DNA of 64,000 nucleotides, from the NCBI RefSeq assembly GCF_003482105.1, contig NZ_QULM01000002.1, positions 186,001 to 250,000 of the forward strand, written 5' to 3'. The position numbers and the translations under genes are program-made. The first letter of the stretch is position 1. Each line of letters starts with the position of its first letter. Positions 1 to 64,000 of the stretch are shown one piece after another. Source of the DNA: Coprococcus sp. OM04-5BH. Lineage in GTDB: Bacteria > Bacillota > Clostridia > Lachnospirales > Lachnospiraceae. Under the pieces are notes generated by a model that searched no databases, had not been told where the DNA came from, and was given only the letters and a program-made list of their open reading frames with translations.

Positions 1-644
<644 letters not shown>

Positions 645-711
645 ATGTCTGTCTTATTCTACCCTTATACTCTGCTATGTCTGACCAAATTCCAAGCCAA
701 ACACAATGTAT

Positions 712-739
712 ATTTTATATAAATGTTGGATTTTGTCAA
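712..739 (-). promoter_or_regulatory. Predicted sigma-A promoter of rsmD-coaD
   Basis: Read on the minus strand, TTGACA (734-739) is followed after 16 bases by TAAAAT (712-717). The start point would be near 705, about 60 bases before the rsmD ATG. It lies in the short gap after the cellulase stop codon, where no terminator hairpin is obvious. Confidence 0.6.
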
Positions 740-755
740 CCATTAATTTACATAA

Positions 756-2312
756 CTAATTACCAAGTATTTTATCTCTTATATATTTTCCTGTGTCGGA
801 TATGTCCGATTCACTGAAATCTGATACCGTCGTTGAAGACGATGAGAACAGGGAAGCAGTCTCCGCCTTGTTAGACAGGCTCCAGGATGCATAGCTCAAA
901 TTATATTTATCGATAAATTCAAACCAGGCATCAGCCTCATTATAATCTATGGCTCCGTTTCCCGATGCATCACATATACTGAACTCACTTATAAATACAG
1001 GAAGACCGTTGTCTATAGCCTTGCTTATCTTATCCCTCAGCTCCTGCTTGTGAGTTGCCGCATAGAAGTGGGCAGCATACATTATATTGTCATATCCTGT
1101 TACAGGATTCTCTGACGCAATATCCACATCCTGTGACCAGGTAGGTGTGCCAACTATGATGATGGCATCCTTGTCATTTGCCCTTATAACCGGTATTATA
1201 GTCTCCGCATAGCTCTTAACATCGGTCCATGTGGTTCCGCCGTTAGGTTCATTACATATCTCGTAAAGCACGTTGTCATACTCTGCGTATTCCTTTGAAA
1301 CCGTATTAAAGAAATCCTTAGCGTCCTCAATATGATTATTAGGATTATTGTCATTTAATATGTGCCAGTCGATTATCACATACATACCAAGATCTGATGC
1401 ATAGCCAACTCCGTCATCAAGAAGCTTCTTTATCTCAGCCTTGTCTCCTCCGCTGCAATAACCATAGGAGTCGCCTGTATCGGTATACATGGCAAGTCGG
1501 ATGAGATTTGCCCCCCAGTCGTCCCTTAAGGTTTTGAATGTTTCTTCACTTACATACTGTGGGAACCATGTCATTCCATGAGTACTTAATCCCTTAAGCT
1601 GGTACTTATCGCCGTTTTTGTCCACAAGATCAGTGCCCTTTACGCTGAGCTTTCCATGATTTTCAACAGGTGTGCCACTCTCCGGTTCGGGCTTCTTTTT
1701 ACTTTCAGCCTCTGCCTCCGCTTCCTCAGTTTCGGTCTCTTTCTTCTCTGTACCTGTATATAACTCGCCATTTATATACAGCCTGTAGTCCTTCACTGTA
1801 ACATCATCAGCCTTCACATTGAAGCCAAAATTAACATTTCCACCTGCCTTAAGTTCAGCAGTATAATCATATCCCACTACTGTAATGGTATCGCCGTTTA
1901 CCTCTGCCTTGCCGCCCCATATATCCGCAAGCTCAGGCTCCGATGCAAATACCAGCTCGATCTTCCAGCCAGTAACATCCTTCTTGTCCTTATTGTAAAT
2001 GATCACATTCTTGGTTGCGGCGTTCTTACCGTTTTCCTGCCATGAAGAATTGTCCGAAATGCTGGCATAATACAACATCTCCACATCCTTCGAAGCCGCT
2101 TCCGTGCTCTCCTCTGATGAAGTATCTTCCCCCTCATCCTTTGCGCTTTCCGTAGCTGCCTCTGTAGATACATAAGGAACCGTATCGTCATTACCTGTTT
2201 TGTCATCCTTTTTTCCTGATAATGAAATAATAACCGCTGTAAGTACCCCTATAACAAGTACAAGTCCGATTATCACCCCAAGCATTATCTTACTTTTCTT
2301 ATCCTTCATCAT
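756..2312 (-). CDS. Membrane-anchored CBM2-GH5 endoglucanase (cellulase)
   Basis: The ATG at 2312 is chosen because AAGGAGGAG lies just upstream; the reading frame is open further but without a site. The 518-residue product has a lysine-rich start and one membrane segment (about 10-30) and no evident cleavage site, so it is probably anchored outside the cell. An acidic Ser/Thr linker precedes a family-2-like carbohydrate-binding module (about 77-185, with TGWKIELVF and GGNVNFGFNV). After a Glu-rich linker comes a glycoside hydrolase family 5 domain (about 222-518): acid/base Glu in EICNEPNG (Glu355) and nucleophile Glu in VFISEFS (Glu443). The family cleaves beta-1,4-glucans. It sits as an insertion between recG-moxR and rsmD. 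The substrate is inferred, not shown. Confidence 0.9.
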   Translation of the reverse strand: MMKDKKSKIMLGVIIGLVLVIGVLTAVIISLSGKKDDKTGNDDTVPYVSTEAATESAKDEGEDTSSEESTEAASKDVEMLYYASISDNSSWQENGKNAATKNVIIYNKDKKDVTGWKIELVFASEPELADIWGGKAEVNGDTITVVGYDYTAELKAGGNVNFGFNVKADDVTVKDYRLYINGELYTGTEKKETETEEAEAEAESKKKPEPESGTPVENHGKLSVKGTDLVDKNGDKYQLKGLSTHGMTWFPQYVSEETFKTLRDDWGANLIRLAMYTDTGDSYGYCSGGDKAEIKKLLDDGVGYASDLGMYVIIDWHILNDNNPNNHIEDAKDFFNTVSKEYAEYDNVLYEICNEPNGGTTWTDVKSYAETIIPVIRANDKDAIIIVGTPTWSQDVDIASENPVTGYDNIMYAAHFYAATHKQELRDKISKAIDNGLPVFISEFSICDASGNGAIDYNEADAWFEFIDKYNLSYASWSLSNKAETASLFSSSSTTVSDFSESDISDTGKYIRDKILGN

Positions 2313-2400
2313 TCTCTCCTCCTTGAACTTCAGCCTATTTAAAATTTGTCTTCGGCTACATAGCAAGTTTTTATACAATATTTGTCATGCTCTATATCAC

Positions 2401-3630
2401 TTAACGCTTTATTTTTCTTATGGCTCTGTTTAACTCCGACATTTCCTTTACACCGGCTCGTCCTCTTCCGTACCTTACCCTGCGGTACACATCTGACACA
2501 TGACTGAAATCTTCATCTGTGGTCTGCTCTATGGCAGTATCTATGTCCCTGGTGGTCATCTGAGCCTTAAGTGTTATATCATACCTGTAGTTCATAACCG
2601 CATATCTGTAGATCTTTCTGAACCTCTCCTCAAGGCTTAACTGCTCCTTTATCCTTTGGAACACATTCTTTTTCTCCACATCATAGTCCACACTCATATC
2701 AGCCTTTTCTACTATGTCAGTCCGGACACGTCTTGCCATTACCCTTTTTAACATCCACCTGATCAGTCTGTACATTAAATACAGTGCAAGCACGGTCATT
2801 ACGAAGTATAACAGCACATCAAAGTTTTCTCCCACATACCCCGACGCCTGCCGGCTTCTTTCGTTTTGCACCGTATCAGCTCCCGAAGACGCCTGTCCCG
2901 TATACGACACGAAGCTGTACAGGAAATGATATGCCAGATATATGGCAGCGCCTATGTACTTCACCACGGTAACTATCATATCAAGCATCCTGTTAAAGAT
3001 CCTCTCAACCATATCAACCCTGGATACAAAGAAGCACAGGGAAAATATCAAAAGAAAGGTGATAACAAAGCCGGAATTTATCCTTATTATGTTTCTGAAT
3101 GGTATCATTTCTGTATCAGCGGTACAACCGATATACTTATCTATTCCTTCCGCATACATGCTAAGAAGATAACAAAGAAGCAGCACCAGCAGGAACGCAA
3201 ATGCCACATTCTTTAAAAGACCGCTTCCCACATATACTCCGTATATGTATATGATGAGACAGGTTAAGAACATGACCCATGGCACATCATCCACCTTCTT
3301 CAGGTTCATTCCGCGTCTGTTGTATATGACTGACTCACCTGCATTGTGAAATATGAGCAGTCCGAAAAATATCCTGTATCCAACTGTGAATACCGGAAAA
3401 AACAAGGGGACAACAAGAATCAAATGCAGTGCTTCCATAAGGAAATAGTAAGGTACCATTTCCCTGATAACCCAGGACAAAGCAAATATCCCTGCAATAT
3501 ATACCATATCCCATGTCCTCGGTTCCTGTTTCACACATATGACACAGAAGAAAAAGTACAGTAGAACAGAATACAGAACATCATATATACATGCAAGTAT
3601 CCTTCTGCCTGCATACAGCTTATGTTTCAT
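2401..3630 (-). CDS. Polytopic membrane protein of the MoxR-DUF58 locus, DUF4129-like C-terminus
   Basis: This 409-residue protein has about nine hydrophobic segments in its first 310 residues, then a soluble basic tail with the pattern SLEERFRKIYRYAV followed by MTTRDID. The tail resembles the DUF4129 ends of transglutaminase-like proteins found beside MoxR and DUF58 genes. No transglutaminase Cys-His-Asp triad is visible, so enzymatic activity is not claimed. It overlaps the preceding DUF58 gene by 11 bases, which indicates translational coupling. The three genes probably form a membrane-associated complex with a MoxR chaperone, acting on an unidentified envelope or secreted target. Confidence 0.7.
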   Translation of the reverse strand: MKHKLYAGRRILACIYDVLYSVLLYFFFCVICVKQEPRTWDMVYIAGIFALSWVIREMVPYYFLMEALHLILVVPLFFPVFTVGYRIFFGLLIFHNAGESVIYNRRGMNLKKVDDVPWVMFLTCLIIYIYGVYVGSGLLKNVAFAFLLVLLLCYLLSMYAEGIDKYIGCTADTEMIPFRNIIRINSGFVITFLLIFSLCFFVSRVDMVERIFNRMLDMIVTVVKYIGAAIYLAYHFLYSFVSYTGQASSGADTVQNERSRQASGYVGENFDVLLYFVMTVLALYLMYRLIRWMLKRVMARRVRTDIVEKADMSVDYDVEKKNVFQRIKEQLSLEERFRKIYRYAVMNYRYDITLKAQMTTRDIDTAIEQTTDEDFSHVSDVYRRVRYGRGRAGVKEMSELNRAIRKIKR

Positions 3631-4741
3631 TATACCCTATCTCCACTCCCTTCATATATCCCCGAACAGACTCAAAGCCGTTTATATCATAATATGGCAC
3701 CAGCATACTTATACCTACGCCATTTGCCCACATATGATCAAGCTTCTGTAACAGATCAGCCTTATAATAAGGGGAAATCACCACATAATATATATCAGGA
3801 TCCACATTTCTCACTTCCCTGTCCAGCACCTCATAAAAATCCTGAATACCGCTGTTGCCGTTTATCCTGGCCAGGCATTTATTTACAGATTTAAGAGCCT
3901 CGGATCCGTTGCCCTTAAACATACAATTCTCCTTAGTTTCAAGGATATCCCTGCCATTTGAATAAAATTCAATATCCTGTTTCCTGCCAACCAGGCTTTC
4001 AGCCACAGTCCTCACCAGACTTATGCTTACCTCCTGAAGCTTCTCCGGCCTGATCATGGAATGAGGCTCCAGATTAAGAAGTATCCTTACGACTCCGCTG
4101 CACACACTGTTATGCTTGTTCACCATAAGCCTGTCATTCATGGCGGATGCCTTCCAGTTGATACTTCTCATGCTGTCTCCGTACACATACTCCCTTATAC
4201 CTGCATAGGCAAATGGGTCGGGCATAAGCCGTCTCCTGACCTCTATCTCCCCAAGGATATCATTCATGCTGTCCTCTATCCTGTCATATGGATACGCCAA
4301 AGGGAATACATACACACCGGCATCAAGCTTAAGATATCTGGCATACTGCTTCACCATAAAATAATCCCTGGCAATAATGCTTACAGAGCTTATGGAATAA
4401 AATCCACGTTTTCTTGCAACAAAATCTATATTTCTGGTTATCTTTTCATTGCTCATTACAGAAAATCCGTCATTCCTGTAATTCATATCCGTAACATCAG
4501 TATTCACCCTGTCACAGAACTCAAGATATCTGGACACGGCGAATTTAACATGAAGTACTGTAAGCGGTAGCACCTTGGCATTATTTATCCGTTCTGATAT
4601 GTATGCCTTCTCACCGATCTCCATATGGGGAACCGAAAAGGAAACGTCAACATCCAGCCGCCTGTCCCAGTTCTTTTTAAATATTTTTTGCTGAGCATAA
4701 TATATACATATACATATAACAGCCGAAACAACAAGTACCAT
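3620..4741 (-). CDS. DUF58 family protein
   Basis: The 373-residue protein begins with one hydrophobic segment (about 1-16). Near residue 180 it carries the DUF58 signature: GIREYVYGDSMRSINWKASA followed by a LMVNKH block. The C-terminal part has a von Willebrand A-like arrangement expected for the family. DUF58 proteins are encoded next to MoxR ATPases throughout bacteria and are thought to be their partners; the molecular role is not established. The start ATG follows the moxR stop directly, and a GGGAAAG site lies within the end of moxR. Confidence 0.87.
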   Translation of the reverse strand: MVLVVSAVICICIYYAQQKIFKKNWDRRLDVDVSFSVPHMEIGEKAYISERINNAKVLPLTVLHVKFAVSRYLEFCDRVNTDVTDMNYRNDGFSVMSNEKITRNIDFVARKRGFYSISSVSIIARDYFMVKQYARYLKLDAGVYVFPLAYPYDRIEDSMNDILGEIEVRRRLMPDPFAYAGIREYVYGDSMRSINWKASAMNDRLMVNKHNSVCSGVVRILLNLEPHSMIRPEKLQEVSISLVRTVAESLVGRKQDIEFYSNGRDILETKENCMFKGNGSEALKSVNKCLARINGNSGIQDFYEVLDREVRNVDPDIYYVVISPYYKADLLQKLDHMWANGVGISMLVPYYDINGFESVRGYMKGVEIGYNET

Positions 4742-5695
4742 TTATCTTTCCCAACTTTCAACAGGAACCTGTATCTCCCCTACAATATTCTCAATCAGTC
4801 TGTAGGAATTTCTCGTATCTCCCATGGAATTGACGGCTATGATCCTGTGTCCCAGCACATAAGGTGCAACAGCTCTCACATCATCCGGTTCAACATATCC
4901 ACGCCCCCTCATGGCAGCATATGCCTGACTGCACCCGGCTAACATCAGCGTTCCTCTGGAGCTGGCGCCACATGAAATATGAGGATTTTTCCTGGTTCCC
5001 ATAATTATGTCAACTATATATTTCTTTACACATTCATGGACAAATACACCCTTGATGCTTTTCTTCATTTCCATAATATCAGAAATATCCACAACACTTT
5101 CTATCTTTATCTCCTTTTCTCCTGCGATAAATCTGTTTATTATGGCAAGCTCCTCATTACTGTCTGTGTCCTCCATGCTTATCTTCATGGAGAATCTGTC
5201 AAGCTCTGCCTCAGGAAGCGGATATGTGCCTGCATTTTCAATGGAGTTTTCTGTTGCAATAACAAAAAAAGGCTCTGTCAAAGCTCTGGTAACTCCGTCT
5301 GTACTTACCTGCCTCTCACCCATTGCCTCAAGAAGTGCCGACTGGGTTCTCGGAGTGGCACGGTTTATCTCATCAGCCAGCAATATATTGGCAAATACCG
5401 GTCCCGGCACAAACTCAAACTCAGAGGTGCTTCTATTAAATATATTAATTCCGGTTATATCCGACGGCAGCAGGTCAGGGGTAAACTGAACACGCTTGAA
5501 TACACCAGATATACTTTCCGCAAGGCATCTTGCCATGGTGGTCTTTCCTGTTCCCGGTCTGTCCTCAAGCAACACATGTCCGTCAGCAAGAAGAGACACC
5601 AGCATAAGCTCAATAGCTTTGTCCTTACCCACTATTACACGACTTATATTATCCTTTATAAGCTTTATCTTTGATGCAATTTCTTTGATCTCCAT
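4742..5695 (-). CDS. MoxR family AAA+ ATPase
   Basis: The ATG at 5695 is preferred over an in-frame TTG at 5707, because the TTG is part of the TTGGGAGA ribosome binding site. The 317-residue ATPase has Walker A EDRPGTGKT (about 44-52), Walker B ILLADEINRA (about 104-113), and the MoxR-typical QSALLEAMGERQVS stretch. MoxR proteins act as chaperone-like ATPases that help insert cofactors or assemble complexes, usually with DUF58/VWA partners. It begins 16 bases after recG, so it is probably co-transcribed with it. The Arg in the Walker A (DRPG rather than the common DVPG) is a minor departure. Confidence 0.92.
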   Translation of the reverse strand: MEIKEIASKIKLIKDNISRVIVGKDKAIELMLVSLLADGHVLLEDRPGTGKTTMARCLAESISGVFKRVQFTPDLLPSDITGINIFNRSTSEFEFVPGPVFANILLADEINRATPRTQSALLEAMGERQVSTDGVTRALTEPFFVIATENSIENAGTYPLPEAELDRFSMKISMEDTDSNEELAIINRFIAGEKEIKIESVVDISDIMEMKKSIKGVFVHECVKKYIVDIIMGTRKNPHISCGASSRGTLMLAGCSQAYAAMRGRGYVEPDDVRAVAPYVLGHRIIAVNSMGDTRNSYRLIENIVGEIQVPVESWER

Positions 5696-5711
5696 ATCTT
5701 CTCCCAATACA

Positions 5712-7727
5712 TCATAATACAGTCTGGGCAGTCATAGCATTTCCCATCCTGCCAACATCCAGTTTATCTTTATATTCCCGGTATACATCCTGGGCAAGTC
5801 TAAGCATATCTGCGTGGTTATAGATATCACCCACCTTAAACATAAACTCACCACTCTGCCTTATTCCGAAGAAATCCCCGGGACCTCTGCGCTTAAGATC
5901 TTCATTTGCAATGTAGAAGCCATCATTGGACTCTGCCAGTACGTTAAGCCTGTCCATTATCTCTTCCTTCTTGCTTCCACTTAAGAATATACAGTAGGAC
6001 TGGTTACTGCCCCTTCCCACGCGGCCTCTGAGCTGATGAAGGGCGGCAAGACCGAAACGCTCGGAATTCTCCACCATCATGACTGTGGCATTAGGATTAT
6101 TTATACCAACCTCTATAACCGTGGTGGATACCAGTACGTCTATGGTTCCATCATAGAAATCCTGAAGTATCTGCCTCTTCTCCTCACCGGACATCTTTCC
6201 GTGTAGATAAGCTACTGACACTTCATTTCCATAATATTTCTTCAGGTCATCGGCGTAATCAATTACATTTGCCACGTCGTCCATATCCTCATTCTGGTTC
6301 ACCATAGGACACACGATATAGGCCTGATGGCCCTTCTTCACCTCACTTCCGATAAACTTGTGGGCAGTCTCCCTGTAGTTGTAATCAACCACGCAGTTCT
6401 TTATAGGTATCCTTCCTGCAGGAAGCTCATTTATCACCGAAATGTCCAGATCACCATACATTATTATGGCAAGGGTTCTGGGTATCGGTGTGGCACTCAT
6501 GACCATAACATGGGGATTATAGCCCTTAAGTGCCAGGTTTTCTCTTTGTCTCACTCCAAATCTGTGCTGCTCATCTGTTATAACAAGCCCCAGCTCATCA
6601 TATGTAACCTTCTCCTGGATCAGGGCATGGGTTCCTATTATTATGTCTGCCCTGTGTTCACTTATATCGCTGCACACAAGCCTTTTTTCCTTTGCCGTCA
6701 TAGAACCGCACAACAGGACAACTTTTATATCATAAGGTTCAAATAACTTAACAAGGTCGTTATAATGCTGGGTTGCCAGCACCTCCGTAGGTGCCATGAG
6801 GACTCCCTGTCTTCCCGACAATGCCATGGCATATAATGCTATGGCTGCAACTATTGTCTTTCCCGACCCTACATCACCCTCTATGAGCCTGTTCATGATC
6901 CTGTCTGACGCCATGTCTGAAAGCACATCATCCACCGCATTTTTCTGTCCCCCGGTGAGCTTATAGGGAAGTGACTCTATAAATTCTGCCACCTGAACAT
7001 CCTTATTTACCACATAATGATTTTCATTTACAGAGTTGCTCTCTTTGTTCCTGTCCATATTGTAGAGAAAACCAATAAACTCGTTAAAGGCAATACGCTT
7101 TATGGCCGCAACCAGAGACTCCTCATTTGCCGGATAATGTATGTTCATAAGAGCGTCACTCATACTCATCAGATGATTTCTCTTTCTGATATCCTCCGGC
7201 AGGAAATCCTTCATACGCTTTATCACTGCCTCACTGTTTTTTACAGCCTTCTGTATGGTCTTGCTGGTCACGCCCTTGACACAGGAATATACCGGCTGCC
7301 ACACAGACAGCAGCTCCATATATTTATTCTTCACATAGTATTCAGGCTGGGTCATCGTAAGCATGCCATTCTTCCTGGTCACATCCCCCACGAATACATA
7401 GCTCTCACCAATATGAAAAAAATTACGCAGAAAAGGACAATTAAACCATGTAAGTTTAATTGTCCCTGTAAAATCTTTGGCATAAACGGAGCACAATGTC
7501 ATATTGCGCACCTTCTTAACCTCAACCCTTGAATTTATAACTGCAAATACCGCCTCTCTTGCTCCGCATGAAACGTCAGCTATGTCCTTAGGGCTGCTGT
7601 AATTAACATATGATCTTGGATAGTAATTAACAAGGTCTTCCACAGTAAAAATCCCAAGCCTTGAAAAAGACTCTGCGGTCTTCTCTCCAACACCCTTTAC
7701 TGCTGTAACACTATCACCAATTACCAT
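5712..7727 (-). CDS. recG: ATP-dependent DNA helicase RecG
   Basis: The 671-residue protein matches the family length. An N-terminal wedge/OB domain occupies about 1-240. Helicase motifs follow: GDVGSGKT (about 284), MAPTEVLATQHY, ITDEQHRFGVRQR, VMSATPIPRTLA, and VGRGSNQSYC in motif VI. RecG remodels stalled replication forks and Holliday junctions by reverse branch migration. The start MVIGDSVTAVKG is preceded by CAGGGAG. In many Firmicutes recG is followed at once by rsmD and coaD; here five kilobases of MoxR/cellulase genes intervene. Upstream lie fakA and the Asp23 gene, which is the standard neighbourhood. Confidence 0.97.
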   Translation of the reverse strand: MVIGDSVTAVKGVGEKTAESFSRLGIFTVEDLVNYYPRSYVNYSSPKDIADVSCGAREAVFAVINSRVEVKKVRNMTLCSVYAKDFTGTIKLTWFNCPFLRNFFHIGESYVFVGDVTRKNGMLTMTQPEYYVKNKYMELLSVWQPVYSCVKGVTSKTIQKAVKNSEAVIKRMKDFLPEDIRKRNHLMSMSDALMNIHYPANEESLVAAIKRIAFNEFIGFLYNMDRNKESNSVNENHYVVNKDVQVAEFIESLPYKLTGGQKNAVDDVLSDMASDRIMNRLIEGDVGSGKTIVAAIALYAMALSGRQGVLMAPTEVLATQHYNDLVKLFEPYDIKVVLLCGSMTAKEKRLVCSDISEHRADIIIGTHALIQEKVTYDELGLVITDEQHRFGVRQRENLALKGYNPHVMVMSATPIPRTLAIIMYGDLDISVINELPAGRIPIKNCVVDYNYRETAHKFIGSEVKKGHQAYIVCPMVNQNEDMDDVANVIDYADDLKKYYGNEVSVAYLHGKMSGEEKRQILQDFYDGTIDVLVSTTVIEVGINNPNATVMMVENSERFGLAALHQLRGRVGRGSNQSYCIFLSGSKKEEIMDRLNVLAESNDGFYIANEDLKRRGPGDFFGIRQSGEFMFKVGDIYNHADMLRLAQDVYREYKDKLDVGRMGNAMTAQTVL

Positions 7728-7780
7728 CTCTGTTCTCCCTGTTATAAACCATCAGTGACAATCCGGCAGCAACACCGGTA

Positions 7781-9460
7781 TTACTCAACTGATACTATAT
7801 AATAGTATATAGGCTGGCCTCCGAAATAAAGTGATACATCACAGTCAGGAAACTCTTCCGATACTCTCTCTGACAATTTCTCTGCATCCTCTTTCGTTAC
7901 ATCACTGCCGTAATATATACTGATTATCTCCTTGTCCTCGTCATAGCACTCTGAAATAACATCAAATGCCACATCCGCAATATCACTTCCCACTGCAAGA
8001 AGTCCCTTGTCGGAAAGACCCATTATGTCTCCCTGCTTTATAGTCTTGCCGTCTATGCTTGTATCCCTTACTGCATATGTCACCTGTCCGCTCTTGACAT
8101 TCTCGATAGCCTCAAGCATATTCGTCTTATTGTCCTCAAGACTGATGGTCGAATCATAAGCTATCATCGCACTTATGCCCTGTGGAGCATTGGCGGTAGC
8201 CATTACTATGACATTCTTGTCCTCACAGAGATCGGCAGCCTGGTTGGCAGCAAGCACAACATTCTTATTATTAGGAAAGATAAATACATTCTTTGCATTA
8301 ACCTTGTCAATGGCATTGAGCATATCCTCAGTACTTGGGTTCATGGTCTGACCACCTTCTATAACATAATCAACCCCAAGCTCCACAAAGAGATCCTTGA
8401 GACCATCACCCATTGATACGGCTATGAAACCACATTCCTTGGAAGGCTTCTCCTGCTTCTTACGTCTAATCTCTTCCTGTTTCTCTGCTTCTTCCTTGTC
8501 CGCTGAGGTCATAAGTCTCTCATTATGCTCAAGCCTCATATTATCGACCTTCATATTAGAGAGGTATCCGTAGGTAAGACCCTTCTCAAATGCCTGACCA
8601 GGATGATTTGTATGAACATGTATCTTAACGATACCATCAAAGGCAACACATACTATTGAATCACCAATAGACTCAAGGTAAGCTTTAAGCTTATCCTCCT
8701 CATCCTCGTCAAAGGGCTTCTCAAGATTTATTATAAACTCTGTACAATATCCGAATTTAATATCTGCTGTGGATATATCGTTGCTTGACGCTCCTGTCAC
8801 AGTCTTCTTAACCACCGGTGCAGTCATGGTCTCATCCACAACAACCTTTCCTGTAAGGGCATCAACGGCTCCCTGAAGGACAACCATAAGTCCCTTTCCA
8901 CCGGAATCCACAACACCCGCCTCCTTAAGTACAGGAAGCATCTCGGGAGTCCTGTCAAGGACCTCATTACCATGGGCAATAACATCTTCACAGAACTGCT
9001 CAAGGGACACATCAGCATCGGCGCACTCTCTTGCCTTGGTTGCAACGCCCTTGGCAACGGTAAGGATAGTTCCCTCCTTAGGCTTCATAACCGCCTTGTA
9101 TGCAGTCTCAACTGCCTTCTGGAATGCATCAGCTATCACATGGACATCCAGTTCCTTCTCGTCAGCTATCTTCTTGCTGAAGCCACGAAGCAGCTGGGAT
9201 AATATAACACCCGAATTACCTCTGGCACCTCTTAATGATCCTGTAGACATGGCTCTTGCTATGCCAGGCATATCAGAATCTGACACTGCCTCAACCTCTC
9301 TCTTGGCTGAAAGTATGGTAAGGGTCATATTAGTTCCGGTATCTCCGTCAGGAACCGGAAAGACATTCAGTTCATTAATGTATTCCTTATTCTTATCAAG
9401 ATTTAATGCACCGGCAACAAATGCTTTCTTAAGCATTGCTGCGTTAATCGTATTATTCAC
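7781..9460 (-). CDS. fakA: Fatty acid kinase FakA / DAK2 domain protein (YloV-like)
   Basis: A GTG start at 9460 lies 10 bases after GGAGG. The 559-residue protein starts with a DAK2 (dihydroxyacetone-kinase L) domain whose phosphate-binding signature NVFPVPDGDTGTNM is at about 28-41, followed by RGARGNSGVILSQLLRG. A middle DAK1-like region and a DegV-like C-terminal part complete the FakA layout. FakA phosphorylates fatty acids bound by FakB (DegV) proteins, feeding exogenous fatty acids into phospholipids at the membrane. It follows an Asp23 gene with a 17-base gap and precedes recG, the canonical yloU-yloV-recG order. Activity is inferred from family. Confidence 0.9.
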   Translation of the reverse strand: MNNTINAAMLKKAFVAGALNLDKNKEYINELNVFPVPDGDTGTNMTLTILSAKREVEAVSDSDMPGIARAMSTGSLRGARGNSGVILSQLLRGFSKKIADEKELDVHVIADAFQKAVETAYKAVMKPKEGTILTVAKGVATKARECADADVSLEQFCEDVIAHGNEVLDRTPEMLPVLKEAGVVDSGGKGLMVVLQGAVDALTGKVVVDETMTAPVVKKTVTGASSNDISTADIKFGYCTEFIINLEKPFDEDEEDKLKAYLESIGDSIVCVAFDGIVKIHVHTNHPGQAFEKGLTYGYLSNMKVDNMRLEHNERLMTSADKEEAEKQEEIRRKKQEKPSKECGFIAVSMGDGLKDLFVELGVDYVIEGGQTMNPSTEDMLNAIDKVNAKNVFIFPNNKNVVLAANQAADLCEDKNVIVMATANAPQGISAMIAYDSTISLEDNKTNMLEAIENVKSGQVTYAVRDTSIDGKTIKQGDIMGLSDKGLLAVGSDIADVAFDVISECYDEDKEIISIYYGSDVTKEDAEKLSERVSEEFPDCDVSLYFGGQPIYYYIVSVE

Positions 9461-9477
9461 TGCTAACTATCCTCCAA

Positions 9478-9837
9478 CTAATCCAATACCTTAACGTCTT
9501 CCACATATACATTTATCTGGCTGACCTTAAGAGAAGTAAAATCTTCCACCTTATACTTAACAGACTGCATAAGGTTATCTGTAACTGCCTTGATACTGAC
9601 ACCATAAGCAACAACTATATGAAAATCTATAACTATATCACCGTTCTCATCAAACTTAACGCTGACACCCTTACTGATATTGTCTCTCTTCAACTGTTTT
9701 ACGAGACCATCCTTAAGACTGACTATTCCCATTCCGACTATTCCGAAACAATCAAGAGCAGTAAGCCCTGCCACCTGCGCTACCACATTCTCATCAAGAC
9801 TTACGGTCCCGATATCACCATCAATATATTCTTTCAT
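9478..9837 (-). CDS. Asp23/Gls24 family envelope stress protein (YloU-like)
   Basis: The ATG at 9837 is preceded by TTGGAGGC at the right spacing, giving 119 residues; an upstream in-frame GTG at 9900 has a poorer setting. The protein begins MKEYIDGDIGTVSLDENVVA and has the alternating beta/alpha pattern of Asp23 (VAYGVSIKAVTDNLMQSV, VSQINVYVEDV). Asp23 proteins lie near the membrane and are linked to envelope homeostasis; the YloU type is always paired with the DAK2 kinase. The gene sits at the end of an unusually long structured 5' leader (see 9838-10076). Confidence 0.9.
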   Translation of the reverse strand: MKEYIDGDIGTVSLDENVVAQVAGLTALDCFGIVGMGIVSLKDGLVKQLKRDNISKGVSVKFDENGDIVIDFHIVVAYGVSIKAVTDNLMQSVKYKVEDFTSLKVSQINVYVEDVKVLD

Positions 9838-10076
9838 AAAAGCCTCCAATTTCAAAACATCGAGCAGCAACCATTGAAATTGTCTGTTTGGTATCGTCAC
9901 CTCATATTATGTGTAACGCCACCTCGTTTACACTGGGTAGCATTTAGTCAGCGCCATTCTAAATGTGTCTTCGACACTTGGTGCTTCCTCCGACAAGGGT
10001 TGCTGCAACGTATCGATGTCATAGTCATCATTACATAACTGTAAATGCATCGTAACAGACGCATTAAAACGCATTA
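9838..10076 (-). ncRNA. Candidate structured 5' leader of the asp23-fakA genes, class unknown
   Basis: Between the predicted start point near 10076 and the asp23 ATG lie about 240 transcribed bases without a normal gene. On the minus strand, successive hairpins can be drawn: GTGTC-GAA-GACAC (9965-9977), CATTTAG/CTAAATG (arms 9941-9947 and 9959-9965), and GTGTAA(A)CG/CGTTACAC (9911-9933) whose six-base loop AGGTGG is Shine-Dalgarno-like. A GGAGG at about 9985-9989 precedes an in-frame GTG that opens a nine-codon ORF. No known riboswitch consensus was recognised. Function is not known; the evidence is only length and pairing. Confidence 0.4.
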
Positions 10077-10082
10077 TGCTTT

Positions 10083-10091
10083 ATTATATCA
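10083..10091 (-). promoter_or_regulatory. Extended -10 promoter of the asp23-fakA-recG genes
   Basis: The minus strand reads TGATATAAT, a TGn extension plus a consensus TATAAT (10083-10088). There is no good -35 box at 16-18 bases, which fits an extended -10 promoter. It diverges from the rpmB promoter at 10133-10161. Confidence 0.5.
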
Positions 10092-10132
10092 CACCATAGG
10101 AAAAAATAAATAAAAACTTTTTAAATTTATGC

Positions 10133-10161
10133 TTGCATATGCTGACATTATCTGTTAGAAT
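10133..10161 (+). promoter_or_regulatory. Sigma-A promoter of rpmB
   Basis: TTGCAT (10133-10138), 17-base spacer, TAGAAT (10156-10161). The start point would be near 10168, giving a leader of about 40 bases that ends in a full AAGGAGGTG ribosome binding site at 10194-10202. Confidence 0.65.
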
Positions 10162-10207
10162 GAGTTCTGTTGTGAACAAACGGATAACTAATTAAGGAGG
10201 TGCTATC

Positions 10208-10393
10208 ATGGCAAAATGCTCAGTTTGTGATAAGGCTGCTCATTTTGGAATTAAGGTGAGCCATTCTCATAGAAGATCAAACAGAATGTGGAAGTCAAAC
10301 GTAAAGTCAGTTAAGGCGATTGTTGACGGAACACCAAAGAGAATTTACGTTTGCACAAAGTGCTTAAGAGCAGGCAAGGTAGAACGTGCTTAA
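10208..10393 (+). CDS. rpmB: 50S ribosomal protein L28
   Basis: The 61-residue protein has the L28 hallmarks: CSVCDKAAHFG at the start with the zinc-ribbon Cys pair, KVSHSHRRSNRMWKSNVKSV, and a second Cys pair in VCTKCLRAGKV. It is a structural component of the large subunit. The four cysteines indicate the zinc-binding (C+) form. It is a single-gene transcription unit with its own promoter and a strong terminator at 10413-10440, and it diverges from asp23-fakA, as in Bacillus. Confidence 0.98.
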   Translation: MAKCSVCDKAAHFGIKVSHSHRRSNRMWKSNVKSVKAIVDGTPKRIYVCTKCLRAGKVERA

Positions 10394-10412
10394 TTCTGAA
10401 TAAAGACGAGAA

Positions 10413-10440
10413 AAAAAAGACTGATGACTCAGTCTTTTTT
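10413..10440. terminator. Bidirectional intrinsic terminator between rpmB and the 45-residue ORF
   Basis: A perfect 12-bp stem, AAAAAAGACTGA paired with TCAGTCTTTTTT around a TGAC loop, with A and T runs on the two sides. It can end transcription from rpmB on the plus strand and from the convergent small gene (10501-10638) on the minus strand. Confidence 0.9.
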
Positions 10441-10500
10441 TATTGTAATGACGTCTGGGACATCGTTACGCTGCAGTTATCCCATAAGTACTATACGCTT

Positions 10501-10638
10501 CTATCTTCTGCAGAAGAATATATATGATAAAAGTAATAAGATGGTTATTACCAGAAATTCTATAAAGCCTTCAACAAGATAGGCTATCAACATCCCTACT
10601 GCAACACAGAACAAAGCGAAACCGATTATTTTTGACAA
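10501..10638 (-). CDS. Small membrane protein, 45 residues, function unknown
   Basis: Reading the minus strand from a TTG at 10638 gives a 45-residue protein ending in a TAG at 10501-10503. It begins MSKIIGFALFCVAVGMLIAY and ends SYIFFCRR, forming two hydrophobic segments (about 4-20 and 26-42) separated by a short LVEGF turn, with a basic C-terminus. A GGTGG lies 8 bases before the TTG. It lies directly behind ytfJ, and its ribosome binding site is inside the 3' arm of a hairpin (10643-10690). The VGMLI-containing pattern resembles short hypothetical membrane proteins of Lachnospiraceae, from memory only. Function cannot be assigned. Confidence 0.6.
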   Translation of the reverse strand: MSKIIGFALFCVAVGMLIAYLVEGFIEFLVITILLLLSYIFFCRR

Positions 10639-10642
10639 AATA

Positions 10643-10690
10643 AAAACCACCGCCCTATACAGTATATTAAAAGTATATGACAGTGGTTTT
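10643..10690 (-). terminator. Terminator- or attenuator-like hairpin between ytfJ and the small membrane protein
   Basis: AAAACCAC and GTGGTTTT (10643-10650 and 10683-10690) pair, with inner TATAC/GTATA pairing. On the minus strand the closing arm is followed by TTTATTTT. The same arm holds the GGTGG ribosome binding site of the downstream small ORF, so folding would both terminate and mask it. Confidence 0.45.
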
Positions 10691-10705
10691 ATTTAAGTGC
10701 GGTTA

Positions 10706-11110
10706 TTATTCTTCTTTTTTGGAAACATCCTTGACAACCTGTTCCACTTCGATTTCTTCCTCACTCTTGTTCTTCTTAAAAAGTGCACAGATCTTATCTA
10801 CGATCTCAGGAGCCATATCCATAGCCTTTGTAACAGCATCCTGATTCTTGATATTTACAAGTCTGGTCTTGCCCTCAGATATAACGAGAACTGCTGAAGG
10901 TGACAGCTTAGCTCCGATACCGCCTGCAGCATTGCTTCCCTTCTCCTTGTTAAATGCTCCCGCTGCCATTCCGAAATTAACATCAAGGAGCGGTATGATT
11001 ATTGTATCTCCAACCTTAATAGGATCTCCGACAACAGACTTTGATGAAACAAATCCATCCATTCCACTGAAAAGTGTTTTCATTGTGTTCTCAATATTAA
11101 TATTTGCCAT
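10706..11110 (-). CDS. ytfJ: GerW family sporulation protein YtfJ
   Basis: The 134-residue protein matches the YtfJ/GerW family in length and sequence: an N-terminal TMKTLFSGMDGFVSSKSVVG, the conserved VGDTIIIPLLDVNFGMAAG, and GGIGAKLSPSAVLVI. The family is made in the forespore and is needed for normal spore germination in Bacillus; in Clostridia its role is less studied. A glycine/serine loop and a charged Glu-rich tail (EEEIEVEQ) are typical. It overlaps nothing but follows the DUF2953 gene after 2 bases, a standard pair in Clostridia, and is preceded by GGGAGGAAA. Confidence 0.93.
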   Translation of the reverse strand: MANINIENTMKTLFSGMDGFVSSKSVVGDPIKVGDTIIIPLLDVNFGMAAGAFNKEKGSNAAGGIGAKLSPSAVLVISEGKTRLVNIKNQDAVTKAMDMAPEIVDKICALFKKNKSEEEIEVEQVVKDVSKKEE

Positions 11111-11112
11111 TA

Positions 11113-12306
11113 CTATTTCCTCCCTGAAATACGTTTAAAGTCACTTAAAGCAGCTCTGCAGTTCTTATTAAACATAACCCTCACTGCTACAACAAGTATT
11201 TTTCCTAATCTTATACGTCCCTTGGCATACAGATTTCCTTCAAGAATCTTCTTTGAGAAATCCGGTGTCACATCTATCTTGTCATAATACAACGGATACG
11301 CCACACTCATCAGTCCCAGGTGTTCACCGGTGGTTGCCGGATCTCCTGTTCCGTACACCAGCTCACCTGTAAGCTTCTTAGGTCCTATGGTCTTAAGAAG
11401 GCTTATGAGATTGAACTTCACAACCGTAAGTGCCAGTCTGGTATTTTCCTTTCTTATAAATCCCATATAAGAATCCTTCATGTCCTTAAGGGATCTGAAC
11501 TTCTCAATACCGTTTGCTATTATCCTGTATATCTTACCTGCTACCTTATCTATGAAACCACCTATGAGCTTCTTTATGCCGCATGCAATATCATAGAGAT
11601 CAGCGTCATTCTTTATAAATCTGATAGCGTCTGCCTTAAGGCTGTCATCTTCATTGGATGTTTTTTCTCTGCCAGTGATATTCTCTTCACCGTAAGCAGT
11701 TTCCTTGTCAGAAACATTATCTGTATCTGAATTTTCTCCCTTGCCGAAAATATTCTCATGAAGAATTTTTTCCTTATCGGAAGAAGCTTCACTGCTCCAA
11801 GCCACATCCTGCTTCTTCACATCAGAAGCTGCCTCAGGCTTATCTGCTTTTACCTCTGCTTCGCCGGTTTCAGGATTCTGAACAGACATGCCATTCTTTC
11901 TTGCAAGCTTTGCCTGCTTTCTTATTTCCTTTATTTCCTGTTTTTCTTTTTTCTTTGTTTCCTTAAGATCCTTCTTGGCCTGTTTCTTAGCTTCCTTTTC
12001 CTGCTTACGCTTCTCAGCCTCACGAGCCTCCTCCGGAGTCATCTTATGTCTGTTGTCCATAAGCGTTCCGCCGAAGGTCTTAAGCCTGTAATACAAGCCA
12101 TCTTCATTGTAATCCGCTTTCAGGCACAGAACAAATCCCATATATGACACCTTAAGCTTCGCCACAAACTTCTCATGCTTGTCTGCGTATACCTTATATC
12201 TGAAAGGCACCAGTAGAAGAAGTAACAGAAGAACTATAGCCAGTCCAAGAAGAATAAGCACTGTAAATAACAGGATCTTCAATATCAGCAATGTAATATG
12301 TAACAT
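11113..12306 (-). CDS. DUF2953 domain-containing membrane protein
   Basis: The 397-residue protein starts with a membrane segment (about 3-34). It then has a basic KxxK/E-rich, probably coiled-coil region with an acidic insert (about 90-220), and a C-terminal DUF2953 part around SLLKTIGPKKLTGELVYGTG, DKIDVTPDFSKKILEGNLYA and GRIRLGKILVVAVRVM. DUF2953 genes sit beside ytfJ across sporulating Clostridia, so a sporulation link is likely but unproven. The start ATG is preceded by GAGGGG in the end of the upstream gene. The central linker is longer than I would expect for the family. Confidence 0.85.
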   Translation of the reverse strand: MLHITLLILKILLFTVLILLGLAIVLLLLLLLVPFRYKVYADKHEKFVAKLKVSYMGFVLCLKADYNEDGLYYRLKTFGGTLMDNRHKMTPEEAREAEKRKQEKEAKKQAKKDLKETKKKEKQEIKEIRKQAKLARKNGMSVQNPETGEAEVKADKPEAASDVKKQDVAWSSEASSDKEKILHENIFGKGENSDTDNVSDKETAYGEENITGREKTSNEDDSLKADAIRFIKNDADLYDIACGIKKLIGGFIDKVAGKIYRIIANGIEKFRSLKDMKDSYMGFIRKENTRLALTVVKFNLISLLKTIGPKKLTGELVYGTGDPATTGEHLGLMSVAYPLYYDKIDVTPDFSKKILEGNLYAKGRIRLGKILVVAVRVMFNKNCRAALSDFKRISGRK

Positions 12307-12309
12307 TAT

Positions 12310-12675
12310 CTACCCCTCTGTTTCGTCTTTTCTGTCTGTCTTGCCCAGTTTCAGCTTTTCATAGTTCCTAAAATAAGATACACAATCAAAACCCCCTGTA
12401 GCAGTATACACATCATCTATTATAGCTCTCACCAGTGAGTATGCCTGGATCTTCGAGCTTGCGATCCCGACGATATGTATATCATTGCTTCTCTGCTTAT
12501 AATGGGGCTGGGTAAGCTCCGGCTGGTGATACACCTCAAGAAGTCCTTCTCCCGATAACGGCAGGGTGATGAGCACCACTCCCGGACACAGCTTAAACTT
12601 CTGTATATTTTTAATTGTCTTGATCACATTGATACCCGGCATCCTGCCGACGTACAAATGTTTATCTATAACCAT
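12310..12675 (-). CDS. Conserved-looking hypothetical protein, 121 residues
   Basis: I do not recognise the family. The ATG follows AGGAGATGCGTA, and the stop lies three bases before the DUF2953 gene, so it belongs to the same operon. The protein is soluble, with a beta-rich start (MVIDKHLYVGRMPGINV), a central HQPELTQPHYKQRSNDIHIV stretch, and a predicted helix near IQAYSLVRAIIDDVYTATGG. No catalytic signature or metal site is evident. Position suggests a role linked to the sporulation or envelope genes next to it, but this is only inference. Confidence 0.7.
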   Translation of the reverse strand: MVIDKHLYVGRMPGINVIKTIKNIQKFKLCPGVVLITLPLSGEGLLEVYHQPELTQPHYKQRSNDIHIVGIASSKIQAYSLVRAIIDDVYTATGGFDCVSYFRNYEKLKLGKTDRKDETEG

Positions 12676-12702
12676 TACGCATCTCCTACTAACGCACCGT
12701 CA

Positions 12703-14130
12703 TTAATCTTCCATTATTCCCCTTATCACTGAATAACAGGCAATCTGCTCACCCCTGTTGCTGCAATGGGCAAGAGAATGTTCAATATATTCCTTTATCT
12801 CCTCAGTGGTGTTAAAGAAAACCGGTATATTAGACAGTGCCTTTGCCATGATAGCCCTGTTGACTATCATCTTGTTCTCTTCAAAAAGACCTGCAAATCC
12901 CTCACAGAGCTTGTCCTTAAATGCCACGATAGTCTCTGTGTCGGCAGGCATTGTATTGTATCCTGATACATTATCTATATCAGCAAATAAACTTCCTGAC
13001 AGAAGCTTATTGATTGCTTCAAGATCCTTAAAATCAGAACCAAGTCCGCACTGCTCTATCTGAACACTGTTCCCTGTTACAATATCATAAAAAGAAGCCT
13101 CAGGCAACATCTTATGCTCTCCCGCCTGCTCCTGAAGGCCAACAAGCCCTGACAAAAGCTCATATGTATCATCATCCATGGCAGTGTCCTTCTCAACTGA
13201 GGCTGCTATAGAAGCAATGACATCAATAGCTTTTTTGTAATCATCGCCAATAGAATCCCTTGCGTCATTTACAAGGAGCATTGTATACGTATCATTTATA
13301 AGCTCAATGAGCATCATGTAATCAGACACCGTATCATTGATATAGGTGGCAGCACTGTCAAGAACTGCGGCAAGTCTTCTGTAATCCTCAAGGGACAAGT
13401 CTGTGTAATCATATTCCTTAAGCTCTGTGTATGCCTTAAAAAGCTCAGGGTAGAACTCCTCAAAGCCCTCCGGCTTATTTATAAGCACCGTATCACATAC
13501 CATATCACAGAATTCATTAAGACTTCCTATCTCCGATCCATTATATATGGAAAGAGTCTGTCCAATTATATCGTAGAACTTATTCTTGGTCATTCTTAAA
13601 GGTAACTGTCCGATCAGTGACTGTATCTTGGAATTAACAGCCATCTTATCCTTATCCGCAAATATAAAATTATATATCTCCTGAGAGAAAGCGTCCACGT
13701 CATATTCAGAAAACATCTTCTCCACCTCTTCGGTGACATTCTCCTCAAATCCAAATTCCTTTCTGTTAAGGATATATTCATACAGCTCAAAAGCATCCGT
13801 ATAAGCTGTAAGCACCTTCATTCTGGCAGTGACTTTGTTACGCATATCGCTCACAAGAAGCATATCCTTAGGATCAACCTCGCCGCACTTTCCAGCCACA
13901 TAGGTATTCACCAGCTTGTTGATACCCATTATAAAGCTTACGATCTCCGGTTCGATCTTTTCCTTCTTGTCCTCAAGCATTTCCTTGACAGTAAAGAAGT
14001 TAAGAGCAAACTTGGACACCGCATATTCATAGTCTGCACTCTTCATGCAGGAAACATACTTTGGCAGATTTTCCTCTAAATTCTTCTTTCTTCCTATATC
14101 TGTAATTATCTTTTTCTCTTCGTTGTACAT
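12703..14130 (-). CDS. Hypothetical acidic helical protein, 475 residues
   Basis: I do not recognise this protein. The ATG at 14130 is chosen because GAGGGACGAG precedes it. The product is soluble, acidic and almost wholly helical, without membrane segments, signal peptide or cysteine clusters. Segments such as EENLPKYVSCMKSADYEYAV, LRMTKNKFYDIIGQTLSIYN and EYIEHSLAHCSNRGEQIACY may form a helical repeat scaffold. It lies 17 bases after the rhomboid-like gene and upstream of the 121-residue protein and DUF2953-ytfJ, in one apparent operon. A scaffold or regulatory function is conceivable; none is demonstrated. Confidence 0.75.
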   Translation of the reverse strand: MYNEEKKIITDIGRKKNLEENLPKYVSCMKSADYEYAVSKFALNFFTVKEMLEDKKEKIEPEIVSFIMGINKLVNTYVAGKCGEVDPKDMLLVSDMRNKVTARMKVLTAYTDAFELYEYILNRKEFGFEENVTEEVEKMFSEYDVDAFSQEIYNFIFADKDKMAVNSKIQSLIGQLPLRMTKNKFYDIIGQTLSIYNGSEIGSLNEFCDMVCDTVLINKPEGFEEFYPELFKAYTELKEYDYTDLSLEDYRRLAAVLDSAATYINDTVSDYMMLIELINDTYTMLLVNDARDSIGDDYKKAIDVIASIAASVEKDTAMDDDTYELLSGLVGLQEQAGEHKMLPEASFYDIVTGNSVQIEQCGLGSDFKDLEAINKLLSGSLFADIDNVSGYNTMPADTETIVAFKDKLCEGFAGLFEENKMIVNRAIMAKALSNIPVFFNTTEEIKEYIEHSLAHCSNRGEQIACYSVIRGIMED

Positions 14131-14147
14131 CTCTCGTCCCTCACAAT

Positions 14148-14987
14148 TTATTGTATATGTGTATGGGTAAATAAATGGTTCTGGCAATACTCTCTGTTAC
14201 CCTTACACTTACTGCAGTATCTGAACTGCATATCCGGAGCATCCTTATCTGTTATACCACAAACTGCACATTTATGCCCAACATTTTCCGCATTCTTAAC
14301 CTTTACCTGCTTGGTATAATCCCTTTTACGCTTCATCTGCTTCGGCGAGAACCTCCGGAAGTTCTTGGTGCTCAGATAGAATACAACAAAGTTAAGCAGT
14401 GACAGAACTATGTTGACCCTTCCGTAGAAGCTTTCCCCTGCAAACGAATAAGCTACAAATATCAGGTAAAGCACTGAAAGCCACTTCATCTTAAGTGGGA
14501 TTATAAATGCATAGAGCACTGTCATATCCGGGTAGCATACAGCCACAGCCAGGAATATTGAAAGCAGAATATAATAGGTAGAAACTATGCAGTCAGCATT
14601 GCCGGCATTAGGTACATTAAGCACATAGTTGCAGAATATATGCACCAGCATGGTTCCTATGGTAGTAACAAGGACTCCGCCAAATATATATACATTGTAC
14701 AGGAACGTGCCAATGGTGCGTTCCAGAAGATTACCTATGCTGTAATAGAAGAACAGCATAATGATAAATACCAGAGGTTGTCCACCCTGAGGGGTAATGA
14801 CCCAGGTAATAAGTCTCCAGACCTGTCCTCTCATAACCAGTGACGGAATGAGCATAAGATTAAACAGAACCTGCGGTGCAAGATAGCTCATCACGTAACC
14901 TATGACCATAGCTGCTATCATATAAGCGGTAAGGTTCTTCACTGAATATCTTCCAACTTTTCTCTCAAGCTTAGATAAAATTTTCAT
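14148..14987 (-). CDS. Rhomboid-fold membrane protein with C-terminal zinc finger, catalytically degenerate
   Basis: The ATG at 14987 is preceded by AAAGGAAG. The 279-residue protein has about six membrane segments. It keeps the rhomboid L1 loop signature MRGQVWRLITWVITP (about 55-69), but lacks the GxSG serine motif and a clear catalytic histidine, so it is a pseudoprotease like derlins. After a basic stretch (SPKQMKRKRDYTKQVK), the C-terminus carries CAVC...CSKCKGNREYCQNH, a probable zinc ribbon. Such proteins may bind membrane clients or RNA. It heads the operon leading to ytfJ. No function is claimed. Confidence 0.75.
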   Translation of the reverse strand: MKILSKLERKVGRYSVKNLTAYMIAAMVIGYVMSYLAPQVLFNLMLIPSLVMRGQVWRLITWVITPQGGQPLVFIIMLFFYYSIGNLLERTIGTFLYNVYIFGGVLVTTIGTMLVHIFCNYVLNVPNAGNADCIVSTYYILLSIFLAVAVCYPDMTVLYAFIIPLKMKWLSVLYLIFVAYSFAGESFYGRVNIVLSLLNFVVFYLSTKNFRRFSPKQMKRKRDYTKQVKVKNAENVGHKCAVCGITDKDAPDMQFRYCSKCKGNREYCQNHLFTHTHIQ

Positions 14988-15089
14988 ATATAAGATCTTC
15001 CTTTTCCAGGTGGGCGCCCGGATATTTCCGGGCAGCCACATCCATTTTCTCAAAATTATATTACAACCTACTCTTCTTTACAATAAAAT

Positions 15090-15118
15090 AATAATGAAGT
15101 TTTTCTAACTTTATTATT
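15090..15118 (-). terminator. Possible terminator of the LysM gene
   Basis: On the minus strand AATAAT-A-AAGTT pairs with AACTT-C-ATTATT (arms 15107-15118 and 15090-15101, one mismatch), followed by ATTTTATT. The hairpin overlaps the LysM stop codon. Confidence 0.45.
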
Positions 15119-15458
15119 TTTCACATGTACCGCCGGAGATATCAAGCACAGTTCCCGGTTTTATCTCCATATCATAAAGCTTGTCATTGTGGTCAAAAAG
15201 CTCATTTAAAGTAAGTCCGAACCTGCTACACAGTGTTCCTACCGTATCACCCTCCACAGTTTCATAATCTGTTACACATACTATGTCAATGACCGGTATG
15301 CACAGCTCATCTCCTATGGTGAGATTATAGATATTCACATAGGGATTTGCAGAGATGATATCTCCCACCTTCACATTGTGCATTTTAGATATCTTGTAAA
15401 GAGTATCCCCCTTTTTAACAACATGAATCAACCCATCGCATTTTTTCTGTTCTTTCAT
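15114..15458 (-). CDS. LysM domain protein with two LysM repeats
   Basis: The ATG at 15458 is preceded by AAAAAGGGC. The 114-residue protein consists of two LysM domains: one with HVVKKGDTLYKISKMHNVKV (about 12-55) and one with TVEGDTVGTLCSRFGLTLNE (about 66-108). LysM domains bind N-acetylglucosamine in peptidoglycan or chitin. There is no signal peptide, as often seen for LysM spore-coat or SafA-like proteins, so it may act inside the developing spore or be released otherwise. It diverges from the large activase gene at 15613. Confidence 0.85.
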   Translation of the reverse strand: MKEQKKCDGLIHVVKKGDTLYKISKMHNVKVGDIISANPYVNIYNLTIGDELCIPVIDIVCVTDYETVEGDTVGTLCSRFGLTLNELFDHNDKLYDMEIKPGTVLDISGGTCEK

Positions 15459-15520
15459 AAAAAAGCCCTTTTTGTTATGATATGTCAAATACTGGCAATA
15501 GTTAAACTTTTATAAAAATG

Positions 15521-15549
15521 TTGTTTTTTACTTCTCTATTTACTATAAT
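15521..15549 (+). promoter_or_regulatory. Predicted sigma-A promoter of the 1405-residue activase gene
   Basis: TTGTTT (15521-15526), 17-base spacer, TATAAT (15544-15549). The leader would be about 55 bases, ending in GGAAGG nine bases before the ATG at 15613. Confidence 0.6.
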
Positions 15550-15612
15550 AAGGTGACTTAAGACATAATCAGACAAATTTTAAAGTTTTTTAAGAATGGA
15601 AGGTTTTATAGA

Positions 15613-18600
15613 ATGTACAAGTTAGGTATTGATATTGGCTCAACAACAGTAAAAATAGCAGTATTGGATGAACAGCACAATATTGTATTTTCTGATTACA
15701 AAAGACATTTTGCCAATATTAAGGAAACATTAAAGGATTTGGTTGACGAAGCAGCTGAGAGCCTTGGCAATATAGAGGTAACTCCTTCTATCACAGGTTC
15801 AGGCGGACTGGCTCTGGCAACTCTTATAAATATCCCATTTACCCAGGAGGTTGTATGTGTATCTGAAGCACTCCAGGACTACGCCCCTAAGACAGACGTG
15901 GCTATAGAGCTGGGCGGTGAGGACGCCAAGATCATATATTTCACAAATGGTATCGAACAGCGTATGAATGGTGTATGTGCCGGAGGAACAGGCTCATTTA
16001 TCGATCAGATGGCTACTCTCCTTCAGACCGACGCCTCAGGATTAAATGAATATGCAAAGGATTATGACACCATATATCCTATTGCTGCAAGATGTGGTGT
16101 ATTTGCCAAGACAGATATACAACCGCTTATCAATGAGGGTGCGACCAAGCCAAACCTTGCTGCCTCCATATTCCAGGCTGTGGTAAACCAGACCATATCA
16201 GGTCTTGCCTGTGGTAAGCCTATCCGTGGAAATGTTGCATTCCTGGGTGGACCTCTCCACTTCCTTGACCAGCTTAAGGCAGCCTTCATAAGAACTCTTG
16301 AGCTTAAGGATGACGAGATCATAGATCCCGGTCACTCACATCTCTTCGCAGCTGTAGGTGCCGGACTTAACTCAAAGGAAGATATATATGTTTCACTGAA
16401 TGGCCTGTCAGAGAAATTAAGCGGTGAGCTTAAGCTTTCATCAGGTGTTGACCGTCTCGCTCCACTGTTTAACAGTGATGAGGAATACGAGGAATTTAAG
16501 AAAGAACACAACAGACATTCTGTAAAGAGAGGAAATCTTGCAGAGTACAAGGGACCATGCTTCATAGGTATTGACGCCGGTTCAACAACCACCAAGGTTG
16601 CTCTGGTAAGCAATACCGGCGATCTTCTGTACGACTTCTACAGCAGTAATAACGGAAGTCCTCTCAATACCACCATAAGATCCATAAAGGAAATCTACTC
16701 TCTCCTTCCGGAGGGTGCATACATAGCAGGCTCCTGCTCAACAGGTTACGGCGAAGCCCTTATCAAGCAGGCTCTGTCCCTTGATCACGGTGAGGTTGAG
16801 ACCATCGCCCACTACACTGCCGCTGCATTCTTTGATCCTGAGGTTGACTGTATCCTTGATATCGGTGGTCAGGACATGAAGTGTATCAAGATAAAGAACA
16901 AGGTGGTAGACAGCGTAATGTTAAATGAGGCATGTTCATCAGGATGTGGTTCCTTCATAGAGACATTTGCAAAGTCCTTGAACTACGAGATCGCCGATTT
17001 CGCAAAGATAGCCATCTCAGCAAAAAATCCTATAGATCTTGGTTCAAGATGTACCGTATTCATGAACTCAAAGGTTAAACAGGCACAGAAGGAAGGTGCC
17101 TCTGTAGCTGATATCTCTGCAGGTCTTGCATATTCAGTTATTAAGAATGCCCTTCTCAAGGTTATAAAGCTTACTGATCCTAAGGATCTCGGCGAGCACA
17201 TCGTTGTACAGGGTGGTACATTCTACAACGACGCCGTCCTTAAGAGCTTCGAGATCGTATCCGGAAGAAGTGCCGTACGTCCTGATATCTCAGGTATAAT
17301 GGGGGCCTTCGGTGCAGCCCTTATTGCCATGAACAAATATAAAGAAGGCAGCAAGACATCTATGCTGTCCATTGATGAGATCAGCAGCCTTACATACGAA
17401 ACTTCAATGACAAGATGTAAGGGCTGTACAAACAGCTGCCTTCTCACCATAAATAAATTCAATAACGGCAGACGTTTCATAACAGGAAACAGATGTGAAA
17501 AAGGTGTAGGTCACAAGAAGAACGCTGACAATATACCTAACCTTTTTGAATACAAATTAAAGAAGATGTTCGATTACACCCCTCTTACAGAGGAAGAAGC
17601 CACAAGAGGAAGGATCGGTGTACCACGAGTACTCAACATGTATGAGAACTACCCATTCTGGTTCACATTCCTTACAAAGCTCGGATTCTCGGTAGTACTT
17701 TCACCTAAGTCATCAAGGGATATATACAGTCTCGGTATAGAATCAATACCATCAGAGTCCGAGTGTTATCCTGCCAAGATATCCCACGGTCACGTTATGT
17801 GGCTTATCAAGAACGGGCTTAAGCAGATCTTCTATCCTTGTGTACCTTATGAAATGAACGAGACTACCGGGGCAAATAACCACTATAACTGCCCTATCGT
17901 TACATCCTATGCAGAGAACATCAAGAATAATATGGAGGAATTAAAGGATGACTCTATCCTCTTCATAAGACCATTTGTGGCTCTGGATAACGAAGCTGCT
18001 CTCGTGGCAAGACTCTACAGGGAGATGAAGAAGCACTATGATGTTACCGAACACGAAATAAAAGAGGCTGTTAAGGCTGCCTATGCGGAAGCAGAAAAAG
18101 TCAAAGCAGACATCAGGGAAAAGGGTGAGGAAACCCTCAGATACATAAACAACAATGATATCCTTGGTATCGTCCTTGCAGGAAGACCATATCATATTGA
18201 CCCTGAGATAAATCACGGTCTGCCTGAGCTTATCAACTCATACAAGATCGCAGTCCTCACAGAGGATTCAATAGCCCATCTGGGAACAGTTGAGCGTCCT
18301 CTTATAGTATCCGACCAATGGATGTACCACTCAAGACTCTATAAGGCTGCAAGCTACGTGAAGACCTGTGACAATCTTGAACTTATACAGCTTAATTCAT
18401 TTGGATGTGGTCTTGATGCCGTAACAACAGACTGTGTAAATGACATCCTGACAAAATCAGGAAAGATATATACTGTCCTTAAGATCGATGAAGTAAGTAA
18501 TCTCGGTGCCGCCAGAATAAGAATAAGATCTCTTATAAGTGCAGTAAATTCAAGAAAGGAACAGCATTATAAGACATGTCCGTCATCAAGTGCCATAAAC

Positions 18601-19830
18601 AGAATAGAGTTCACCAAGGATATGATGAAGGATTATACCGTCCTTGCACCACAGATGTCTCCTATCCACTTCGATATGCTGGCACCTGCTTTTGAGTGTA
18701 TGGGAATCCATGTGAAGATCCTTCCTGACGCAACCAAGGAGACCATTGATACAGGACTTAAATATGTAAATAACGACGCATGTTATCCTTCTCTTATCGT
18801 AGTTGGCCAGATGATGCAGGCAATAACTTCCGGCAAATATGACGTGAATAAGCTTGCGGTTATCATGAGCCAGACAGGCGGTGGATGTCGTGCCACAAAC
18901 TATGTAGGCTTCATAAGACGAGCACTGTCAAAGGCAGGTTACGGACAGATACCTGTTATCGCCCTCTCCGCCCAGGGCTTTGAGAAGAACTCAGGCTTCC
19001 AGATCTCCTACAAGGTACTTAAGAGAGCCATGCAGGCTATCATATATGGTGATCTCTTTATGAGATGCCTCTATAAGACAAGACCATATGAGAAGGAAAA
19101 GGGTTCTGCAAATGCTTTACATGAGAAATGGAAGAAGATCTGCATAGATACATTAAGAGAAACAGGAAGCACTGCAAGATTTAAGAAGAACTGTCAGGGA
19201 ATAGTTAAGGACTTCGACAATCTCCCACTTCTTGATATCAAGAAGCCAAGGGTAGGTATCGTAGGTGAGATCCTTGTTAAGTTCCTTCCATCAGCCAACA
19301 ATCACCTTGTAGACCTCTTAGAGGCTGAGGGTGCCGAGGCTGTAATGCCTGACCTGCTTGACTTCTTCATGTACTGCTTCTACAACAACAACTACAAGTT
19401 CGAGTTCTTAGGTAAGACAAAGAAGAGTGCCATCGTGGGCAATGCAGGAATAGCTCTCCTTGAGCGTTTCAGAAAGCCTGCCAAGGACGCCCTGGCTGCC
19501 AGCAAACGATTTGAGCCACCTACACATATAAGTAAGCTTGCCGAATATGCAAGACCTATCGTATCCATAGGAAACCAGACCGGTGAGGGATGGTTCCTTA
19601 CAGGCGAAATGATAGAGCTTATAAACAGCGGTGCTTCAAATATTGTATGTGCACAGCCATTTGCATGTCTGCCTAATCACATTGTAGGAAAGGGTGTTAT
19701 AAAGAAATTAAGAGAGGCATATCCTGACGCCAACATTGTTGCCGTAGACTACGATCCGGGAGCTTCTGAAGTAAACCAGATCAACAGGATCAAGCTTATG
19801 TTGGCAGCAGCTAATAAGAAGATAAAGTAG
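15613..19830 (+). CDS. 2-hydroxyacyl-CoA dehydratase activase-type fusion protein (BadF/BcrA ATPase x2, DUF2229, HgdB-like)
   Basis: The 1405-residue protein holds two ASKHA ATPase copies, each opening with a phosphate loop ([15 protein letters not shown] at 3-17 and [15 protein letters not shown] at about 318-332). Each carries a cysteine motif near a helix start ([11 protein letters not shown] and [12 protein letters not shown]), as in the [4Fe-4S] activases of hydroxyglutaryl-CoA dehydratase. A DUF2229 part follows ([15 protein letters not shown]), then a region resembling the dehydratase component ([33 protein letters not shown]). Activases drive ATP-dependent electron transfer to a dehydratase. 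This fused form is common in Clostridia, but its substrate is unknown. It is monocistronic, with its own promoter and a strong terminator. Confidence 0.88.
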
Positions 19831-19846
19831 CAAAAAAAATAATAAT

Positions 19847-19890
19847 AAAAGCATGTAAATGTGAATGAAAATTCACATTTACATGCTTTT
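19847..19890. terminator. Strong bidirectional terminator between the activase gene and hisF
   Basis: The arms 19847-19866 and 19871-19890 are perfectly complementary over 20 bp and enclose a GAAA tetraloop. Runs of A before and T after make it usable from both the plus-strand activase gene and the minus-strand hisF. Confidence 0.93.
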
Positions 19891-19894
19891 TTAT

Positions 19895-20656
19895 TTATAA
19901 CCTTACCGGTACATTTTTTGACTTAAGATATTCTTTCACTTCGGATATTTCCAGTTCCTTGTAATGGAACAATGAAGCTGCAAGGGCGGCTTCTGCTTTA
20001 CCCTCTGTAAGTGCCTCATAGAAATGCTCCTTTGTTCCTGCACCGCCGGACGCGATAACCGGGACATTTACATTTTCTGATATGGTTCTTGTAAGCTCAA
20101 TATCATAGCCTGCCTTTGTGCCGTCACAATCCATGCTGGTAAGGAGTATCTCTCCGGCACCAAGCCCGGCAGCCTTCATAGCCCACTCAACAGCGTCTAT
20201 ACCGCAGTCTATCCTTCCGCCATGCTTATATATATTCCAGCCGCTTCCGTCTTCACGTCTCTTGGCGTCTATGGCAAGAACCACACACTGGCTTCCGAAC
20301 TTGTCGGCAGCCTCTGAAATAAGATATGGATTATCTATAGCCGCGGAGTTCACAGATATCTTATCTGCTCCCTCCCTTAATATCGCCTTGAAATCATCAA
20401 CTGTTCTTATGCCGCCGCCAACGGTAAATGGAATAAATATGTTCTCTGCAACACGCCTTACCATATCCACCACAATATTCCTCTGGTCTGAGGATGCTGT
20501 GATATCAAGAAATACAAGCTCATCAGCCCCTGCCTTATCATAAGCCATACCGACCTGGACCGGATCTCCTGCATCCACAAGATTCACAAAATTTATACCT
20601 TTTACTACTCTTCCGTTTTTTACATCAAGACATGGAATGATCCTTTTAGTATGCAT
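19895..20656 (-). CDS. hisF: Imidazole glycerol phosphate synthase cyclase subunit HisF
   Basis: The 253-residue protein is a TIM barrel with the catalytic [12 protein letters not shown] (Asp11) at its start, the second acid in VVLAIDAKR (about 131), and the phosphate-binding GGGIRTVDD and [11 protein letters not shown] loops. With HisH it turns PRFAR plus glutamine-derived ammonia into IGP and AICAR, joining histidine and purine synthesis. The start overlaps the hisH stop by one base, with GAGGACAA upstream. No other his genes are seen in this window. Confidence 0.98.
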
Positions 20657-21273
20657 TATCTGTTGTCCTCCATTTCTATGAAATTCTTCAGTATCTTTAA
20701 TCCAACCTCTGAACTCTTCTCAGGATGGAACTGGCATGCAAACACATTTCCGTGCTCTACTGCTGCATGGATATGTACCGAATACTCAGTGGAAGCAGCC
20801 ACATCCTCTTCATTTGCAGCCTTAAGATAATAGGAATGAACAAAATATACATATGGATTATCCGGAAGTCCTTTAAATATCCTCTTTTCTCTGTTTATAT
20901 CCAGAGTGTTCCATCCGATCTGCGGGATCTTGAGACCCTCCTTATCAGGTATACGGAGTATCTCGCCATCAAGTATTCCAAGCCCCGTAGCCCCCGGGCT
21001 CTCTTCACTGGATTTAAACAAAAGCTGAAGTCCCAGGCATATGCCTAAGAATGGCTTATCAGCGTCCACCACATCATATATAACCTTATCAAGACCATAT
21101 TCCCTGATCTTGTCCATGGCATCCTTGAAACAGCCAACCCCCGGAAGGATAACCTTATCACTGGCAAGGATAACATCTCTGTCTCTGGTGATCACAGCCT
21201 CTTCCCCAAGGTACTTTATTGCCTTTTCAACGCTTTTAATATTACCGGCATCATAATCGATTATTGATATCAT
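20656..21273 (-). CDS. hisH: Imidazole glycerol phosphate synthase glutaminase subunit HisH
   Basis: The ATG at 21273 is preferred to an in-frame TTG at 21291 because the TTG merges with the AAAGGA site. The 205-residue class-I glutamine amidotransferase begins [19 protein letters not shown], has the nucleophile in [10 protein letters not shown] (about Cys79), and the His-Glu pair in [12 protein letters not shown]. It feeds ammonia to HisF through the barrel. The unit has its own promoter at 21337-21365. Confidence 0.97.
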
Positions 21274-21336
21274 AGTCTCAAATCCTTTCAAATTAAGCCT
21301 TTTCGGCTATGGATTTTTTAATACATTCCGCATTGC

Positions 21337-21365
21337 ATTATAGCATACTTGGGATACGCTGTCTA
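21337..21365 (-). promoter_or_regulatory. Predicted sigma-A promoter of hisH-hisF
   Basis: On the minus strand TAGACA (21360-21365) is followed after 17 bases by TATAAT (21337-21342). A short AGCC-GAAAA-GGCT hairpin can form in the 60-base leader. No T-box or his leader peptide was recognised. Confidence 0.6.
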
Positions 21366-21726
21366 TTTCCTTAATTTCAGCAAACCTTGATCTTATTATG
21401 TTCTATTCTCCATATGTTGGGATTTCAAACCAACATATATCACCACACTCTTTATTGATTTAATATTCTTTTTTCCAATAATCTTGATTTATATATAATA
21501 AGTTCCACCAAATAATCATAATAATCAGCCCATCTTTTGTTTTCACCCTCTCACAAGAAAAACTATCATATCTTTAGAGAAAATCAATCAAAATCGCACC
21601 AATTTCGCTTCAAAACACATCATAGGTAAACTTAATCAGCTACGCACTTACAAAGTCAATTTGCCCTCAAAATCACTTATTTTCACAAAGAATAATAGCA
21701 TATACCCGGGGTGCTGTAAAACTATA
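21366..21726. other. AT-rich intergenic region without a recognised gene
   Basis: About 360 bases between the hisH promoter and the end of the zinc-ribbon island. I see no ORF with a ribosome binding site. One inverted repeat is present: ATATGTTGG and CCAACATAT (21412-21420 and 21430-21438, nine-base loop), which has no T run and could be a protein-binding site. No terminator for the island is evident. Confidence 0.5.
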
Positions 21727-22485
21727 CTACAAACCAGCTTGATCAACCCCATATACTGCCTGTTCATAGCTAAATCCTTCATGCTGCAACTGGTGGAGCA
21801 GTCTATCTTTTCCCATATCTGGAGAAGAATTTAAATAAGACTTTGCTTTTTTATACGCTTGATCGTTCCAATCTGCATTACAATTATCTACTCCATATTG
21901 AGCTTCATCTTCTGTGAACCCTTCATATTCAAGTTGATGTTGTAATCCACTATATGAGAATGCAGAGCTATTCAAATATGACTTAGCCTTTTTCAATGCC
22001 TGTTCTTTCCAATTAGCACCACAATTATCCGCACCATACGTTGCTTCAGATGTAGAAAATCCTTCATATTCTAATTGATGTATCAATCCGGTATAGGAAA
22101 ATGCAGAACTATTAAGATATGATTCCGCTTTTGCTTTTGCTCCAGCATTACCTGTCTTTGGCACATAGTCATAATTTGAATCATATGAGTATGCTAAGGA
22201 ATGATACACACAATATTTGCTATTTTCTGTTCTCTTTTCTGTACAACCATCAAATGCACATCTGGTAGAAAAGTGATATATGCAGAATATTAGAATACTC
22301 GCTACAGCCACACCGATAATAGCTTTTACATTGATTTTATTTGCCGGTGCAGCAGTATTTGAAACAAATTCTTTCTGCTGTTCTGCTTCATAATATGCTT
22401 TTATATTATAGCCACATCCAGGGCAAGACTTAGCTGTACTTGATACATTTTCTCTACCACATTCAGGACACTTTACTAATGCCAT
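21727..22485 (-). CDS. Zinc-ribbon membrane protein with three Ltp repeats
   Basis: The 252-residue protein has an N-terminal zinc ribbon (CPEC at 6-9, CPGC at 21-24), a membrane segment (about 53-72), and a second Cys/His cluster just beyond it (CAFDGC, CVYH). Three repeats of the Ltp type follow (about 117-156, 164-203, 212-250), each with AKSYLNSS, HQLEYEGF and a YGVDN-like end. Ltp domains are known from the phage TP-J34 lipoprotein that blocks DNA injection by superinfecting phage. Here the domain is tethered by a membrane helix instead of a lipid. It is last in a three-gene operon and overlaps the previous gene by 23 bases. A defence role is inference only. Confidence 0.85.
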   Translation of the reverse strand: MALVKCPECGRENVSSTAKSCPGCGYNIKAYYEAEQQKEFVSNTAAPANKINVKAIIGVAVASILIFCIYHFSTRCAFDGCTEKRTENSKYCVYHSLAYSYDSNYDYVPKTGNAGAKAKAESYLNSSAFSYTGLIHQLEYEGFSTSEATYGADNCGANWKEQALKKAKSYLNSSAFSYSGLQHQLEYEGFTEDEAQYGVDNCNADWNDQAYKKAKSYLNSSPDMGKDRLLHQLQHEGFSYEQAVYGVDQAGL

Positions 22486-22951
22486 TCGCTTTCTCCACTT
22501 TGATAAACTTGCAACCTATAACTCCACAGGCAATGCCACCTAAACATAATACAATAGCTTGTATGCGATATTCCCATATTTTCTTATTATCGTCTTTTGC
22601 CATATCCTCATATTCAGATGCAATATATCTATATGTACCACTAAACCATGATCCAGAATTTCTTGCATTCGCACTATTTTCTGCATATCCTTCCATACAC
22701 TCTTCATAGTGCTGTTTATAGAAAGAATATGTATCATTGTTAATTCTAGTAAAGGCAACAATCAGCATGATACACGCTACCACGCAAAGGGTAATTCCAA
22801 TATATTTTTTATTCTTATATACCGGCACTGTCGCTGTTGTATTTGTGTTATCTTCTACTGCTTCAGTTTCAGATTGAACAACTTCATATCCACAACTTGG
22901 ACATACATTTACATTATCAGCCACCTCAGTTCCACATTCAGGACATTTCAT
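22463..22951 (-). CDS. Zinc-ribbon protein with two membrane segments
   Basis: The 162-residue protein starts with a zinc ribbon (MKCPECGTEVADNVNVCPSC), an acidic linker, and two hydrophobic segments (about 50-67 and 128-150). Between them is a polar loop rich in Tyr, Glu and Asn (YKQHYEECMEGYAENSANAR). I do not recognise a wider family. It lies 23 bases after the first gene of the operon and overlaps the Ltp gene by 23 bases. Zinc-ribbon plus membrane-helix proteins of this sort are often taxon-specific and poorly understood. Confidence 0.75.
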   Translation of the reverse strand: MKCPECGTEVADNVNVCPSCGYEVVQSETEAVEDNTNTTATVPVYKNKKYIGITLCVVACIMLIVAFTRINNDTYSFYKQHYEECMEGYAENSANARNSGSWFSGTYRYIASEYEDMAKDDNKKIWEYRIQAIVLCLGGIACGVIGCKFIKVEKANGISKVS

Positions 22952-22974
22952 AAAATCCCCCCATCTATCATTAT

Positions 22975-23880
22975 CTATTCGATAATCTTGATCGTTGAAT
23001 AAGCATCATTTTTAAGGACTGTTTTTAAGCGTGGCAAATCAACATCTCCAACTTTATCATTGCCATCTACATACAGATTTATCAACTCACAAATTAACAG
23101 TTTATACATATCGTCTTCATCGTCAGAATCATAATCATCTTCATCTAATGAATTACATGTTCCCAAAATCTTATATACCTTATCGTCTGTATTATAATAT
23201 CCTAACACATATCCTGTAGTATTGCCACCAAATCCATTTTGCGCACCATAATGTATAATACAAGCTGGGTGTTTGTCAGATACTTCTTCTTCCGTATTAT
23301 CTGATTGTTCTGTATTTTCTGAATCTTTTTCTCCACCCATTGAAGCATAAAATGTTATATCATATGGTTGAAAAGAATCTGGATTTTTAAGATAACTCTT
23401 CAAATCGTTTATAGTTGAATATGCATAGGATTCGTATTTCAACTGTTCCCGAATTGTATCCACATCCTTATATCCACCAATAGAATCTAACATCTTATCA
23501 GCTTCTTCATATTTACCTTTTTCCAAAAGTGTCATAGCCTCATTATATGTATTCTTAGGCTTAACCACTTTAACATTATAAATAATCAAACCTACAACAA
23601 TTACAACAACTGCTGCAACAACAGGAATTATAATCTTTTTCAGATTTTTCTTTGGTTTTTCTGCTATTGTTGTTTGTACTGGTGTCTCCACAGTAGTTTC
23701 TTCCTCAAATGGACATCCACAATGTACACATTCTGTAGCATCAATCGAATTTTCCTTTCCACAGTCGCTACATACTTTAGTAGCCGGCTTCTCTTCAATC
23801 AATATCTTTCCACAATGTACACATTTTTTTGCTTTGTCTGAAATCTCTTGTCCACATTCTGGACACTTAATCATAGCCAT
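22975..23880 (-). CDS. Double zinc-ribbon, single-pass membrane protein with TPR-like segment
   Basis: The 301-residue protein has two zinc ribbons (CPEC/CVHC at 6-23 and CSDC/CVHC at 37-54), a Thr/Glu-rich linker, a membrane segment (about 84-101) and a short TPR-like helix pair (NTYNEAMTLLEKGKYEEADK onward). The C-terminal outer domain contains LKSYLKNPDSFQPYDI and an acidic DEDDYDSDDEDD run. It is the first gene of the operon, and its promoter at 23938-23966 contains a perfect palindrome. The domain order resembles zinc-ribbon/extracellular sensor proteins of gut Firmicutes. Function is unknown. Confidence 0.78.
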   Translation of the reverse strand: MAMIKCPECGQEISDKAKKCVHCGKILIEEKPATKVCSDCGKENSIDATECVHCGCPFEEETTVETPVQTTIAEKPKKNLKKIIIPVVAAVVVIVVGLIIYNVKVVKPKNTYNEAMTLLEKGKYEEADKMLDSIGGYKDVDTIREQLKYESYAYSTINDLKSYLKNPDSFQPYDITFYASMGGEKDSENTEQSDNTEEEVSDKHPACIIHYGAQNGFGGNTTGYVLGYYNTDDKVYKILGTCNSLDEDDYDSDDEDDMYKLLICELINLYVDGNDKVGDVDLPRLKTVLKNDAYSTIKIIE

Positions 23881-23937
23881 ATTTTGTACCTCTCTTCTTT
23901 GGGTTTTTATTTTATAGTTCTAAAACTACACGATATT

Positions 23938-23966
23938 ATTATATTCGTTATAACGAAGATATTCAA
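23938..23966 (-). promoter_or_regulatory. Promoter of the zinc-ribbon operon with an embedded operator palindrome
   Basis: On the minus strand TTGAAT (23961-23966) and TATAAT (23938-23943) are 17 bases apart. The spacer contains the perfect 14-bp palindrome TTCGTTATAACGAA (23944-23957), directly abutting the -10 box. A dimeric repressor bound there would block polymerase. The divergently encoded Cro/C1-type protein is the obvious candidate. Confidence 0.65.
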
Positions 23967-24022
23967 GTAAAAGTATACACAGTACACTTATTTCATAAAC
24001 TATTAGAAATGGAGGTACTGTG

Positions 24023-24241
24023 ATGATCGATTATTCCCCATTCTGGAATACTCTTGAAAAGTCAAGCGAGAACTGGTATACACTTACAAACAAATATCAT
24101 ATGTCACACAGCACTCTCCACAGATTAAAACATAATATGGATGTATCAACCAAGACTCTAAACGATTTGTGTAGAATTCTTAAATGTGACATCTGCGATA
24201 TAGTTAGATACATTCCATCCGATACAGATCAGGTCTTGTAA
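24023..24241 (+). CDS. Small Cro/C1-type helix-turn-helix regulator
   Basis: The ATG at 24023 lies seven bases after GGAGG; a GTG just before it is too close. The 72-residue protein is almost all HTH: WYTLTNKYHMSHSTLHRLKH is followed by MDVSTKTLNDLCRILKCDIC and a DIVRYIP end, a layout of the HTH_26/YozG type. It is encoded divergently from the zinc-ribbon operon, 140 bases away, with a palindrome in that operon's promoter. Repression of the operon, and perhaps of itself, is likely but inferred. No integrase or other phage gene lies nearby. Confidence 0.88.
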   Translation: MIDYSPFWNTLEKSSENWYTLTNKYHMSHSTLHRLKHNMDVSTKTLNDLCRILKCDICDIVRYIPSDTDQVL

Positions 24242-24251
24242 TGTCAAATAA

Positions 24252-24306
24252 AAAAGACATTAAATTGATTAAAGTCTTTTTCGACTTGTCTAATTCAATG
24301 TCTTTT
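24252..24306. terminator. Hairpin terminator after the HTH gene
   Basis: AAAAGACATT (from 24252) pairs with AATGTCTTTT (to 24306), continuing imperfectly through AATT and AAGTC/GACTT. An A run and T run flank it, so it may serve both the regulator gene and the convergent histidine kinase gene. Confidence 0.65.
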
Positions 24307-24331
24307 ATAAAAATATCTTCTTTATTCTTAA

Positions 24332-25921
24332 TTAAATTATATCCAGATCAAAGTAGAACACTACACCATCATCTGTATTATATACGCCATATGCCTTTCC
24401 ATGGGCATCCATTGTGGCTGCAACTATGGATAGTCCTATTCCGGAGCCTCCATATTCCCTTGTCCTTGCTTTATCTACCTTGTAGAATTTTATGAAGACC
24501 TTATCTATATCTTCATCCGGTATCTGAGGTCCCTGGTCATATACGAATATCCTCAGATTACCCCTTATGAGCTTGCCATCAACTACTCTTCCGTATTCCT
24601 TATCATTTTCATCATAGTATCTGGTCTCTGAGTATATCCTTACATTTCCTTCTTCATTGCAATAATGTATGGCATTTGTAAGATAATTGGTAAATACCTG
24701 CTCGATCATGAACTCATCAGCATATACATTTATGTCCGCCGGAACCTCATCCACGACCACCGCCTTTTTCTGTTCGACCAATATGGATGACGAAGCTATT
24801 ACATTCTTAATAAGGTCATTTATAAGGAAATCCTCCCTTGTGACCCGGTTCTGTCCGAATTCTATCTCGTTAAGTTCCAGTAATTGCTTCACAAGCTTGT
24901 TCATCTTCTCAGCTTCATCCATTATTACTTCACAATAGAAATTCCTGCTTTCTTCATCATCATTTATATTATCCTTCAGTCCCTCGGCATAGCCAAGAAC
25001 CAGTGCTATAGGGGTCTTGAGCTCATGGGATACATGAGACAGGAATTCCTTTCTCATGTCATCTATGGCAATCTTTTCTTCAATATCAGTCTGGAGCTTA
25101 CTGTTAGCCTCCTGCAGCTCATTTAAGGTGGTGCTCAGCCGGTCAGCCAGCTCATTCATACATATAGCCAGCTCGCCTATCTCATCATTAGATGGATTTT
25201 CTATCCTGGCGTCAAAATCCATGTCGGTCATCTTCTTGGCAACGGCTGTAAGACGCTTTATAGGTATGGCAAATACATTACTGAAGAAATACATAAGTAT
25301 ACATCCTATTGCCGCTACCACAATAAGCACGTAACAGAAAAACATTGTTATGGTCTTTATGGTATTATTTACCCTTGCCGCCGGAACCCTTACTATTATA
25401 GGGCTGCCATCTGACAGATAACCCATAAGATCAAAATACTTATATCCGCTGTCAGTATCAGTACTGAGCTGTATGCTATAGTGTGAATATATGGTCTTGT
25501 CCTCAACCTTTATATTGTCAGGCATGTCATCTTCATTGTACAGAAGAACCCCTGCCAGCTCAGTAAGCTTATCATAGACCTTATTTTCCTTATTTACTGT
25601 TGTGTATATGAGCATGTGGGATACATCCAGGATATACACATACGCCCCTGCGTCATTTACAGTGTTATCATTAAATGTTCTGAAATCAATATTATCAGAT
25701 TTGGAGAATTTCCTGTCATATGATTCATATGTGCTGATCATCTGGTTTTTCGTCTGGGAATAAAAGTATCTCTTAATAAAAACCACTGATAACAATGCAG
25801 ACATAAGGATTATGACAGTAAGGATAGCTGTAAGGCAAAGGGATATCTTGATCCTGATAGAATACTTAATCCTGGTTGATCTCTTCGCTCTTCTTGGCTT
25901 CTTCGTTTTTGCTGCCTTCAT
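24332..25921 (-). CDS. Two-component sensor histidine kinase
   Basis: The ATG at 25921 follows GAGGTGAG and gives 529 residues. A very basic start is followed by a membrane segment (about 27-50), an extracellular sensor region (to about 190), a second membrane segment (about 192-215), a HAMP domain (PIKRLTAVAKKM), a HisKA domain with FLSHVSHELKTPIALVLGYA (phospho-His near 299), and an HATPase domain with N box (FTNYLTNAIHYC) and GGSGIGLS. The G1 box reads DQGPQIP, a slight departure from DxGxG. The coding region overlaps the response regulator by 56 bases. The signal and regulon are not evident. Confidence 0.93.
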   Translation of the reverse strand: MKAAKTKKPRRAKRSTRIKYSIRIKISLCLTAILTVIILMSALLSVVFIKRYFYSQTKNQMISTYESYDRKFSKSDNIDFRTFNDNTVNDAGAYVYILDVSHMLIYTTVNKENKVYDKLTELAGVLLYNEDDMPDNIKVEDKTIYSHYSIQLSTDTDSGYKYFDLMGYLSDGSPIIVRVPAARVNNTIKTITMFFCYVLIVVAAIGCILMYFFSNVFAIPIKRLTAVAKKMTDMDFDARIENPSNDEIGELAICMNELADRLSTTLNELQEANSKLQTDIEEKIAIDDMRKEFLSHVSHELKTPIALVLGYAEGLKDNINDDEESRNFYCEVIMDEAEKMNKLVKQLLELNEIEFGQNRVTREDFLINDLIKNVIASSSILVEQKKAVVVDEVPADINVYADEFMIEQVFTNYLTNAIHYCNEEGNVRIYSETRYYDENDKEYGRVVDGKLIRGNLRIFVYDQGPQIPDEDIDKVFIKFYKVDKARTREYGGSGIGLSIVAATMDAHGKAYGVYNTDDGVVFYFDLDII

Positions 25922-26600
25922 CCTCACTCACCTCGAACTTATATCCCATTCCCCATATGGTCTTTATATAATCTCCGCACTCTCCAAGCTTGCTACGTAA
26001 CTTCTTGACATGGGTATCTATGGTTCTGGCATCACCATAATAATCATAGTTCCATACATTGTTAAGTATCTTCTCTCGGGAAAGTGCCACTCCCTTGTTT
26101 ACTATAAAGTAATTAAGAAGCTCAAATTCCTTGAAGCTCAGATCTATATTATTGCCCTTTATCTGGACTATATGTGCAGACAGATCCATCTTTATATCTC
26201 CAACCTCAAGAATACTCTCCTGACTTACATCACCGCTTCTGCGGAGCACAGCCTCAACTCTTGCCACAAGGATCTTGGGGCTGAATGGCTTGGTAATGTA
26301 CTCGTCAACACCCAGTCCGAAGCCTGCCAGCTCATCTCTTTCATCAGACTTTGCCGTAAGCATTATTATAGGGACATCCGAGTACTTTCTTATCTCCTTA
26401 CAGGTTTCAAATCCGTCCATCTTAGGCATCATGACATCAAGAAGTATCAATGCAATATCCTTGTTCGCCATGAATATATCTATAGCCTGTTCGCCGTCTC
26501 CCGCCTCAAGAATCTCATATCCTGCCTTAACAAGGAAATCCTTAACAAGCTTTCTCATTCTGCTTTCATCATCAACCACTAATATCTTTAACTTGTCCAT
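25866..26600 (-). CDS. OmpR-family response regulator
   Basis: The ATG at 26600 is preceded by GGAGGATGTT, giving 244 residues. The receiver domain has the acidic pair in LVVDDES (10-12), the phospho-acceptor Asp55 in ILLDVMMPKMDGFE, and the Lys in YITKPFSP. The winged-helix DNA-binding part includes LSFKEFELLNYF and ARTIDTHVKKLRSKLG. The C-terminus is an extra charged tail (SEDEGSKNEEAKKSEEIN), and it is this tail that overlaps the kinase gene. It is the response partner of that kinase. Confidence 0.95.
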   Translation of the reverse strand: MDKLKILVVDDESRMRKLVKDFLVKAGYEILEAGDGEQAIDIFMANKDIALILLDVMMPKMDGFETCKEIRKYSDVPIIMLTAKSDERDELAGFGLGVDEYITKPFSPKILVARVEAVLRRSGDVSQESILEVGDIKMDLSAHIVQIKGNNIDLSFKEFELLNYFIVNKGVALSREKILNNVWNYDYYGDARTIDTHVKKLRSKLGECGDYIKTIWGMGYKFEVSEDEGSKNEEAKKSEEINQD

Positions 26601-26700
26601 AACATCCTCCATACAAATTATTCCAACTGATATTAAAGATACCAGCAAATTATGTAATAACTGTGAATTTTCTCAAGTCAATGTTTATTTTGTATCCAAA

Positions 26701-26741
26701 AAGAACCGGTACACATGACCTAAACCACTGTATCGGTTCTT
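26701..26741 (-). terminator. Terminator of the lipoprotein gene
   Basis: On the minus strand AAGAACCGATACA pairs with TGTACCGGTTCTT with one mismatch, followed by TTTGG. It is 13 bases after the lipoprotein stop codon and isolates it from the response regulator gene. Confidence 0.75.
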
Positions 26742-26754
26742 AATTATTTCATTC

Positions 26755-27414
26755 CTATTCCTGAGAAGATGTATCTGTAGTTTCCTCTGATGTTATCTCC
26801 TCCGATGTTGTTTCTTCTGATGTCGCCTCATCTGATGATGCCTCTGTGGAAGCATCAGATGAATTCACACTGTTGGTTGCAACATCGGCGAACTCACCGT
26901 TTAACTTTATACCATATTTATCCGCAAGCTCTTTAACCAGTATCTGATATGTTGAATACTTGTTCCTTGCATCATTAAACAGTCCTACTGCTTCTGTCTG
27001 CATATCTGTATCACTGTTTCTGAGTGCCTGCTCCATCTTGCACAGTCCGTCATACTGAAGCTTCATAGCCTCGCTGTAAGCGTCATATATCTTCTTTACT
27101 TCATCAGTCTCAACTGTGATAGCCTCAAGGTCTGAGAGAAATTCATTATAATCCGGTATGACCGTATTATTCATCTCCTTAAGCAATGCTGCCGTATCCA
27201 CTGTTTCTCCGGTGAAATATTTGTTATAGGCTGCCATCGCCTCTGTTTCCTTGGCTACTACAGGCGGAAGCTCCGTATTCATAAATTCTACGAAATCACT
27301 TACCACAGGTGACGCCTCTGCCTCCGTGGTTGTATTCGAACCATTGTTACCACATGCACATAACATGACTCCCATTACTGCTACTATGATTCCCCTTAAT
27401 AATTTCTTCTTCAT
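26755..27414 (-). CDS. Predicted lipoprotein, unknown function
   Basis: The ATG at 27414 follows GGAGG at 10 bases and gives 219 residues. The start MKKKLLRGIIVAVMGVMLCA has a lipoprotein signal peptide with the lipobox LCAC, and Cys21 as the likely lipidated residue. The mature part is helical and acidic, with a four-helix-like pattern (ELPPVVAKETEAMAAYNKYF, VKKIYDAYSEAMKLQYDGLC), and ends in a low-complexity tail of Ser/Thr/Glu repeats (SEETTSEEITSEETT). It probably sits on the outer face of the membrane. No family was recognised. Confidence 0.75.
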   Translation of the reverse strand: MKKKLLRGIIVAVMGVMLCACGNNGSNTTTEAEASPVVSDFVEFMNTELPPVVAKETEAMAAYNKYFTGETVDTAALLKEMNNTVIPDYNEFLSDLEAITVETDEVKKIYDAYSEAMKLQYDGLCKMEQALRNSDTDMQTEAVGLFNDARNKYSTYQILVKELADKYGIKLNGEFADVATNSVNSSDASTEASSDEATSEETTSEEITSEETTDTSSQE

Positions 27415-27524
27415 CTGCACCTGTCCTCCAGTCATTATCTTAAGTATGATATTATTCCGCTGTATCATTTAAATACAGCAGATATATTATACCACTTTTA
27501 TCAATGAAGTAATATCTCTTAATG

Positions 27525-27552
27525 ATATTTACAGAGATTTTTCTGTAAATAT
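27525..27552 (-). terminator. Hairpin after trmD, possible terminator
   Basis: ATATTTACAGA (27525-27535) pairs perfectly with TCTGTAAATAT (27542-27552). No good T run follows on the minus strand, so termination strength is doubtful. It separates the trmD operon from the lipoprotein gene. Confidence 0.45.
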
Positions 27553-27580
27553 TTGTATAATTCCGGCTCTAAGTATTCTC

Positions 27581-28297
27581 TTATGATCTCTTTTCTTTGG
27601 TTTCAATATATTTCTCATACATGTCCGGGCGTCGTTCTTTTGTACGTTTTACGGCCTCCTCCAGTCTGTATGCTTCTATATTCTTATGATGGCCGGACAA
27701 AAGCACATCAGGAACCCGCTTCCCCATAAATTCCACAGGTCTTGTATACTGTGGGTATTCAAGAAGTCCATCCTCAAAGGATTCCGTCTGGGCACTCACG
27801 TCATTATTAAGTACTCCGGGAACCAGTCTTGATATGGCGTCCACCACTACCATGGCAGGAAGCTCCCCGCCTGTCAGAACAAAATCTCCTATGGAGATAT
27901 TATCGTCCACGATCATCTCCAGTATTCTCTCGTCCACGCCCTCGTAATGTCCGCATAATATAATGAGGTCATCTTCTGTGGAGTATTCCTTTGCGATCTC
28001 CTGGTTGAATGTTCTGCCTTGTGGGGTCATATATACAACCTTCGGCTTTTTATCCGGATTGCCTATCTTCTCTACAATATGATTGTAACACTTGTATATG
28101 GGCATTGGCTGCATGACCATGCCGGCACCACCGCCATAGGGATAATCATCCACATGTCCATGCTTCTCATCTGTGAAATCACGTATATTCACTGCTTCTA
28201 TATTTATAAGTCCCTGCTTGCAGGCTCTTCCTGTTATGCTGGTATTAAGCCCATCCATTACCATCTCAGGAAATAAAGTCATAATATGAAAATTCAT
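27581..28297 (-). CDS. trmD: tRNA (guanine(37)-N(1))-methyltransferase TrmD
   Basis: The ATG at 28297 is preceded by AGAGGTAACAGG. The 238-residue protein opens MNFHIMTLFPEMV and contains the trefoil-knot SAM site with LCGHYEGVDERI and ISIGDFVLTGGELPAM. TrmD methylates G37 of tRNAs reading CUN, CCN and CGG codons and prevents +1 frameshifting. It is last in the ffh-rpsP-khpA-rimM-trmD operon, 13 bases after rimM. The start is set by homology to family N-termini. Confidence 0.97.
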   Translation of the reverse strand: MNFHIMTLFPEMVMDGLNTSITGRACKQGLINIEAVNIRDFTDEKHGHVDDYPYGGGAGMVMQPMPIYKCYNHIVEKIGNPDKKPKVVYMTPQGRTFNQEIAKEYSTEDDLIILCGHYEGVDERILEMIVDDNISIGDFVLTGGELPAMVVVDAISRLVPGVLNNDVSAQTESFEDGLLEYPQYTRPVEFMGKRVPDVLLSGHHKNIEAYRLEEAVKRTKERRPDMYEKYIETKEKRS

Positions 28298-28310
28298 CCT
28301 GTTACCTCTT

Positions 28311-28817
28311 TTATGGAACATCAGCATGTCTGACGATCCTTACTATCTTATTGTCTGTATCTACCTCAGTCACCCATTCCCTGACTAATGGCACCAGCAG
28401 TTCTTTACCATGCTTGTCCTTTATAACAAGTATATGTGAAGCAGGGGTCTCAAGTATATCCGTAAGCTTTCCCACCTGACGGTTATCCTGGTCATATACA
28501 TCTGCGTCCATAATATCGCACAGGAAAAATTCATCCTCGGAAAGCTCCACGGCGTTCTCCCTGTCAACCAGTATATCGTAATTCCTATAACCCTCAACCT
28601 GGTTTATATTGTCAAATTCCTTAAACTTTAATATGACCATATTCTTAAAGAATTTACAGGACTCACAGGTAACAGGGATCTCCCTGCCATCCTTCACAAG
28701 AAAACATCCCTTAAGCTCTTTAAACCTGTTCACATCATCTGTTGTGGGGAATACTTTAACCTCACCCTTTATGCCGTGTGTTGTTGTTATCACACCAACT
28801 CTTAATCTATTATCCAT
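28311..28817 (-). CDS. rimM: 16S rRNA processing protein RimM
   Basis: The 168-residue protein begins MDNRLRVGVITTTHGIKGEV, the family's conserved opening, followed by the RimM beta-barrel and a PRC-barrel (LCDIMDADVYDQDNRQVGKL). It has the ILVIKDKHGKELLVPLVREW region near its end. RimM helps assemble the 30S head by binding S19. It is placed between khpA and trmD, as usual. A hairpin (28850-28871) lies in the 96-base gap before it. Confidence 0.96.
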   Translation of the reverse strand: MDNRLRVGVITTTHGIKGEVKVFPTTDDVNRFKELKGCFLVKDGREIPVTCESCKFFKNMVILKFKEFDNINQVEGYRNYDILVDRENAVELSEDEFFLCDIMDADVYDQDNRQVGKLTDILETPASHILVIKDKHGKELLVPLVREWVTEVDTDNKIVRIVRHADVP

Positions 28818-28849
28818 TCATACCTCTTTTTGTTGCATAATATTATTAA

Positions 28850-28871
28850 AGGGAGAGCAAAAGCTCTCCCT
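28850..28871 (-). terminator. Intra-operon hairpin between khpA and rimM
   Basis: A perfect 9-bp GC-rich stem, AGGGAGAGC (28850-28858) and GCTCTCCCT (28863-28871), with a four-base loop. On the minus strand it is followed by TTAATAATATT. It may partly terminate or protect the rpsP-khpA transcript from its 3' end. Confidence 0.55.
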
Positions 28872-28913
28872 CTGTATTATCGTTATCCATGTTAAAAGAG
28901 ACAACCAAATAAA

Positions 28914-29141
28914 TTATTTTATGTCTACAATAACCTTCTTGTCACCCTTTGAAGCTGCTGCTTTAACAACTGTACGGATGGACTTTGCAATTCTTCCTTG
29001 CTTTCCTATAACCTTGCCCATATCTTCAGGTGCAACGTTAAGCTCAACTTTTATTACATCATCATCACAGGTTTCAGTTACTGTGATCTGATCAGGATGA
29101 TCTACCAGGGATTTTGCAATGATTTCTACTAAATCTTTCAC
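28914..29141 (-). CDS. khpA: KH domain RNA-binding protein KhpA
   Basis: A GTG at 29141, six bases after GGGAGG, gives 75 residues; the earlier in-frame TTG is part of that site. The protein is a single KH domain with the GxxG loop in GKVIGKQGRIAKSIRTVVKA. KhpA forms a complex with KhpB/Jag that binds many RNAs and affects cell division and elongation in Firmicutes. It lies after rpsP, as in most relatives. Confidence 0.95.
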   Translation of the reverse strand: MKDLVEIIAKSLVDHPDQITVTETCDDDVIKVELNVAPEDMGKVIGKQGRIAKSIRTVVKAAASKGDKKVIVDIK

Positions 29142-29161
29142 GTTATACCTCCCAAGCAAAT

Positions 29162-29407
29162 TTATTTTTCAATACCTGCCTGCTTAAGTAACTTAGCTAC
29201 TGTATCTGTTGGCTGAGCACCAGTCTGTAACCACTTCTTAGCAGCTTCCTCATCAATCTTTACTACACTTGGCTCCTGGTTAGGATCATATGTTCCGATC
29301 TCCTCGATAAATCTACCATCTCTTGGTGATCTTGAATCTGCTACTACTACTCTGTAAAAAGGATGCTTCTTATAACCCATTCTTCTTAATCTGATCTTTA
29401 CTGCCAT
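29162..29407 (-). CDS. rpsP: 30S ribosomal protein S16
   Basis: The 81-residue protein starts [20 protein letters not shown] and has [20 protein letters not shown], both diagnostic for S16. It is a primary-binding 30S protein. AGGAGGAAC precedes the ATG. It lies 37 bases after ffh and 20 bases before the khpA GTG. Confidence 0.99.
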
Positions 29408-29444
29408 TTTTAATGTTCCTCCTAAAAAATAAATTAAAATAATG

Positions 29445-30788
29445 TTATCTTAAGCCAAAAGGCAATTTAAAACCTCCACGCTTCTTGCCACCCATCATTC
29501 CCGACATCTGCTTCATCATCTTCTTGGACTGCTCAAACTGCTTCAGAAATCTGTTCACATCGGCAATGGCAACACCTGCACCATCTGCGATCCTCTTCTT
29601 TCTTGAAGGATTGATAGGATCCTGAAGAGCTCTCTCTCTAGGTGTCATTGACTGAATGATAGCCTTAGGCATCTTCGCGGCGTTTTCATCTATTTCAACA
29701 TTCTTCATCTGGCTGGCCATCCCCGGCATCATAGCCAGCAGATCCTGTATACCGCCCATATTCTCGAGCTGAGCCATCTGATCAAGAAAATCATTGAAAT
29801 CAAAGGTTGCTTTACGGAACTTTTGTTCCATCTCTCTTGCTTTATCCTCATCAATAGCCGCCTGAGCCTTCTCGATAAGAGACTCAACATCTCCCATCCC
29901 AAGGATCCTGCTGGCCATTCTGTCCGGATAAAACGGTTCAAGGTCTGTAAGCTTCTCACCCATACCACAGTACAGGATAGGCTTACCGGTTACAGCTTTT
30001 ATGGAAAGGGCTGCACCACCTCTGGTATCACCGTCTAACTTAGTAAGGATGACACCGTCAATACCAATCTTTTCATTAAACGACAATGCAACATTTACAG
30101 CGTCCTGACCCGTCATGGAGTCAACTGTAAGTATTGTATATGTTATATCTATATTCTCTTTTATCCCCTGTAACTCAGCCATCATATCTTCATCCACATG
30201 AAGACGTCCCGCTGTATCAAGGAACACAAGATTGTTACCATTCTTGGCTGCATGAGCTATGGCTGCCTTGGCAATATCCAGGGGCTTGTTGCCATCTCCC
30301 ATGGAGAACACAGGAACTCCAACCTTCTCACCATTGACCTGGAGCTGTTTGATAGCAGCCGGTCTGTACACGTCACAGGCAACCAACAATGGCTTCTTGC
30401 CCTTGTTCTTATACTGGCCTGCCAGCTTGGCAACGGTTGTTGTCTTACCTGCACCCTGAAGGCCGCACATCATGATCACAGTAATCTCGTTGGAAGGCTT
30501 AAGCTTAAGCTCTGTAACCTCAGAGCCCATAAGAGCATCCATCTCTTCCTTTACGATCTTTATTACCATGTGACCGGGATTCAGTCCCTTAAGAACCTCC
30601 TCACCAACTGCACGTTCACTTACAGTCTTCACAAAGGACTTGACTACCTTGAAGTTAACGTCCGCCTCAAGCAAAGCTCTTTTTACTTCCTTCATGGCTT
30701 CCTTAACATCATTCTCGGTCAGTACACCTTTGCTTCTGAGCTTTTTAAATACATTTTGTAGTTTCTCACTTAAACTGTCAAAAGCCAT
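29445..30788 (-). CDS. ffh: Signal recognition particle protein Ffh
   Basis: The 447-residue GTPase has the N domain, the G domain with [16 protein letters not shown] (about 109-124), [23 protein letters not shown] and [12 protein letters not shown], and a methionine-rich M domain ending in [16 protein letters not shown]. With 4.5S RNA it binds signal peptides and brings ribosomes to FtsY at the membrane. It follows ylxM with an 11-base gap. No 4.5S RNA gene was found in the window. Confidence 0.98.
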
Positions 30789-30799
30789 GCTTACTCCTC

Positions 30800-31156
30800 T
30801 TAAAACTCATCTATGATACTACCTGATAATTTAACTATCTCTTCTATCTTTGAATCCAGTCTCTCATCTGTGTTCATCTCTTTCAGCTCATCAATACAAG
30901 CCATAACCTCTGTAAGTCTTGCAGATGCAACAGAAAACTTCTCAACAAGATGAAGCTTATCTTCGTATTCCTCCAGGATCTTATCACATCTCTTTATTAT
31001 GTCATACACGCCCTGTCTGCTGATATTATTGATCTTGGCTATCTCCGAATATGACAGGTCATTGTTGACCACATCCTCATACACACTCTTCTGATGTTCG
31101 TTCAATAATTCACCATAGAAGTCATACAGCATTGACTGTCGTACTATCTTCTCCAT
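30800..31156 (-). CDS. ylxM: SRP-associated helix-turn-helix protein YlxM
   Basis: The 118-residue protein has a sigma-70 region-4-like HTH: NEHQKSVYEDVVNNDLSYSE followed by IAKINNISRQGVYDIIKR. YlxM always precedes ffh in Firmicutes and stimulates the SRP GTPase; a DNA-binding role has not been shown for most members. It starts the SRP-S16 operon; the 51-base gap to ribF has no clear terminator, so read-through from the nusA operon is possible. Confidence 0.93.
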   Translation of the reverse strand: MEKIVRQSMLYDFYGELLNEHQKSVYEDVVNNDLSYSEIAKINNISRQGVYDIIKRCDKILEEYEDKLHLVEKFSVASARLTEVMACIDELKEMNTDERLDSKIEEIVKLSGSIIDEF

Positions 31157-31207
31157 AGCATACCACCTGTAAAGTATTTTTCCTTTACCGAAAGTGATGA
31201 TACACCT

Positions 31208-32137
31208 TTATTCCGTATCTGTCAAGTACTTTTCCTTTACATACTGTATATCTTTGTCCATCTGCTCCCTAAGTGCCTCAAGTGAGGAGAATTTCACCTC
31301 GCCTCTCACTCTCTCAAGGAAATAAACATGGATCTCTTCCCCATATATCATCCTGTAAAACTCAAATATATTGGTCTCTATGGTTACATTACCACCAGAA
31401 TTCACTGTGGGATTGCTGCCGATATTGGTGATACCTGTATATGAGCTGTGATCCTGCAGCTCAACCTTCACAGCATAAACTCCGGTTTCAGGATAAAGCT
31501 TTCCTGCTTCAGGAAGCAGATTGGCTGTAGGTATACCTATGGTTCTTCCAAGCTCCCTGCCGTGGACCACCTCACCCCTTATAAAATAAGGATGTCCCAG
31601 ATAATCCGCAGCTGTATCTACATTTCCAAGCTTTATCTCTTCCCTTATCCTTGTGGCACTTATAACGTCTCCGTGGTCAGCCGCCTTACTTATGCTTATG
31701 ACCTTAAAGCCATACTCACTGCCCATGGCATTAAGCATGTCCACATCTCCAAGACGATTTCTTCCAAAATGAAAGTCCTCACCAACCACCAGATATCTCG
31801 GTGCAAGCCTGTCAACCAGTACATCCTTCACGAAATCCTCAGGCTCCATATCAGCGAATTCATCATCAAAGGGATATTCTATGAGATAGTCCACCCCCAT
31901 AGAGTTTAAAACCTCTCTTTTTTCTTCCTTTGTATAAATGTTCCTTAAGGATGATATATCGAATATTTTATTTTCTCTCATGTCAAATGTGAACACAACA
32001 CTGCTTACACCTTCACCGGTATGTGACAGTATCTCATCTATCAAAAGCTTATGCCCCCTGTGTATACCATCGAACTTTCCCAGTGCAACGGCTGTATCTT
32101 TCAGTCTGAATCCACCTTTTTCACTTATAATCTTCAA
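31208..32137 (-). CDS. ribF: Bifunctional riboflavin kinase / FAD synthetase RibF
   Basis: A TTG at 32137 with AGAGG eight bases before it gives 309 residues beginning MKIISEKGGFRLKDTAVALG, close to the family norm; upstream GTG alternatives lie within truB. The nucleotidyltransferase part has ALGKFDGIHRGH and ISATRIREEIKLG; the kinase part has GIPTANLLPEAGKLYPETGV and NIGSNPTV. It makes FMN and FAD from riboflavin and ATP. It lies 11 bases after truB. Confidence 0.94.
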   Translation of the reverse strand: MKIISEKGGFRLKDTAVALGKFDGIHRGHKLLIDEILSHTGEGVSSVVFTFDMRENKIFDISSLRNIYTKEEKREVLNSMGVDYLIEYPFDDEFADMEPEDFVKDVLVDRLAPRYLVVGEDFHFGRNRLGDVDMLNAMGSEYGFKVISISKAADHGDVISATRIREEIKLGNVDTAADYLGHPYFIRGEVVHGRELGRTIGIPTANLLPEAGKLYPETGVYAVKVELQDHSSYTGITNIGSNPTVNSGGNVTIETNIFEFYRMIYGEEIHVYFLERVRGEVKFSSLEALREQMDKDIQYVKEKYLTDTE

Positions 32138-32148
32138 TCTCTTATCCT

Positions 32149-33063
32149 CTATGTCAAAAACATTTTGTAGGCTCTGTAACACTCCTGTTCAGTATCAGCG
32201 GTATATAATGCTGTAAATTCTCCTGAGCCATCATATATCCTTACAATACTGCCGGAAATCTCTAATCCGTTCCGGGCAGCCACTATATCCGTGAACATAT
32301 CAGGTGACAGCTTATTGCCATTTGCCAGGAAACGCTGTCCTTTACTGTTCACTGTAAGAGAAGCATACTCATTTAAGAAATAATCCAGTCCGTACACATG
32401 GGAGTCAAGCTCTCCCCTGTCCCTTAGGCACTCTATCTCTCCAAGGGTAACGCTGTCTTTTATATCAAATTCTCTTACGGAGGTTCTTACTAAGGCCTCC
32501 ATAACGGCTCCACATCCAAGCTTGTCTCCTATATCCCTGCACAGGCTCCTGATATATGTTCCCTTGGAGCAGTGTACATCAAACATTACCTCAGTTCCAT
32601 CCACCTTTATGTTATCAATGGAATATATATGCACACGCCTTGGCTGCCTCTCTATGACCTGTCCGTTTCTTGCCAGCTCATAAAGCTTCTTGCCGTTGAC
32701 CTTGATCGCCGAATACATGGGCGGTATCTGATCATACTCTCCCTCATAGAACTTTACGGCACTCCTTATCTCCGCTTCATCGGGAACAGGCTCGTCACTA
32801 TATGTAAGGCTCCCTGTTATGTCCTCTGTATCAGAACGTATCCCAAGCTTCATTGTACACCTGTATTTCTTATCCTTGTCAGTGAGCATTTCACTGAGCT
32901 TTGTCGCCCTGCCCAGACATACTAAAAGCACACCTTCAGCCATTGGATCCAGTGTGCCTGTATGACCGATTTTTTTCTGTTTAAGTATTCCCCGGAGCTT
33001 GGCAACCACATCTAATGAAGTGAAACCCTGTTCCTTATAAACATTAATAAATCCATCTATCAT
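32149..33063 (-). CDS. truB: tRNA pseudouridine(55) synthase TruB
   Basis: The ATG at 33063 is preceded by GGTGAAAAA and gives 304 residues beginning MIDGFINVYKEQGFTSLDVV. The catalytic Asp lies in KIGHTGTLDPMAEGVL; PPMYSAIKVNGKKLYELAR and CSKGTYIRSLCRDIG are further signatures. It makes pseudouridine 55 in the T-loop of tRNAs. A C-terminal PUA-like segment is present. It follows nrnA with a 17-base gap. Confidence 0.97.
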   Translation of the reverse strand: MIDGFINVYKEQGFTSLDVVAKLRGILKQKKIGHTGTLDPMAEGVLLVCLGRATKLSEMLTDKDKKYRCTMKLGIRSDTEDITGSLTYSDEPVPDEAEIRSAVKFYEGEYDQIPPMYSAIKVNGKKLYELARNGQVIERQPRRVHIYSIDNIKVDGTEVMFDVHCSKGTYIRSLCRDIGDKLGCGAVMEALVRTSVREFDIKDSVTLGEIECLRDRGELDSHVYGLDYFLNEYASLTVNSKGQRFLANGNKLSPDMFTDIVAARNGLEISGSIVRIYDGSGEFTALYTADTEQECYRAYKMFLT

Positions 33064-33080
33064 TTTTTCACCATTTAAAA

Positions 33081-34028
33081 TTAAACACCAAGCTGCATAC
33101 ATATCTCAGATACGATCAGTGAAACTATCTCCCGGATATCTCCCATCATGGAAAATCCCGCGGCTCTGATATGTCCGCCGCCTCCATGGGACACGGCTAT
33201 ACGGCTTACGTCCACTATGCTGTTTGAACGGAGACTGACCTTATATCCGTCATCAAGCTGGTACATAAACACTGCTGTTTCTGTGCCCTCGGTGATCCTT
33301 AACTGGTCTACTATACCATCCGTATCAGCCTTTGTTGTTCCTGTCTTTTTAAAGTCTTCCTTTGACAGAACCGAAAGTGTTATCTTTCCGTCTGCATACT
33401 GTATTGCATTGCCAAGGGCAACTCCTAACAGCTTATTCTGGGCAAATGTCTTCTTATAGAAGGTTTCATCAATGACATAATATGGTCTTGCCCCCTTCTC
33501 TATAAGATCTCCTGCTACTGTCATGGCATGCTTTGTGGTGTTGCTGTGCTTAAACACACCTGTATCATGAACGATACCCAGATACAGGCACTCAGCCCCA
33601 TAATAATTGATCTTGTCCGGCTCCATAAGCTTGTAAAGAGCCTCTGAAGCTGAACATGCCTCGTCATCCACATAGCACACATCAGCAAATCCGGCATTTG
33701 AAATATGATGATCCACGCACATGGTTCTTGGTGACTCATCATAATACTTCTGGAACATGCCTGTCCTGTCAAGACTGCCACAGTCACATACGATACACAG
33801 ATCGTAATGGCTGTCATCTGGCTGAAACCTTACCTTGTCAGCACCGTTTAAAAATCTGAAATTGTGTGGCAGTGACTCTAGATATACCTGAACCTTCTTG
33901 TCATAATTTGCAATGATATAATTATACAATCCAAGGGTTGAACCGATACAGTCTCCGTCAGGATTTATATGTCCAAGTATAGCTATTGTCCCTGCTTCTT
34001 CTATCTCCCTAAGAAAATCATTCTTCAT
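33081..34028 (-). CDS. nrnA: DHH/DHHA1 family phosphoesterase NrnA
   Basis: The 315-residue protein has the DHH motifs LGHINPDGDCIGS (about 18-30), VCDCGSLDR, CVDHHISN and a C-terminal DHHA1 domain with SHGGGGHIRAAGF. NrnA-type enzymes degrade nano-RNA and convert pAp to AMP. The gene lies between rbfA and truB, its usual place in Firmicutes. The start overlaps the end of rbfA by 11 bases. Confidence 0.95.
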   Translation of the reverse strand: MKNDFLREIEEAGTIAILGHINPDGDCIGSTLGLYNYIIANYDKKVQVYLESLPHNFRFLNGADKVRFQPDDSHYDLCIVCDCGSLDRTGMFQKYYDESPRTMCVDHHISNAGFADVCYVDDEACSASEALYKLMEPDKINYYGAECLYLGIVHDTGVFKHSNTTKHAMTVAGDLIEKGARPYYVIDETFYKKTFAQNKLLGVALGNAIQYADGKITLSVLSKEDFKKTGTTKADTDGIVDQLRITEGTETAVFMYQLDDGYKVSLRSNSIVDVSRIAVSHGGGGHIRAAGFSMMGDIREIVSLIVSEICMQLGV

Positions 34029-34386
34029 TCTCTATATCCTTATTAACATCATCAATCTTCTTAGACATTGTTACGCCATATTCTATTGACTGATCCATAA
34101 TAAATGTTATCTCCGGTGTATTTCTCAGATTAACTGAATGAGCCAGCTCACGTCTGATATAGGATGTTGCCGATATCAGACCTTCATATGTGCTCTTCAC
34201 CGAATCGGCATTACCAAGTACACTGATATATGCCTTACAATACTTCAGGTCAGGAGTAACCTCAACATCCACCACTGATGTCATAGGATTGATCCTTGGA
34301 TCCTTGATCTCACGGCTTATGATCCTGCTGAGTTCTCTCATAACCTGCTCATTTATCCTGTTATTTTTAACGCTGTTCTTTCTCAT
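34018..34386 (-). CDS. rbfA: 30S ribosome-binding factor RbfA
   Basis: The ATG at 34386 directly follows the infB stop and gives 122 residues starting MRKNSVKNNRINEQVMRELS. The type-II KH-like fold is seen in IISREIKDPRINPM and RRELAHSVNLRNTPEITFIM. RbfA binds immature 30S subunits and matures the 5' end of 16S rRNA. An AGAAAG within the infB end may serve as its weak ribosome site. It overlaps nrnA by 11 bases. Confidence 0.96.
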   Translation of the reverse strand: MRKNSVKNNRINEQVMRELSRIISREIKDPRINPMTSVVDVEVTPDLKYCKAYISVLGNADSVKSTYEGLISATSYIRRELAHSVNLRNTPEITFIMDQSIEYGVTMSKKIDDVNKDIENEE

Positions 34387-34387
34387 T

Positions 34388-37300
34388 CTACTTTCTTGGC
34401 ACCTCAACCATAATATATGCTTCAATCTGGTCTTCTTCTGCAATATCGTTAAAGTTCTCCAGTACGATACCGCACTCGAAGCCTGCCTTTACTTCCTTTA
34501 CATCATCCTTAAATCTCTTAAGGGACGCGATCTTTCCTTCAAATATAAGGTTTCCTTCTCTGGTTATCCTTACACTGGCATTTCTTGTAATATTTCCGTC
34601 AAGGACATATGAACCGGCGATGATACCTACATTTGAAGCCTTATATGTCTGTCTTACCTCTGCATGACCTATTACCTTCTCCTCATATACAGGATCCAGC
34701 ATACCCTTCATTGCAGACTCAATATCCTCTATAGCATTGTAGATTACTCTGTAGAGTCTTACATCAACACCCTCAGTCTCAGCCATATCCTTGGCTCTGG
34801 CATCAGGTCTTACGTTAAATCCTATAACGATGGCATTTGAAGCTGACGCAAGAATTATATCGGACTCATTTATGGCACCTACACCTGCATGTATACACTT
34901 AACTGCAACTTCTTCATTTGAAAGCTTAAGAAGACTCTGCTTAACTGCCTCAACAGAACCCTGTACATCAGCCTTGATGATGATATTGAGTTCCTTGATG
35001 TTTCCTGCCTGTATCTGGCTGTAGAGATCATCAAGAGACATTCTTGCCTTTGTATCCGCAAGCATCTTAACTCTTCCCTGTGATATATACGTCTCAGATA
35101 TCTGTCTTGCTTCCTTCTCGTTGTCAACTGCCATGAATATCTCGCCTGCCTCAGGAACTGTATCAAGTCCAAGTATCTGTACAGGTGTTGATGGAGTTGC
35201 CTTTGTAACTCTCTCACCTACTGAGTTGATCATGGCACGTACCTTACCATGGGATGAACCTACTGCAAGGTAATCACCTACATGAAGTGTACCCTTCTGT
35301 ACGAGCATTGTGGCAACAGGACCTCTTCCCTTGTCCAGCTCAGCCTCGATAACAATACCTCTTGCCTTTCTGTCAGGGTTAGCCTTAAGCTCAAGAACCT
35401 CTGCTGTAAGAAGGATCATCTCAAGGAGATTGTCGATACCTTCCTTAGTATGTGCTGATACAGGACAGAATATTGTTGATCCGCCCCAGTCCTCAGGGAT
35501 AAGCTCATACTCTGTAAGCTCCTGTTTTACTCTCTCGATATTGGCACTTTCCTTATCTATCTTGTTGATGGCAACGATTATCTCGATACCGGCAGCCTTT
35601 GCATGGTTTATAGCCTCTACTGTCTGTGGCATTACACCGTCATCGGCAGCTACCACAAGGATTGCTATATCAGTACTCTGGGCACCTCTCATTCTCATGG
35701 CAGTGAAGGCTTCATGTCCCGGTGTATCAAGGAAGGTGATGGTCTGTCCGTTGATATTAACTACCGAAGCACCGATAGCCTGGGTGATTCCGCCTGCCTC
35801 ACTCCTTGTAACATTTGTCTCTCTGATGGCGTCAAGAAGTGATGTCTTACCATGATCTACATGACCCATAACACATACAACAGGTGGTCTTGGAACCATA
35901 TCCTTCTCGTCTTCCTCGTCCTCCTTAAGAAGCTCCTCGATAACGTCAACCTTCTCTTCTTCCTCTGCTATACAGTTATACTCAAGAGCGATCTCTGAAG
36001 CTGAGTCGAAATCAAGCTCAGAATTAACATTAACCATCTTTCCTGCAAGAAACAGCTTCTTTATAAGAGCATTTACAGGAGTTTTAAGTGCATCCGCCAG
36101 CTCCTTGATGGTAACCACCTCAGGAAGTGTGATGGATCTGATGGTATCCTCAGCCTCCACCGGTTCCTTAACAGGTTCATGCTTAACAGGCTTATTCTTT
36201 ACATTCTTGGCAAGTCTGCTGATATCAGCCTCCACCTCAAGCTCGCTCTTTCTGTTGCCCTTTCTAGGCTTATTCTTATCTCTGTTATAGTTATCTCTGT
36301 TCTGGCTCTTAAGATCTCTGCCCGGAACCTCCTTGGCATCGAAATCCTTTCTGTCATTGCCCTTAAACTTTCTTCTCTGTGGTGTTGGCTGATCGTCATC
36401 ATCCTTGCCGAAGGCAGGACTCATGCCACCGTTTCTTCCGTAATTGTTGTTGGAGAAACGATTGTCTCTTGAACCTCCGAACCTGTTCCTGTCACTGCCG
36501 TCACCGTTATTATATCTTCTGTCACCGTTTGGTCTGTCACCATTGTTATATCTTGGTCTGTCGCCGTTTGGTCTGTCACCGTTATTATTATATCTTGGTC
36601 TGTCGCCGTTTGGTCTGTCACCGTTATTATATCTTGGTCTGTCACCGTTCGGTCTGTCACCATTTGATCTGTCATTGTTATATCTTGGACTGTCACCGTT
36701 TGGTCTGTCACCATTATTATATCTTGGTCTGTCGCCGTTTGGTCTGTCACCGTTATTATATCTTGGTCTGTCACCGTTCGGTCTGTCACCATTTGATCTG
36801 TCATTGTTATATCTTGGCCTGTCACCGTTTGGTCTGTCACCATTATTATATCTTGGTCTGTCGCCGTTTGGTCTGTCACCGTTATTATATCTTGGTCTGT
36901 CGCCGTTCGGTCTGTCACCGTTATTATATCTTGGTCTGTCGCCGTTTGACCTGTCACCGTTATTATATCTTGGTCTGTCGCCGTTTGATCTGTCACCGTT
37001 TGATCTGTCATTGTTATATCTTGGTCTGTCACCGTTTGATCTGTCATTATTCACAAATCTTACTCTTTCTCCTGACTTCTGTCTGTCCATGCTTCTTGCC
37101 TTATCATCACTTACAAACTTTGTATGTCCATCAGCCTTATTGTTAAAACGTGGCTTCTCTGCTTCCTTTGTATCCCTGGCAGGCTTTACTGTCTCTTTTG
37201 TATCCTTCACTACCCTGTTGTCCTTCACTTCCGTCTTTTTATCAGTCTCTGCCTTTGGTGCTGTCTCCTGCTTTGGTGCAGGATCAGACTTTCCATAGAA

Positions 37301-37444
37301 CTTCTTAACATATGCAATCATATCATCATCTACTGCTGACATATGACTTTTCACGTTTATTCCTCTTCTTGCAAGGGTTTCTTTTATATCGTTATTTGAA
37401 ATATTTAATTCCTTAGCCAGTTCATGTACTCTCATTTTTGCCAA
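34388..37444 (-). CDS. infB: Translation initiation factor IF-2 with repeat-expanded N-terminal region
   Basis: A TTG at 37444, eight bases after GGAGG, gives 1018 residues starting [14 protein letters not shown]; the nearby ATG is too far from that site. The IF2-N domain is followed by a charged linker and a long low-complexity tract (about residues 133-314) built of [13 protein letters not shown] units. A second IF2-N-like region ([20 protein letters not shown]), the GTPase ([25 protein letters not shown]) and the C-terminal barrels complete the protein. IF2 brings fMet-tRNA to the 30S subunit. The tract makes it longer than the Bacillus protein and is the unusual feature. Confidence 0.97.
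36503..37048 (-). repeat. Tandem repeat tract inside infB
   Basis: About 14 copies of a 39-base unit encode [13 protein letters not shown] or shorter NDRSNGDRP variants. The copies are nearly identical in DNA, so recent expansion is likely. Being a multiple of three, length changes keep the frame. It also creates long open shadow frames on the opposite strand. Confidence 0.9.
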
Positions 37445-37447
37445 AAG

Positions 37448-37768
37448 TTACGCCTCCATATTCTCATTTATGCTAATGTAATTGATGATCTGATCTGCAA
37501 ATCCCTTGTCAAGGACTGCCACTGAGGTTCTCATCTCCTTACCGATAAACCTGCCCAGACTGTCTTTATCGCCATATTCGTAGTATGGGATATTATAATA
37601 ATTACATTTCTGATCAAATAGTTTCTTTGTATTTTTTGAAGCATCCTTAGCTACGATAACTATATATGCCTTGTTGTCCTTCACTGCACTCTCTACACTG
37701 AAATTCCCGCTGGTGAGTCTTCCCGCCTTGGCACACAGAGAAAGCAGCGAATAAACTCTATCCTTCAA
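37448..37768 (-). CDS. ylxQ: L7Ae-family ribosomal protein YlxQ
   Basis: The start is a TTG at 37768 with AAGGAG ten bases upstream, giving 106 residues beginning MKDRVYSLLSLCAKAGRLTS, which matches the family's opening. The L7Ae/L30e fold is seen in SVESAVKDNKAYIVIVAKDA and the NTKKLFDQKC stretch. Members bind K-turn RNA. It overlaps rnpM by 11 bases and lies three bases before infB. Confidence 0.92.
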   Translation of the reverse strand: MKDRVYSLLSLCAKAGRLTSGNFSVESAVKDNKAYIVIVAKDASKNTKKLFDQKCNYYNIPYYEYGDKDSLGRFIGKEMRTSVAVLDKGFADQIINYISINENMEA

Positions 37769-38027
37769 GCTCTATCAACTCCTTATTCAATTTGTCATAT
37801 ACTTCTTCAGGAATTGCCATTTTAAAGGATCTCGAAAGACCATTATTCCTGATAGCCTTCTTAAGGCAGTCAGCTTTTCTGCAAATATATGCGCCTCTTC
37901 CGTTCAGTCTTCCTGTAGCGTCTATGGTGAAGTTGTCCTTATTATCCTTCACAATCCTGATAAGCAGGTTCTTCGGAGCCATTTCGCCACATCCAAGACA
38001 TTGCCTGAGAGGTATTTTTTTTGCCAT
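37758..38027 (-). CDS. rnpM: RNase P modulator RnpM (YlxR, DUF448)
   Basis: The ATG at 38027 is preceded by GAAGGAAG and gives 89 residues starting MAKKIPLRQCLGCGEMAPK. It contains the Cys pair CLGC and the GRLNGRGAYICRKADCLKKA core of the YlxR family. In Bacillus the protein was shown to bind RNase P RNA. It lies between nusA and ylxQ, the fixed order of this operon. Confidence 0.93.
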   Translation of the reverse strand: MAKKIPLRQCLGCGEMAPKNLLIRIVKDNKDNFTIDATGRLNGRGAYICRKADCLKKAIRNNGLSRSFKMAIPEEVYDKLNKELIELEG

Positions 38028-38089
38028 ACGATCACTTCCTTCTTTAACATATACAGTCAATCACAGCTTATGAGTATCTCAGATCTGTC

Positions 38090-39262
38090 CTACTCCTCTT
38101 CAGAAGCAGTCTCCTCTGAAACAGCGTCATCATAAACCGGCTCTGTCTCTTCATAAGCATCTTCATTGTCAGAAGCAGTCTCTTCGTCGTATCTCTCATC
38201 ATTATCATCATCTGAGAAATATCCCATCTCCTCTGCCTGTGACTCACTCTTTATATCTATCTTATAGCCTGTAAGCTTGGCTGCAAGTCTTGCATTCTGT
38301 CCCTTTTTACCTATGGCCAGTGAAAGCTGGAAATCAGGAACAACTACAAATGCACTCTTCTCCTCAAGATCAACATCTACAGATATAACCTCTGATGGGC
38401 TTAATGCATTCTTTATAAATATTGCAGGATTCTCGTCCCAACAGATGATGTCGATCTTCTCACCATTTAAGTCTTCAACTACATTGTTTACTCTGCTTCC
38501 GTTCACACCTACACATGCTCCTACAGGATCAACATTAGGATCCTTTGACCATACGGCGATCTTTGATCTTGAACCTGCCTCACGGCATGAATTCTTAATA
38601 ACAACTGTTCCATCCGCAAGCTCTGAAACTTCCTTCTCAAACAGTCTCTTAACAAGATCAGGATGAGTTCTTGAAACTGATATCTTAGGTCCTCTTGAGC
38701 TCTTTCTTACCTCTGTTACATATAACTTGATCCTGTCACCTCTCTCGTAAGTCTCACCGGGAACCATCTCAGTATCCTTTAATATTGCCTCAGTCTTATC
38801 ATCAAGGCTTACATTTATGTTATTACCAATATATCTCTGTACAATACCTGTTACTATGTCCTTCTCCTTTGTCTGGAAGTGGTCATATATGGCATCTCTC
38901 TCTCCCTCGTTGATGGCCTGTACGATTACATTTCTTGCTCTCTGGGCAGCTATTCTTCCGAATGCCTTTGTTGTTATCTCCTTGGTAACTACATCACCAA
39001 GATCATAAGAAGGATCTATAAGCTTAGCCTGCTCAATGGAAATCTGGGTTGCGAAGTCCTCTACATCCGCTACAACCTCTTTCTTGGCATAGACATGAAA
39101 CTCTCCTGTTTCCCTATCCATAACAACATCAATATTCTCATCAGCACCAAAGTCCTTCTTGCATGCTACCTTAAGGGATCTTTCAATAGCGTCCAACAGA
39201 CTCTCCTTGCTGACATTTTTCTCCTTTTCCAATTGATTTAAAGCTTCAATAATTTCTGACAC
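38090..39262 (-). CDS. nusA: Transcription termination/antitermination factor NusA
   Basis: A GTG at 39262, placed after AGGAGGA, gives 390 residues beginning MSEIIEALNQLEKEKNVSKE. The N-terminal RNAP-binding domain is followed by S1 (ERGDRIKLYVTEVRKSSRGP), KH1 (GACVGVNGSRVNNVVEDLNG) and KH2 (LAIGKKGQNARLAAKLTGYK) domains. The C-terminus is an acidic tail rich in Glu, Asp and Ser. NusA slows RNA polymerase and promotes hairpin-dependent termination, and in Bacillus it regulates its own operon through leader termination. Confidence 0.97.
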   Translation of the reverse strand: MSEIIEALNQLEKEKNVSKESLLDAIERSLKVACKKDFGADENIDVVMDRETGEFHVYAKKEVVADVEDFATQISIEQAKLIDPSYDLGDVVTKEITTKAFGRIAAQRARNVIVQAINEGERDAIYDHFQTKEKDIVTGIVQRYIGNNINVSLDDKTEAILKDTEMVPGETYERGDRIKLYVTEVRKSSRGPKISVSRTHPDLVKRLFEKEVSELADGTVVIKNSCREAGSRSKIAVWSKDPNVDPVGACVGVNGSRVNNVVEDLNGEKIDIICWDENPAIFIKNALSPSEVISVDVDLEEKSAFVVVPDFQLSLAIGKKGQNARLAAKLTGYKIDIKSESQAEEMGYFSDDDNDERYDEETASDNEDAYEETEPVYDDAVSEETASEEE

Positions 39263-39290
39263 TTTTCTTTCCTCCTGTTTAATATGTAAA

Positions 39291-39749
39291 TTATACAAAT
39301 GCTAATCTGATCATAGATATATCTTTTCTTGCAATAACTATATCTTCGTCATCAATGGTTATGGTTATACTCTCTTCATCATATGCTGTAAGAATACCTT
39401 CAAATTCTTTAAAACCATTAATTTTGACAAATGTCTTGACCTCCACCAGCTTACCAATGCTTCTGGCGAAATCCTTTTCCTTTTTTAAAGGTCTTGTAAG
39501 TCCCGGAGAACTTACCTCAAGTATATATGCATCATCAATGTAATCCTCTACATCAAGGATATCGCTCATGGCTCTGTTGACGATCTCACAGTCTCCTATT
39601 GTTATTCCGCCTTCCTTGTCAGCATAGATCCTCAGATAATAATCACTTCCCTCCTTGACGTACTCAACGTCAACAAGCTCCAGATTATTCTTCTCGATGA
39701 TCGGTGTAACAAGCTCACAGGTCTTAGCTTCAATATCTGCCTTCTTCGT
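39291..39749 (-). CDS. rimP: Ribosome maturation factor RimP, apparent ACG start
   Basis: The frame is open from upstream of 39749 and translates as KKADIEAKTCELVTPIIEKN, ELVDVEYVKEGSDYYLRIYA, GGITIGDCEIVNRAMSDILD and EVSSPGLTRPLKKEKDFARS, all typical of RimP. The only ATG, at 39569, would remove the first 60 residues of the conserved N-terminal domain. An ACG at 39747-39749, seven bases after AAAGGTGG, gives 152 residues, the normal length. No ATG, GTG or TTG exists in frame between that site and the ATG. RimP helps mature the 30S subunit. It heads the nusA-infB operon. A base error at this codon is the alternative. Confidence 0.85.
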   Translation of the reverse strand, partial: TKKADIEAKTCELVTPIIEKNNLELVDVEYVKEGSDYYLRIYADKEGGITIGDCEIVNRAMSDILDVEDYIDDAYILEVSSPGLTRPLKKEKDFARSIGKLVEVKTFVKINGFKEFEGILTAYDEESITITIDDEDIVIARKDISMIRLAFV

Positions 39750-39785
39750 AGTAAAACCACCTTTCTTAACTATATAATATAATGA

Positions 39786-39812
39786 AAAGAGTGAACCGAC
39801 GGTTCACTCTTT
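39786..39812 (-). promoter_or_regulatory. Attenuator-like hairpin in the rimP-nusA leader
   Basis: AAAGAGTGAACC (39786-39797) pairs perfectly with GGTTCACTCTTT (39801-39812) around a three-base loop. On the minus strand it is followed by TTCATTATATTATATAG. It lies about 25 bases after the predicted start point and before the rimP ribosome binding site, as expected for NusA-dependent leader termination. Confidence 0.6.
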
Positions 39813-39841
39813 AATAGTATCTTATTCAACTGTCACGAAAC

Positions 39842-39869
39842 ATTATAGCACTTAAAAATATAATTGCAA
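39842..39869 (-). promoter_or_regulatory. Predicted sigma-A promoter of the rimP-nusA-infB operon
   Basis: On the minus strand TTGCAA (39864-39869) is followed after 16 bases by TATAAT (39842-39847). The start point would be near 39835, giving a leader of about 85 bases that contains the attenuator-like hairpin. Confidence 0.7.
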
Positions 39870-39946
39870 GACAGTTTTTTCAGTTATTTCCTTATTTTAC
39901 GGATATTTGCCCTTTTTTTGGGCATTTTCTGCTTTTATATCCCTTC

Positions 39947-40582
39947 TTATCTCTTTCTTCTCTTATCCTCTTTTATATAACGTTCAAGAATCTTATTTGC
40001 ATGCTTATCATCAAGGACATATCTGTTCTCCACCGCACTCTTCACCATATCATCCAGTGCCATCTCTCTTAAGGTACGATCACTGATGTAGTAGTCTGCC
40101 TGTTCTTTCATGTACGCCATCTTTCTTGTGAGGGGGCCGAACTCCTGTGGGATAGCACGCTCCACCAGCTTTTTTACCTCCTTGGACACACTTGGACTGC
40201 AGCCTCCGGTGGTTATGCCCAGAACCAGCTCGTCCCTGTATATGACTCCCGGAAAGAGAAAGCTGCTCAATGCCGGATTATCCGCCACATTTACAGGTAT
40301 GTTCCTATCAAGGCAGTACCTTCCTATCTTGTCATTTACCTCCGGTCTGTTAGTGGCTGCCACAACCATATAGGCATTATCAAGTACATCCAGTGTAAGG
40401 TTCATCTCATGAACACTTATTCCCCTGATGGCCTTAAGCTCATCACATACCCTTGGGGCAATGACCGCTATCCTGCATCCGAAGTTAATAAGGGAATATA
40501 CCTTTTTAAGGGCAGTATTGCCGCCGCCAAGGACTATTATCTTCTCGTCTTCAATATTTACAAACATGGGAAAAAAAGGCAT
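39947..40582 (-). CDS. Precorrin-2 dehydrogenase / sirohydrochlorin ferrochelatase-like protein
   Basis: The 211-residue protein begins MPFFPMFVNIEDEKIIVLGG with a Rossmann NAD loop (VLGGGNTALKK), contains VVAATNRPEVND, NVADNPALSSFLFPG and the ITTGGCSPSVSKEVKKLVE motif of Met8/CysG-N proteins. It oxidises precorrin-2 to sirohydrochlorin and may insert iron, for siroheme. GGAGGAA precedes the ATG. No uroporphyrinogen methyltransferase lies beside it, so the pathway context is not visible here. Confidence 0.92.
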   Translation of the reverse strand: MPFFPMFVNIEDEKIIVLGGGNTALKKVYSLINFGCRIAVIAPRVCDELKAIRGISVHEMNLTLDVLDNAYMVVAATNRPEVNDKIGRYCLDRNIPVNVADNPALSSFLFPGVIYRDELVLGITTGGCSPSVSKEVKKLVERAIPQEFGPLTRKMAYMKEQADYYISDRTLREMALDDMVKSAVENRYVLDDKHANKILERYIKEDKRRKR

Positions 40583-40732
40583 TATAAATTCCTCCTGCAG
40601 TTATTTTTCGTTTATATTAAGCGTCTGTACCGTTAAAATGTCAGTTTTTCATATAAGCCCTGCACATTCTTCGGTATCATATTCTTCATTATAACATATA
40701 ATACATAGATAATACATATTGGTGAATATTAT

Positions 40733-41962
40733 ATGAATGAATCTTCAACATTAAGGATTGAGCTTTTAGACCAGACCCTCTACGTCCCGGTGTCAGATGC
40801 CATCATAAAGATATATGACGTATCAGGCACTGATAATCTTTTATTTGAAACCACCACCGATGAAAATGGTGTTGCCGAGGTATCTGATATTCCAACCCCG
40901 GACAAGAGCTTAAGTGAAGCTCCATCAGATAAACAGCCCTACTCTCTCTATAATCTGGAAGTCACCGCGGATGGATATGTAACCTTTATTATATCAGGAG
41001 TACAGATGTTTTCCAATGTGAAGGCTATCCAACAGGTTCCCATGATCCCCTCGGACGGAACCGATACTCCCGCCCCTGTGGTCATCGACGCCCATACTCT
41101 CTGGAAGCAGTATCCACCAAAGATTGCTGAAAATGAAGTAAAGGATATAAGTGAGACCGGAGAGATCGTATTGAGCCGTGTAGTCATTCCCGAGACCATT
41201 GTGGTCCATGATGGTGCACCTACAGACAATACTGCCCAAAATTATTATGTTCCCTATAAAACCTATATTAAGAATGTTGCTTCAAACGAGATCTACTCCA
41301 CCTGGCCGGAGGCTGCCATAACTGCAAATATCCTTGCCATAATGTCATTTACCTTAAACAGGGTATATACTGAGTGGTACAGAAGCCGCGGCTATGATTT
41401 CACCATAACCAGCAACACCGCCTATGACCAGAAATGGATATACGGCAAGACCATCTATACCAATATATCAAATATTGTGGATTCTATATTTTCAAATTAC
41501 CTCTCAAAGCCAAACGTAAAGCAACCCCTCTTCACCCAGTACTGCGACGGCAAGAGGGTGAACTGTCCTAACTGGATGTCCCAGTGGGGTTCAAGGGATC
41601 TGGCTGTCCGGGGCTTAAGTGCCATAGAAATCCTCAGATACTACTACGGCAATGAGATCTATATAAACAGCACAGAGCAGATATCGGGAATACCTTATTC
41701 CTATCCCGGTTCTCCCTTAAGCAACGGTTCAAGAGGTGAAAAGGTCACTGAGCTGCAACGTCAGCTTATAAGGATACGACAGAATTATCCGGCTCTGCCC
41801 GCTCTTACTGCCGACGGCATATATGGTCCTGCCACAGAGAATGCCGTAAGCTCCTTCCAGCGCATATTCGACCTTCCTGTAACAGGAATAACCGATTACG
41901 CCACCTGGTACAAAGTCTCACAGGTATATGTGGGCGTCACTAAGATTGCAGAGACCTTCTAG
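40733..41962 (+). CDS. SpoIID-like protein with C-terminal peptidoglycan-binding domain
   Basis: The 409-residue protein has a beta-rich N-terminal domain (about 1-110, with TTTDENGVAEVSDI, like transthyretin-like modules). A middle region resembles SpoIID/LytB (YIKNVASNEIYSTWPEAAIT, ANILAIMSFTLNRVYTEWYR; CPNWMSQWGSRDLAVRGL), and the end is a PG_binding_1 domain (GSRGEKVTELQRQLIRI, ADGIYGPATENAVSSFQ). SpoIID proteins cleave denuded glycan during engulfment; here activity is unproven. There is no signal peptide or membrane anchor, which is unusual for a wall enzyme. Its end overlaps the convergent MATE gene by 23 bases. Confidence 0.78.
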   Translation: MNESSTLRIELLDQTLYVPVSDAIIKIYDVSGTDNLLFETTTDENGVAEVSDIPTPDKSLSEAPSDKQPYSLYNLEVTADGYVTFIISGVQMFSNVKAIQQVPMIPSDGTDTPAPVVIDAHTLWKQYPPKIAENEVKDISETGEIVLSRVVIPETIVVHDGAPTDNTAQNYYVPYKTYIKNVASNEIYSTWPEAAITANILAIMSFTLNRVYTEWYRSRGYDFTITSNTAYDQKWIYGKTIYTNISNIVDSIFSNYLSKPNVKQPLFTQYCDGKRVNCPNWMSQWGSRDLAVRGLSAIEILRYYYGNEIYINSTEQISGIPYSYPGSPLSNGSRGEKVTELQRQLIRIRQNYPALPALTADGIYGPATENAVSSFQRIFDLPVTGITDYATWYKVSQVYVGVTKIAETF

Positions 41963-43313
41963 CATATTTCTTTCTGACATGCCTCATGGCACATATATAA
42001 CAAATGGCGAGAGCTATTATTACAATTATCCAGCTTACAGTATATGTTAAGTACAGAGAAATCACTGTGTGGAATTGTGGCTGCCTGAAGAAGGTGAATA
42101 TCCACAGAAGTCTTACGCCGCATATTCCCACAAGGGAAACTATGGTTGGAAGTATGGCGTATCCCATGCCTCTTAAGGATCCCACCAGCACATCCATCAT
42201 TCCGCACAGTGCATAAGTTCTCGATATGACTCCCAGTCTGTCCATTCCGGCAGCTGCCACAGCACTACTGTCAGTGTATATGTACAATAATTTATCGCCA
42301 AGCAGATAAGCTGCATTTCCCATAATAATTCCTGTAACAGTAACACAGATCTCCGCTGTTATAAGTATCTTTCTTATCCTGTCAAACTTAGCAGCTCCCA
42401 TATTCTGCCCTGTAAATGACACCGTTGCCTGATGGAAGGCATTCATGGACATATATACAAAGCCCTCTATATTGGCTGCGGCAGAGCTTCCTGCCAGCAC
42501 TGTCTCTCCAAATGAATTGACTGAGGACTGGATTATTACATTTGAAATTGAGAATATAACCCCCTGAAAGCTGGCGGGAAGTCCCACCTTAAGTATCTTA
42601 GAGAATATATTCCAGTTTATACCTATAGCCTTTATCTTTAATCTTATGGATCCCTCAGACCTTACAAGACATATCACAATAAGTACCGCAGATATGGTCT
42701 GGGATATTATGGTGGCATATGCAACACCTGCCACTCCAAGATCAAAGCATATTACAAATAAAAGGTTCAGCAGTACATTTATGACACCGGCAGCCAGAAG
42801 AAAGTAAAGAGGTCTTTTGGTGTCCCCCACTGCTCTAAGTATTGCACTTCCAAAGTTATATATCATGGTACTGGTCATTCCCACGAAATAGATTCTCAGA
42901 TATGTGGCGGCAAGGGGCAGCACCTTCTCCGGTGTGCTCATCCACTCAAGTATCTGCCTTGTAAATATACAGCCTATAGCTGTTATTATGATTCCGCTGA
43001 CAATACTTAATGCCATAGCTGTGTGAACTGTCCTGCTTACATTTTCATCGTTCTTTGAGCCTATATTATGGGCACATACTACATTTGCACCTACAGACAG
43101 TCCCACAAAGAAATTAACCAGCAGATTTATAAGGGCTGTATTGGAGCCAACGGCAGCCAGCGCATTATCTCCGCACCAATTTCCCACTACAACTATATCG
43201 GCAGCATTAAACAGGAGCTGCAATATACTGGAGAACATAAGCGGCACGGTAAACCTTAACAGCTTGGAAAGGATGGGGCCGTTACACATATCAAGTTCAT
43301 ATTTCTTACTCAT
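41940..43313 (-). CDS. MATE family efflux transporter
   Basis: The ATG at 43313 is preceded by GAAGGATAAG and gives 457 residues beginning MSKKYELDMCNGPILSKLLR, a typical opening of the NorM/DinF-like clostridial MATE group. Twelve membrane segments fit the pattern; QLLFNAADIVVVGNWCG and AVSFTGQNMGAAKFDRI (reading TVSFTGQNMGAAKFD) are family landmarks. These proteins export cationic drugs or metabolites using Na or H gradients. The 3' ends of this gene and the SpoIID-like gene overlap by 23 bases. Confidence 0.93.
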   Translation of the reverse strand: MSKKYELDMCNGPILSKLLRFTVPLMFSSILQLLFNAADIVVVGNWCGDNALAAVGSNTALINLLVNFFVGLSVGANVVCAHNIGSKNDENVSRTVHTAMALSIVSGIIITAIGCIFTRQILEWMSTPEKVLPLAATYLRIYFVGMTSTMIYNFGSAILRAVGDTKRPLYFLLAAGVINVLLNLLFVICFDLGVAGVAYATIISQTISAVLIVICLVRSEGSIRLKIKAIGINWNIFSKILKVGLPASFQGVIFSISNVIIQSSVNSFGETVLAGSSAAANIEGFVYMSMNAFHQATVSFTGQNMGAAKFDRIRKILITAEICVTVTGIIMGNAAYLLGDKLLYIYTDSSAVAAAGMDRLGVISRTYALCGMMDVLVGSLRGMGYAILPTIVSLVGICGVRLLWIFTFFRQPQFHTVISLYLTYTVSWIIVIIALAICYICAMRHVRKKYARRSLQS

Positions 43314-43449
43314 AATCTTATCCTTCTTACTATCCAACCAAATTAAACTCATCAAGCAGAAATAAAACATGCTTTGCAAGTTTTATCCGCTGATTAGTAG
43401 TCGCCAAATGCGACATGTTTGCATATGGCACTTTCCTTATTACATAAGA

Positions 43450-43479
43450 AAAAGGTCGGATAATATTATCCGACCTTTT
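43450..43479 (-). terminator. Terminator after tRNA-Glu
   Basis: A perfect palindromic stem, arms 43450-43464 and 43465-43479 (AAAAGGTCGGATAAT and its complement), two bases after the tRNA end on the minus strand, followed by a T run. Confidence 0.85.
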
Positions 43480-43481
43480 AG

Positions 43482-43553
43482 CAGTTCGTAGGGGAATCGA
43501 ACCCCTGTTTTCGCCGTGAGAGGGCGACGTCTTAACCGCTTGACCAACGAACC
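43482..43553 (-). tRNA. tRNA-Glu (CTC)
   Basis: On the minus strand the 72 bases fold as a cloverleaf: acceptor GGTTCGT/ACGAACT (with a G-U first pair), D arm with GGTCAAGCGGTTAAGAC, anticodon stem TCGCC/GGCGA around loop CTCTCAC (anticodon CTC), and T arm AGGGG-TTCGATT-CCCCT. CCA is not encoded. The CTC anticodon reads GAG, and is the less common glutamate isoacceptor beside TTC. A promoter lies at 43573-43601 and a terminator directly follows. Confidence 0.95.
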
Positions 43554-43862
43554 ATGTCCTCGCGACTTGTTTAATTTACCACATGTCAAAACAAAATGCA
43601 AGCACTTTTTTTATTTTTTCGTAATTTTTTTATTTTATGTTTTTGGGAGCTGTTTTTTCCTGATCTTTCTGCTCTCCAAGAAACATACCTTCTGCTATAT
43701 TTCGGTTACTTTTATATGTACAGGTGTACCCCGGCGCAGTAAAAAATTTTTTTCAACCGCACCAAAGCACACTTAACATACTTATATCAAGCCTTCAGCA
43801 CAAAACCATCCCTGCAGGACCAGCCCATATCAAACTATATCGCATCTGATTCTGATACAATC
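43554..43862. other. Intergenic region with the tRNA promoter, otherwise no gene seen
   Basis: About 300 bases between tRNA-Glu and the end of polC. Apart from the tRNA promoter it is T-rich with homopolymer runs. A short 18-codon ORF has its ATG only one base after AGAAGG and is unlikely to be translated. No terminator hairpin with a T run follows polC; ATCTGA/TCAGAT near 43850 is weak. Confidence 0.5.
43573..43601 (-). promoter_or_regulatory. Predicted promoter of tRNA-Glu
   Basis: On the minus strand TTGCAT (43596-43601) is followed after 17 bases by TAAATT (43573-43578). The start point would be about 13 bases before the mature 5' end. Confidence 0.55.
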
Positions 43863-46800
43863 TCAGATAAAATCAAATGTAAGCTGGTTGGTATCCGGCA
43901 TATCTGCAAGGATTCCCAGCTCCGTCATCTTCTCCACGGCACTCTTTCCTATCTTCGCCTTACTCATAAGATCTTCCTTTGATATAAACTCTCCCTGTCT
44001 TGCAGCGTCTCTTATCTGCTTGGCAGCCTTGCCACCAAGACCTTCTATGGATGCCAGGGAAGCCATGATCTTACCGTCATCGGTTATGATAAATCTGTCA
44101 TCCTCCGCCTTATATATATCAATAGGAGCAAATTCTATACCTCTTGCGTACATCTCAAGGACTATCTTTAAGTCTCTAAGTTTATCATCATCCTTGGCTG
44201 AACGCTTATTCTTGTCTATCTTTGATATCTCATTTATATGGAAGAGAACTCTTTCCTTACCAAAGCACATCATCTCGTAGGAGAAGGCTGACGCTCTGAT
44301 ACTGAAGAATGCAGTATAATATTCCTTAGGCTTATTTACCTTAAACCAGGCTATACGCCATGCCATCATAACGTAAGCAACCGCATGTGCCTTAGGGAAC
44401 ATATACTTTATCTTCTTACAGGACCATATATACCAGTCAGGCACGTTATGGGCAAGCATATCATCTATCCATTCCTGTTTAAGACCTTTACCCTTTCGAA
44501 CACTCTCCATGATTGTGAATGCCTTTCCTTTGTCCAGTCCCATGCTTATAAGATATATCATGATATCATCTCGACAACATATGGCAGATGAAAGCACACA
44601 TTTGCCCTCCTGGATCAGTACCTGGGCATTACCAAGCCATACATCAGTACCGTGCGAAAGACCTGATATACGCACCAGATCCGAGAAATTCTGCGGATTG
44701 GCGTCAATAAGCATCTGCATTGCGAATTCTGTACCAAACTCAGGTATACCAAGACTTCCTAACGGAATACCGTTTATATCCTCCGGAGTGATCCCCAGTG
44801 CCTCTGTTCCGTGGAACAGGCTCATTACAGCTGCATCATCAAGTTTGATCTTCTTGGCGTCAAGTCCCGTGAGATCCTCAAGACGTCTTATCATGGTAGG
44901 ATCATCATGTCCGAGAATATCAAGCTTTAATAGATTGTGGTCTATAGAATGATATTCGAAATGGGATGTGATTATATCCGTAGTCATGTCATTTGCAGGC
45001 TTCTGTATAGGGGTAAATGTATATATCTCCTCATGTCTCGGAAGAACTATCATACCTCCCGGGTGCTGTCCCGTTGTTCTCTTGACCCCGGTACAGCCCT
45101 TTGCAAGTCTTTCTATCTCGCAGTTTCTCTTGGTGACAACCGCATGCTCTTCCACATACTTCTCTGTCTCCTTAGGGCTCATGCCGCTGCTCATGGCTTC
45201 CGCCCTTAACTTGTCCTTTATCTCATCCTTAAAGTAATTGTATACATATCCGTAGGCGGTCTTCTCCGCAACAGAACCTATGGTTCCCGCTCTGAACGCC
45301 TTCCCCTTTCCGAACAGCACCTCTGTATAATGATGGGCACAGGACTGATACTCACCGGAGAAATTAAGGTCAATATCCGGCTCCTTGTCTCCCTTGAAAC
45401 CTAAGAAGGTCTCAAACGGTATGTCATGTCCCTCTTTCACAAGCGGAATATGACAATTAGGGCAATCCATATCCGGCATATCACAGCCTGAAAATCCCAC
45501 ATAGGATTTAACCAGATCCGAATCAAAATCAACGTAGTGGCACTTCGGACATATATAGTGGGCTGACAATGGATTAACCTCTGTGATACCTGACATTGTA
45601 GCTACAAATGATGATCCTACGGAACCTCTTGAGCCTACCAGATATCCGTGGTCATTGGAATCCCACACCAGCTTCTGGGCTATTATGTACATAACCGCAA
45701 ATCCGTTTGATATGATGGAGTTAAGCTCTCTCTGGAGTCTCTCCTCTACCACCGGCGGAAGATCCGGACCATATATCTGATGAGCCTTCGTATAGCATAT
45801 CTCCGTTAGGGTCTCATCGGACTTGTCGATTATAGGCGGTGCCTTATCAGGTCTTACCGGCTCTATCTTCTCTATCATATCGGCGATCATGTTAGTATTG
45901 GTTATAACAACCTCCTTCGCCTTATCGCTTCCCAGATATTCGAACTCAGCCAGCATTTCCTCAGTGGTCCTGAAATAAAGGGGTGGCTGCTGTCTTGCAT
46001 CATCAAAGCCCTTGCTTGACATGATTATGGCTCTGTATATGCTGTCCTCAGGATTGAGGAAATGTACATCACAGGTTGCCACCACCGGCTTGCCGTATAT
46101 CTCACCAAGCTTGACGATCTTTCTGTTATGGTCCTTAAGATCCTCCCAGGTACATGGATTTTCCTTCTTTCTGGTAAGGAACTCATTATTTCCCAATGGC
46201 TGTATCTCAAGGTAATCGAAGAACTTCACTATCCTGGCAATCTCCTCATCACTGGCATCATTTAATATTGCCTGATACAGTTCTCCGTCTACACAGGCAG
46301 AACCCAGGATAAGTCCCTCACGATATTTATTGATCATACTCATAGGGATTCTTGGTCTTCTTGCAAAATAATTGATATGGGACTCTGATACGAGTCTGTA
46401 CAGGTTTATCCTTCCAATCTCATTCTTGGCAAGTATGATACCGTGGTAAGTTCTTCCCTTCTTTATGGTATCCGGCGAAACCGCCGCAATCTCATTTAAC
46501 TGATCAAGGGTCTGTACATCATGCTCCTTAACCATATCCATCAACTTAAAGAATATAAGTGATGTTGCCTCTGCATCATCTATGGCTCTGTGATGGTGAT
46601 TGTTCTTGACATTGAAATGCTTACACAATCTGTCCAGAGTGTATTTTCCAAGCTCCGGTATAAGTATATGGCTCAGGGTCATGGTATCCATTATGGTGTT
46701 GGTGAAGCTTAATCCCATATCCTTGGCATTCTTTTTTATAAAGCCCGTATCAAATGAAGCATTGTGGGCTACCACTATATCGTCTCCGCAGAACTCAATA

Positions 46801-48383
46801 AATTTCGGCAGTATAACATTCACAGTAGGAGCGTCCATTACCATACTGTCATTTATGGATGTAAGCTGCTCTATATTGTATGGAATAGGTACCTCAGGAT
46901 TGATAAACTCGGAAAATCTGTCTATTACCTCTCCATCCTTCACCTTAACGGCACCTATCTCTATGATCTTATTATGCTTTACACTTAAGCCTGTGGTCTC
47001 AATATCAAATATTACAAATTCCGAATCTATTGGCTGGTTCCTTGAATCTGTAATGAGATCCTTAAGGTCATCAACAAAATATCCCTCAAGACCGTATATG
47101 ATCTTGAAGTCATCCCTTAAGCCCCCGGTGTGATTGGCTACAGGGAACGCCTGTACAACACCATGGTCAGTTATGGCTACAGCCCTGTGTCCCCAGTCAT
47201 TTGCCAGCTTGACAACCTTCTGTATATCCACAACACTGTCCATCTCGCTCATAACCGTGTGCAGATGAAGCTCCACACGCTTCTCAATAGAGGTATCCTT
47301 TCTCACCTCCCTGAAATCAGGAATATGCTTTATTCCCTTAACAGAGGATATACTTACCTCCTTGGCATACATATCGTATAAAGGTACTCCCTTAACTCTA
47401 TAGAAGCTTCCTACCTTAAGTTCATCCGAGTATATCGGTGCGTCATCTGCCGATGAGAATATCTTAAAGCCTATGGTATCGTTAAAGTCAGTTATATACC
47501 CTGCAAATATGATCTTGCCGTTTCTCAGCTCCTTGGTTTCAAGATTTATAAGCTGGCCATGGATACAGATCTCACCCATGCCCTCTATAATAGAGGCTAT
47601 GCCCACCAGCTCACCCTCACATTCACGTCCGTAGAAGCAGTCCGGATCCATGGATCTGTTCTTCTTCCTTGCCTGGACAGGCTCCGGCTTCTTAGGCTGC
47701 TCCTCAGTCTTCTTTGCCCTGAAGGTTGTGTCTTCACCGTCCCCTGCTTTATCCTTACTTACAACCTTGCCGTCGATCTTCACCTCCGGTGTCTCGCCTA
47801 TGTTGTTAAGGATTGCCTCTACCTCAAGCTGCATTTTCTGCTCATTTGCCCTTCTTAAGGCTTCCTTGTCAACCTCTGTGTAATCAAAGCCTACCTTTAT
47901 CTCCATATTGAACCTGTCAAGAAATGTATCAACCAGATAATTTTTTAGATTTTCCGCCTGTATCTTGGCAAGTCTGGAATCCTCCACCGCCAATGTAAGG
48001 ACATTCTCATCCGCATACAGCTCAGACTTTTCTATCATTCTGGATATTATGTGACTGGTCTTTCTGATCTCGTATACCAGACTTGGCTTATAAAGCTCTA
48101 TAAGGGCAGCCAGAGTATACTGCTTCGACAGTGTATAGTGATCCCTTATGATAACCTCGTATTTCCTGGTGCCGAATATATATTTCTTCAGATTTTCCGC
48201 AGCCAGATCGATCTTCTGCCTGCTTATAAGGTGTGACGAGTTAAGGTCAATAACAAGCTTCTTGTCAGCAGTAATATTCGTAATTTTTAATATATATGTA
48301 TCTCTGAACAGCTCATTTAGTTCCTCCGACATGGAAAACTCCGGAAAAACCACAAAGAAAGCCTGTTTATTATCCAATATCAT
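43863..48383 (-). CDS. polC: DNA polymerase III PolC-type alpha subunit
   Basis: The 1506-residue protein starts with an N-terminal domain, an OB fold near residue 255 (GEICIHGQLINLETKEL), and a PHP domain (VELHLHTVMSEMDSV near 370) that is split by a 3'-5' exonuclease (FVIFDIETTGLSV, then HHHRAIDDAEAT). Next come the C-family polymerase palm and fingers (RGSVGSSFVATMSGITEVNP; KEPDIDLNFSG; TTGQHPGGMIVLP). It is the replicative polymerase with built-in proofreading of low-GC Gram-positives. The ATG overlaps the ispG stop (ATGA). A CPKC/CPNC zinc-binding insertion lies near residue 960. Confidence 0.98.
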   Translation of the reverse strand: MILDNKQAFFVVFPEFSMSEELNELFRDTYILKITNITADKKLVIDLNSSHLISRQKIDLAAENLKKYIFGTRKYEVIIRDHYTLSKQYTLAALIELYKPSLVYEIRKTSHIISRMIEKSELYADENVLTLAVEDSRLAKIQAENLKNYLVDTFLDRFNMEIKVGFDYTEVDKEALRRANEQKMQLEVEAILNNIGETPEVKIDGKVVSKDKAGDGEDTTFRAKKTEEQPKKPEPVQARKKNRSMDPDCFYGRECEGELVGIASIIEGMGEICIHGQLINLETKELRNGKIIFAGYITDFNDTIGFKIFSSADDAPIYSDELKVGSFYRVKGVPLYDMYAKEVSISSVKGIKHIPDFREVRKDTSIEKRVELHLHTVMSEMDSVVDIQKVVKLANDWGHRAVAITDHGVVQAFPVANHTGGLRDDFKIIYGLEGYFVDDLKDLITDSRNQPIDSEFVIFDIETTGLSVKHNKIIEIGAVKVKDGEVIDRFSEFINPEVPIPYNIEQLTSINDSMVMDAPTVNVILPKFIEFCGDDIVVAHNASFDTGFIKKNAKDMGLSFTNTIMDTMTLSHILIPELGKYTLDRLCKHFNVKNNHHHRAIDDAEATSLIFFKLMDMVKEHDVQTLDQLNEIAAVSPDTIKKGRTYHGIILAKNEIGRINLYRLVSESHINYFARRPRIPMSMINKYREGLILGSACVDGELYQAILNDASDEEIARIVKFFDYLEIQPLGNNEFLTRKKENPCTWEDLKDHNRKIVKLGEIYGKPVVATCDVHFLNPEDSIYRAIIMSSKGFDDARQQPPLYFRTTEEMLAEFEYLGSDKAKEVVITNTNMIADMIEKIEPVRPDKAPPIIDKSDETLTEICYTKAHQIYGPDLPPVVEERLQRELNSIISNGFAVMYIIAQKLVWDSNDHGYLVGSRGSVGSSFVATMSGITEVNPLSAHYICPKCHYVDFDSDLVKSYVGFSGCDMPDMDCPNCHIPLVKEGHDIPFETFLGFKGDKEPDIDLNFSGEYQSCAHHYTEVLFGKGKAFRAGTIGSVAEKTAYGYVYNYFKDEIKDKLRAEAMSSGMSPKETEKYVEEHAVVTKRNCEIERLAKGCTGVKRTTGQHPGGMIVLPRHEEIYTFTPIQKPANDMTTDIITSHFEYHSIDHNLLKLDILGHDDPTMIRRLEDLTGLDAKKIKLDDAAVMSLFHGTEALGITPEDINGIPLGSLGIPEFGTEFAMQMLIDANPQNFSDLVRISGLSHGTDVWLGNAQVLIQEGKCVLSSAICCRDDIMIYLISMGLDKGKAFTIMESVRKGKGLKQEWIDDMLAHNVPDWYIWSCKKIKYMFPKAHAVAYVMMAWRIAWFKVNKPKEYYTAFFSIRASAFSYEMMCFGKERVLFHINEISKIDKNKRSAKDDDKLRDLKIVLEMYARGIEFAPIDIYKAEDDRFIITDDGKIMASLASIEGLGGKAAKQIRDAARQGEFISKEDLMSKAKIGKSAVEKMTELGILADMPDTNQLTFDFI

Positions 48384-49441
48384 TCACCACGCATTTCATC
48401 AAGCTCTTCCTTCAACACCTGAAGGATATCTTTTTCGTCTACTTTCTTAACGATCGCGCCCTTCTTTATAAGAACGGCACAGCCCTTACCTCCGGCAATA
48501 CCCAGGTCTGCCTCTCTCGCTTCTCCGGGGCCGTTTACTATGCAGCCCATAACCGCAACCTTTATGTCAAGATCGTCATAATCCTGTATAAGCTTCTCGA
48601 CCTTATCTGCAAGGGTTATAAGGTCTATCTCCGTACGTCCACAGGTAGGACAGGACACCAGCTCAACGCCGCCCTTTTTTAGTCCCAGGGTCTTAAGTAT
48701 GGTCTTGGCGGTAAATATTTCATTTACGGGATCTCCTGTGAGGGAAACCCTTATGGTATCTCCTATTCCTTCATTAAGGATTATACCAAGACCTACTGAT
48801 GACTTGATATTGCCAAGAGTAACTGTTCCCGCCTCTGTAATGCCCACATGAAGAGGGTATACTGTTTTATCTGCTATAAGCTCGTGAGCCTTGACACACA
48901 TCATTACATCAGATGACTTTATGCTGATGACGATATTGTCATATCCGCAGTCCTCTATCATATGAACCTTGTCAAGGGCACTTTCAACTATTGCCTCAGC
49001 GGTAACACCACCGTACTTCTCAAGAAGATCCTTCTCAAGGGAACCGGAATTGACCCCTACACGGATAGGCACATTATACTGCTTCGCCACTTCCACCACC
49101 TTGGTAAGCTTCTCCCTTCCTCCTATGTTTCCGGGATTTATCCTTATCTTATCTGCACCGTTCATTATAGCCATGATGGCAAGTCTGTAATCAAAATGTA
49201 TATCTGCCACAAAAGGAATGTGGATCCTTTTCTTTATCTCTGGGATAGCCCTGGCGGCAGCCTCGTCATTTACAGTACATCTGATTATGTCACAGCCTGC
49301 CTTCTCAAGCTCAAGTATCTGAGCCACAGTGGCTTCTACGTCACCGGTCTTTGTATTCGTCATGGACTGGATCAATATGGGATTTCCTCCGCCTATTACC
49401 CTGTCACCGATCTTTATTACCTTTGTATTATCTCTGTACAT
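48380..49441 (-). CDS. ispG: 4-hydroxy-3-methylbut-2-enyl diphosphate synthase IspG
   Basis: The 353-residue protein has the TIM-barrel opening GGGNPILIQSMTNTKTGDVE, DIHFDYRLAIMAI and RINPGNIGG, and the [4Fe-4S] ligands in VSCPTCGRTEID and MGCIVNGPGEA. It is the flavodoxin/ferredoxin-dependent sixth step of the MEP isoprenoid pathway. It is downstream of dxr and rseP in the same operon, so two MEP genes and uppS are together here. Confidence 0.98.
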   Translation of the reverse strand: MYRDNTKVIKIGDRVIGGGNPILIQSMTNTKTGDVEATVAQILELEKAGCDIIRCTVNDEAAARAIPEIKKRIHIPFVADIHFDYRLAIMAIMNGADKIRINPGNIGGREKLTKVVEVAKQYNVPIRVGVNSGSLEKDLLEKYGGVTAEAIVESALDKVHMIEDCGYDNIVISIKSSDVMMCVKAHELIADKTVYPLHVGITEAGTVTLGNIKSSVGLGIILNEGIGDTIRVSLTGDPVNEIFTAKTILKTLGLKKGGVELVSCPTCGRTEIDLITLADKVEKLIQDYDDLDIKVAVMGCIVNGPGEAREADLGIAGGKGCAVLIKKGAIVKKVDEKDILQVLKEELDEMRGE

Positions 49442-49538
49442 ACTATCTTCCTCTTATATCCATACTGTGATCGATCATAACAACTATGTTTTTCACCGCA
49501 AACAAATAAAAAATAACAACTATGGTTCATCACTGCGA

Positions 49539-50633
49539 TCAACCGAAAAATACGTTCTTGATATCGTTAAATAATATAACCACCATCAAAAGCATAACAA
49601 GCACGAATCCTATCATCGTAACAAGGTTTTCCTTGTCCTTAGGGACCTTCTTTCTTGTTACTGCCTCTATGAGCAGAAAGAGGAATCTTCCTCCGTCAAG
49701 CCCCGGAATAGGCAGAAGATTCATGACACCAAGGTTCGCCGAAAGAAGTACTATATAATTCATCCAGTTAAGGATAAGGTCAATGGTACTGCTCTTTGCC
49801 GCCTCATTAAAGGTCTGGTTCATGCTGGAAGCCACGCCTATAGGTCCTGATATCTCATCTGAGCTTACCTGTCTTGTAAATATAAGCTTAAGGCTTAAGA
49901 AGGTTGCCTTAACCCAGTATCTTGTTTCATAAAGGGAATATCTGCAGAGCTCTCCAAAGCTTTCGGGAAGTACTCTGCCGATACTCATTATTCCTATCTT
50001 ATAGGATCCTCCTACCTCTGCCGGGTAAACCGTTGTATCGTAGACTGTTCCGTCTTCCCTTTCAAGGGTAAGCTCTATGGGGTCACTGGAATTATATATC
50101 TCAAGATATATCTGAAGCTCCCTGAAATTCTTTATGGTGCTTCCGTTGATCTTAAGTACTGTATCCCCTGCCTGTATACCTGCGTCTGCCGCCGGATATG
50201 TGCCATTAAAGGGATCTGTACCATCCTGGGTATATTCCTGTATGTTGCTGCTGTCGTATACTCCACCGATCTCTGCCGGATCGCTTCCGCAGAAATGGAT
50301 TATCACCATTGAGAATAAAAACGCAATGACAAAGTTCATAAAAGGACCTGCCAGTATGGTTGCCATCCTTGCCCATACAGATTTCTTGTCGAAGGAATTC
50401 TCATCCCTTTCATTTTCCTCTTCATCCTCGCTGAGCATCATACAGTATCCGCCTAATGGAATAAGCCTTAAGGTATACTGTGTCTCCTTCTTCTTAAAAG
50501 AAAAAAGCTTAGGTCCGAATCCCATGGAGAACTCTCTTACGGTTATATGATTGAGCTTCGCCACAGCAAAATGTCCCATTTCATGGAAGAATATGATAAC
50601 GCCGAAGACAAGTATTATCAAAATAATATTCAA
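49539..50633 (-). CDS. rseP: RIP metalloprotease RseP (site-2 protease)
   Basis: A TTG at 50633 directly follows the dxr stop, with AGGTGCAGG upstream, giving 364 residues. The first membrane segment holds the zinc motif HEMGH (about 18-22), a PDZ domain lies mid-protein (AAGDTVLKI-type stretch AGDTVLKINGSTIKNFREL), and the second metal ligand region is MNLLPIPGLDGGRFLFLL. The family cleaves anti-sigma factors and signal-peptide remnants inside the membrane. It occupies its usual place between dxr and ispG. Confidence 0.95.
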   Translation of the reverse strand: MNIILIILVFGVIIFFHEMGHFAVAKLNHITVREFSMGFGPKLFSFKKKETQYTLRLIPLGGYCMMLSEDEEENERDENSFDKKSVWARMATILAGPFMNFVIAFLFSMVIIHFCGSDPAEIGGVYDSSNIQEYTQDGTDPFNGTYPAADAGIQAGDTVLKINGSTIKNFRELQIYLEIYNSSDPIELTLEREDGTVYDTTVYPAEVGGSYKIGIMSIGRVLPESFGELCRYSLYETRYWVKATFLSLKLIFTRQVSSDEISGPIGVASSMNQTFNEAAKSSTIDLILNWMNYIVLLSANLGVMNLLPIPGLDGGRFLFLLIEAVTRKKVPKDKENLVTMIGFVLVMLLMVVILFNDIKNVFFG

Positions 50634-51779
50634 CTACCTGCACCTGCTTTCTATAAAATTATAAACCCACTGTTCCATATCAAATATATCACCTAATTGT
50701 GGATTTTCCATGTTCACACAGTTATCCATGGATTCTCTTATAAGTGTATATATATCAAGAAACTGTATCTTCTCCTGTAAGAACAGGGCTACTGCTTTTT
50801 CATTTGCAGCGTTTAATACTGTAGGCATAAGTCCTCCGGTCTTTATGGCCTCGTAAGCATATTTCAGTCCAAGAAATGTATCCATGTCCGGCTTCTCAAG
50901 CTTTATCTCTGACAGTTTACTAAAGTCCAACCTGTCTCCCCTAAGATATCTTCTCTCAGGATAAAACAGCGCATACTGTATAGGAAGACGCATATCCGCA
51001 GTTCCAAGCTGTGCTATAACTGCTCCGTCCCTGTACTCCACCATTGAGTGTATTATGCTCTGGGGCTGCACTACCACATTGATATCATCAGGGTTCACGT
51101 CAAACAGCCATCTTGCTTCTATAACCTCAAGGCCTTTGTTCACCATGGAAGCAGAGTCAATGGTTATCTTCTTTCCCATGGACCAGTTCGGGTGCTTTAA
51201 TGCATCGCCAACTGTAACATGCTTAAGCTCCTCTCTGGTTCTTCCTCTGAAGGGACCTCCCGATGCTGTAAGATGTATCTTTGCAATATCTCCGTGGGTA
51301 TTTCCCTGAAGAGCCTGGAATATGGCTGAGTGTTCACTGTCAACGGGAAGTATGGACACATGCTTCTCCTTTGCCAGGGACATGATGATATGTCCCGCCG
51401 TAACCAATGTCTCCTTATTTGCCAGGGCTATATCCTTACCTGCGTTTATGGCGGCAACAGTAGGCTTTATACCTATCATTCCGACTATTGCAGTAACCAG
51501 TATGTCTGAGCTTTCTATACATGCCACCTCTATCAGTCCGTCCATTCCATAGGTTATCCTGACGTCAACGTCCTTGAGTCTTAGCTTAAGCTCCTCTGCC
51601 AGCTCATATGTACCTATGCATATAAGCTCCGGCTTGAATTCTCTTGTCTGCTTCTCTAATAAATCTATGTTACTTCCTGCTGATAAAGCACAAATATTTA
51701 TATCTCTGTTATCTCTTGCTATCTCAAGAGTCTGGGTTCCTATGGAACCTGTGGATCCGATTATTGCTACATTCCTCAT
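50634..51779 (-). CDS. dxr: 1-deoxy-D-xylulose 5-phosphate reductoisomerase Dxr
   Basis: The 381-residue protein has the NADPH loop IGSTGSIGTQTLEIARD at its start, the metal/substrate stretch LPVDSEHSAIFQ and LTASGGPFRGR, and MGKKITIDSASMVNKGLEVI. It makes 2-C-methyl-D-erythritol 4-phosphate, the committed MEP step. The gene follows cdsA after a 94-base gap that contains a hairpin (51812-51839). Confidence 0.98.
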   Translation of the reverse strand: MRNVAIIGSTGSIGTQTLEIARDNRDINICALSAGSNIDLLEKQTREFKPELICIGTYELAEELKLRLKDVDVRITYGMDGLIEVACIESSDILVTAIVGMIGIKPTVAAINAGKDIALANKETLVTAGHIIMSLAKEKHVSILPVDSEHSAIFQALQGNTHGDIAKIHLTASGGPFRGRTREELKHVTVGDALKHPNWSMGKKITIDSASMVNKGLEVIEARWLFDVNPDDINVVVQPQSIIHSMVEYRDGAVIAQLGTADMRLPIQYALFYPERRYLRGDRLDFSKLSEIKLEKPDMDTFLGLKYAYEAIKTGGLMPTVLNAANEKAVALFLQEKIQFLDIYTLIRESMDNCVNMENPQLGDIFDMEQWVYNFIESRCR

Positions 51780-51811
51780 AACTCTATCCTTTCATTGAAC
51801 ACCTACTAAAG

Positions 51812-51839
51812 AAAGCAGTGTTGTGACAAACACTGCTTT
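51812..51839 (-). terminator. Intra-operon hairpin between cdsA and dxr
   Basis: A perfect 11-bp stem, AAAGCAGTGTT (51812-51822) and AACACTGCTTT (51829-51839), six-base loop. On the minus strand only CTTTAG follows, so it may be a partial terminator or RNA-stability element. Confidence 0.5.
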
Positions 51840-51873
51840 ACATTGGAGCCCGGTTTCACCATACTCATGATAT

Positions 51874-52680
51874 TTATTTTACGAACATAAATATAAGCAG
51901 GTAATAGACGATAGGTGCAGTAAATATTATACTGTCAAACCTGTCCATCACACCACCATGTCCCGGTATAAGCTTTCCGTAATCCTTAATATCGTTATTT
52001 CTCTTGATAGCTGACGCTGCCAGATCACCTACAACAGCAGGCAATGCACCGATACCACCTATAACAGCGAATATCACAGGTGCCATGGCAAGAGTATCAA
52101 CATATCTGTTAAATAAAAATCCGAATAATGCACCAAGAAGCGCAGCTCCCACTATACCGCCTATAAGCCCCTCAACGCTCTTCTTAGGACTGAGCTTAGG
52201 GGACATCTTATGCTTTCCTATGGCTCTTCCCACCAGATATGCACAGGTGTCATTGCCCCAAGAGCTTACAAATATAAGTATGACAAGTATTCCCCCATGT
52301 TCAAGTCCTCTTATCCTGTATACAAACGAAAGCATCATGGCAACATAGAAGAAAGGAAGGAAGCCCTCCAGTATCTCCTTGTCTGTATACTTTGGATATG
52401 TGAGAACAAACAGCGCCATGATGATAAGTACATAAAGCACTATCAAAGGCAATGTGAACCTGTCATCCATAAAGTACAATAAAGCATAATATCCGATAGT
52501 AAATATATAATTTATCCATCCTATAACTCTCTTATTCAGCTTATATACACGTAGCAGCTCCATGACACCCACCAGTGACACAAAGCACATAAGTATATTG
52601 GTTGCCAACGGTCCCAGATAAAATGCAAGGGCTACTATGACCACCAAAATAAATCCGCTGATAGTTCTTGTTATAAACAT
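51874..52680 (-). CDS. cdsA: Phosphatidate cytidylyltransferase CdsA
   Basis: The 268-residue protein has about seven membrane segments and the CdsA signature near its end: SAIKRNNDIKDYGKLIPGHG followed by GVMDRFDSI. It also contains DTCAYLVGRAIGKHKMSPKL and SPKKSVEGLIGGIVGA. It makes CDP-diacylglycerol from phosphatidate and CTP, the branch point of phospholipid synthesis. It follows uppS by 26 bases. Confidence 0.97.
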   Translation of the reverse strand: MFITRTISGFILVVIVALAFYLGPLATNILMCFVSLVGVMELLRVYKLNKRVIGWINYIFTIGYYALLYFMDDRFTLPLIVLYVLIIMALFVLTYPKYTDKEILEGFLPFFYVAMMLSFVYRIRGLEHGGILVILIFVSSWGNDTCAYLVGRAIGKHKMSPKLSPKKSVEGLIGGIVGAALLGALFGFLFNRYVDTLAMAPVIFAVIGGIGALPAVVGDLAASAIKRNNDIKDYGKLIPGHGGVMDRFDSIIFTAPIVYYLLIFMFVK

Positions 52681-52706
52681 ATTAGAAACCTCTTTTTCTT
52701 CATCTC

Positions 52707-53435
52707 TTACTTGACGCCACCATATCTCCTGTCACGTCCTGTGTAATATCTGACCGCCTTAACCAGCTCATTCATATCAAAGTCCGGCCACATACAGTCA
52801 GTAAAATAAAATTCGGAATATGCAATCTGCCATGGAAGAAAATTCGAGGTTCTGAGCTCTCCGCTGGTTCTGATAAGCAGATCGGGATCTGTTATCTCCC
52901 TGGTGTCGAGATACCGTGACATAAGGTCTTCGGTTATATCAGCCTCTGTGATGATACCATCCTTGTAATCCTTTGCAATATTCTTTGCCGCTCTTACCAG
53001 TTCATCCCTGCCGCCGTAATTGATAGCCACCGTAAACTGTAATCCGGTGTTGCCTGCCGTTGCTTTCTCCAGATCTTCTATCTTCTTTACTATATCCTCA
53101 GGAAGCCCTTCTCTCTTTCCTATGATTCTGACGCGCATGTTGTTCCTGTTGGAACGCTCTATACTGTCCACCAGGTACTTTCTGAAGATATTCATTATGG
53201 TAGAAACCTCTTCCACGGAGCGCTTCCAGTTTTCTGTGGAAAAAGCATACACTGTAAGATACTTTATGCCTATCTCATCACAGTTCTCACAGGCTGCCTC
53301 AATAGCCTTTGCTCCGACTGAGTGTCCATATGTCCTTGGCATAAGACGTTTCTTCGCCCATCTGCCGTTTCCATCCATTATTACCGCTACATGCTCAGGT
53401 ATATTGAGCACTTCACCATTTATAGTTTTTTCCAT
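52707..53435 (-). CDS. uppS: Isoprenyl transferase (undecaprenyl diphosphate synthase) UppS
   Basis: The 242-residue protein has VAVIMDGNGRWAKKRLMPRT near its start (catalytic Asp in MDGNGRW), YAFSTENWKR, and the C-terminal DLLIRTSGELRTSNFLPWQI and WPDF landmarks of cis-prenyltransferases. It builds the C55 lipid carrier for wall synthesis. It lies 11 bases after frr. Confidence 0.97.
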   Translation of the reverse strand: MEKTINGEVLNIPEHVAVIMDGNGRWAKKRLMPRTYGHSVGAKAIEAACENCDEIGIKYLTVYAFSTENWKRSVEEVSTIMNIFRKYLVDSIERSNRNNMRVRIIGKREGLPEDIVKKIEDLEKATAGNTGLQFTVAINYGGRDELVRAAKNIAKDYKDGIITEADITEDLMSRYLDTREITDPDLLIRTSGELRTSNFLPWQIAYSEFYFTDCMWPDFDMNELVKAVRYYTGRDRRYGGVK

Positions 53436-53446
53436 AATTCCCTTTA

Positions 53447-53992
53447 CTATACAGTCATGATTTCATTTGACTTTGCTTCCACTGCCTTGTCAATAAGACC
53501 TACATACTTGTCTGTAAGCTTCTGGATCTTATCTTCATTATCCTTCTGCTCATCCTCTGAGATCTCATTTGCCTTAAGCTGTTTCTTGAATCCGTCATTT
53601 GCGTCACGTCTGATATTTCTGATGGCGACCTTAGCCTGCTCACCCTTCTTCTTGATGTCCTTAACAAGTTCCTTTCTTCTGTCCTCTGTAAGCTCAGGGA
53701 AGTTAAGAATAATATTCTTACCATCGTTGTTTGGAGTGATTCCAAGATCAGAATTAAGTATGGCTTTCTCGATAGCCTTAACAAGTGATGGCTCCCATGG
53801 TGCGATCATAAGTGTTCTTGCCTCAGGAACTGTTATATTCGCAAGCTGCTGCATAGGTGTAGGCACACCGTAATACTCAACCTTGATCTTATTAAGAATG
53901 TTAGGATTGGCACGTCCTGCTCTTATTGATGTGTATTCACTCTCAAGATTCTCCAGGGTCTTTGTCATTTTGTCTTCAAACTGTGTAAGCAT
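53447..53992 (-). CDS. frr: Ribosome recycling factor
   Basis: The 181-residue protein matches the family in length. It has SEYTSIRAGRANPNILNKIK, VEYYGVPTPMQQLANITVPE, PELTEDRRKELVKDIKKKGE and VAIRNIRRDAND. With EF-G it splits post-termination ribosomes. It lies between pyrH and uppS, the conserved order. Confidence 0.98.
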   Translation of the reverse strand: MLTQFEDKMTKTLENLESEYTSIRAGRANPNILNKIKVEYYGVPTPMQQLANITVPEARTLMIAPWEPSLVKAIEKAILNSDLGITPNNDGKNIILNFPELTEDRRKELVKDIKKKGEQAKVAIRNIRRDANDGFKKQLKANEISEDEQKDNEDKIQKLTDKYVGLIDKAVEAKSNEIMTV

Positions 53993-54025
53993 TTATTCTT
54001 CCTCCAAATATATTTATTATTGATA

Positions 54026-54727
54026 TTATACGTTCACATAGGTTCCTGTAAATCCGCCGGTTACAGCCTTTACGATACTGTCCTCCCCATTCAGTCCGAA
54101 GAGCATCATAGGCATTTTGTTCTCCATGGCAAGTACCGCAGACGCCAGATCAACAACTCCAAGCTTCTTGTCTACGATATCGCTCATCTGCATTGAGTCA
54201 TACTTTATGGCATTAGGATTAACCTTAGGATCACTGTCATATACACCGTCTATAGCCTTGGCTGACAGGATAACATCCACGCCTACCTCAACAGCCATGA
54301 GGACAGTAGCCATATCTGTTGAGAAGTAAGGATGTCCGATACCTCCTGCGAAGAATACAACTTCTCCGGCGTCCATATACTCTATAGCCTTATCCTTGTT
54401 AAACAACTCTGTCATGTTGCCGCATATAAACGGTGTCATTATGTGAGTCTTTATTCCCTGGTTCCTAAAGCTGTCTGCTGCATATATACAGTTCATGACT
54501 GTTGCTAACATTCCTATAGAATCAGCCTTTACTCTGTCCATATTCTCTGAGGTCCTTCCTCTCCAGAAGTTACCCCCACCGATAACTACACACACCTTTA
54601 TACCCTTGTCCAATACCTGCTTAACCTGTCTGGACACATCGGCAACGGTCTTCTCATCAAAGCCATGCTTCTTGTCGCCGGCAAGGGCCTCTCCACTGAG
54701 CTTTAATAAAACCTTATCCATCTTCAT
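54026..54727 (-). CDS. pyrH: UMP kinase PyrH
   Basis: The 233-residue protein belongs to the amino-acid-kinase fold: VLLKLSGEALAG at the start, VCVVIGGGNFWRGR, and FAGGIGHPYFSTDMATVLMA. It phosphorylates UMP to UDP. The first ATG at 54727 follows AGAGGATGAAGTA. It is the promoter-proximal gene of the eight-gene run to polC. Confidence 0.98.
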   Translation of the reverse strand: MKMDKVLLKLSGEALAGDKKHGFDEKTVADVSRQVKQVLDKGIKVCVVIGGGNFWRGRTSENMDRVKADSIGMLATVMNCIYAADSFRNQGIKTHIMTPFICGNMTELFNKDKAIEYMDAGEVVFFAGGIGHPYFSTDMATVLMAVEVGVDVILSAKAIDGVYDSDPKVNPNAIKYDSMQMSDIVDKKLGVVDLASAVLAMENKMPMMLFGLNGEDSIVKAVTGGFTGTYVNV

Positions 54728-54811
54728 TACTTCATCCTCTTTCTTCCTGGGGACACATCCCTTCGGATTTATCTTACATATTTTTTATTTCTTATAACCA
54801 TATTCTGACTC

Positions 54812-54840
54812 ATTATAGCATAATTGTATACTGTTGAAAA
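54812..54840 (-). promoter_or_regulatory. Predicted promoter of the pyrH-polC operon
   Basis: On the minus strand a TATAAT (54812-54817) lies 17 bases after TTTTCA (54835-54840). The -35 is weak. The leader would be about 80 bases and contains a small GGGA-TGTG-TCCC hairpin. Confidence 0.5.
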
Positions 54841-54859
54841 TAAGTAAATAAATAAAAAT

Positions 54860-54899
54860 ACCGCACTGACGGAACAATTCCTGCTTCTGTCAGTGCGGT
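54860..54899 (-). terminator. Terminator of the LCP gene
   Basis: An 11-bp perfect stem, arms 54860-54870 and 54889-54899 (ACCGCACTGAC with GTCAGTGCGGT), followed on the minus strand by ATTTTTATTT. Confidence 0.85.
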
Positions 54900-54989
54900 T
54901 TATATTCATCGTGATATCTATGCCATGGTACATATCTGCCAATAGAACCTATTCCATAATATCTGTCGGCTGATATGTTTTGTGCCGTG

Positions 54990-56444
54990 CTATTTATTGG
55001 CAATGGAATCCGGGTCATCCTCGATACGGAAGGTATCAATATCCAGAGTATTGGTGAAACCTGTCATATTGACAATTTCCTGACTTGTGTTCTTAACTGT
55101 GTCAGACGCCTCATAGGTATCATTTCCATACAGGAACTTGTGAAGCATTTTAACATTCGTCTCAAGGTCACACGGAATAAGTATGCTTCCGAGAGTGTCA
55201 TGATTCATGGTGTTCCATGTGAATGGGAAACCTGTCGTAACATCAAGCTCATAGCCCTCTGTTATAAAGTTCTTGGCAAGACTCATTATCTCATCCTTTG
55301 AAAGGCTTGTGCTGACATAATCAACAACTGAATCTATGGTGGCAAGGAGTGTGTCAAGATCTGACTGCTTTGCCTTTTCGATCATCTTCGAGATAACGGT
55401 TCTCTGTCTCCAGGTTCTTGTGATATCACCCTGGTCTGTGGCTCTTACTCTTGCCCAGGCAGTAGCCTGTACACCATCCATATGAATGAGACCTGTCTGG
55501 TCTATAAGAGAAGAGTTCATGGATGGATCATAGTACATCTGCTCTCTTATACTGTCATTGAGCTTCTTAAGCTCACTTTCCTTAACCTCTATATCAAGTC
55601 CGCCCATGGCGTCTATTGCCTTCTCAAGGGCTGTGAAATTGACTGTTACAAAATCCTGAATGTTCAGATCCAGGTTCGTATTAAGCATATTTATGGACTG
55701 CTGCACACCACCATAGGCATATGCATGGGCTGCCTTCTGGAAGCCGTGGGTATCATCTCCCATATCAAGGATTGTGTCTCTGTATACTGACACAAGCTTA
55801 ACCTTCTTGGTATCATTGTTTATAACACAGATTATCATGCAGTCTGATCTTGACGAGCTCTTGTCAAGATCAAGGTCTCTGGTATCCAGTCCGTACAGCA
55901 CAAAGGTCTGGGTTCCCGTCATCTTCTGTACTGTCTCTTCCTTCATATCCTCATTAGTCTTTGTCTCGTTAAGATCCACCTTCTTAATTCTGTCCAGCCT
56001 TGAATCAGCCCACTCATACGCAAATGCTCCCACAAGTACAAGCACAAGTACCAACTCAAGCACAAGAGCAATGACCCACGGAAGGTTTTTGTGCTTCTTC
56101 TGCTTCGGTTCTTCCACGACTATACCTGTCTTTCCTGAGTAATCCTCATTATATGAACGTCTGCTTCTTGCGTCCATATTCTGCTTAGGCTTTCCTGATG
56201 GGGCAGTGCGTCTTGCCGGCTGACTGCCGCTTCTTGAAGCTCCCTGTTTTCCTGAACCGCCATTACTTCTGTTCCGGCTGTTTCTGTTCTGCGGACTGCC
56301 GTTTCTACTCTGGCTGTTTCTATTCTGAGAACCGCCGTTCTTACTCTGTCCACCAGTCCTGCCGGAAGAATTTCTGTTTCTGTCTCTATTGGAAGCGGAG
56401 CCTGTGCTCCCCTGTCTTCTTTCTCTATTGTTGTCGCTTGCCAT
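54990..56444 (-). CDS. LytR-CpsA-Psr (LCP) family cell-wall polymer ligase
   Basis: The 484-residue protein starts with a long disordered basic region (about 1-115) of Asn, Arg, Ser and Gly with near-repeats such as QNRNSQSRNGSPQNRNSRNR. A membrane segment (about 122-146) precedes the LCP domain with FVLYGLDTRD, SRSDCMIICVI, VSVYRDTILDM and ARVRATDQGDITRTWRQR. LCP proteins join wall teichoic acids or capsule to peptidoglycan. The cytoplasmic basic tail is the unusual part. The gene is monocistronic with its own terminator. Confidence 0.92.
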   Translation of the reverse strand: MASDNNRERRQGSTGSASNRDRNRNSSGRTGGQSKNGGSQNRNSQSRNGSPQNRNSRNRSNGGSGKQGASRSGSQPARRTAPSGKPKQNMDARSRRSYNEDYSGKTGIVVEEPKQKKHKNLPWVIALVLELVLVLVLVGAFAYEWADSRLDRIKKVDLNETKTNEDMKEETVQKMTGTQTFVLYGLDTRDLDLDKSSSRSDCMIICVINNDTKKVKLVSVYRDTILDMGDDTHGFQKAAHAYAYGGVQQSINMLNTNLDLNIQDFVTVNFTALEKAIDAMGGLDIEVKESELKKLNDSIREQMYYDPSMNSSLIDQTGLIHMDGVQATAWARVRATDQGDITRTWRQRTVISKMIEKAKQSDLDTLLATIDSVVDYVSTSLSKDEIMSLAKNFITEGYELDVTTGFPFTWNTMNHDTLGSILIPCDLETNVKMLHKFLYGNDTYEASDTVKNTSQEIVNMTGFTNTLDIDTFRIEDDPDSIANK

Positions 56445-56548
56445 ATTTTTTCTCCTAAAAGTATATGTCTGTGATTAACAAACTGTATTCTACATCATAA
56501 GAATTGTAAATTCAATTAAATTATTAGTTTTTTTCATAAAACCAGATG

Positions 56549-57358
56549 TCAAAGTATGAATTTGTCAATTACATCAGCGATACCGTCTTCTTCATTTGAC
56601 CTGGTTATATAATCTGCATGATCCTTTACCACCTGCTGGGCGTTGGCCATGGCAACTCCCACGCCGGCATATTCTATCATTGTTAGATCATTATAACCGT
56701 CACCGCAGGCTATGAGATCCTTTCTGTCCATCTTAAGTATACCTAAAAGCTTCTCAAGAGAGGTTGCCTTGTGTACATCCTTAGGCATTATCTCAACGAA
56801 AAACGGTTCGGATCTGAATATCGTCACCCTGTCACCGAACTTCTCATTAAGCTCCTTTTCTATAACCGCAGCAGTCTCATCCTGAGCACCTATAAGGCAT
56901 TTATTCACAGGAAAATCAACATATTTTTTAAAGTTGTCTACCTTTTTTAACGGCATAAAATTAAGTCTCGCCTCAAATTCTGTATATTCATTTATCCCTG
57001 TGCCCGTTATTACCGTGTCATTCTCATATGTCACATAGCTGGCGTCCTTGTCCTTTATATAGTCATAGATATCCATGATCACATTATGGGGTACCTGTGC
57101 CTGATATACTACCTCACCGGTCTTGTAATTGACTATCCTTCCCCCATTAAAGGCAAGAACATACCCACCATACTTCTCAAGTTCCAGGGTATCCGCTATC
57201 TTCCTTATCCCCGGAAGAGGACGCCCCGAAGCTATGGCAACAATATGTCCCAGCCCCTGTATCTCCTTTATCTTCTTAAGAGTAAGAGGTGTCACTTCCT
57301 TATTACTGTTAGTAAGTGTTCCGTCAATATCAAGTGCAAGTATTTTTCTCTCCATCAT
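56549..57358 (-). CDS. Cof-type HAD-IIB family phosphatase
   Basis: The 269-residue protein opens MMERKILALDIDGTLTNSNK with the nucleophile DxDGT, has ASGRPLPGIR as motif II, and ACGDGYNDLTMIEYAGVGVA with AMANA as motifs III-IV. The C2B cap lies between. Members hydrolyse sugar phosphates or pyridoxal phosphate; the specific substrate is not readable. It may be co-transcribed with the symporter gene upstream (gap 75). Confidence 0.92.
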   Translation of the reverse strand: MMERKILALDIDGTLTNSNKEVTPLTLKKIKEIQGLGHIVAIASGRPLPGIRKIADTLELEKYGGYVLAFNGGRIVNYKTGEVVYQAQVPHNVIMDIYDYIKDKDASYVTYENDTVITGTGINEYTEFEARLNFMPLKKVDNFKKYVDFPVNKCLIGAQDETAAVIEKELNEKFGDRVTIFRSEPFFVEIMPKDVHKATSLEKLLGILKMDRKDLIACGDGYNDLTMIEYAGVGVAMANAQQVVKDHADYITRSNEEDGIADVIDKFIL

Positions 57359-57433
57359 ATTTTACCTTTCTCTTTTCTTGTTTTCTCTTTCTTATGTTGT
57401 TTTAGGATTCGGCACTGATTATTTTGCCAACTA

Positions 57434-58885
57434 TTATCTCTGGCTTATCTTTACCTGTTCCAACAGTCTCAGCTGCTTGGAGTCCGGCTTCTTTGTAAAT
57501 CTGCTCACCACAAGAATAACTATCATGTTAACTGCAAATGCAAACACACCTTCATTTATATCTGACACATAGGGAATAGTAAGTCCTGTAACAACCGGTA
57601 TATATGAAATCAGCCCATAAGTCAGCGCCCCGGCAAAAAATCCCGAATATATGCCTGTTTTGGTGGACTTGTCATACAATATGCCACATATAAGCGGTGC
57701 TGCAAATACGCCTCCGCACACATCCCAGTCCCTGACTATTATGCTTATGGCGTCAAGATCCGAATAGAGATACATCAAAAGCACGATACTTACCACTATG
57801 GATATGATAAGTATGTCCACATACACCCGGTGTACGTGAATCCTTCCTATCCTTACGCTTGGGATTATGCCACGAAGCAGCTCCGCTATCATTAAAAGCA
57901 GTGAGCCCGCAAAGAATATAAGTGCCAGAAGATATACTCCTATGCTTATATCCTTTATCAGCACACCATATTTATAATCTGCCGACAGGGCATTTATGGC
58001 TTTATTAAACACCTCATAGGAATTTTTTATACTCTTTGCCTTTACCGGGTAAAAAGTAACTATTGAAAGCAGTGCAAAAAAGCTCACCGTAATAACCGAT
58101 ATTCCTGATATAAGCATGCCAAGTACCCTGCTCTTGTCCACTTCCTTACTGTCCCGGCACCTTAATATGCCACCAAAGAAAAACGGAAATCCTATGCTTC
58201 CAAGTGCGGCGGACACCATGGAGATTATATCTGTTACCTGAATCGCCTTTCCGTCATGATACATAATGTCAAGATATGTCCTGGTGCCTCCCGGAAGATT
58301 ACACTTCCTATATATATCCAATATACCTGTAGGTGAAAAATGAACGAATATAAGCACTATAAGTGCTATAACTATCCCAAGTATTGTGATGTATGTTACC
58401 GCCTTACCTATAAGGAAGAACTTACCGTCCGCAACACTTATTATGGCAACAAGAGCCACCAGTATGATGAATATATATATGATACTGTCCTTGTTGGTGT
58501 GTCCCCCTATGATCTTCGCCACATAGGTCAGCACAAGATACAGGATGAACATAAGTATTATCATCCAGGAGATCGCAAGTATATAGTTGAGTCCCCTGGC
58601 TCCGTATCTGACACTCATGAAATCCGAAGCATTATATATTTCTTTCTTGGATAATTCCTGATAAGCCTTTATCCTTCTGGCAAGGAACAGCCAGTTAAAT
58701 ACATTTCCCACAAACAGTCCCACCGCCACGAAGCACTGTCCCGCTCCGTAAGTTATTATGCTTATGGGAAGAACTATAAAGGACCACAGTATCATATCAT
58801 TTGCGGAAAGCCCTGCCGCCGTTACCACTCCCCCTATATGTCTGCTGCGTCTGTTCAATATTCCATTATGCTTGATATCATACAT
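57434..58885 (-). CDS. Sodium:solute symporter family protein, apparently short at the N-terminus
   Basis: The ATG at 58885 follows GAGGTGTCGGAG and gives 483 residues. The sequence shows about twelve membrane segments and SSS-family features (GGVVTAAGLSANDMILWSFI, KEIYNASDFMSVRYGARGLN, and a late WDVCGGVFAAPLICGILYDK). It begins at NRRSRHIGGVV, which aligns with the loop after the first transmembrane helix in typical SSS proteins, so helix 1 seems to be missing. The substrate is unknown. It is followed by the HAD phosphatase gene. Confidence 0.82.
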   Translation of the reverse strand: MYDIKHNGILNRRSRHIGGVVTAAGLSANDMILWSFIVLPISIITYGAGQCFVAVGLFVGNVFNWLFLARRIKAYQELSKKEIYNASDFMSVRYGARGLNYILAISWMIILMFILYLVLTYVAKIIGGHTNKDSIIYIFIILVALVAIISVADGKFFLIGKAVTYITILGIVIALIVLIFVHFSPTGILDIYRKCNLPGGTRTYLDIMYHDGKAIQVTDIISMVSAALGSIGFPFFFGGILRCRDSKEVDKSRVLGMLISGISVITVSFFALLSIVTFYPVKAKSIKNSYEVFNKAINALSADYKYGVLIKDISIGVYLLALIFFAGSLLLMIAELLRGIIPSVRIGRIHVHRVYVDILIISIVVSIVLLMYLYSDLDAISIIVRDWDVCGGVFAAPLICGILYDKSTKTGIYSGFFAGALTYGLISYIPVVTGLTIPYVSDINEGVFAFAVNMIVILVVSRFTKKPDSKQLRLLEQVKISQR

Positions 58886-59018
58886 ACTCCGACACCTCAA
58901 CACTGAAATTTATTTTCTGTAATTTAACCATAGATTCGTACATAATATATCACAAATTTGTACCACATTCCATAAAATATATTTTTATTACTTATTGATA
59001 GATTAACAATTATTAATG

Positions 59019-59027
59019 TGATATAAT
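59019..59027 (+). promoter_or_regulatory. Extended -10 promoter of the Na/Pi cotransporter gene
   Basis: TGATATAAT, with no clear -35 at the usual distance. The start point would be near 59034, about 44 bases before the TTG start codon. Confidence 0.5.
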
Positions 59028-59077
59028 CTAGTAGTTATTTGACCAATTTTTTACATTTTTTTAGGAGGATTTTACAC

Positions 59078-61093
59078 TTGGATATCTTTTCTATTTTAAC
59101 ACTGCTGGGTGGTGTAGGTCTCTTCCTGTACGGAATGAACCTTATGGGAGCCTCACTTAAGAACCTTGCAGGAGGCAGTCTCCAGAAAGTACTTGAGAAA
59201 TTAACAACAGGAAAAAACAAAGCGACCGGTGCAATAAAGGGCTTTGGTCTGGGAACCGGAGTGACAGCCATCATACAGAGCTCCGCAGCAACAACCATAA
59301 TGCTCATAGGCTTCGTAAATGCCGGGATCATGAAACTTGGTCAGGCTATACCCGTCGTGTTCGGAGCAAATATAGGTAGTACCGCAACTGCACAGATCTT
59401 ACGACTTGGTGATCTTGGTGAGAACAACGTATTTATAAAGTTATTTAAGCCCTCATCATTTGCACCGATGCTCATATGTATAGGAGCATTTATAATACTC
59501 TTCTCCAAAAAGAAAAGAAACAAAGACATTGCCGGTATCCTGGTAGGTCTTGGTGTACTGTTCTTCGGTATGACCACCATGGAGGGTGTATTCGCGCCAC
59601 TTAAAGAATCAGAAAAATTCCAGGAGCTGTTCACATCCTTTAACAACCCATTACTTGGTATATTGATCGGTCTTGTGCTCACTGCCATAATCCAGAGCTC
59701 ATCAGCTTCTGTCGGCATACTCCAGGCAATATCTTCAACCGGAGTGGTAACCTATGGAACAGCTATTCCTATCATCATAGGTCAGAATATCGGAAAATGT
59801 ATGACCATTATCCTTGGAAGTATCGGTGCCAACAAAAAGGCAAAGCGTGTATCACTGTCTTACCTTTTATTCAACCTCTTCGGTGCCGTATTCTTTACTA
59901 TAGTGATATATGGTCTCCAGCTATTTATCAAAATGCCGTTTATGGATAATGTCATAAATCGTGGCGGAATTGCGAATGTGCATTTTCTATTTAACTTCCT
60001 TACAAGCTTGATGCTTCTTCCGTTAACCAGTAAGATGGCTGACATTACAGGAAAGCTCATTGGTGATGATGAGGAATCAAAAATCGACAAGGAGCTCAGA
60101 AGTCTTGATCCTATGCTTCTTACCACTCCTAACGTTGCTATAACCCAGTGTAAGAATGTTATGCACTCCATGATGGACGCTGTATCAGAGAACTTCCATA
60201 TAGGTTGTGATCTCATTAAGAAGTACGATCAGAAGCAGGCTGATATTCTCCTGGAAAATGAGGAATTTATAGATAGATGTGAAAGTGCCTTAAACGAATA
60301 TCTGTTGAAGGTCACCTCCAAGAACCTGACAAAGCATGACAGACGGCAGGCATCAGAGCTGTTAAACAGTGTAAGTGACCTTGAACGTATCGGTGATTAC
60401 TGCGAGAACCTTATGGTGACAGCCAAGAGTATCGAAGAACAGAAGATAACCTTCTCTGAGGATGGATCTGAAGAGCTCTTCACAATCCTTGCCGCAACCG
60501 AGAACATCATCACCACTACATTCAACGCCTTCAAGGATGATGATCTTACTGCCATAGCAAGAATTGAGCCTCTCGCCCAGACCATAAGCGAGGTTAAGGA
60601 GATCATCAAGGAGCACCATGTAATCCGTCTCCAGACCGGAGAGTGCGGAATAGCCGGTGGCTTCGCCCTCGTGGATATCCTTACAGGTCTTGACCGTATC
60701 GGAAGCCACTGTTCGAATATCGGTCTTCACATTGCCAAGAAGATCAGCTCGGAAAATATCGATGAAATGCATGGTCATATATACACTGTAGGTTACAAGA
60801 CCTCAGAGGAATACAAGGCTCTGTACTGCTACTATGTATCACTGTACTCTTCTCCTATCACATCGAGATATGAGAACAAATTCAGCAATGATACTATTGA
60901 GAGAAAGGCTGTTGCAGAGGATATCCCAGACCACAAGTCTTCATCTGACAGCAAAGAAGGTTCTGAACATAAAGATTCTTCCGATCGCAAAAAGACATCT
61001 GACCGTAAAGATACTCCGGTGCGTAAGCTTGCCTCAGAGGTGAAGAACAAAAAGAAATCAGACAAGCAGAAGTCAAAGAATAAGAAGAAATGA
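59078..61093 (+). CDS. Na/Pi cotransporter family protein with PhoU-like domain
   Basis: A TTG at 59078 lies nine bases after AGGAGG, giving 671 residues beginning MDIFSILTLLGGVGLFLYGM. Two Na/Pi-cotransporter repeats carry the QSS signatures (TAIIQSSAATTIMLIGFVNA; TAIIQSSSASVGILQAISS). A PhoU-like helical domain follows (about 345-560). The C-terminus is a highly charged Ser/Asp/Lys tail (SDRKKTSDRK, KSDKQKSKNKKK) of about 60 residues. The protein imports or exports phosphate with sodium. The transcript is monocistronic, with a terminator at 61160-61196. Confidence 0.93.
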   Translation: MDIFSILTLLGGVGLFLYGMNLMGASLKNLAGGSLQKVLEKLTTGKNKATGAIKGFGLGTGVTAIIQSSAATTIMLIGFVNAGIMKLGQAIPVVFGANIGSTATAQILRLGDLGENNVFIKLFKPSSFAPMLICIGAFIILFSKKKRNKDIAGILVGLGVLFFGMTTMEGVFAPLKESEKFQELFTSFNNPLLGILIGLVLTAIIQSSSASVGILQAISSTGVVTYGTAIPIIIGQNIGKCMTIILGSIGANKKAKRVSLSYLLFNLFGAVFFTIVIYGLQLFIKMPFMDNVINRGGIANVHFLFNFLTSLMLLPLTSKMADITGKLIGDDEESKIDKELRSLDPMLLTTPNVAITQCKNVMHSMMDAVSENFHIGCDLIKKYDQKQADILLENEEFIDRCESALNEYLLKVTSKNLTKHDRRQASELLNSVSDLERIGDYCENLMVTAKSIEEQKITFSEDGSEELFTILAATENIITTTFNAFKDDDLTAIARIEPLAQTISEVKEIIKEHHVIRLQTGECGIAGGFALVDILTGLDRIGSHCSNIGLHIAKKISSENIDEMHGHIYTVGYKTSEEYKALYCYYVSLYSSPITSRYENKFSNDTIERKAVAEDIPDHKSSSDSKEGSEHKDSSDRKKTSDRKDTPVRKLASEVKNKKKSDKQKSKNKKK

Positions 61094-61159
61094 TGATATA
61101 TTTAATCTCCCCATGATCAATAGAGGAAGATCAAAAAAATATAATATTTTGAATATAAC

Positions 61160-61196
61160 AAAGAAGCCGGAACACGAATCGTGCTCCGGCTTCTTT
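61160..61196. terminator. Bidirectional terminator between the Na/Pi cotransporter and thiN
   Basis: AAAGAAGCCGGA (61160-61171) pairs perfectly with TCCGGCTTCTTT (61185-61196), and CACGA/TCGTG extends the stem inside. It separates two convergent genes. Confidence 0.85.
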
Positions 61197-61221
61197 AACA
61201 ATGTCTATAATGTCTTTAATA

Positions 61222-61869
61222 TCAGTCGTGGCTCTCCATAACAAGAAGGTATCCACTCTCAAGGTCTATAATACCATTTTCTTTAACAATACTGTTACTT
61301 ACTCCAAGGCTGTCCCCGGGCTTGAAAACAATACTCTCCCCGTAATATTCAAAGCCCTTAAGGCTTCTTACTACTGCTTCACCGCCATAAGGAATCAGGG
61401 ATATGAAAGGATACTCATTGTCCTTTGCCACCTTATAGACTGCATCCCCGGATATCATCCTTATCCTGCAGTGTCCGTCTATTATAAAGGCTTCTGTACC
61501 CCTGTCAGCACATTGCTTTAAAAGTCCCATATTGGCCATGGTATGATCCATCCTGGTGCCTGTGGCTCCAACTAGATATATGGGGGCATATCCCTTTTCA
61601 AGGGCATAGGCAAGAGCCTTATGTGTATCTGTGAAATCCTTATGTGTATCAAGATCCACAAACTCTGTACGTCCTCTGTAGCTCTTTACCATTGTGTCAT
61701 CTGCAGAATCAAAATCTCCCACCACTATATCCGGCATTATACCACAGGTATCACAGGCACACAGACCTCTGTCTGCAGCAATAACCTCATCAGGACATTT
61801 CTCCTTATACAGCCTCTCAAGTATTACATGATCAACCGTACCGCCTGTAACTATAAGTACACTGCTCAA
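61222..61869 (-). CDS. thiN: Thiamine pyrophosphokinase
   Basis: The start is a TTG directly after the rpe stop, with AAGGA overlapping it; 215 residues begin MSSVLIVTGGTVDHVILERL. The family motifs VIAADRGLCAC, DIVVGDFDSADD and VGATGTRMDHTMANMGLL are present. It converts thiamine to thiamine diphosphate. The gene follows rpe, as in the prkC-rsgA-rpe-thiN order of Firmicutes. No TPP riboswitch is visible upstream. Confidence 0.96.
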   Translation of the reverse strand: MSSVLIVTGGTVDHVILERLYKEKCPDEVIAADRGLCACDTCGIMPDIVVGDFDSADDTMVKSYRGRTEFVDLDTHKDFTDTHKALAYALEKGYAPIYLVGATGTRMDHTMANMGLLKQCADRGTEAFIIDGHCRIRMISGDAVYKVAKDNEYPFISLIPYGGEAVVRSLKGFEYYGESIVFKPGDSLGVSNSIVKENGIIDLESGYLLVMESHD

Positions 61870-62538
61870 TTATCCTTCAACCTCACAGTCCTTAAATACT
61901 TCAAGAAAATCCTCCACATTCTTTGTGATATCTCCCTTGAATATAGCAGATCCCGCAACAATGACATTGGCACCGGCAGCAAGAACCTCCTTTAAGTTCT
62001 CAAGCTTCACACCGCCGTCAACCTCTATATCCACATTAAGTTCTCTGTCATCAATAAGCTTCTTAACCTCTCTTATCTTGTCAAGGGATGACGGAATAAA
62101 TGACTGGCCGCCAAAGCCCGGATTAACACTCATAACCAGCACCATATCAATGTCCTGAAGTATATAATCAAGCACAGAAACAGGTGTTGCCGGATTAAGA
62201 GCCACACCGGCTTTCATGCCAAGAGCCTTGATCTGCATTATGGTACTGTGAAGATGGCGGCAGCTCTCTGCATGAACAGTAACTATATCTGCTCCGGCAT
62301 CCTTGAAGTCATTGAGATATCTTGCCGGCTCTTCTATCATCAAATGCACATCAAATACTCTGTCTGTTGTATTTCTTATACCCTTTATGACAGGTGCTCC
62401 AAAGGATATGTTAGGAACAAATGCTCCATCCATAACATCAAGATGGACATACTGTGCTCCTGCCTTATCTATCATTTCTATTCCGTCTGCTATGTGTCCG
62501 AAATCAACTGACAACAGTGAAGGTGATAAAATCATCAT
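61870..62538 (-). CDS. rpe: Ribulose-phosphate 3-epimerase
   Basis: The 222-residue TIM barrel has ILSPSLLSVDFGHIADGIEM, VHLDVMDGAFVPNISFGAPV, VMSVNPGFGGQSFIPSSLDK and VDGGVKLENL. It interconverts ribulose 5-phosphate and xylulose 5-phosphate. It starts one base after the rsgA stop and ends against the thiN start, so the three are translationally linked. Confidence 0.98.
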   Translation of the reverse strand: MMILSPSLLSVDFGHIADGIEMIDKAGAQYVHLDVMDGAFVPNISFGAPVIKGIRNTTDRVFDVHLMIEEPARYLNDFKDAGADIVTVHAESCRHLHSTIMQIKALGMKAGVALNPATPVSVLDYILQDIDMVLVMSVNPGFGGQSFIPSSLDKIREVKKLIDDRELNVDIEVDGGVKLENLKEVLAAGANVIVAGSAIFKGDITKNVEDFLEVFKDCEVEG

Positions 62539-62539
62539 A

Positions 62540-63418
62540 CTACCATTTCCTCTTTTCTTTTAATTCATTGTACAGTGCAACATAATTATCGTATCTTATC
62601 CTGCTTACCCTGCCGTCCTCAACGGCTTCCTTAACCCTGCAGTCCGGCTCGCTTATATGATTGCACATATTGAACCTGCAGGCTCCTGTATACTCTGCTA
62701 TATCCGGGAAATACTCCTTAAGCTCCCCTTCTTCTATACCTTCAATGTACAGAGAGCTGAATCCCGGCGTATCCATGATATAGGTTTCATCCTCAATGTG
62801 TATAAGCTCAGAATGTCTGGTGGTGTGCTTTCCCCTCTGTATCTTCTCGCTTAATTCTCCGGTCTTCACCTCTGCCTCCGGCTTGATGGTATTAAGGGTT
62901 GAGGACTTGCCTACTCCGGAAGGACCGGCGAATACCGTGGTCTTATTCTTAATAAGGCTGTGGAGTTCATCAAGACCGTCACCATTCTTAGCACTTATAT
63001 ACATGATTTTGTATCCCGACTTCTCATAGGATTGACATTTATCTCTATAGATCTCAAACTCATTAAGATCAGTCTTATTAAAGCATATTACGGTCTCAAC
63101 TCCCGCCATCTCCATGTTCACCAGAAACCTGTCCAGAAGATTAAAGTTAGGCTCAGGATAAGCTCCCGAAAAAATTATTATGGTCTGATCCACATTGGCA
63201 ACTGCCGGTCTTATTAAAGAATTAAATCTAGGCAATATCTCAATAATATTGCCTAGATTTTTTGTTCTGTCAAGGATCTCTATATTTACATTATCGCCTA
63301 CAAGAGGCTTAATCTTTTTGTTCCGGAATATTCCCTTAGCCTTACATTCATACTCTGTTCCGTCTTCACAGAATACATAGTAGAAGCCGCCTATTCCTTT
63401 TATTATCTTTCCCTGCAT
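62540..63418 (-). CDS. rsgA: Ribosome small subunit-dependent GTPase A
   Basis: The ATG at 63418 (after TAGGATGG) gives 292 residues beginning MQGKIIKGIGGFYYV. It has the OB domain, the circularly permuted GTPase (CFNKTDLNE, FAGPSGVGKSSTLN, DTPGFSSL), and a zinc-binding end (CRFNMCNHISEPDC). RsgA checks late 30S maturation. An ATG six bases upstream is an alternative. A perfect 15-bp inverted repeat lies in the OB-domain coding sequence (63224-63260). Confidence 0.96.
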   Translation of the reverse strand: MQGKIIKGIGGFYYVFCEDGTEYECKAKGIFRNKKIKPLVGDNVNIEILDRTKNLGNIIEILPRFNSLIRPAVANVDQTIIIFSGAYPEPNFNLLDRFLVNMEMAGVETVICFNKTDLNEFEIYRDKCQSYEKSGYKIMYISAKNGDGLDELHSLIKNKTTVFAGPSGVGKSSTLNTIKPEAEVKTGELSEKIQRGKHTTRHSELIHIEDETYIMDTPGFSSLYIEGIEEGELKEYFPDIAEYTGACRFNMCNHISEPDCRVKEAVEDGRVSRIRYDNYVALYNELKEKRKW

Positions 63419-63425
63419 AGCCATC

Positions 63426-64000
63426 CTATTCTTCACTGAAGGACGCAACGAGTCCGCTTGTGTTAAACATTGCTGTTACGTCATTATTACTTGAATCAAC
63501 AATAGTTACGCCAAATGTACCTGAATTGCTTGTAAGTCCTGTGATAGGTGCTGCACTGTCGATGCTAAGTGGGAATGAACTGTCTGTTGCAGCTCCTGAA
63601 TACAGTGTGTGGGTATTACCATCAACAGTGTATGTTATTGTCACACTTACTGTTCCGAGTGTATCAAAGTCATATACATTGTTGGATATACTTCCTGAGA
63701 ATGTAACCTTGTATGTGCTTGACTCCTTACCTTTACTTACAACGTAAGTGATGGTTGTGCCCTCTGCGATCTCTGAACCTGCCGGAGTACCCTGGCTTAT
63801 AACCTGTCCTGCCGGAACAGTATCACTGAACTCATATGATGGGCTTCCGTATAACTTGGCACTTGAGAGAAGTGATGTTGCTTCTGTCTCAGACTTTCCT
63901 ACAAGTTTAGGAACTGTTGTAAGAGTCTCCTCAGCACCATTGCTTATAACAATCTTTATGGTGGATCCGCTGGCAGCCTTTGTACCGGCTTCAGGATCTG
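63426..64000 (-). CDS. prkC: Ser/Thr protein kinase PrkC/StkP type, PASTA-containing C-terminal fragment
   Basis: The frame is open to the right edge of the window and ends in TAG at 63426-63428; about 190 residues are visible. It contains PASTA signatures (VPKLVGKSETEATSLLSSAK; DTVPAGQVISQGTPAGSEIA; EGTTITYVVSKG), then a Ser/Thr-rich beta-like extracellular end. PASTA domains bind muropeptides outside the cell and control a cytoplasmic kinase that is not in the window. Next to rsgA, this is the standard place for prkC; the kinase itself is inferred from context and PASTA repeats. Confidence 0.9.
   Translation of the reverse strand, partial: DPEAGTKAASGSTIKIVISNGAEETLTTVPKLVGKSETEATSLLSSAKLYGSPSYEFSDTVPAGQVISQGTPAGSEIAEGTTITYVVSKGKESSTYKVTFSGSISNNVYDFDTLGTVSVTITYTVDGNTHTLYSGAATDSSFPLSIDSAAPITGLTSNSGTFGVTIVDSSNNDVTAMFNTSGLVASFSEE

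Follow-up and report, generated by a model that had tools for sequence, protein, structure and literature searches.

We analysed a 64-kb stretch of DNA (the window) and favour, on balance, the reading that three of its genes (g1, g2 and g3) and a divergent regulator gene form an accessory chromosomal module that resembles superinfection exclusion, would be controlled by a repressor and would block the entry of phage DNA. Judged by its domain matches and its place among relatives, g3 is best read as the active part of this exclusion-like block, and it has the appearance of a gene for phage self-protection that the bacterium has taken over. The preliminary description had suggested a membrane surveillance or anti-phage module. 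The anti-phage half of that suggestion gains because g3 branches within the Ltp proteins found on viral contigs, because some phage genes of zinc-ribbon, transmembrane (TM) and Ltp build lie in tail modules with the tape-measure gene, because g1 has phage relatives, and because one of the sister loci (L003) has an integrase and PADLOC-listed genes as neighbours; the surveillance half gives way to a block of DNA entry as the closer parallel.

An accessory island between hisH and a histidine-kinase gene

The minus strand carries g1 (22975..23880; 301 aa), which encodes a double zinc ribbon, one TM helix and a predicted outer domain of about 190 aa; g2 (22463..22951; 162 aa), with a zinc ribbon, two TM helices and a predicted outer helical loop of about 60 aa; and g3 (21727..22485; 252 aa), with a zinc ribbon, a TM helix and three Ltp repeats (PF07553). 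g3 overlaps g2 by 23 nt, and a gap of 23 nt separates g2 from g1. Divergent from g1, the plus-strand HTH gene (24020..24241) encodes a small Cro/C1-type regulator that matches HTH_26 (PF13443) at 2.8e-9, with 37.5 bits against a curated cut-off of 22. All four frames are open. Coordinates, ribbons and helices confirm the preliminary description of three near-touching zinc-ribbon membrane genes, and the domain match likewise bears out its Cro/C1-like regulator divergent from the operon. A hairpin at 24252..24306 (-16.9 kcal/mol, z -3.0), between the HTH gene and the histidine-kinase gene, is a probable terminator. Elsewhere in the window, a 30-bp perfect palindrome at 43450-43479 lies between called minus-strand ORFs and is perhaps a terminator.

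The g1-g3 island sits between hisH and the histidine-kinase gene, which in the window are about 3.06 kb apart, and comparison with relatives shows that it is accessory at this site. The histidine kinase was used as a query over 299 genomes of one family, 281 of which had a match; ten loci were taken, and hisH and the kinase gene are both visible in seven of them. None of these seven relatives carries g1-g3 between the two genes. Four (L050, L051, L052 and L055) have a gap of 363-522 bp with one small conserved gene, which in L050 is DUF6465, while in L054, L057 and L058 the spot is filled by a gene of 258-289 aa, for which no Pfam family was found in the one case checked (L057). Because the last three loci hold a different gene there, the junction is variable. 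The island is also AT-richer than its neighbours, as had been described, with a GC content of 33.4% (21300-24331) against 41.7% for the 64-kb window, and the six lowest-GC 2.5-kb windows of the 64 kb all begin at 21251-22501. In a motif scan, the tyrosine-recombinase motif H-x-LRH-[ST] was absent from the window, in agreement with the earlier remark that no integrase is present. Membership of g3 in a prophage lysogeny module was considered and rejected, given this absence and its location between hisH and the histidine-kinase gene.

Kinship of g3 with phage-type Ltp proteins

Domain matches and phylogeny show g3 to be akin to phage-type Ltp proteins. The Ltp family (PF07553) is matched with 138.3 bits against a curated cut-off of 23.2, in three stretches at 8.8e-41, so the triple repeat reported for this gene stands. 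g3 also matches the family phrog_4980, annotated 'superinfection exclusion', at 3.4e-50, and over residues 109-201 it matches a solved Ltp chain (PDB 4eqq, which we take to be the TP-J34 Ltp protein) at 1.6e-8. The three repeats have net charges of -3, -3 and -2. In a tree, g3 and its counterparts from L001, L003, L004, L005 and L102 form one six-member clade (support 100/96) that is nested inside the Ltp proteins of viral contigs. A search with PADLOC gave weak, partial matches for g1-g3, the best for g3 being to RTasSLATT with an E value of 0.0007 over 27 residues. The N-terminus of g3 is a zinc ribbon (Zn_ribbon_3, 8e-6; 25.6 bits, slightly short of the cut-off of 27), followed by a TM helix at residues 51-69 by hydropathy. 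With this start and helix, and with no lipobox in g3, its identification as an Ltp lipoprotein with a lipobox signal peptide was rejected.

Among 50,697 phage records, 139 contain Ltp matches, and some of these are annotated as superinfection exclusion. An alignment scan of viral contigs gave 159 Ltp relatives, and 80 of these were taken further; a zinc ribbon is present in 14 of the 80. A same-strand ORF of at least 150 aa begins within 1.3 kb downstream of 65 of the 80 genes, and the 64 such ORFs that were scanned, leaving out that of L157, a tape-measure gene, include 30 Phage_integrase, 10 Resolvase and 2 Dit_N matches. According to the TP-J34 study (PMC3952083), ltp adjoins int, the same order as in these viral loci. 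By motif only, an integrase lies within 1.2 kb of 21 of the 80 Ltp genes, compared with 37 of 559 control ORFs taken from those loci (Fisher p 8e-7, near-copies included); with labels from a custom three-round HMM added, an integrase neighbour is found for 47 of the 80, a figure that has no matching control. For the 14 zinc-ribbon Ltp genes, the motif found no integrase downstream within 1.2 kb (0/14), and with HMM labels seven have one on one side or the other.

Other Ltp genes lie near the tape-measure gene. A PHROG-confirmed tape-measure ORF is found within about 105 bp of the Ltp gene in four of the 80 (L103, L105, L140 and L157; in L105 on the other strand), and in genome contigs the distances are 50 bp (L010), 113 bp (L011) and 2.5 kb (L008). 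In L060, a confirmed tape-measure ORF ends 1.2 kb upstream of the Ltp gene, and the intervening 306-aa ORF is labelled tape-measure by the custom HMM only. All eight proteins tested match tape-measure families. Two of these Ltp proteins (L011 and L060) have the zinc-ribbon-TM-Ltp build of g3. Where an Ltp gene adjoins its own phage's tape-measure gene (L103, L105, L140, L157, L010 and L011), the arrangement could reflect coevolution or self-exclusion. In PMC3952083, the tape-measure protein is described as the target of Ltp repeats, with acidic residues being important.

A conserved operator and its regulator

Upstream of g1, a minus-strand promoter (23938..23966) consists of TTGAAT from 23966, a 17-bp spacer and TATAAT ending at 23938, and the spacer holds the operator core TTCG-N6-CGAA, a perfect 14-bp palindrome at 23944..23957. 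The preliminary description had proposed an operator-controlled promoter whose spacer is wholly palindromic; the promoter is upheld, and the palindrome is limited to these 14 bp within the spacer. Taken as a sequence alone, the promoter carries little weight as evidence, because the 64 kb contain eight perfect palindromes of at least 14 bp and because promoter-like matches are not in excess (22 vs 17.6, sd 3.9). It becomes convincing because it is conserved in relatives.

Matches to the HTH protein at E<=1e-12 were found in 37 of 150 genomes, and 30 matches became loci; in all, 34 loci were compared (the window, L005, the viral L063 and L064, and L065-L094). A type A operator (TTCG-N6-C[GA]AAG) is present at 11 of them and a type B operator (GACTATAGTC-like) at 12, with neither type at the other 11. 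All ten proteins with the recognition helix HRL[KR]HN have a type A operator; among 15 with an LRKN-type helix, 12 have type B and three neither; and one of nine with other helices has type A, with no crossing of operator and helix types among the 34 loci. A consensus promoter points away from the HTH gene at 10 of the 11 type A and all 12 type B loci, and at 22 of the 34 loci the operator lies inside such a promoter. Upstream regions subjected to single-base shuffles contained type A in 0.04% and type B in 0.4% of cases. The strict pattern TTCGN6CGAAGATATTCAA occurs seven times in 150 genomes, once per genome and every time 49-57 bp upstream of the HTH match (7/7), and 0 times in the reversed control. 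In this comparison, the operator is shown to be conserved and to covary with the recognition helix. The operator footprint, the covariation and the constant position of the strict pattern beside the HTH gene indicate that the HTH protein is very likely a dedicated local regulator, and the placement of the operator inside the promoter argues for repression.

The HTH protein is not specific to g1-g3; it also faces varied, often surface-related genes. A zinc ribbon is encoded in the divergent ORF at five of 23 operator-bearing loci (the window, L005, L063, L066 and L069; L063 is on the same contig as L061, and the L069 ORF has 50 aa). Elsewhere the cargo includes choline-binding-repeat proteins (L065 and L078), an acyltransferase (L068), a BspA-type LRR protein (L074) and CpsB/CapC (L082). 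Four of ten divergent genes scanned have no Pfam match or one below cut-off only (L064, L067, L070 and L076), and several cargo genes are short. Such variety counts against a special tie of the HTH protein to phage defence. In the upstream regions of L065-L084, a compact HTH_26 gene with an operator in a divergent promoter recurs with varied cargo. By eye, lipoprotein-like cargo at L064:1892-2428 and L069:434-1189 has a motif like that of the g1 outer domain (LK-x-P-x-S, N-x-FGG/A style) and is perhaps a recurring outer module; at L066:2095-2661, a DUF3990 protein (PDC-M13/M10 match) adjoins the HTH-zinc-ribbon pair.

The choline-binding, BspA-LRR, acyltransferase and capsule cargo would also suit a surface or envelope-stress operon, in which TcaA-like zinc-ribbon-TM proteins act as sensors and the Ltp repeats recognise the cell wall or host ligands instead of phage proteins. 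Ltp domains occur in surface proteins, pneumococcal CbpL being an example, and the N-termini of g2, g1 and g3 are all weakly TcaA-like (30.1, 24.1 and 22.8 bits, respectively). These scores are, however, far under the 550-bit cut-off and the match spans the ribbon and TM helix only, while g3 itself is nested among phage-type Ltp proteins; we regard a surface operon as rather unlikely.

Partner genes and sister loci

g2 has one zinc ribbon (4.5e-8) and, by hydropathy, TM helices at residues 50-68 and 132-150, with both ends predicted to lie on the inner side. Its homologues form 30 protein clusters, and the gene was found in two of 195 genomes scanned, both already among the known loci; the protein search relies on shared five-residue words, by which distant g2 relatives would be missed. 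In phages, g2 had no match past the ribbon and first helix. Ltp repeats come directly after g2 in four independent DNA loci, namely the window, L001/L002 (one case, because they are 99.95% identical), L003 and L005. In L005, a fusion protein joins g2 to a third TM helix and the Ltp repeats, the second ribbon being lost. Linkage of g2 and g3, with one fusion, is thus shown.

g1 has two zinc ribbons (Zn_Ribbon_1, 2.3e-10; DZR, 1e-7), a TM helix at residues 83-101 by hydropathy and an outer domain that in the predicted structure combines helices with a four-stranded sheet. It has 477 homologues, of which 120 are listed, and many relatives can be aligned to it from end to end; since g2 is rare, g1 must often occur without it. 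In three g1-g2 homologue pairs, the longest contigs are of identical size (2260, 38537 and 410533 bases), which suggests linkage. Two viral contigs (L182 and L183) carry relatives that match g1 over its whole length at 41-42% identity, each located about 1.3 kb past an SPP1-type portal gene. Single scattering of homologues, named in the preliminary description as a sign against a module, is seen in part: g2 and g3 are together wherever g2 is seen, g1 and the HTH gene are widespread without them, and L004 has g3 without g2.

The mobile and defence-related neighbours of the sister loci are suggestive. The L003 genes are flanked by tsf (EF-Ts) and an integrase, which is followed by PDC-M12A (3.1e-89) and PDC-M12B (3.1e-30), an AAA ATPase with its partner; the stretch from the integrase on (8419-13108) further encodes an LmuA/Avs1a-like protein (9e-65, 5e-50) with a metallo-beta-lactamase fold. 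Its HTH_26 gene, divergent from g2, is a different one (55.7 bits), and no match to the window HTH was found in L003. In L004, a recombinase fragment precedes g3, which is followed by YukD, ThiF and UBC-FHA genes. L005 has the order HTH, g1, g2-g3; its HTH gene matches over residues 2-39 only, and by eye its neighbours look metabolic, with none of the mobile or defence neighbours of L003 and L004. L001/L002 have a different gene upstream of g2-g3 and are on short contigs, and L102 is a g3-clade Ltp gene on a contig of a viral collection. The row at L004:6939-12791 comprises an HTH gene, an IrrE-type peptidase, a zinc-ribbon gene, a YukD-like ubiquitin fold, a ThiF E1 and a UBC-FHA protein, and ends by eye with a protease-like gene, as in a bacterial ubiquitin-like set.

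Sister genes beside an integrase (L003) or a recombinase (L004) or on a viral-collection contig (L102), together with an AT-rich island at a variable spot, would also fit a leftover of a phage or mobile element that is kept by drift or serves no one but the element with which it arrived. We think this improbable, as all four frames are open, the operator and promoter are intact and g1 aligns full length with many relatives. Least probable is a multi-part membrane surveillance system in which infection is detected outside by g1 and g2 and relayed via zinc ribbons inside, for although g1-g3 share a ribbon-helix-outer-domain build and g2-g3 are fused in L005, the island contains no recognised effector gene, and Pfam and PADLOC yielded no convincing match to a defence family.

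Proposed mechanism and its significance

In the exclusion mechanism that we infer, the three Ltp repeats of g3, each with a net negative charge, would be displayed on the outer face of the membrane, with the TM helix as anchor in the role that a lipid has in classical Ltp. When a siphophage injects, the repeats would catch its tape-measure protein at this place and so stop the passage of DNA. g2 may serve as the membrane partner of g3, forming a complex with it, and g1 may contribute an accessory outer domain. The HTH protein would bind the operator in the g1 promoter and hold the operon, and probably also itself, at a set level until a signal lifts this hold. Against the exclusion reading we counted the weak PADLOC matches, the missing g3 lipobox and the missing integrase motif in the window; the metabolic-looking setting and cut-short HTH match of L005; the lower motif-only integrase counts and the end of the g2 phage match at the first helix; and the unrelated genes faced by the HTH cassette and the Ltp domains of surface proteins.

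Superinfection exclusion is known mostly from prophages, and a regulated multi-gene chromosomal form in Lachnospiraceae would, if true, show phage self-protection turning into bacterial defence and offer a testable way of blocking DNA entry for which the class of target is known. The predicted operator and its co-changing recognition helix would make the targets of the HTH cassette predictable in other genomes. More tentatively, we propose a non-prophage exclusion complex of zinc-ribbon-TM-anchored Ltp with g2 and g1, switched by the HTH protein, whose cassette would be reused with interchangeable surface cargo in Lachnospiraceae; the same kind of switch would then set both cell-surface states (capsule, cell-wall binding, acyltransferase) and exclusion states.

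Comparison with known systems

The HTH protein is like VanU (NF000090) and other HTH_26 regulators in being small, Cro/C1-type and of similar length; identification as VanU was rejected, with 28.5 bits against a cut-off of 150 and no van gene recognised in the island. g1-g3 resemble TcaA (NF053815) in starting with a zinc ribbon, after which come a TM helix and an outer part, and assignment to that family was likewise rejected (at most 30.1 bits, the match ending after the TM helix). The nearest comparison is with TP-J34 Ltp (PMC3952083): g3 likewise has tandem Ltp repeats that are acidic and predicted to lie outside the membrane, and its viral relatives often adjoin an integrase gene. Unlike TP-J34 Ltp, g3 has three repeats rather than two, carries a TM helix and an N-terminal zinc ribbon instead of being anchored by a lipid, and is chromosomal, with two partner genes and a regulator of its own. 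Compared with known exclusion systems, what is unusual in the proposed module is its anchor, its partners and its switch.
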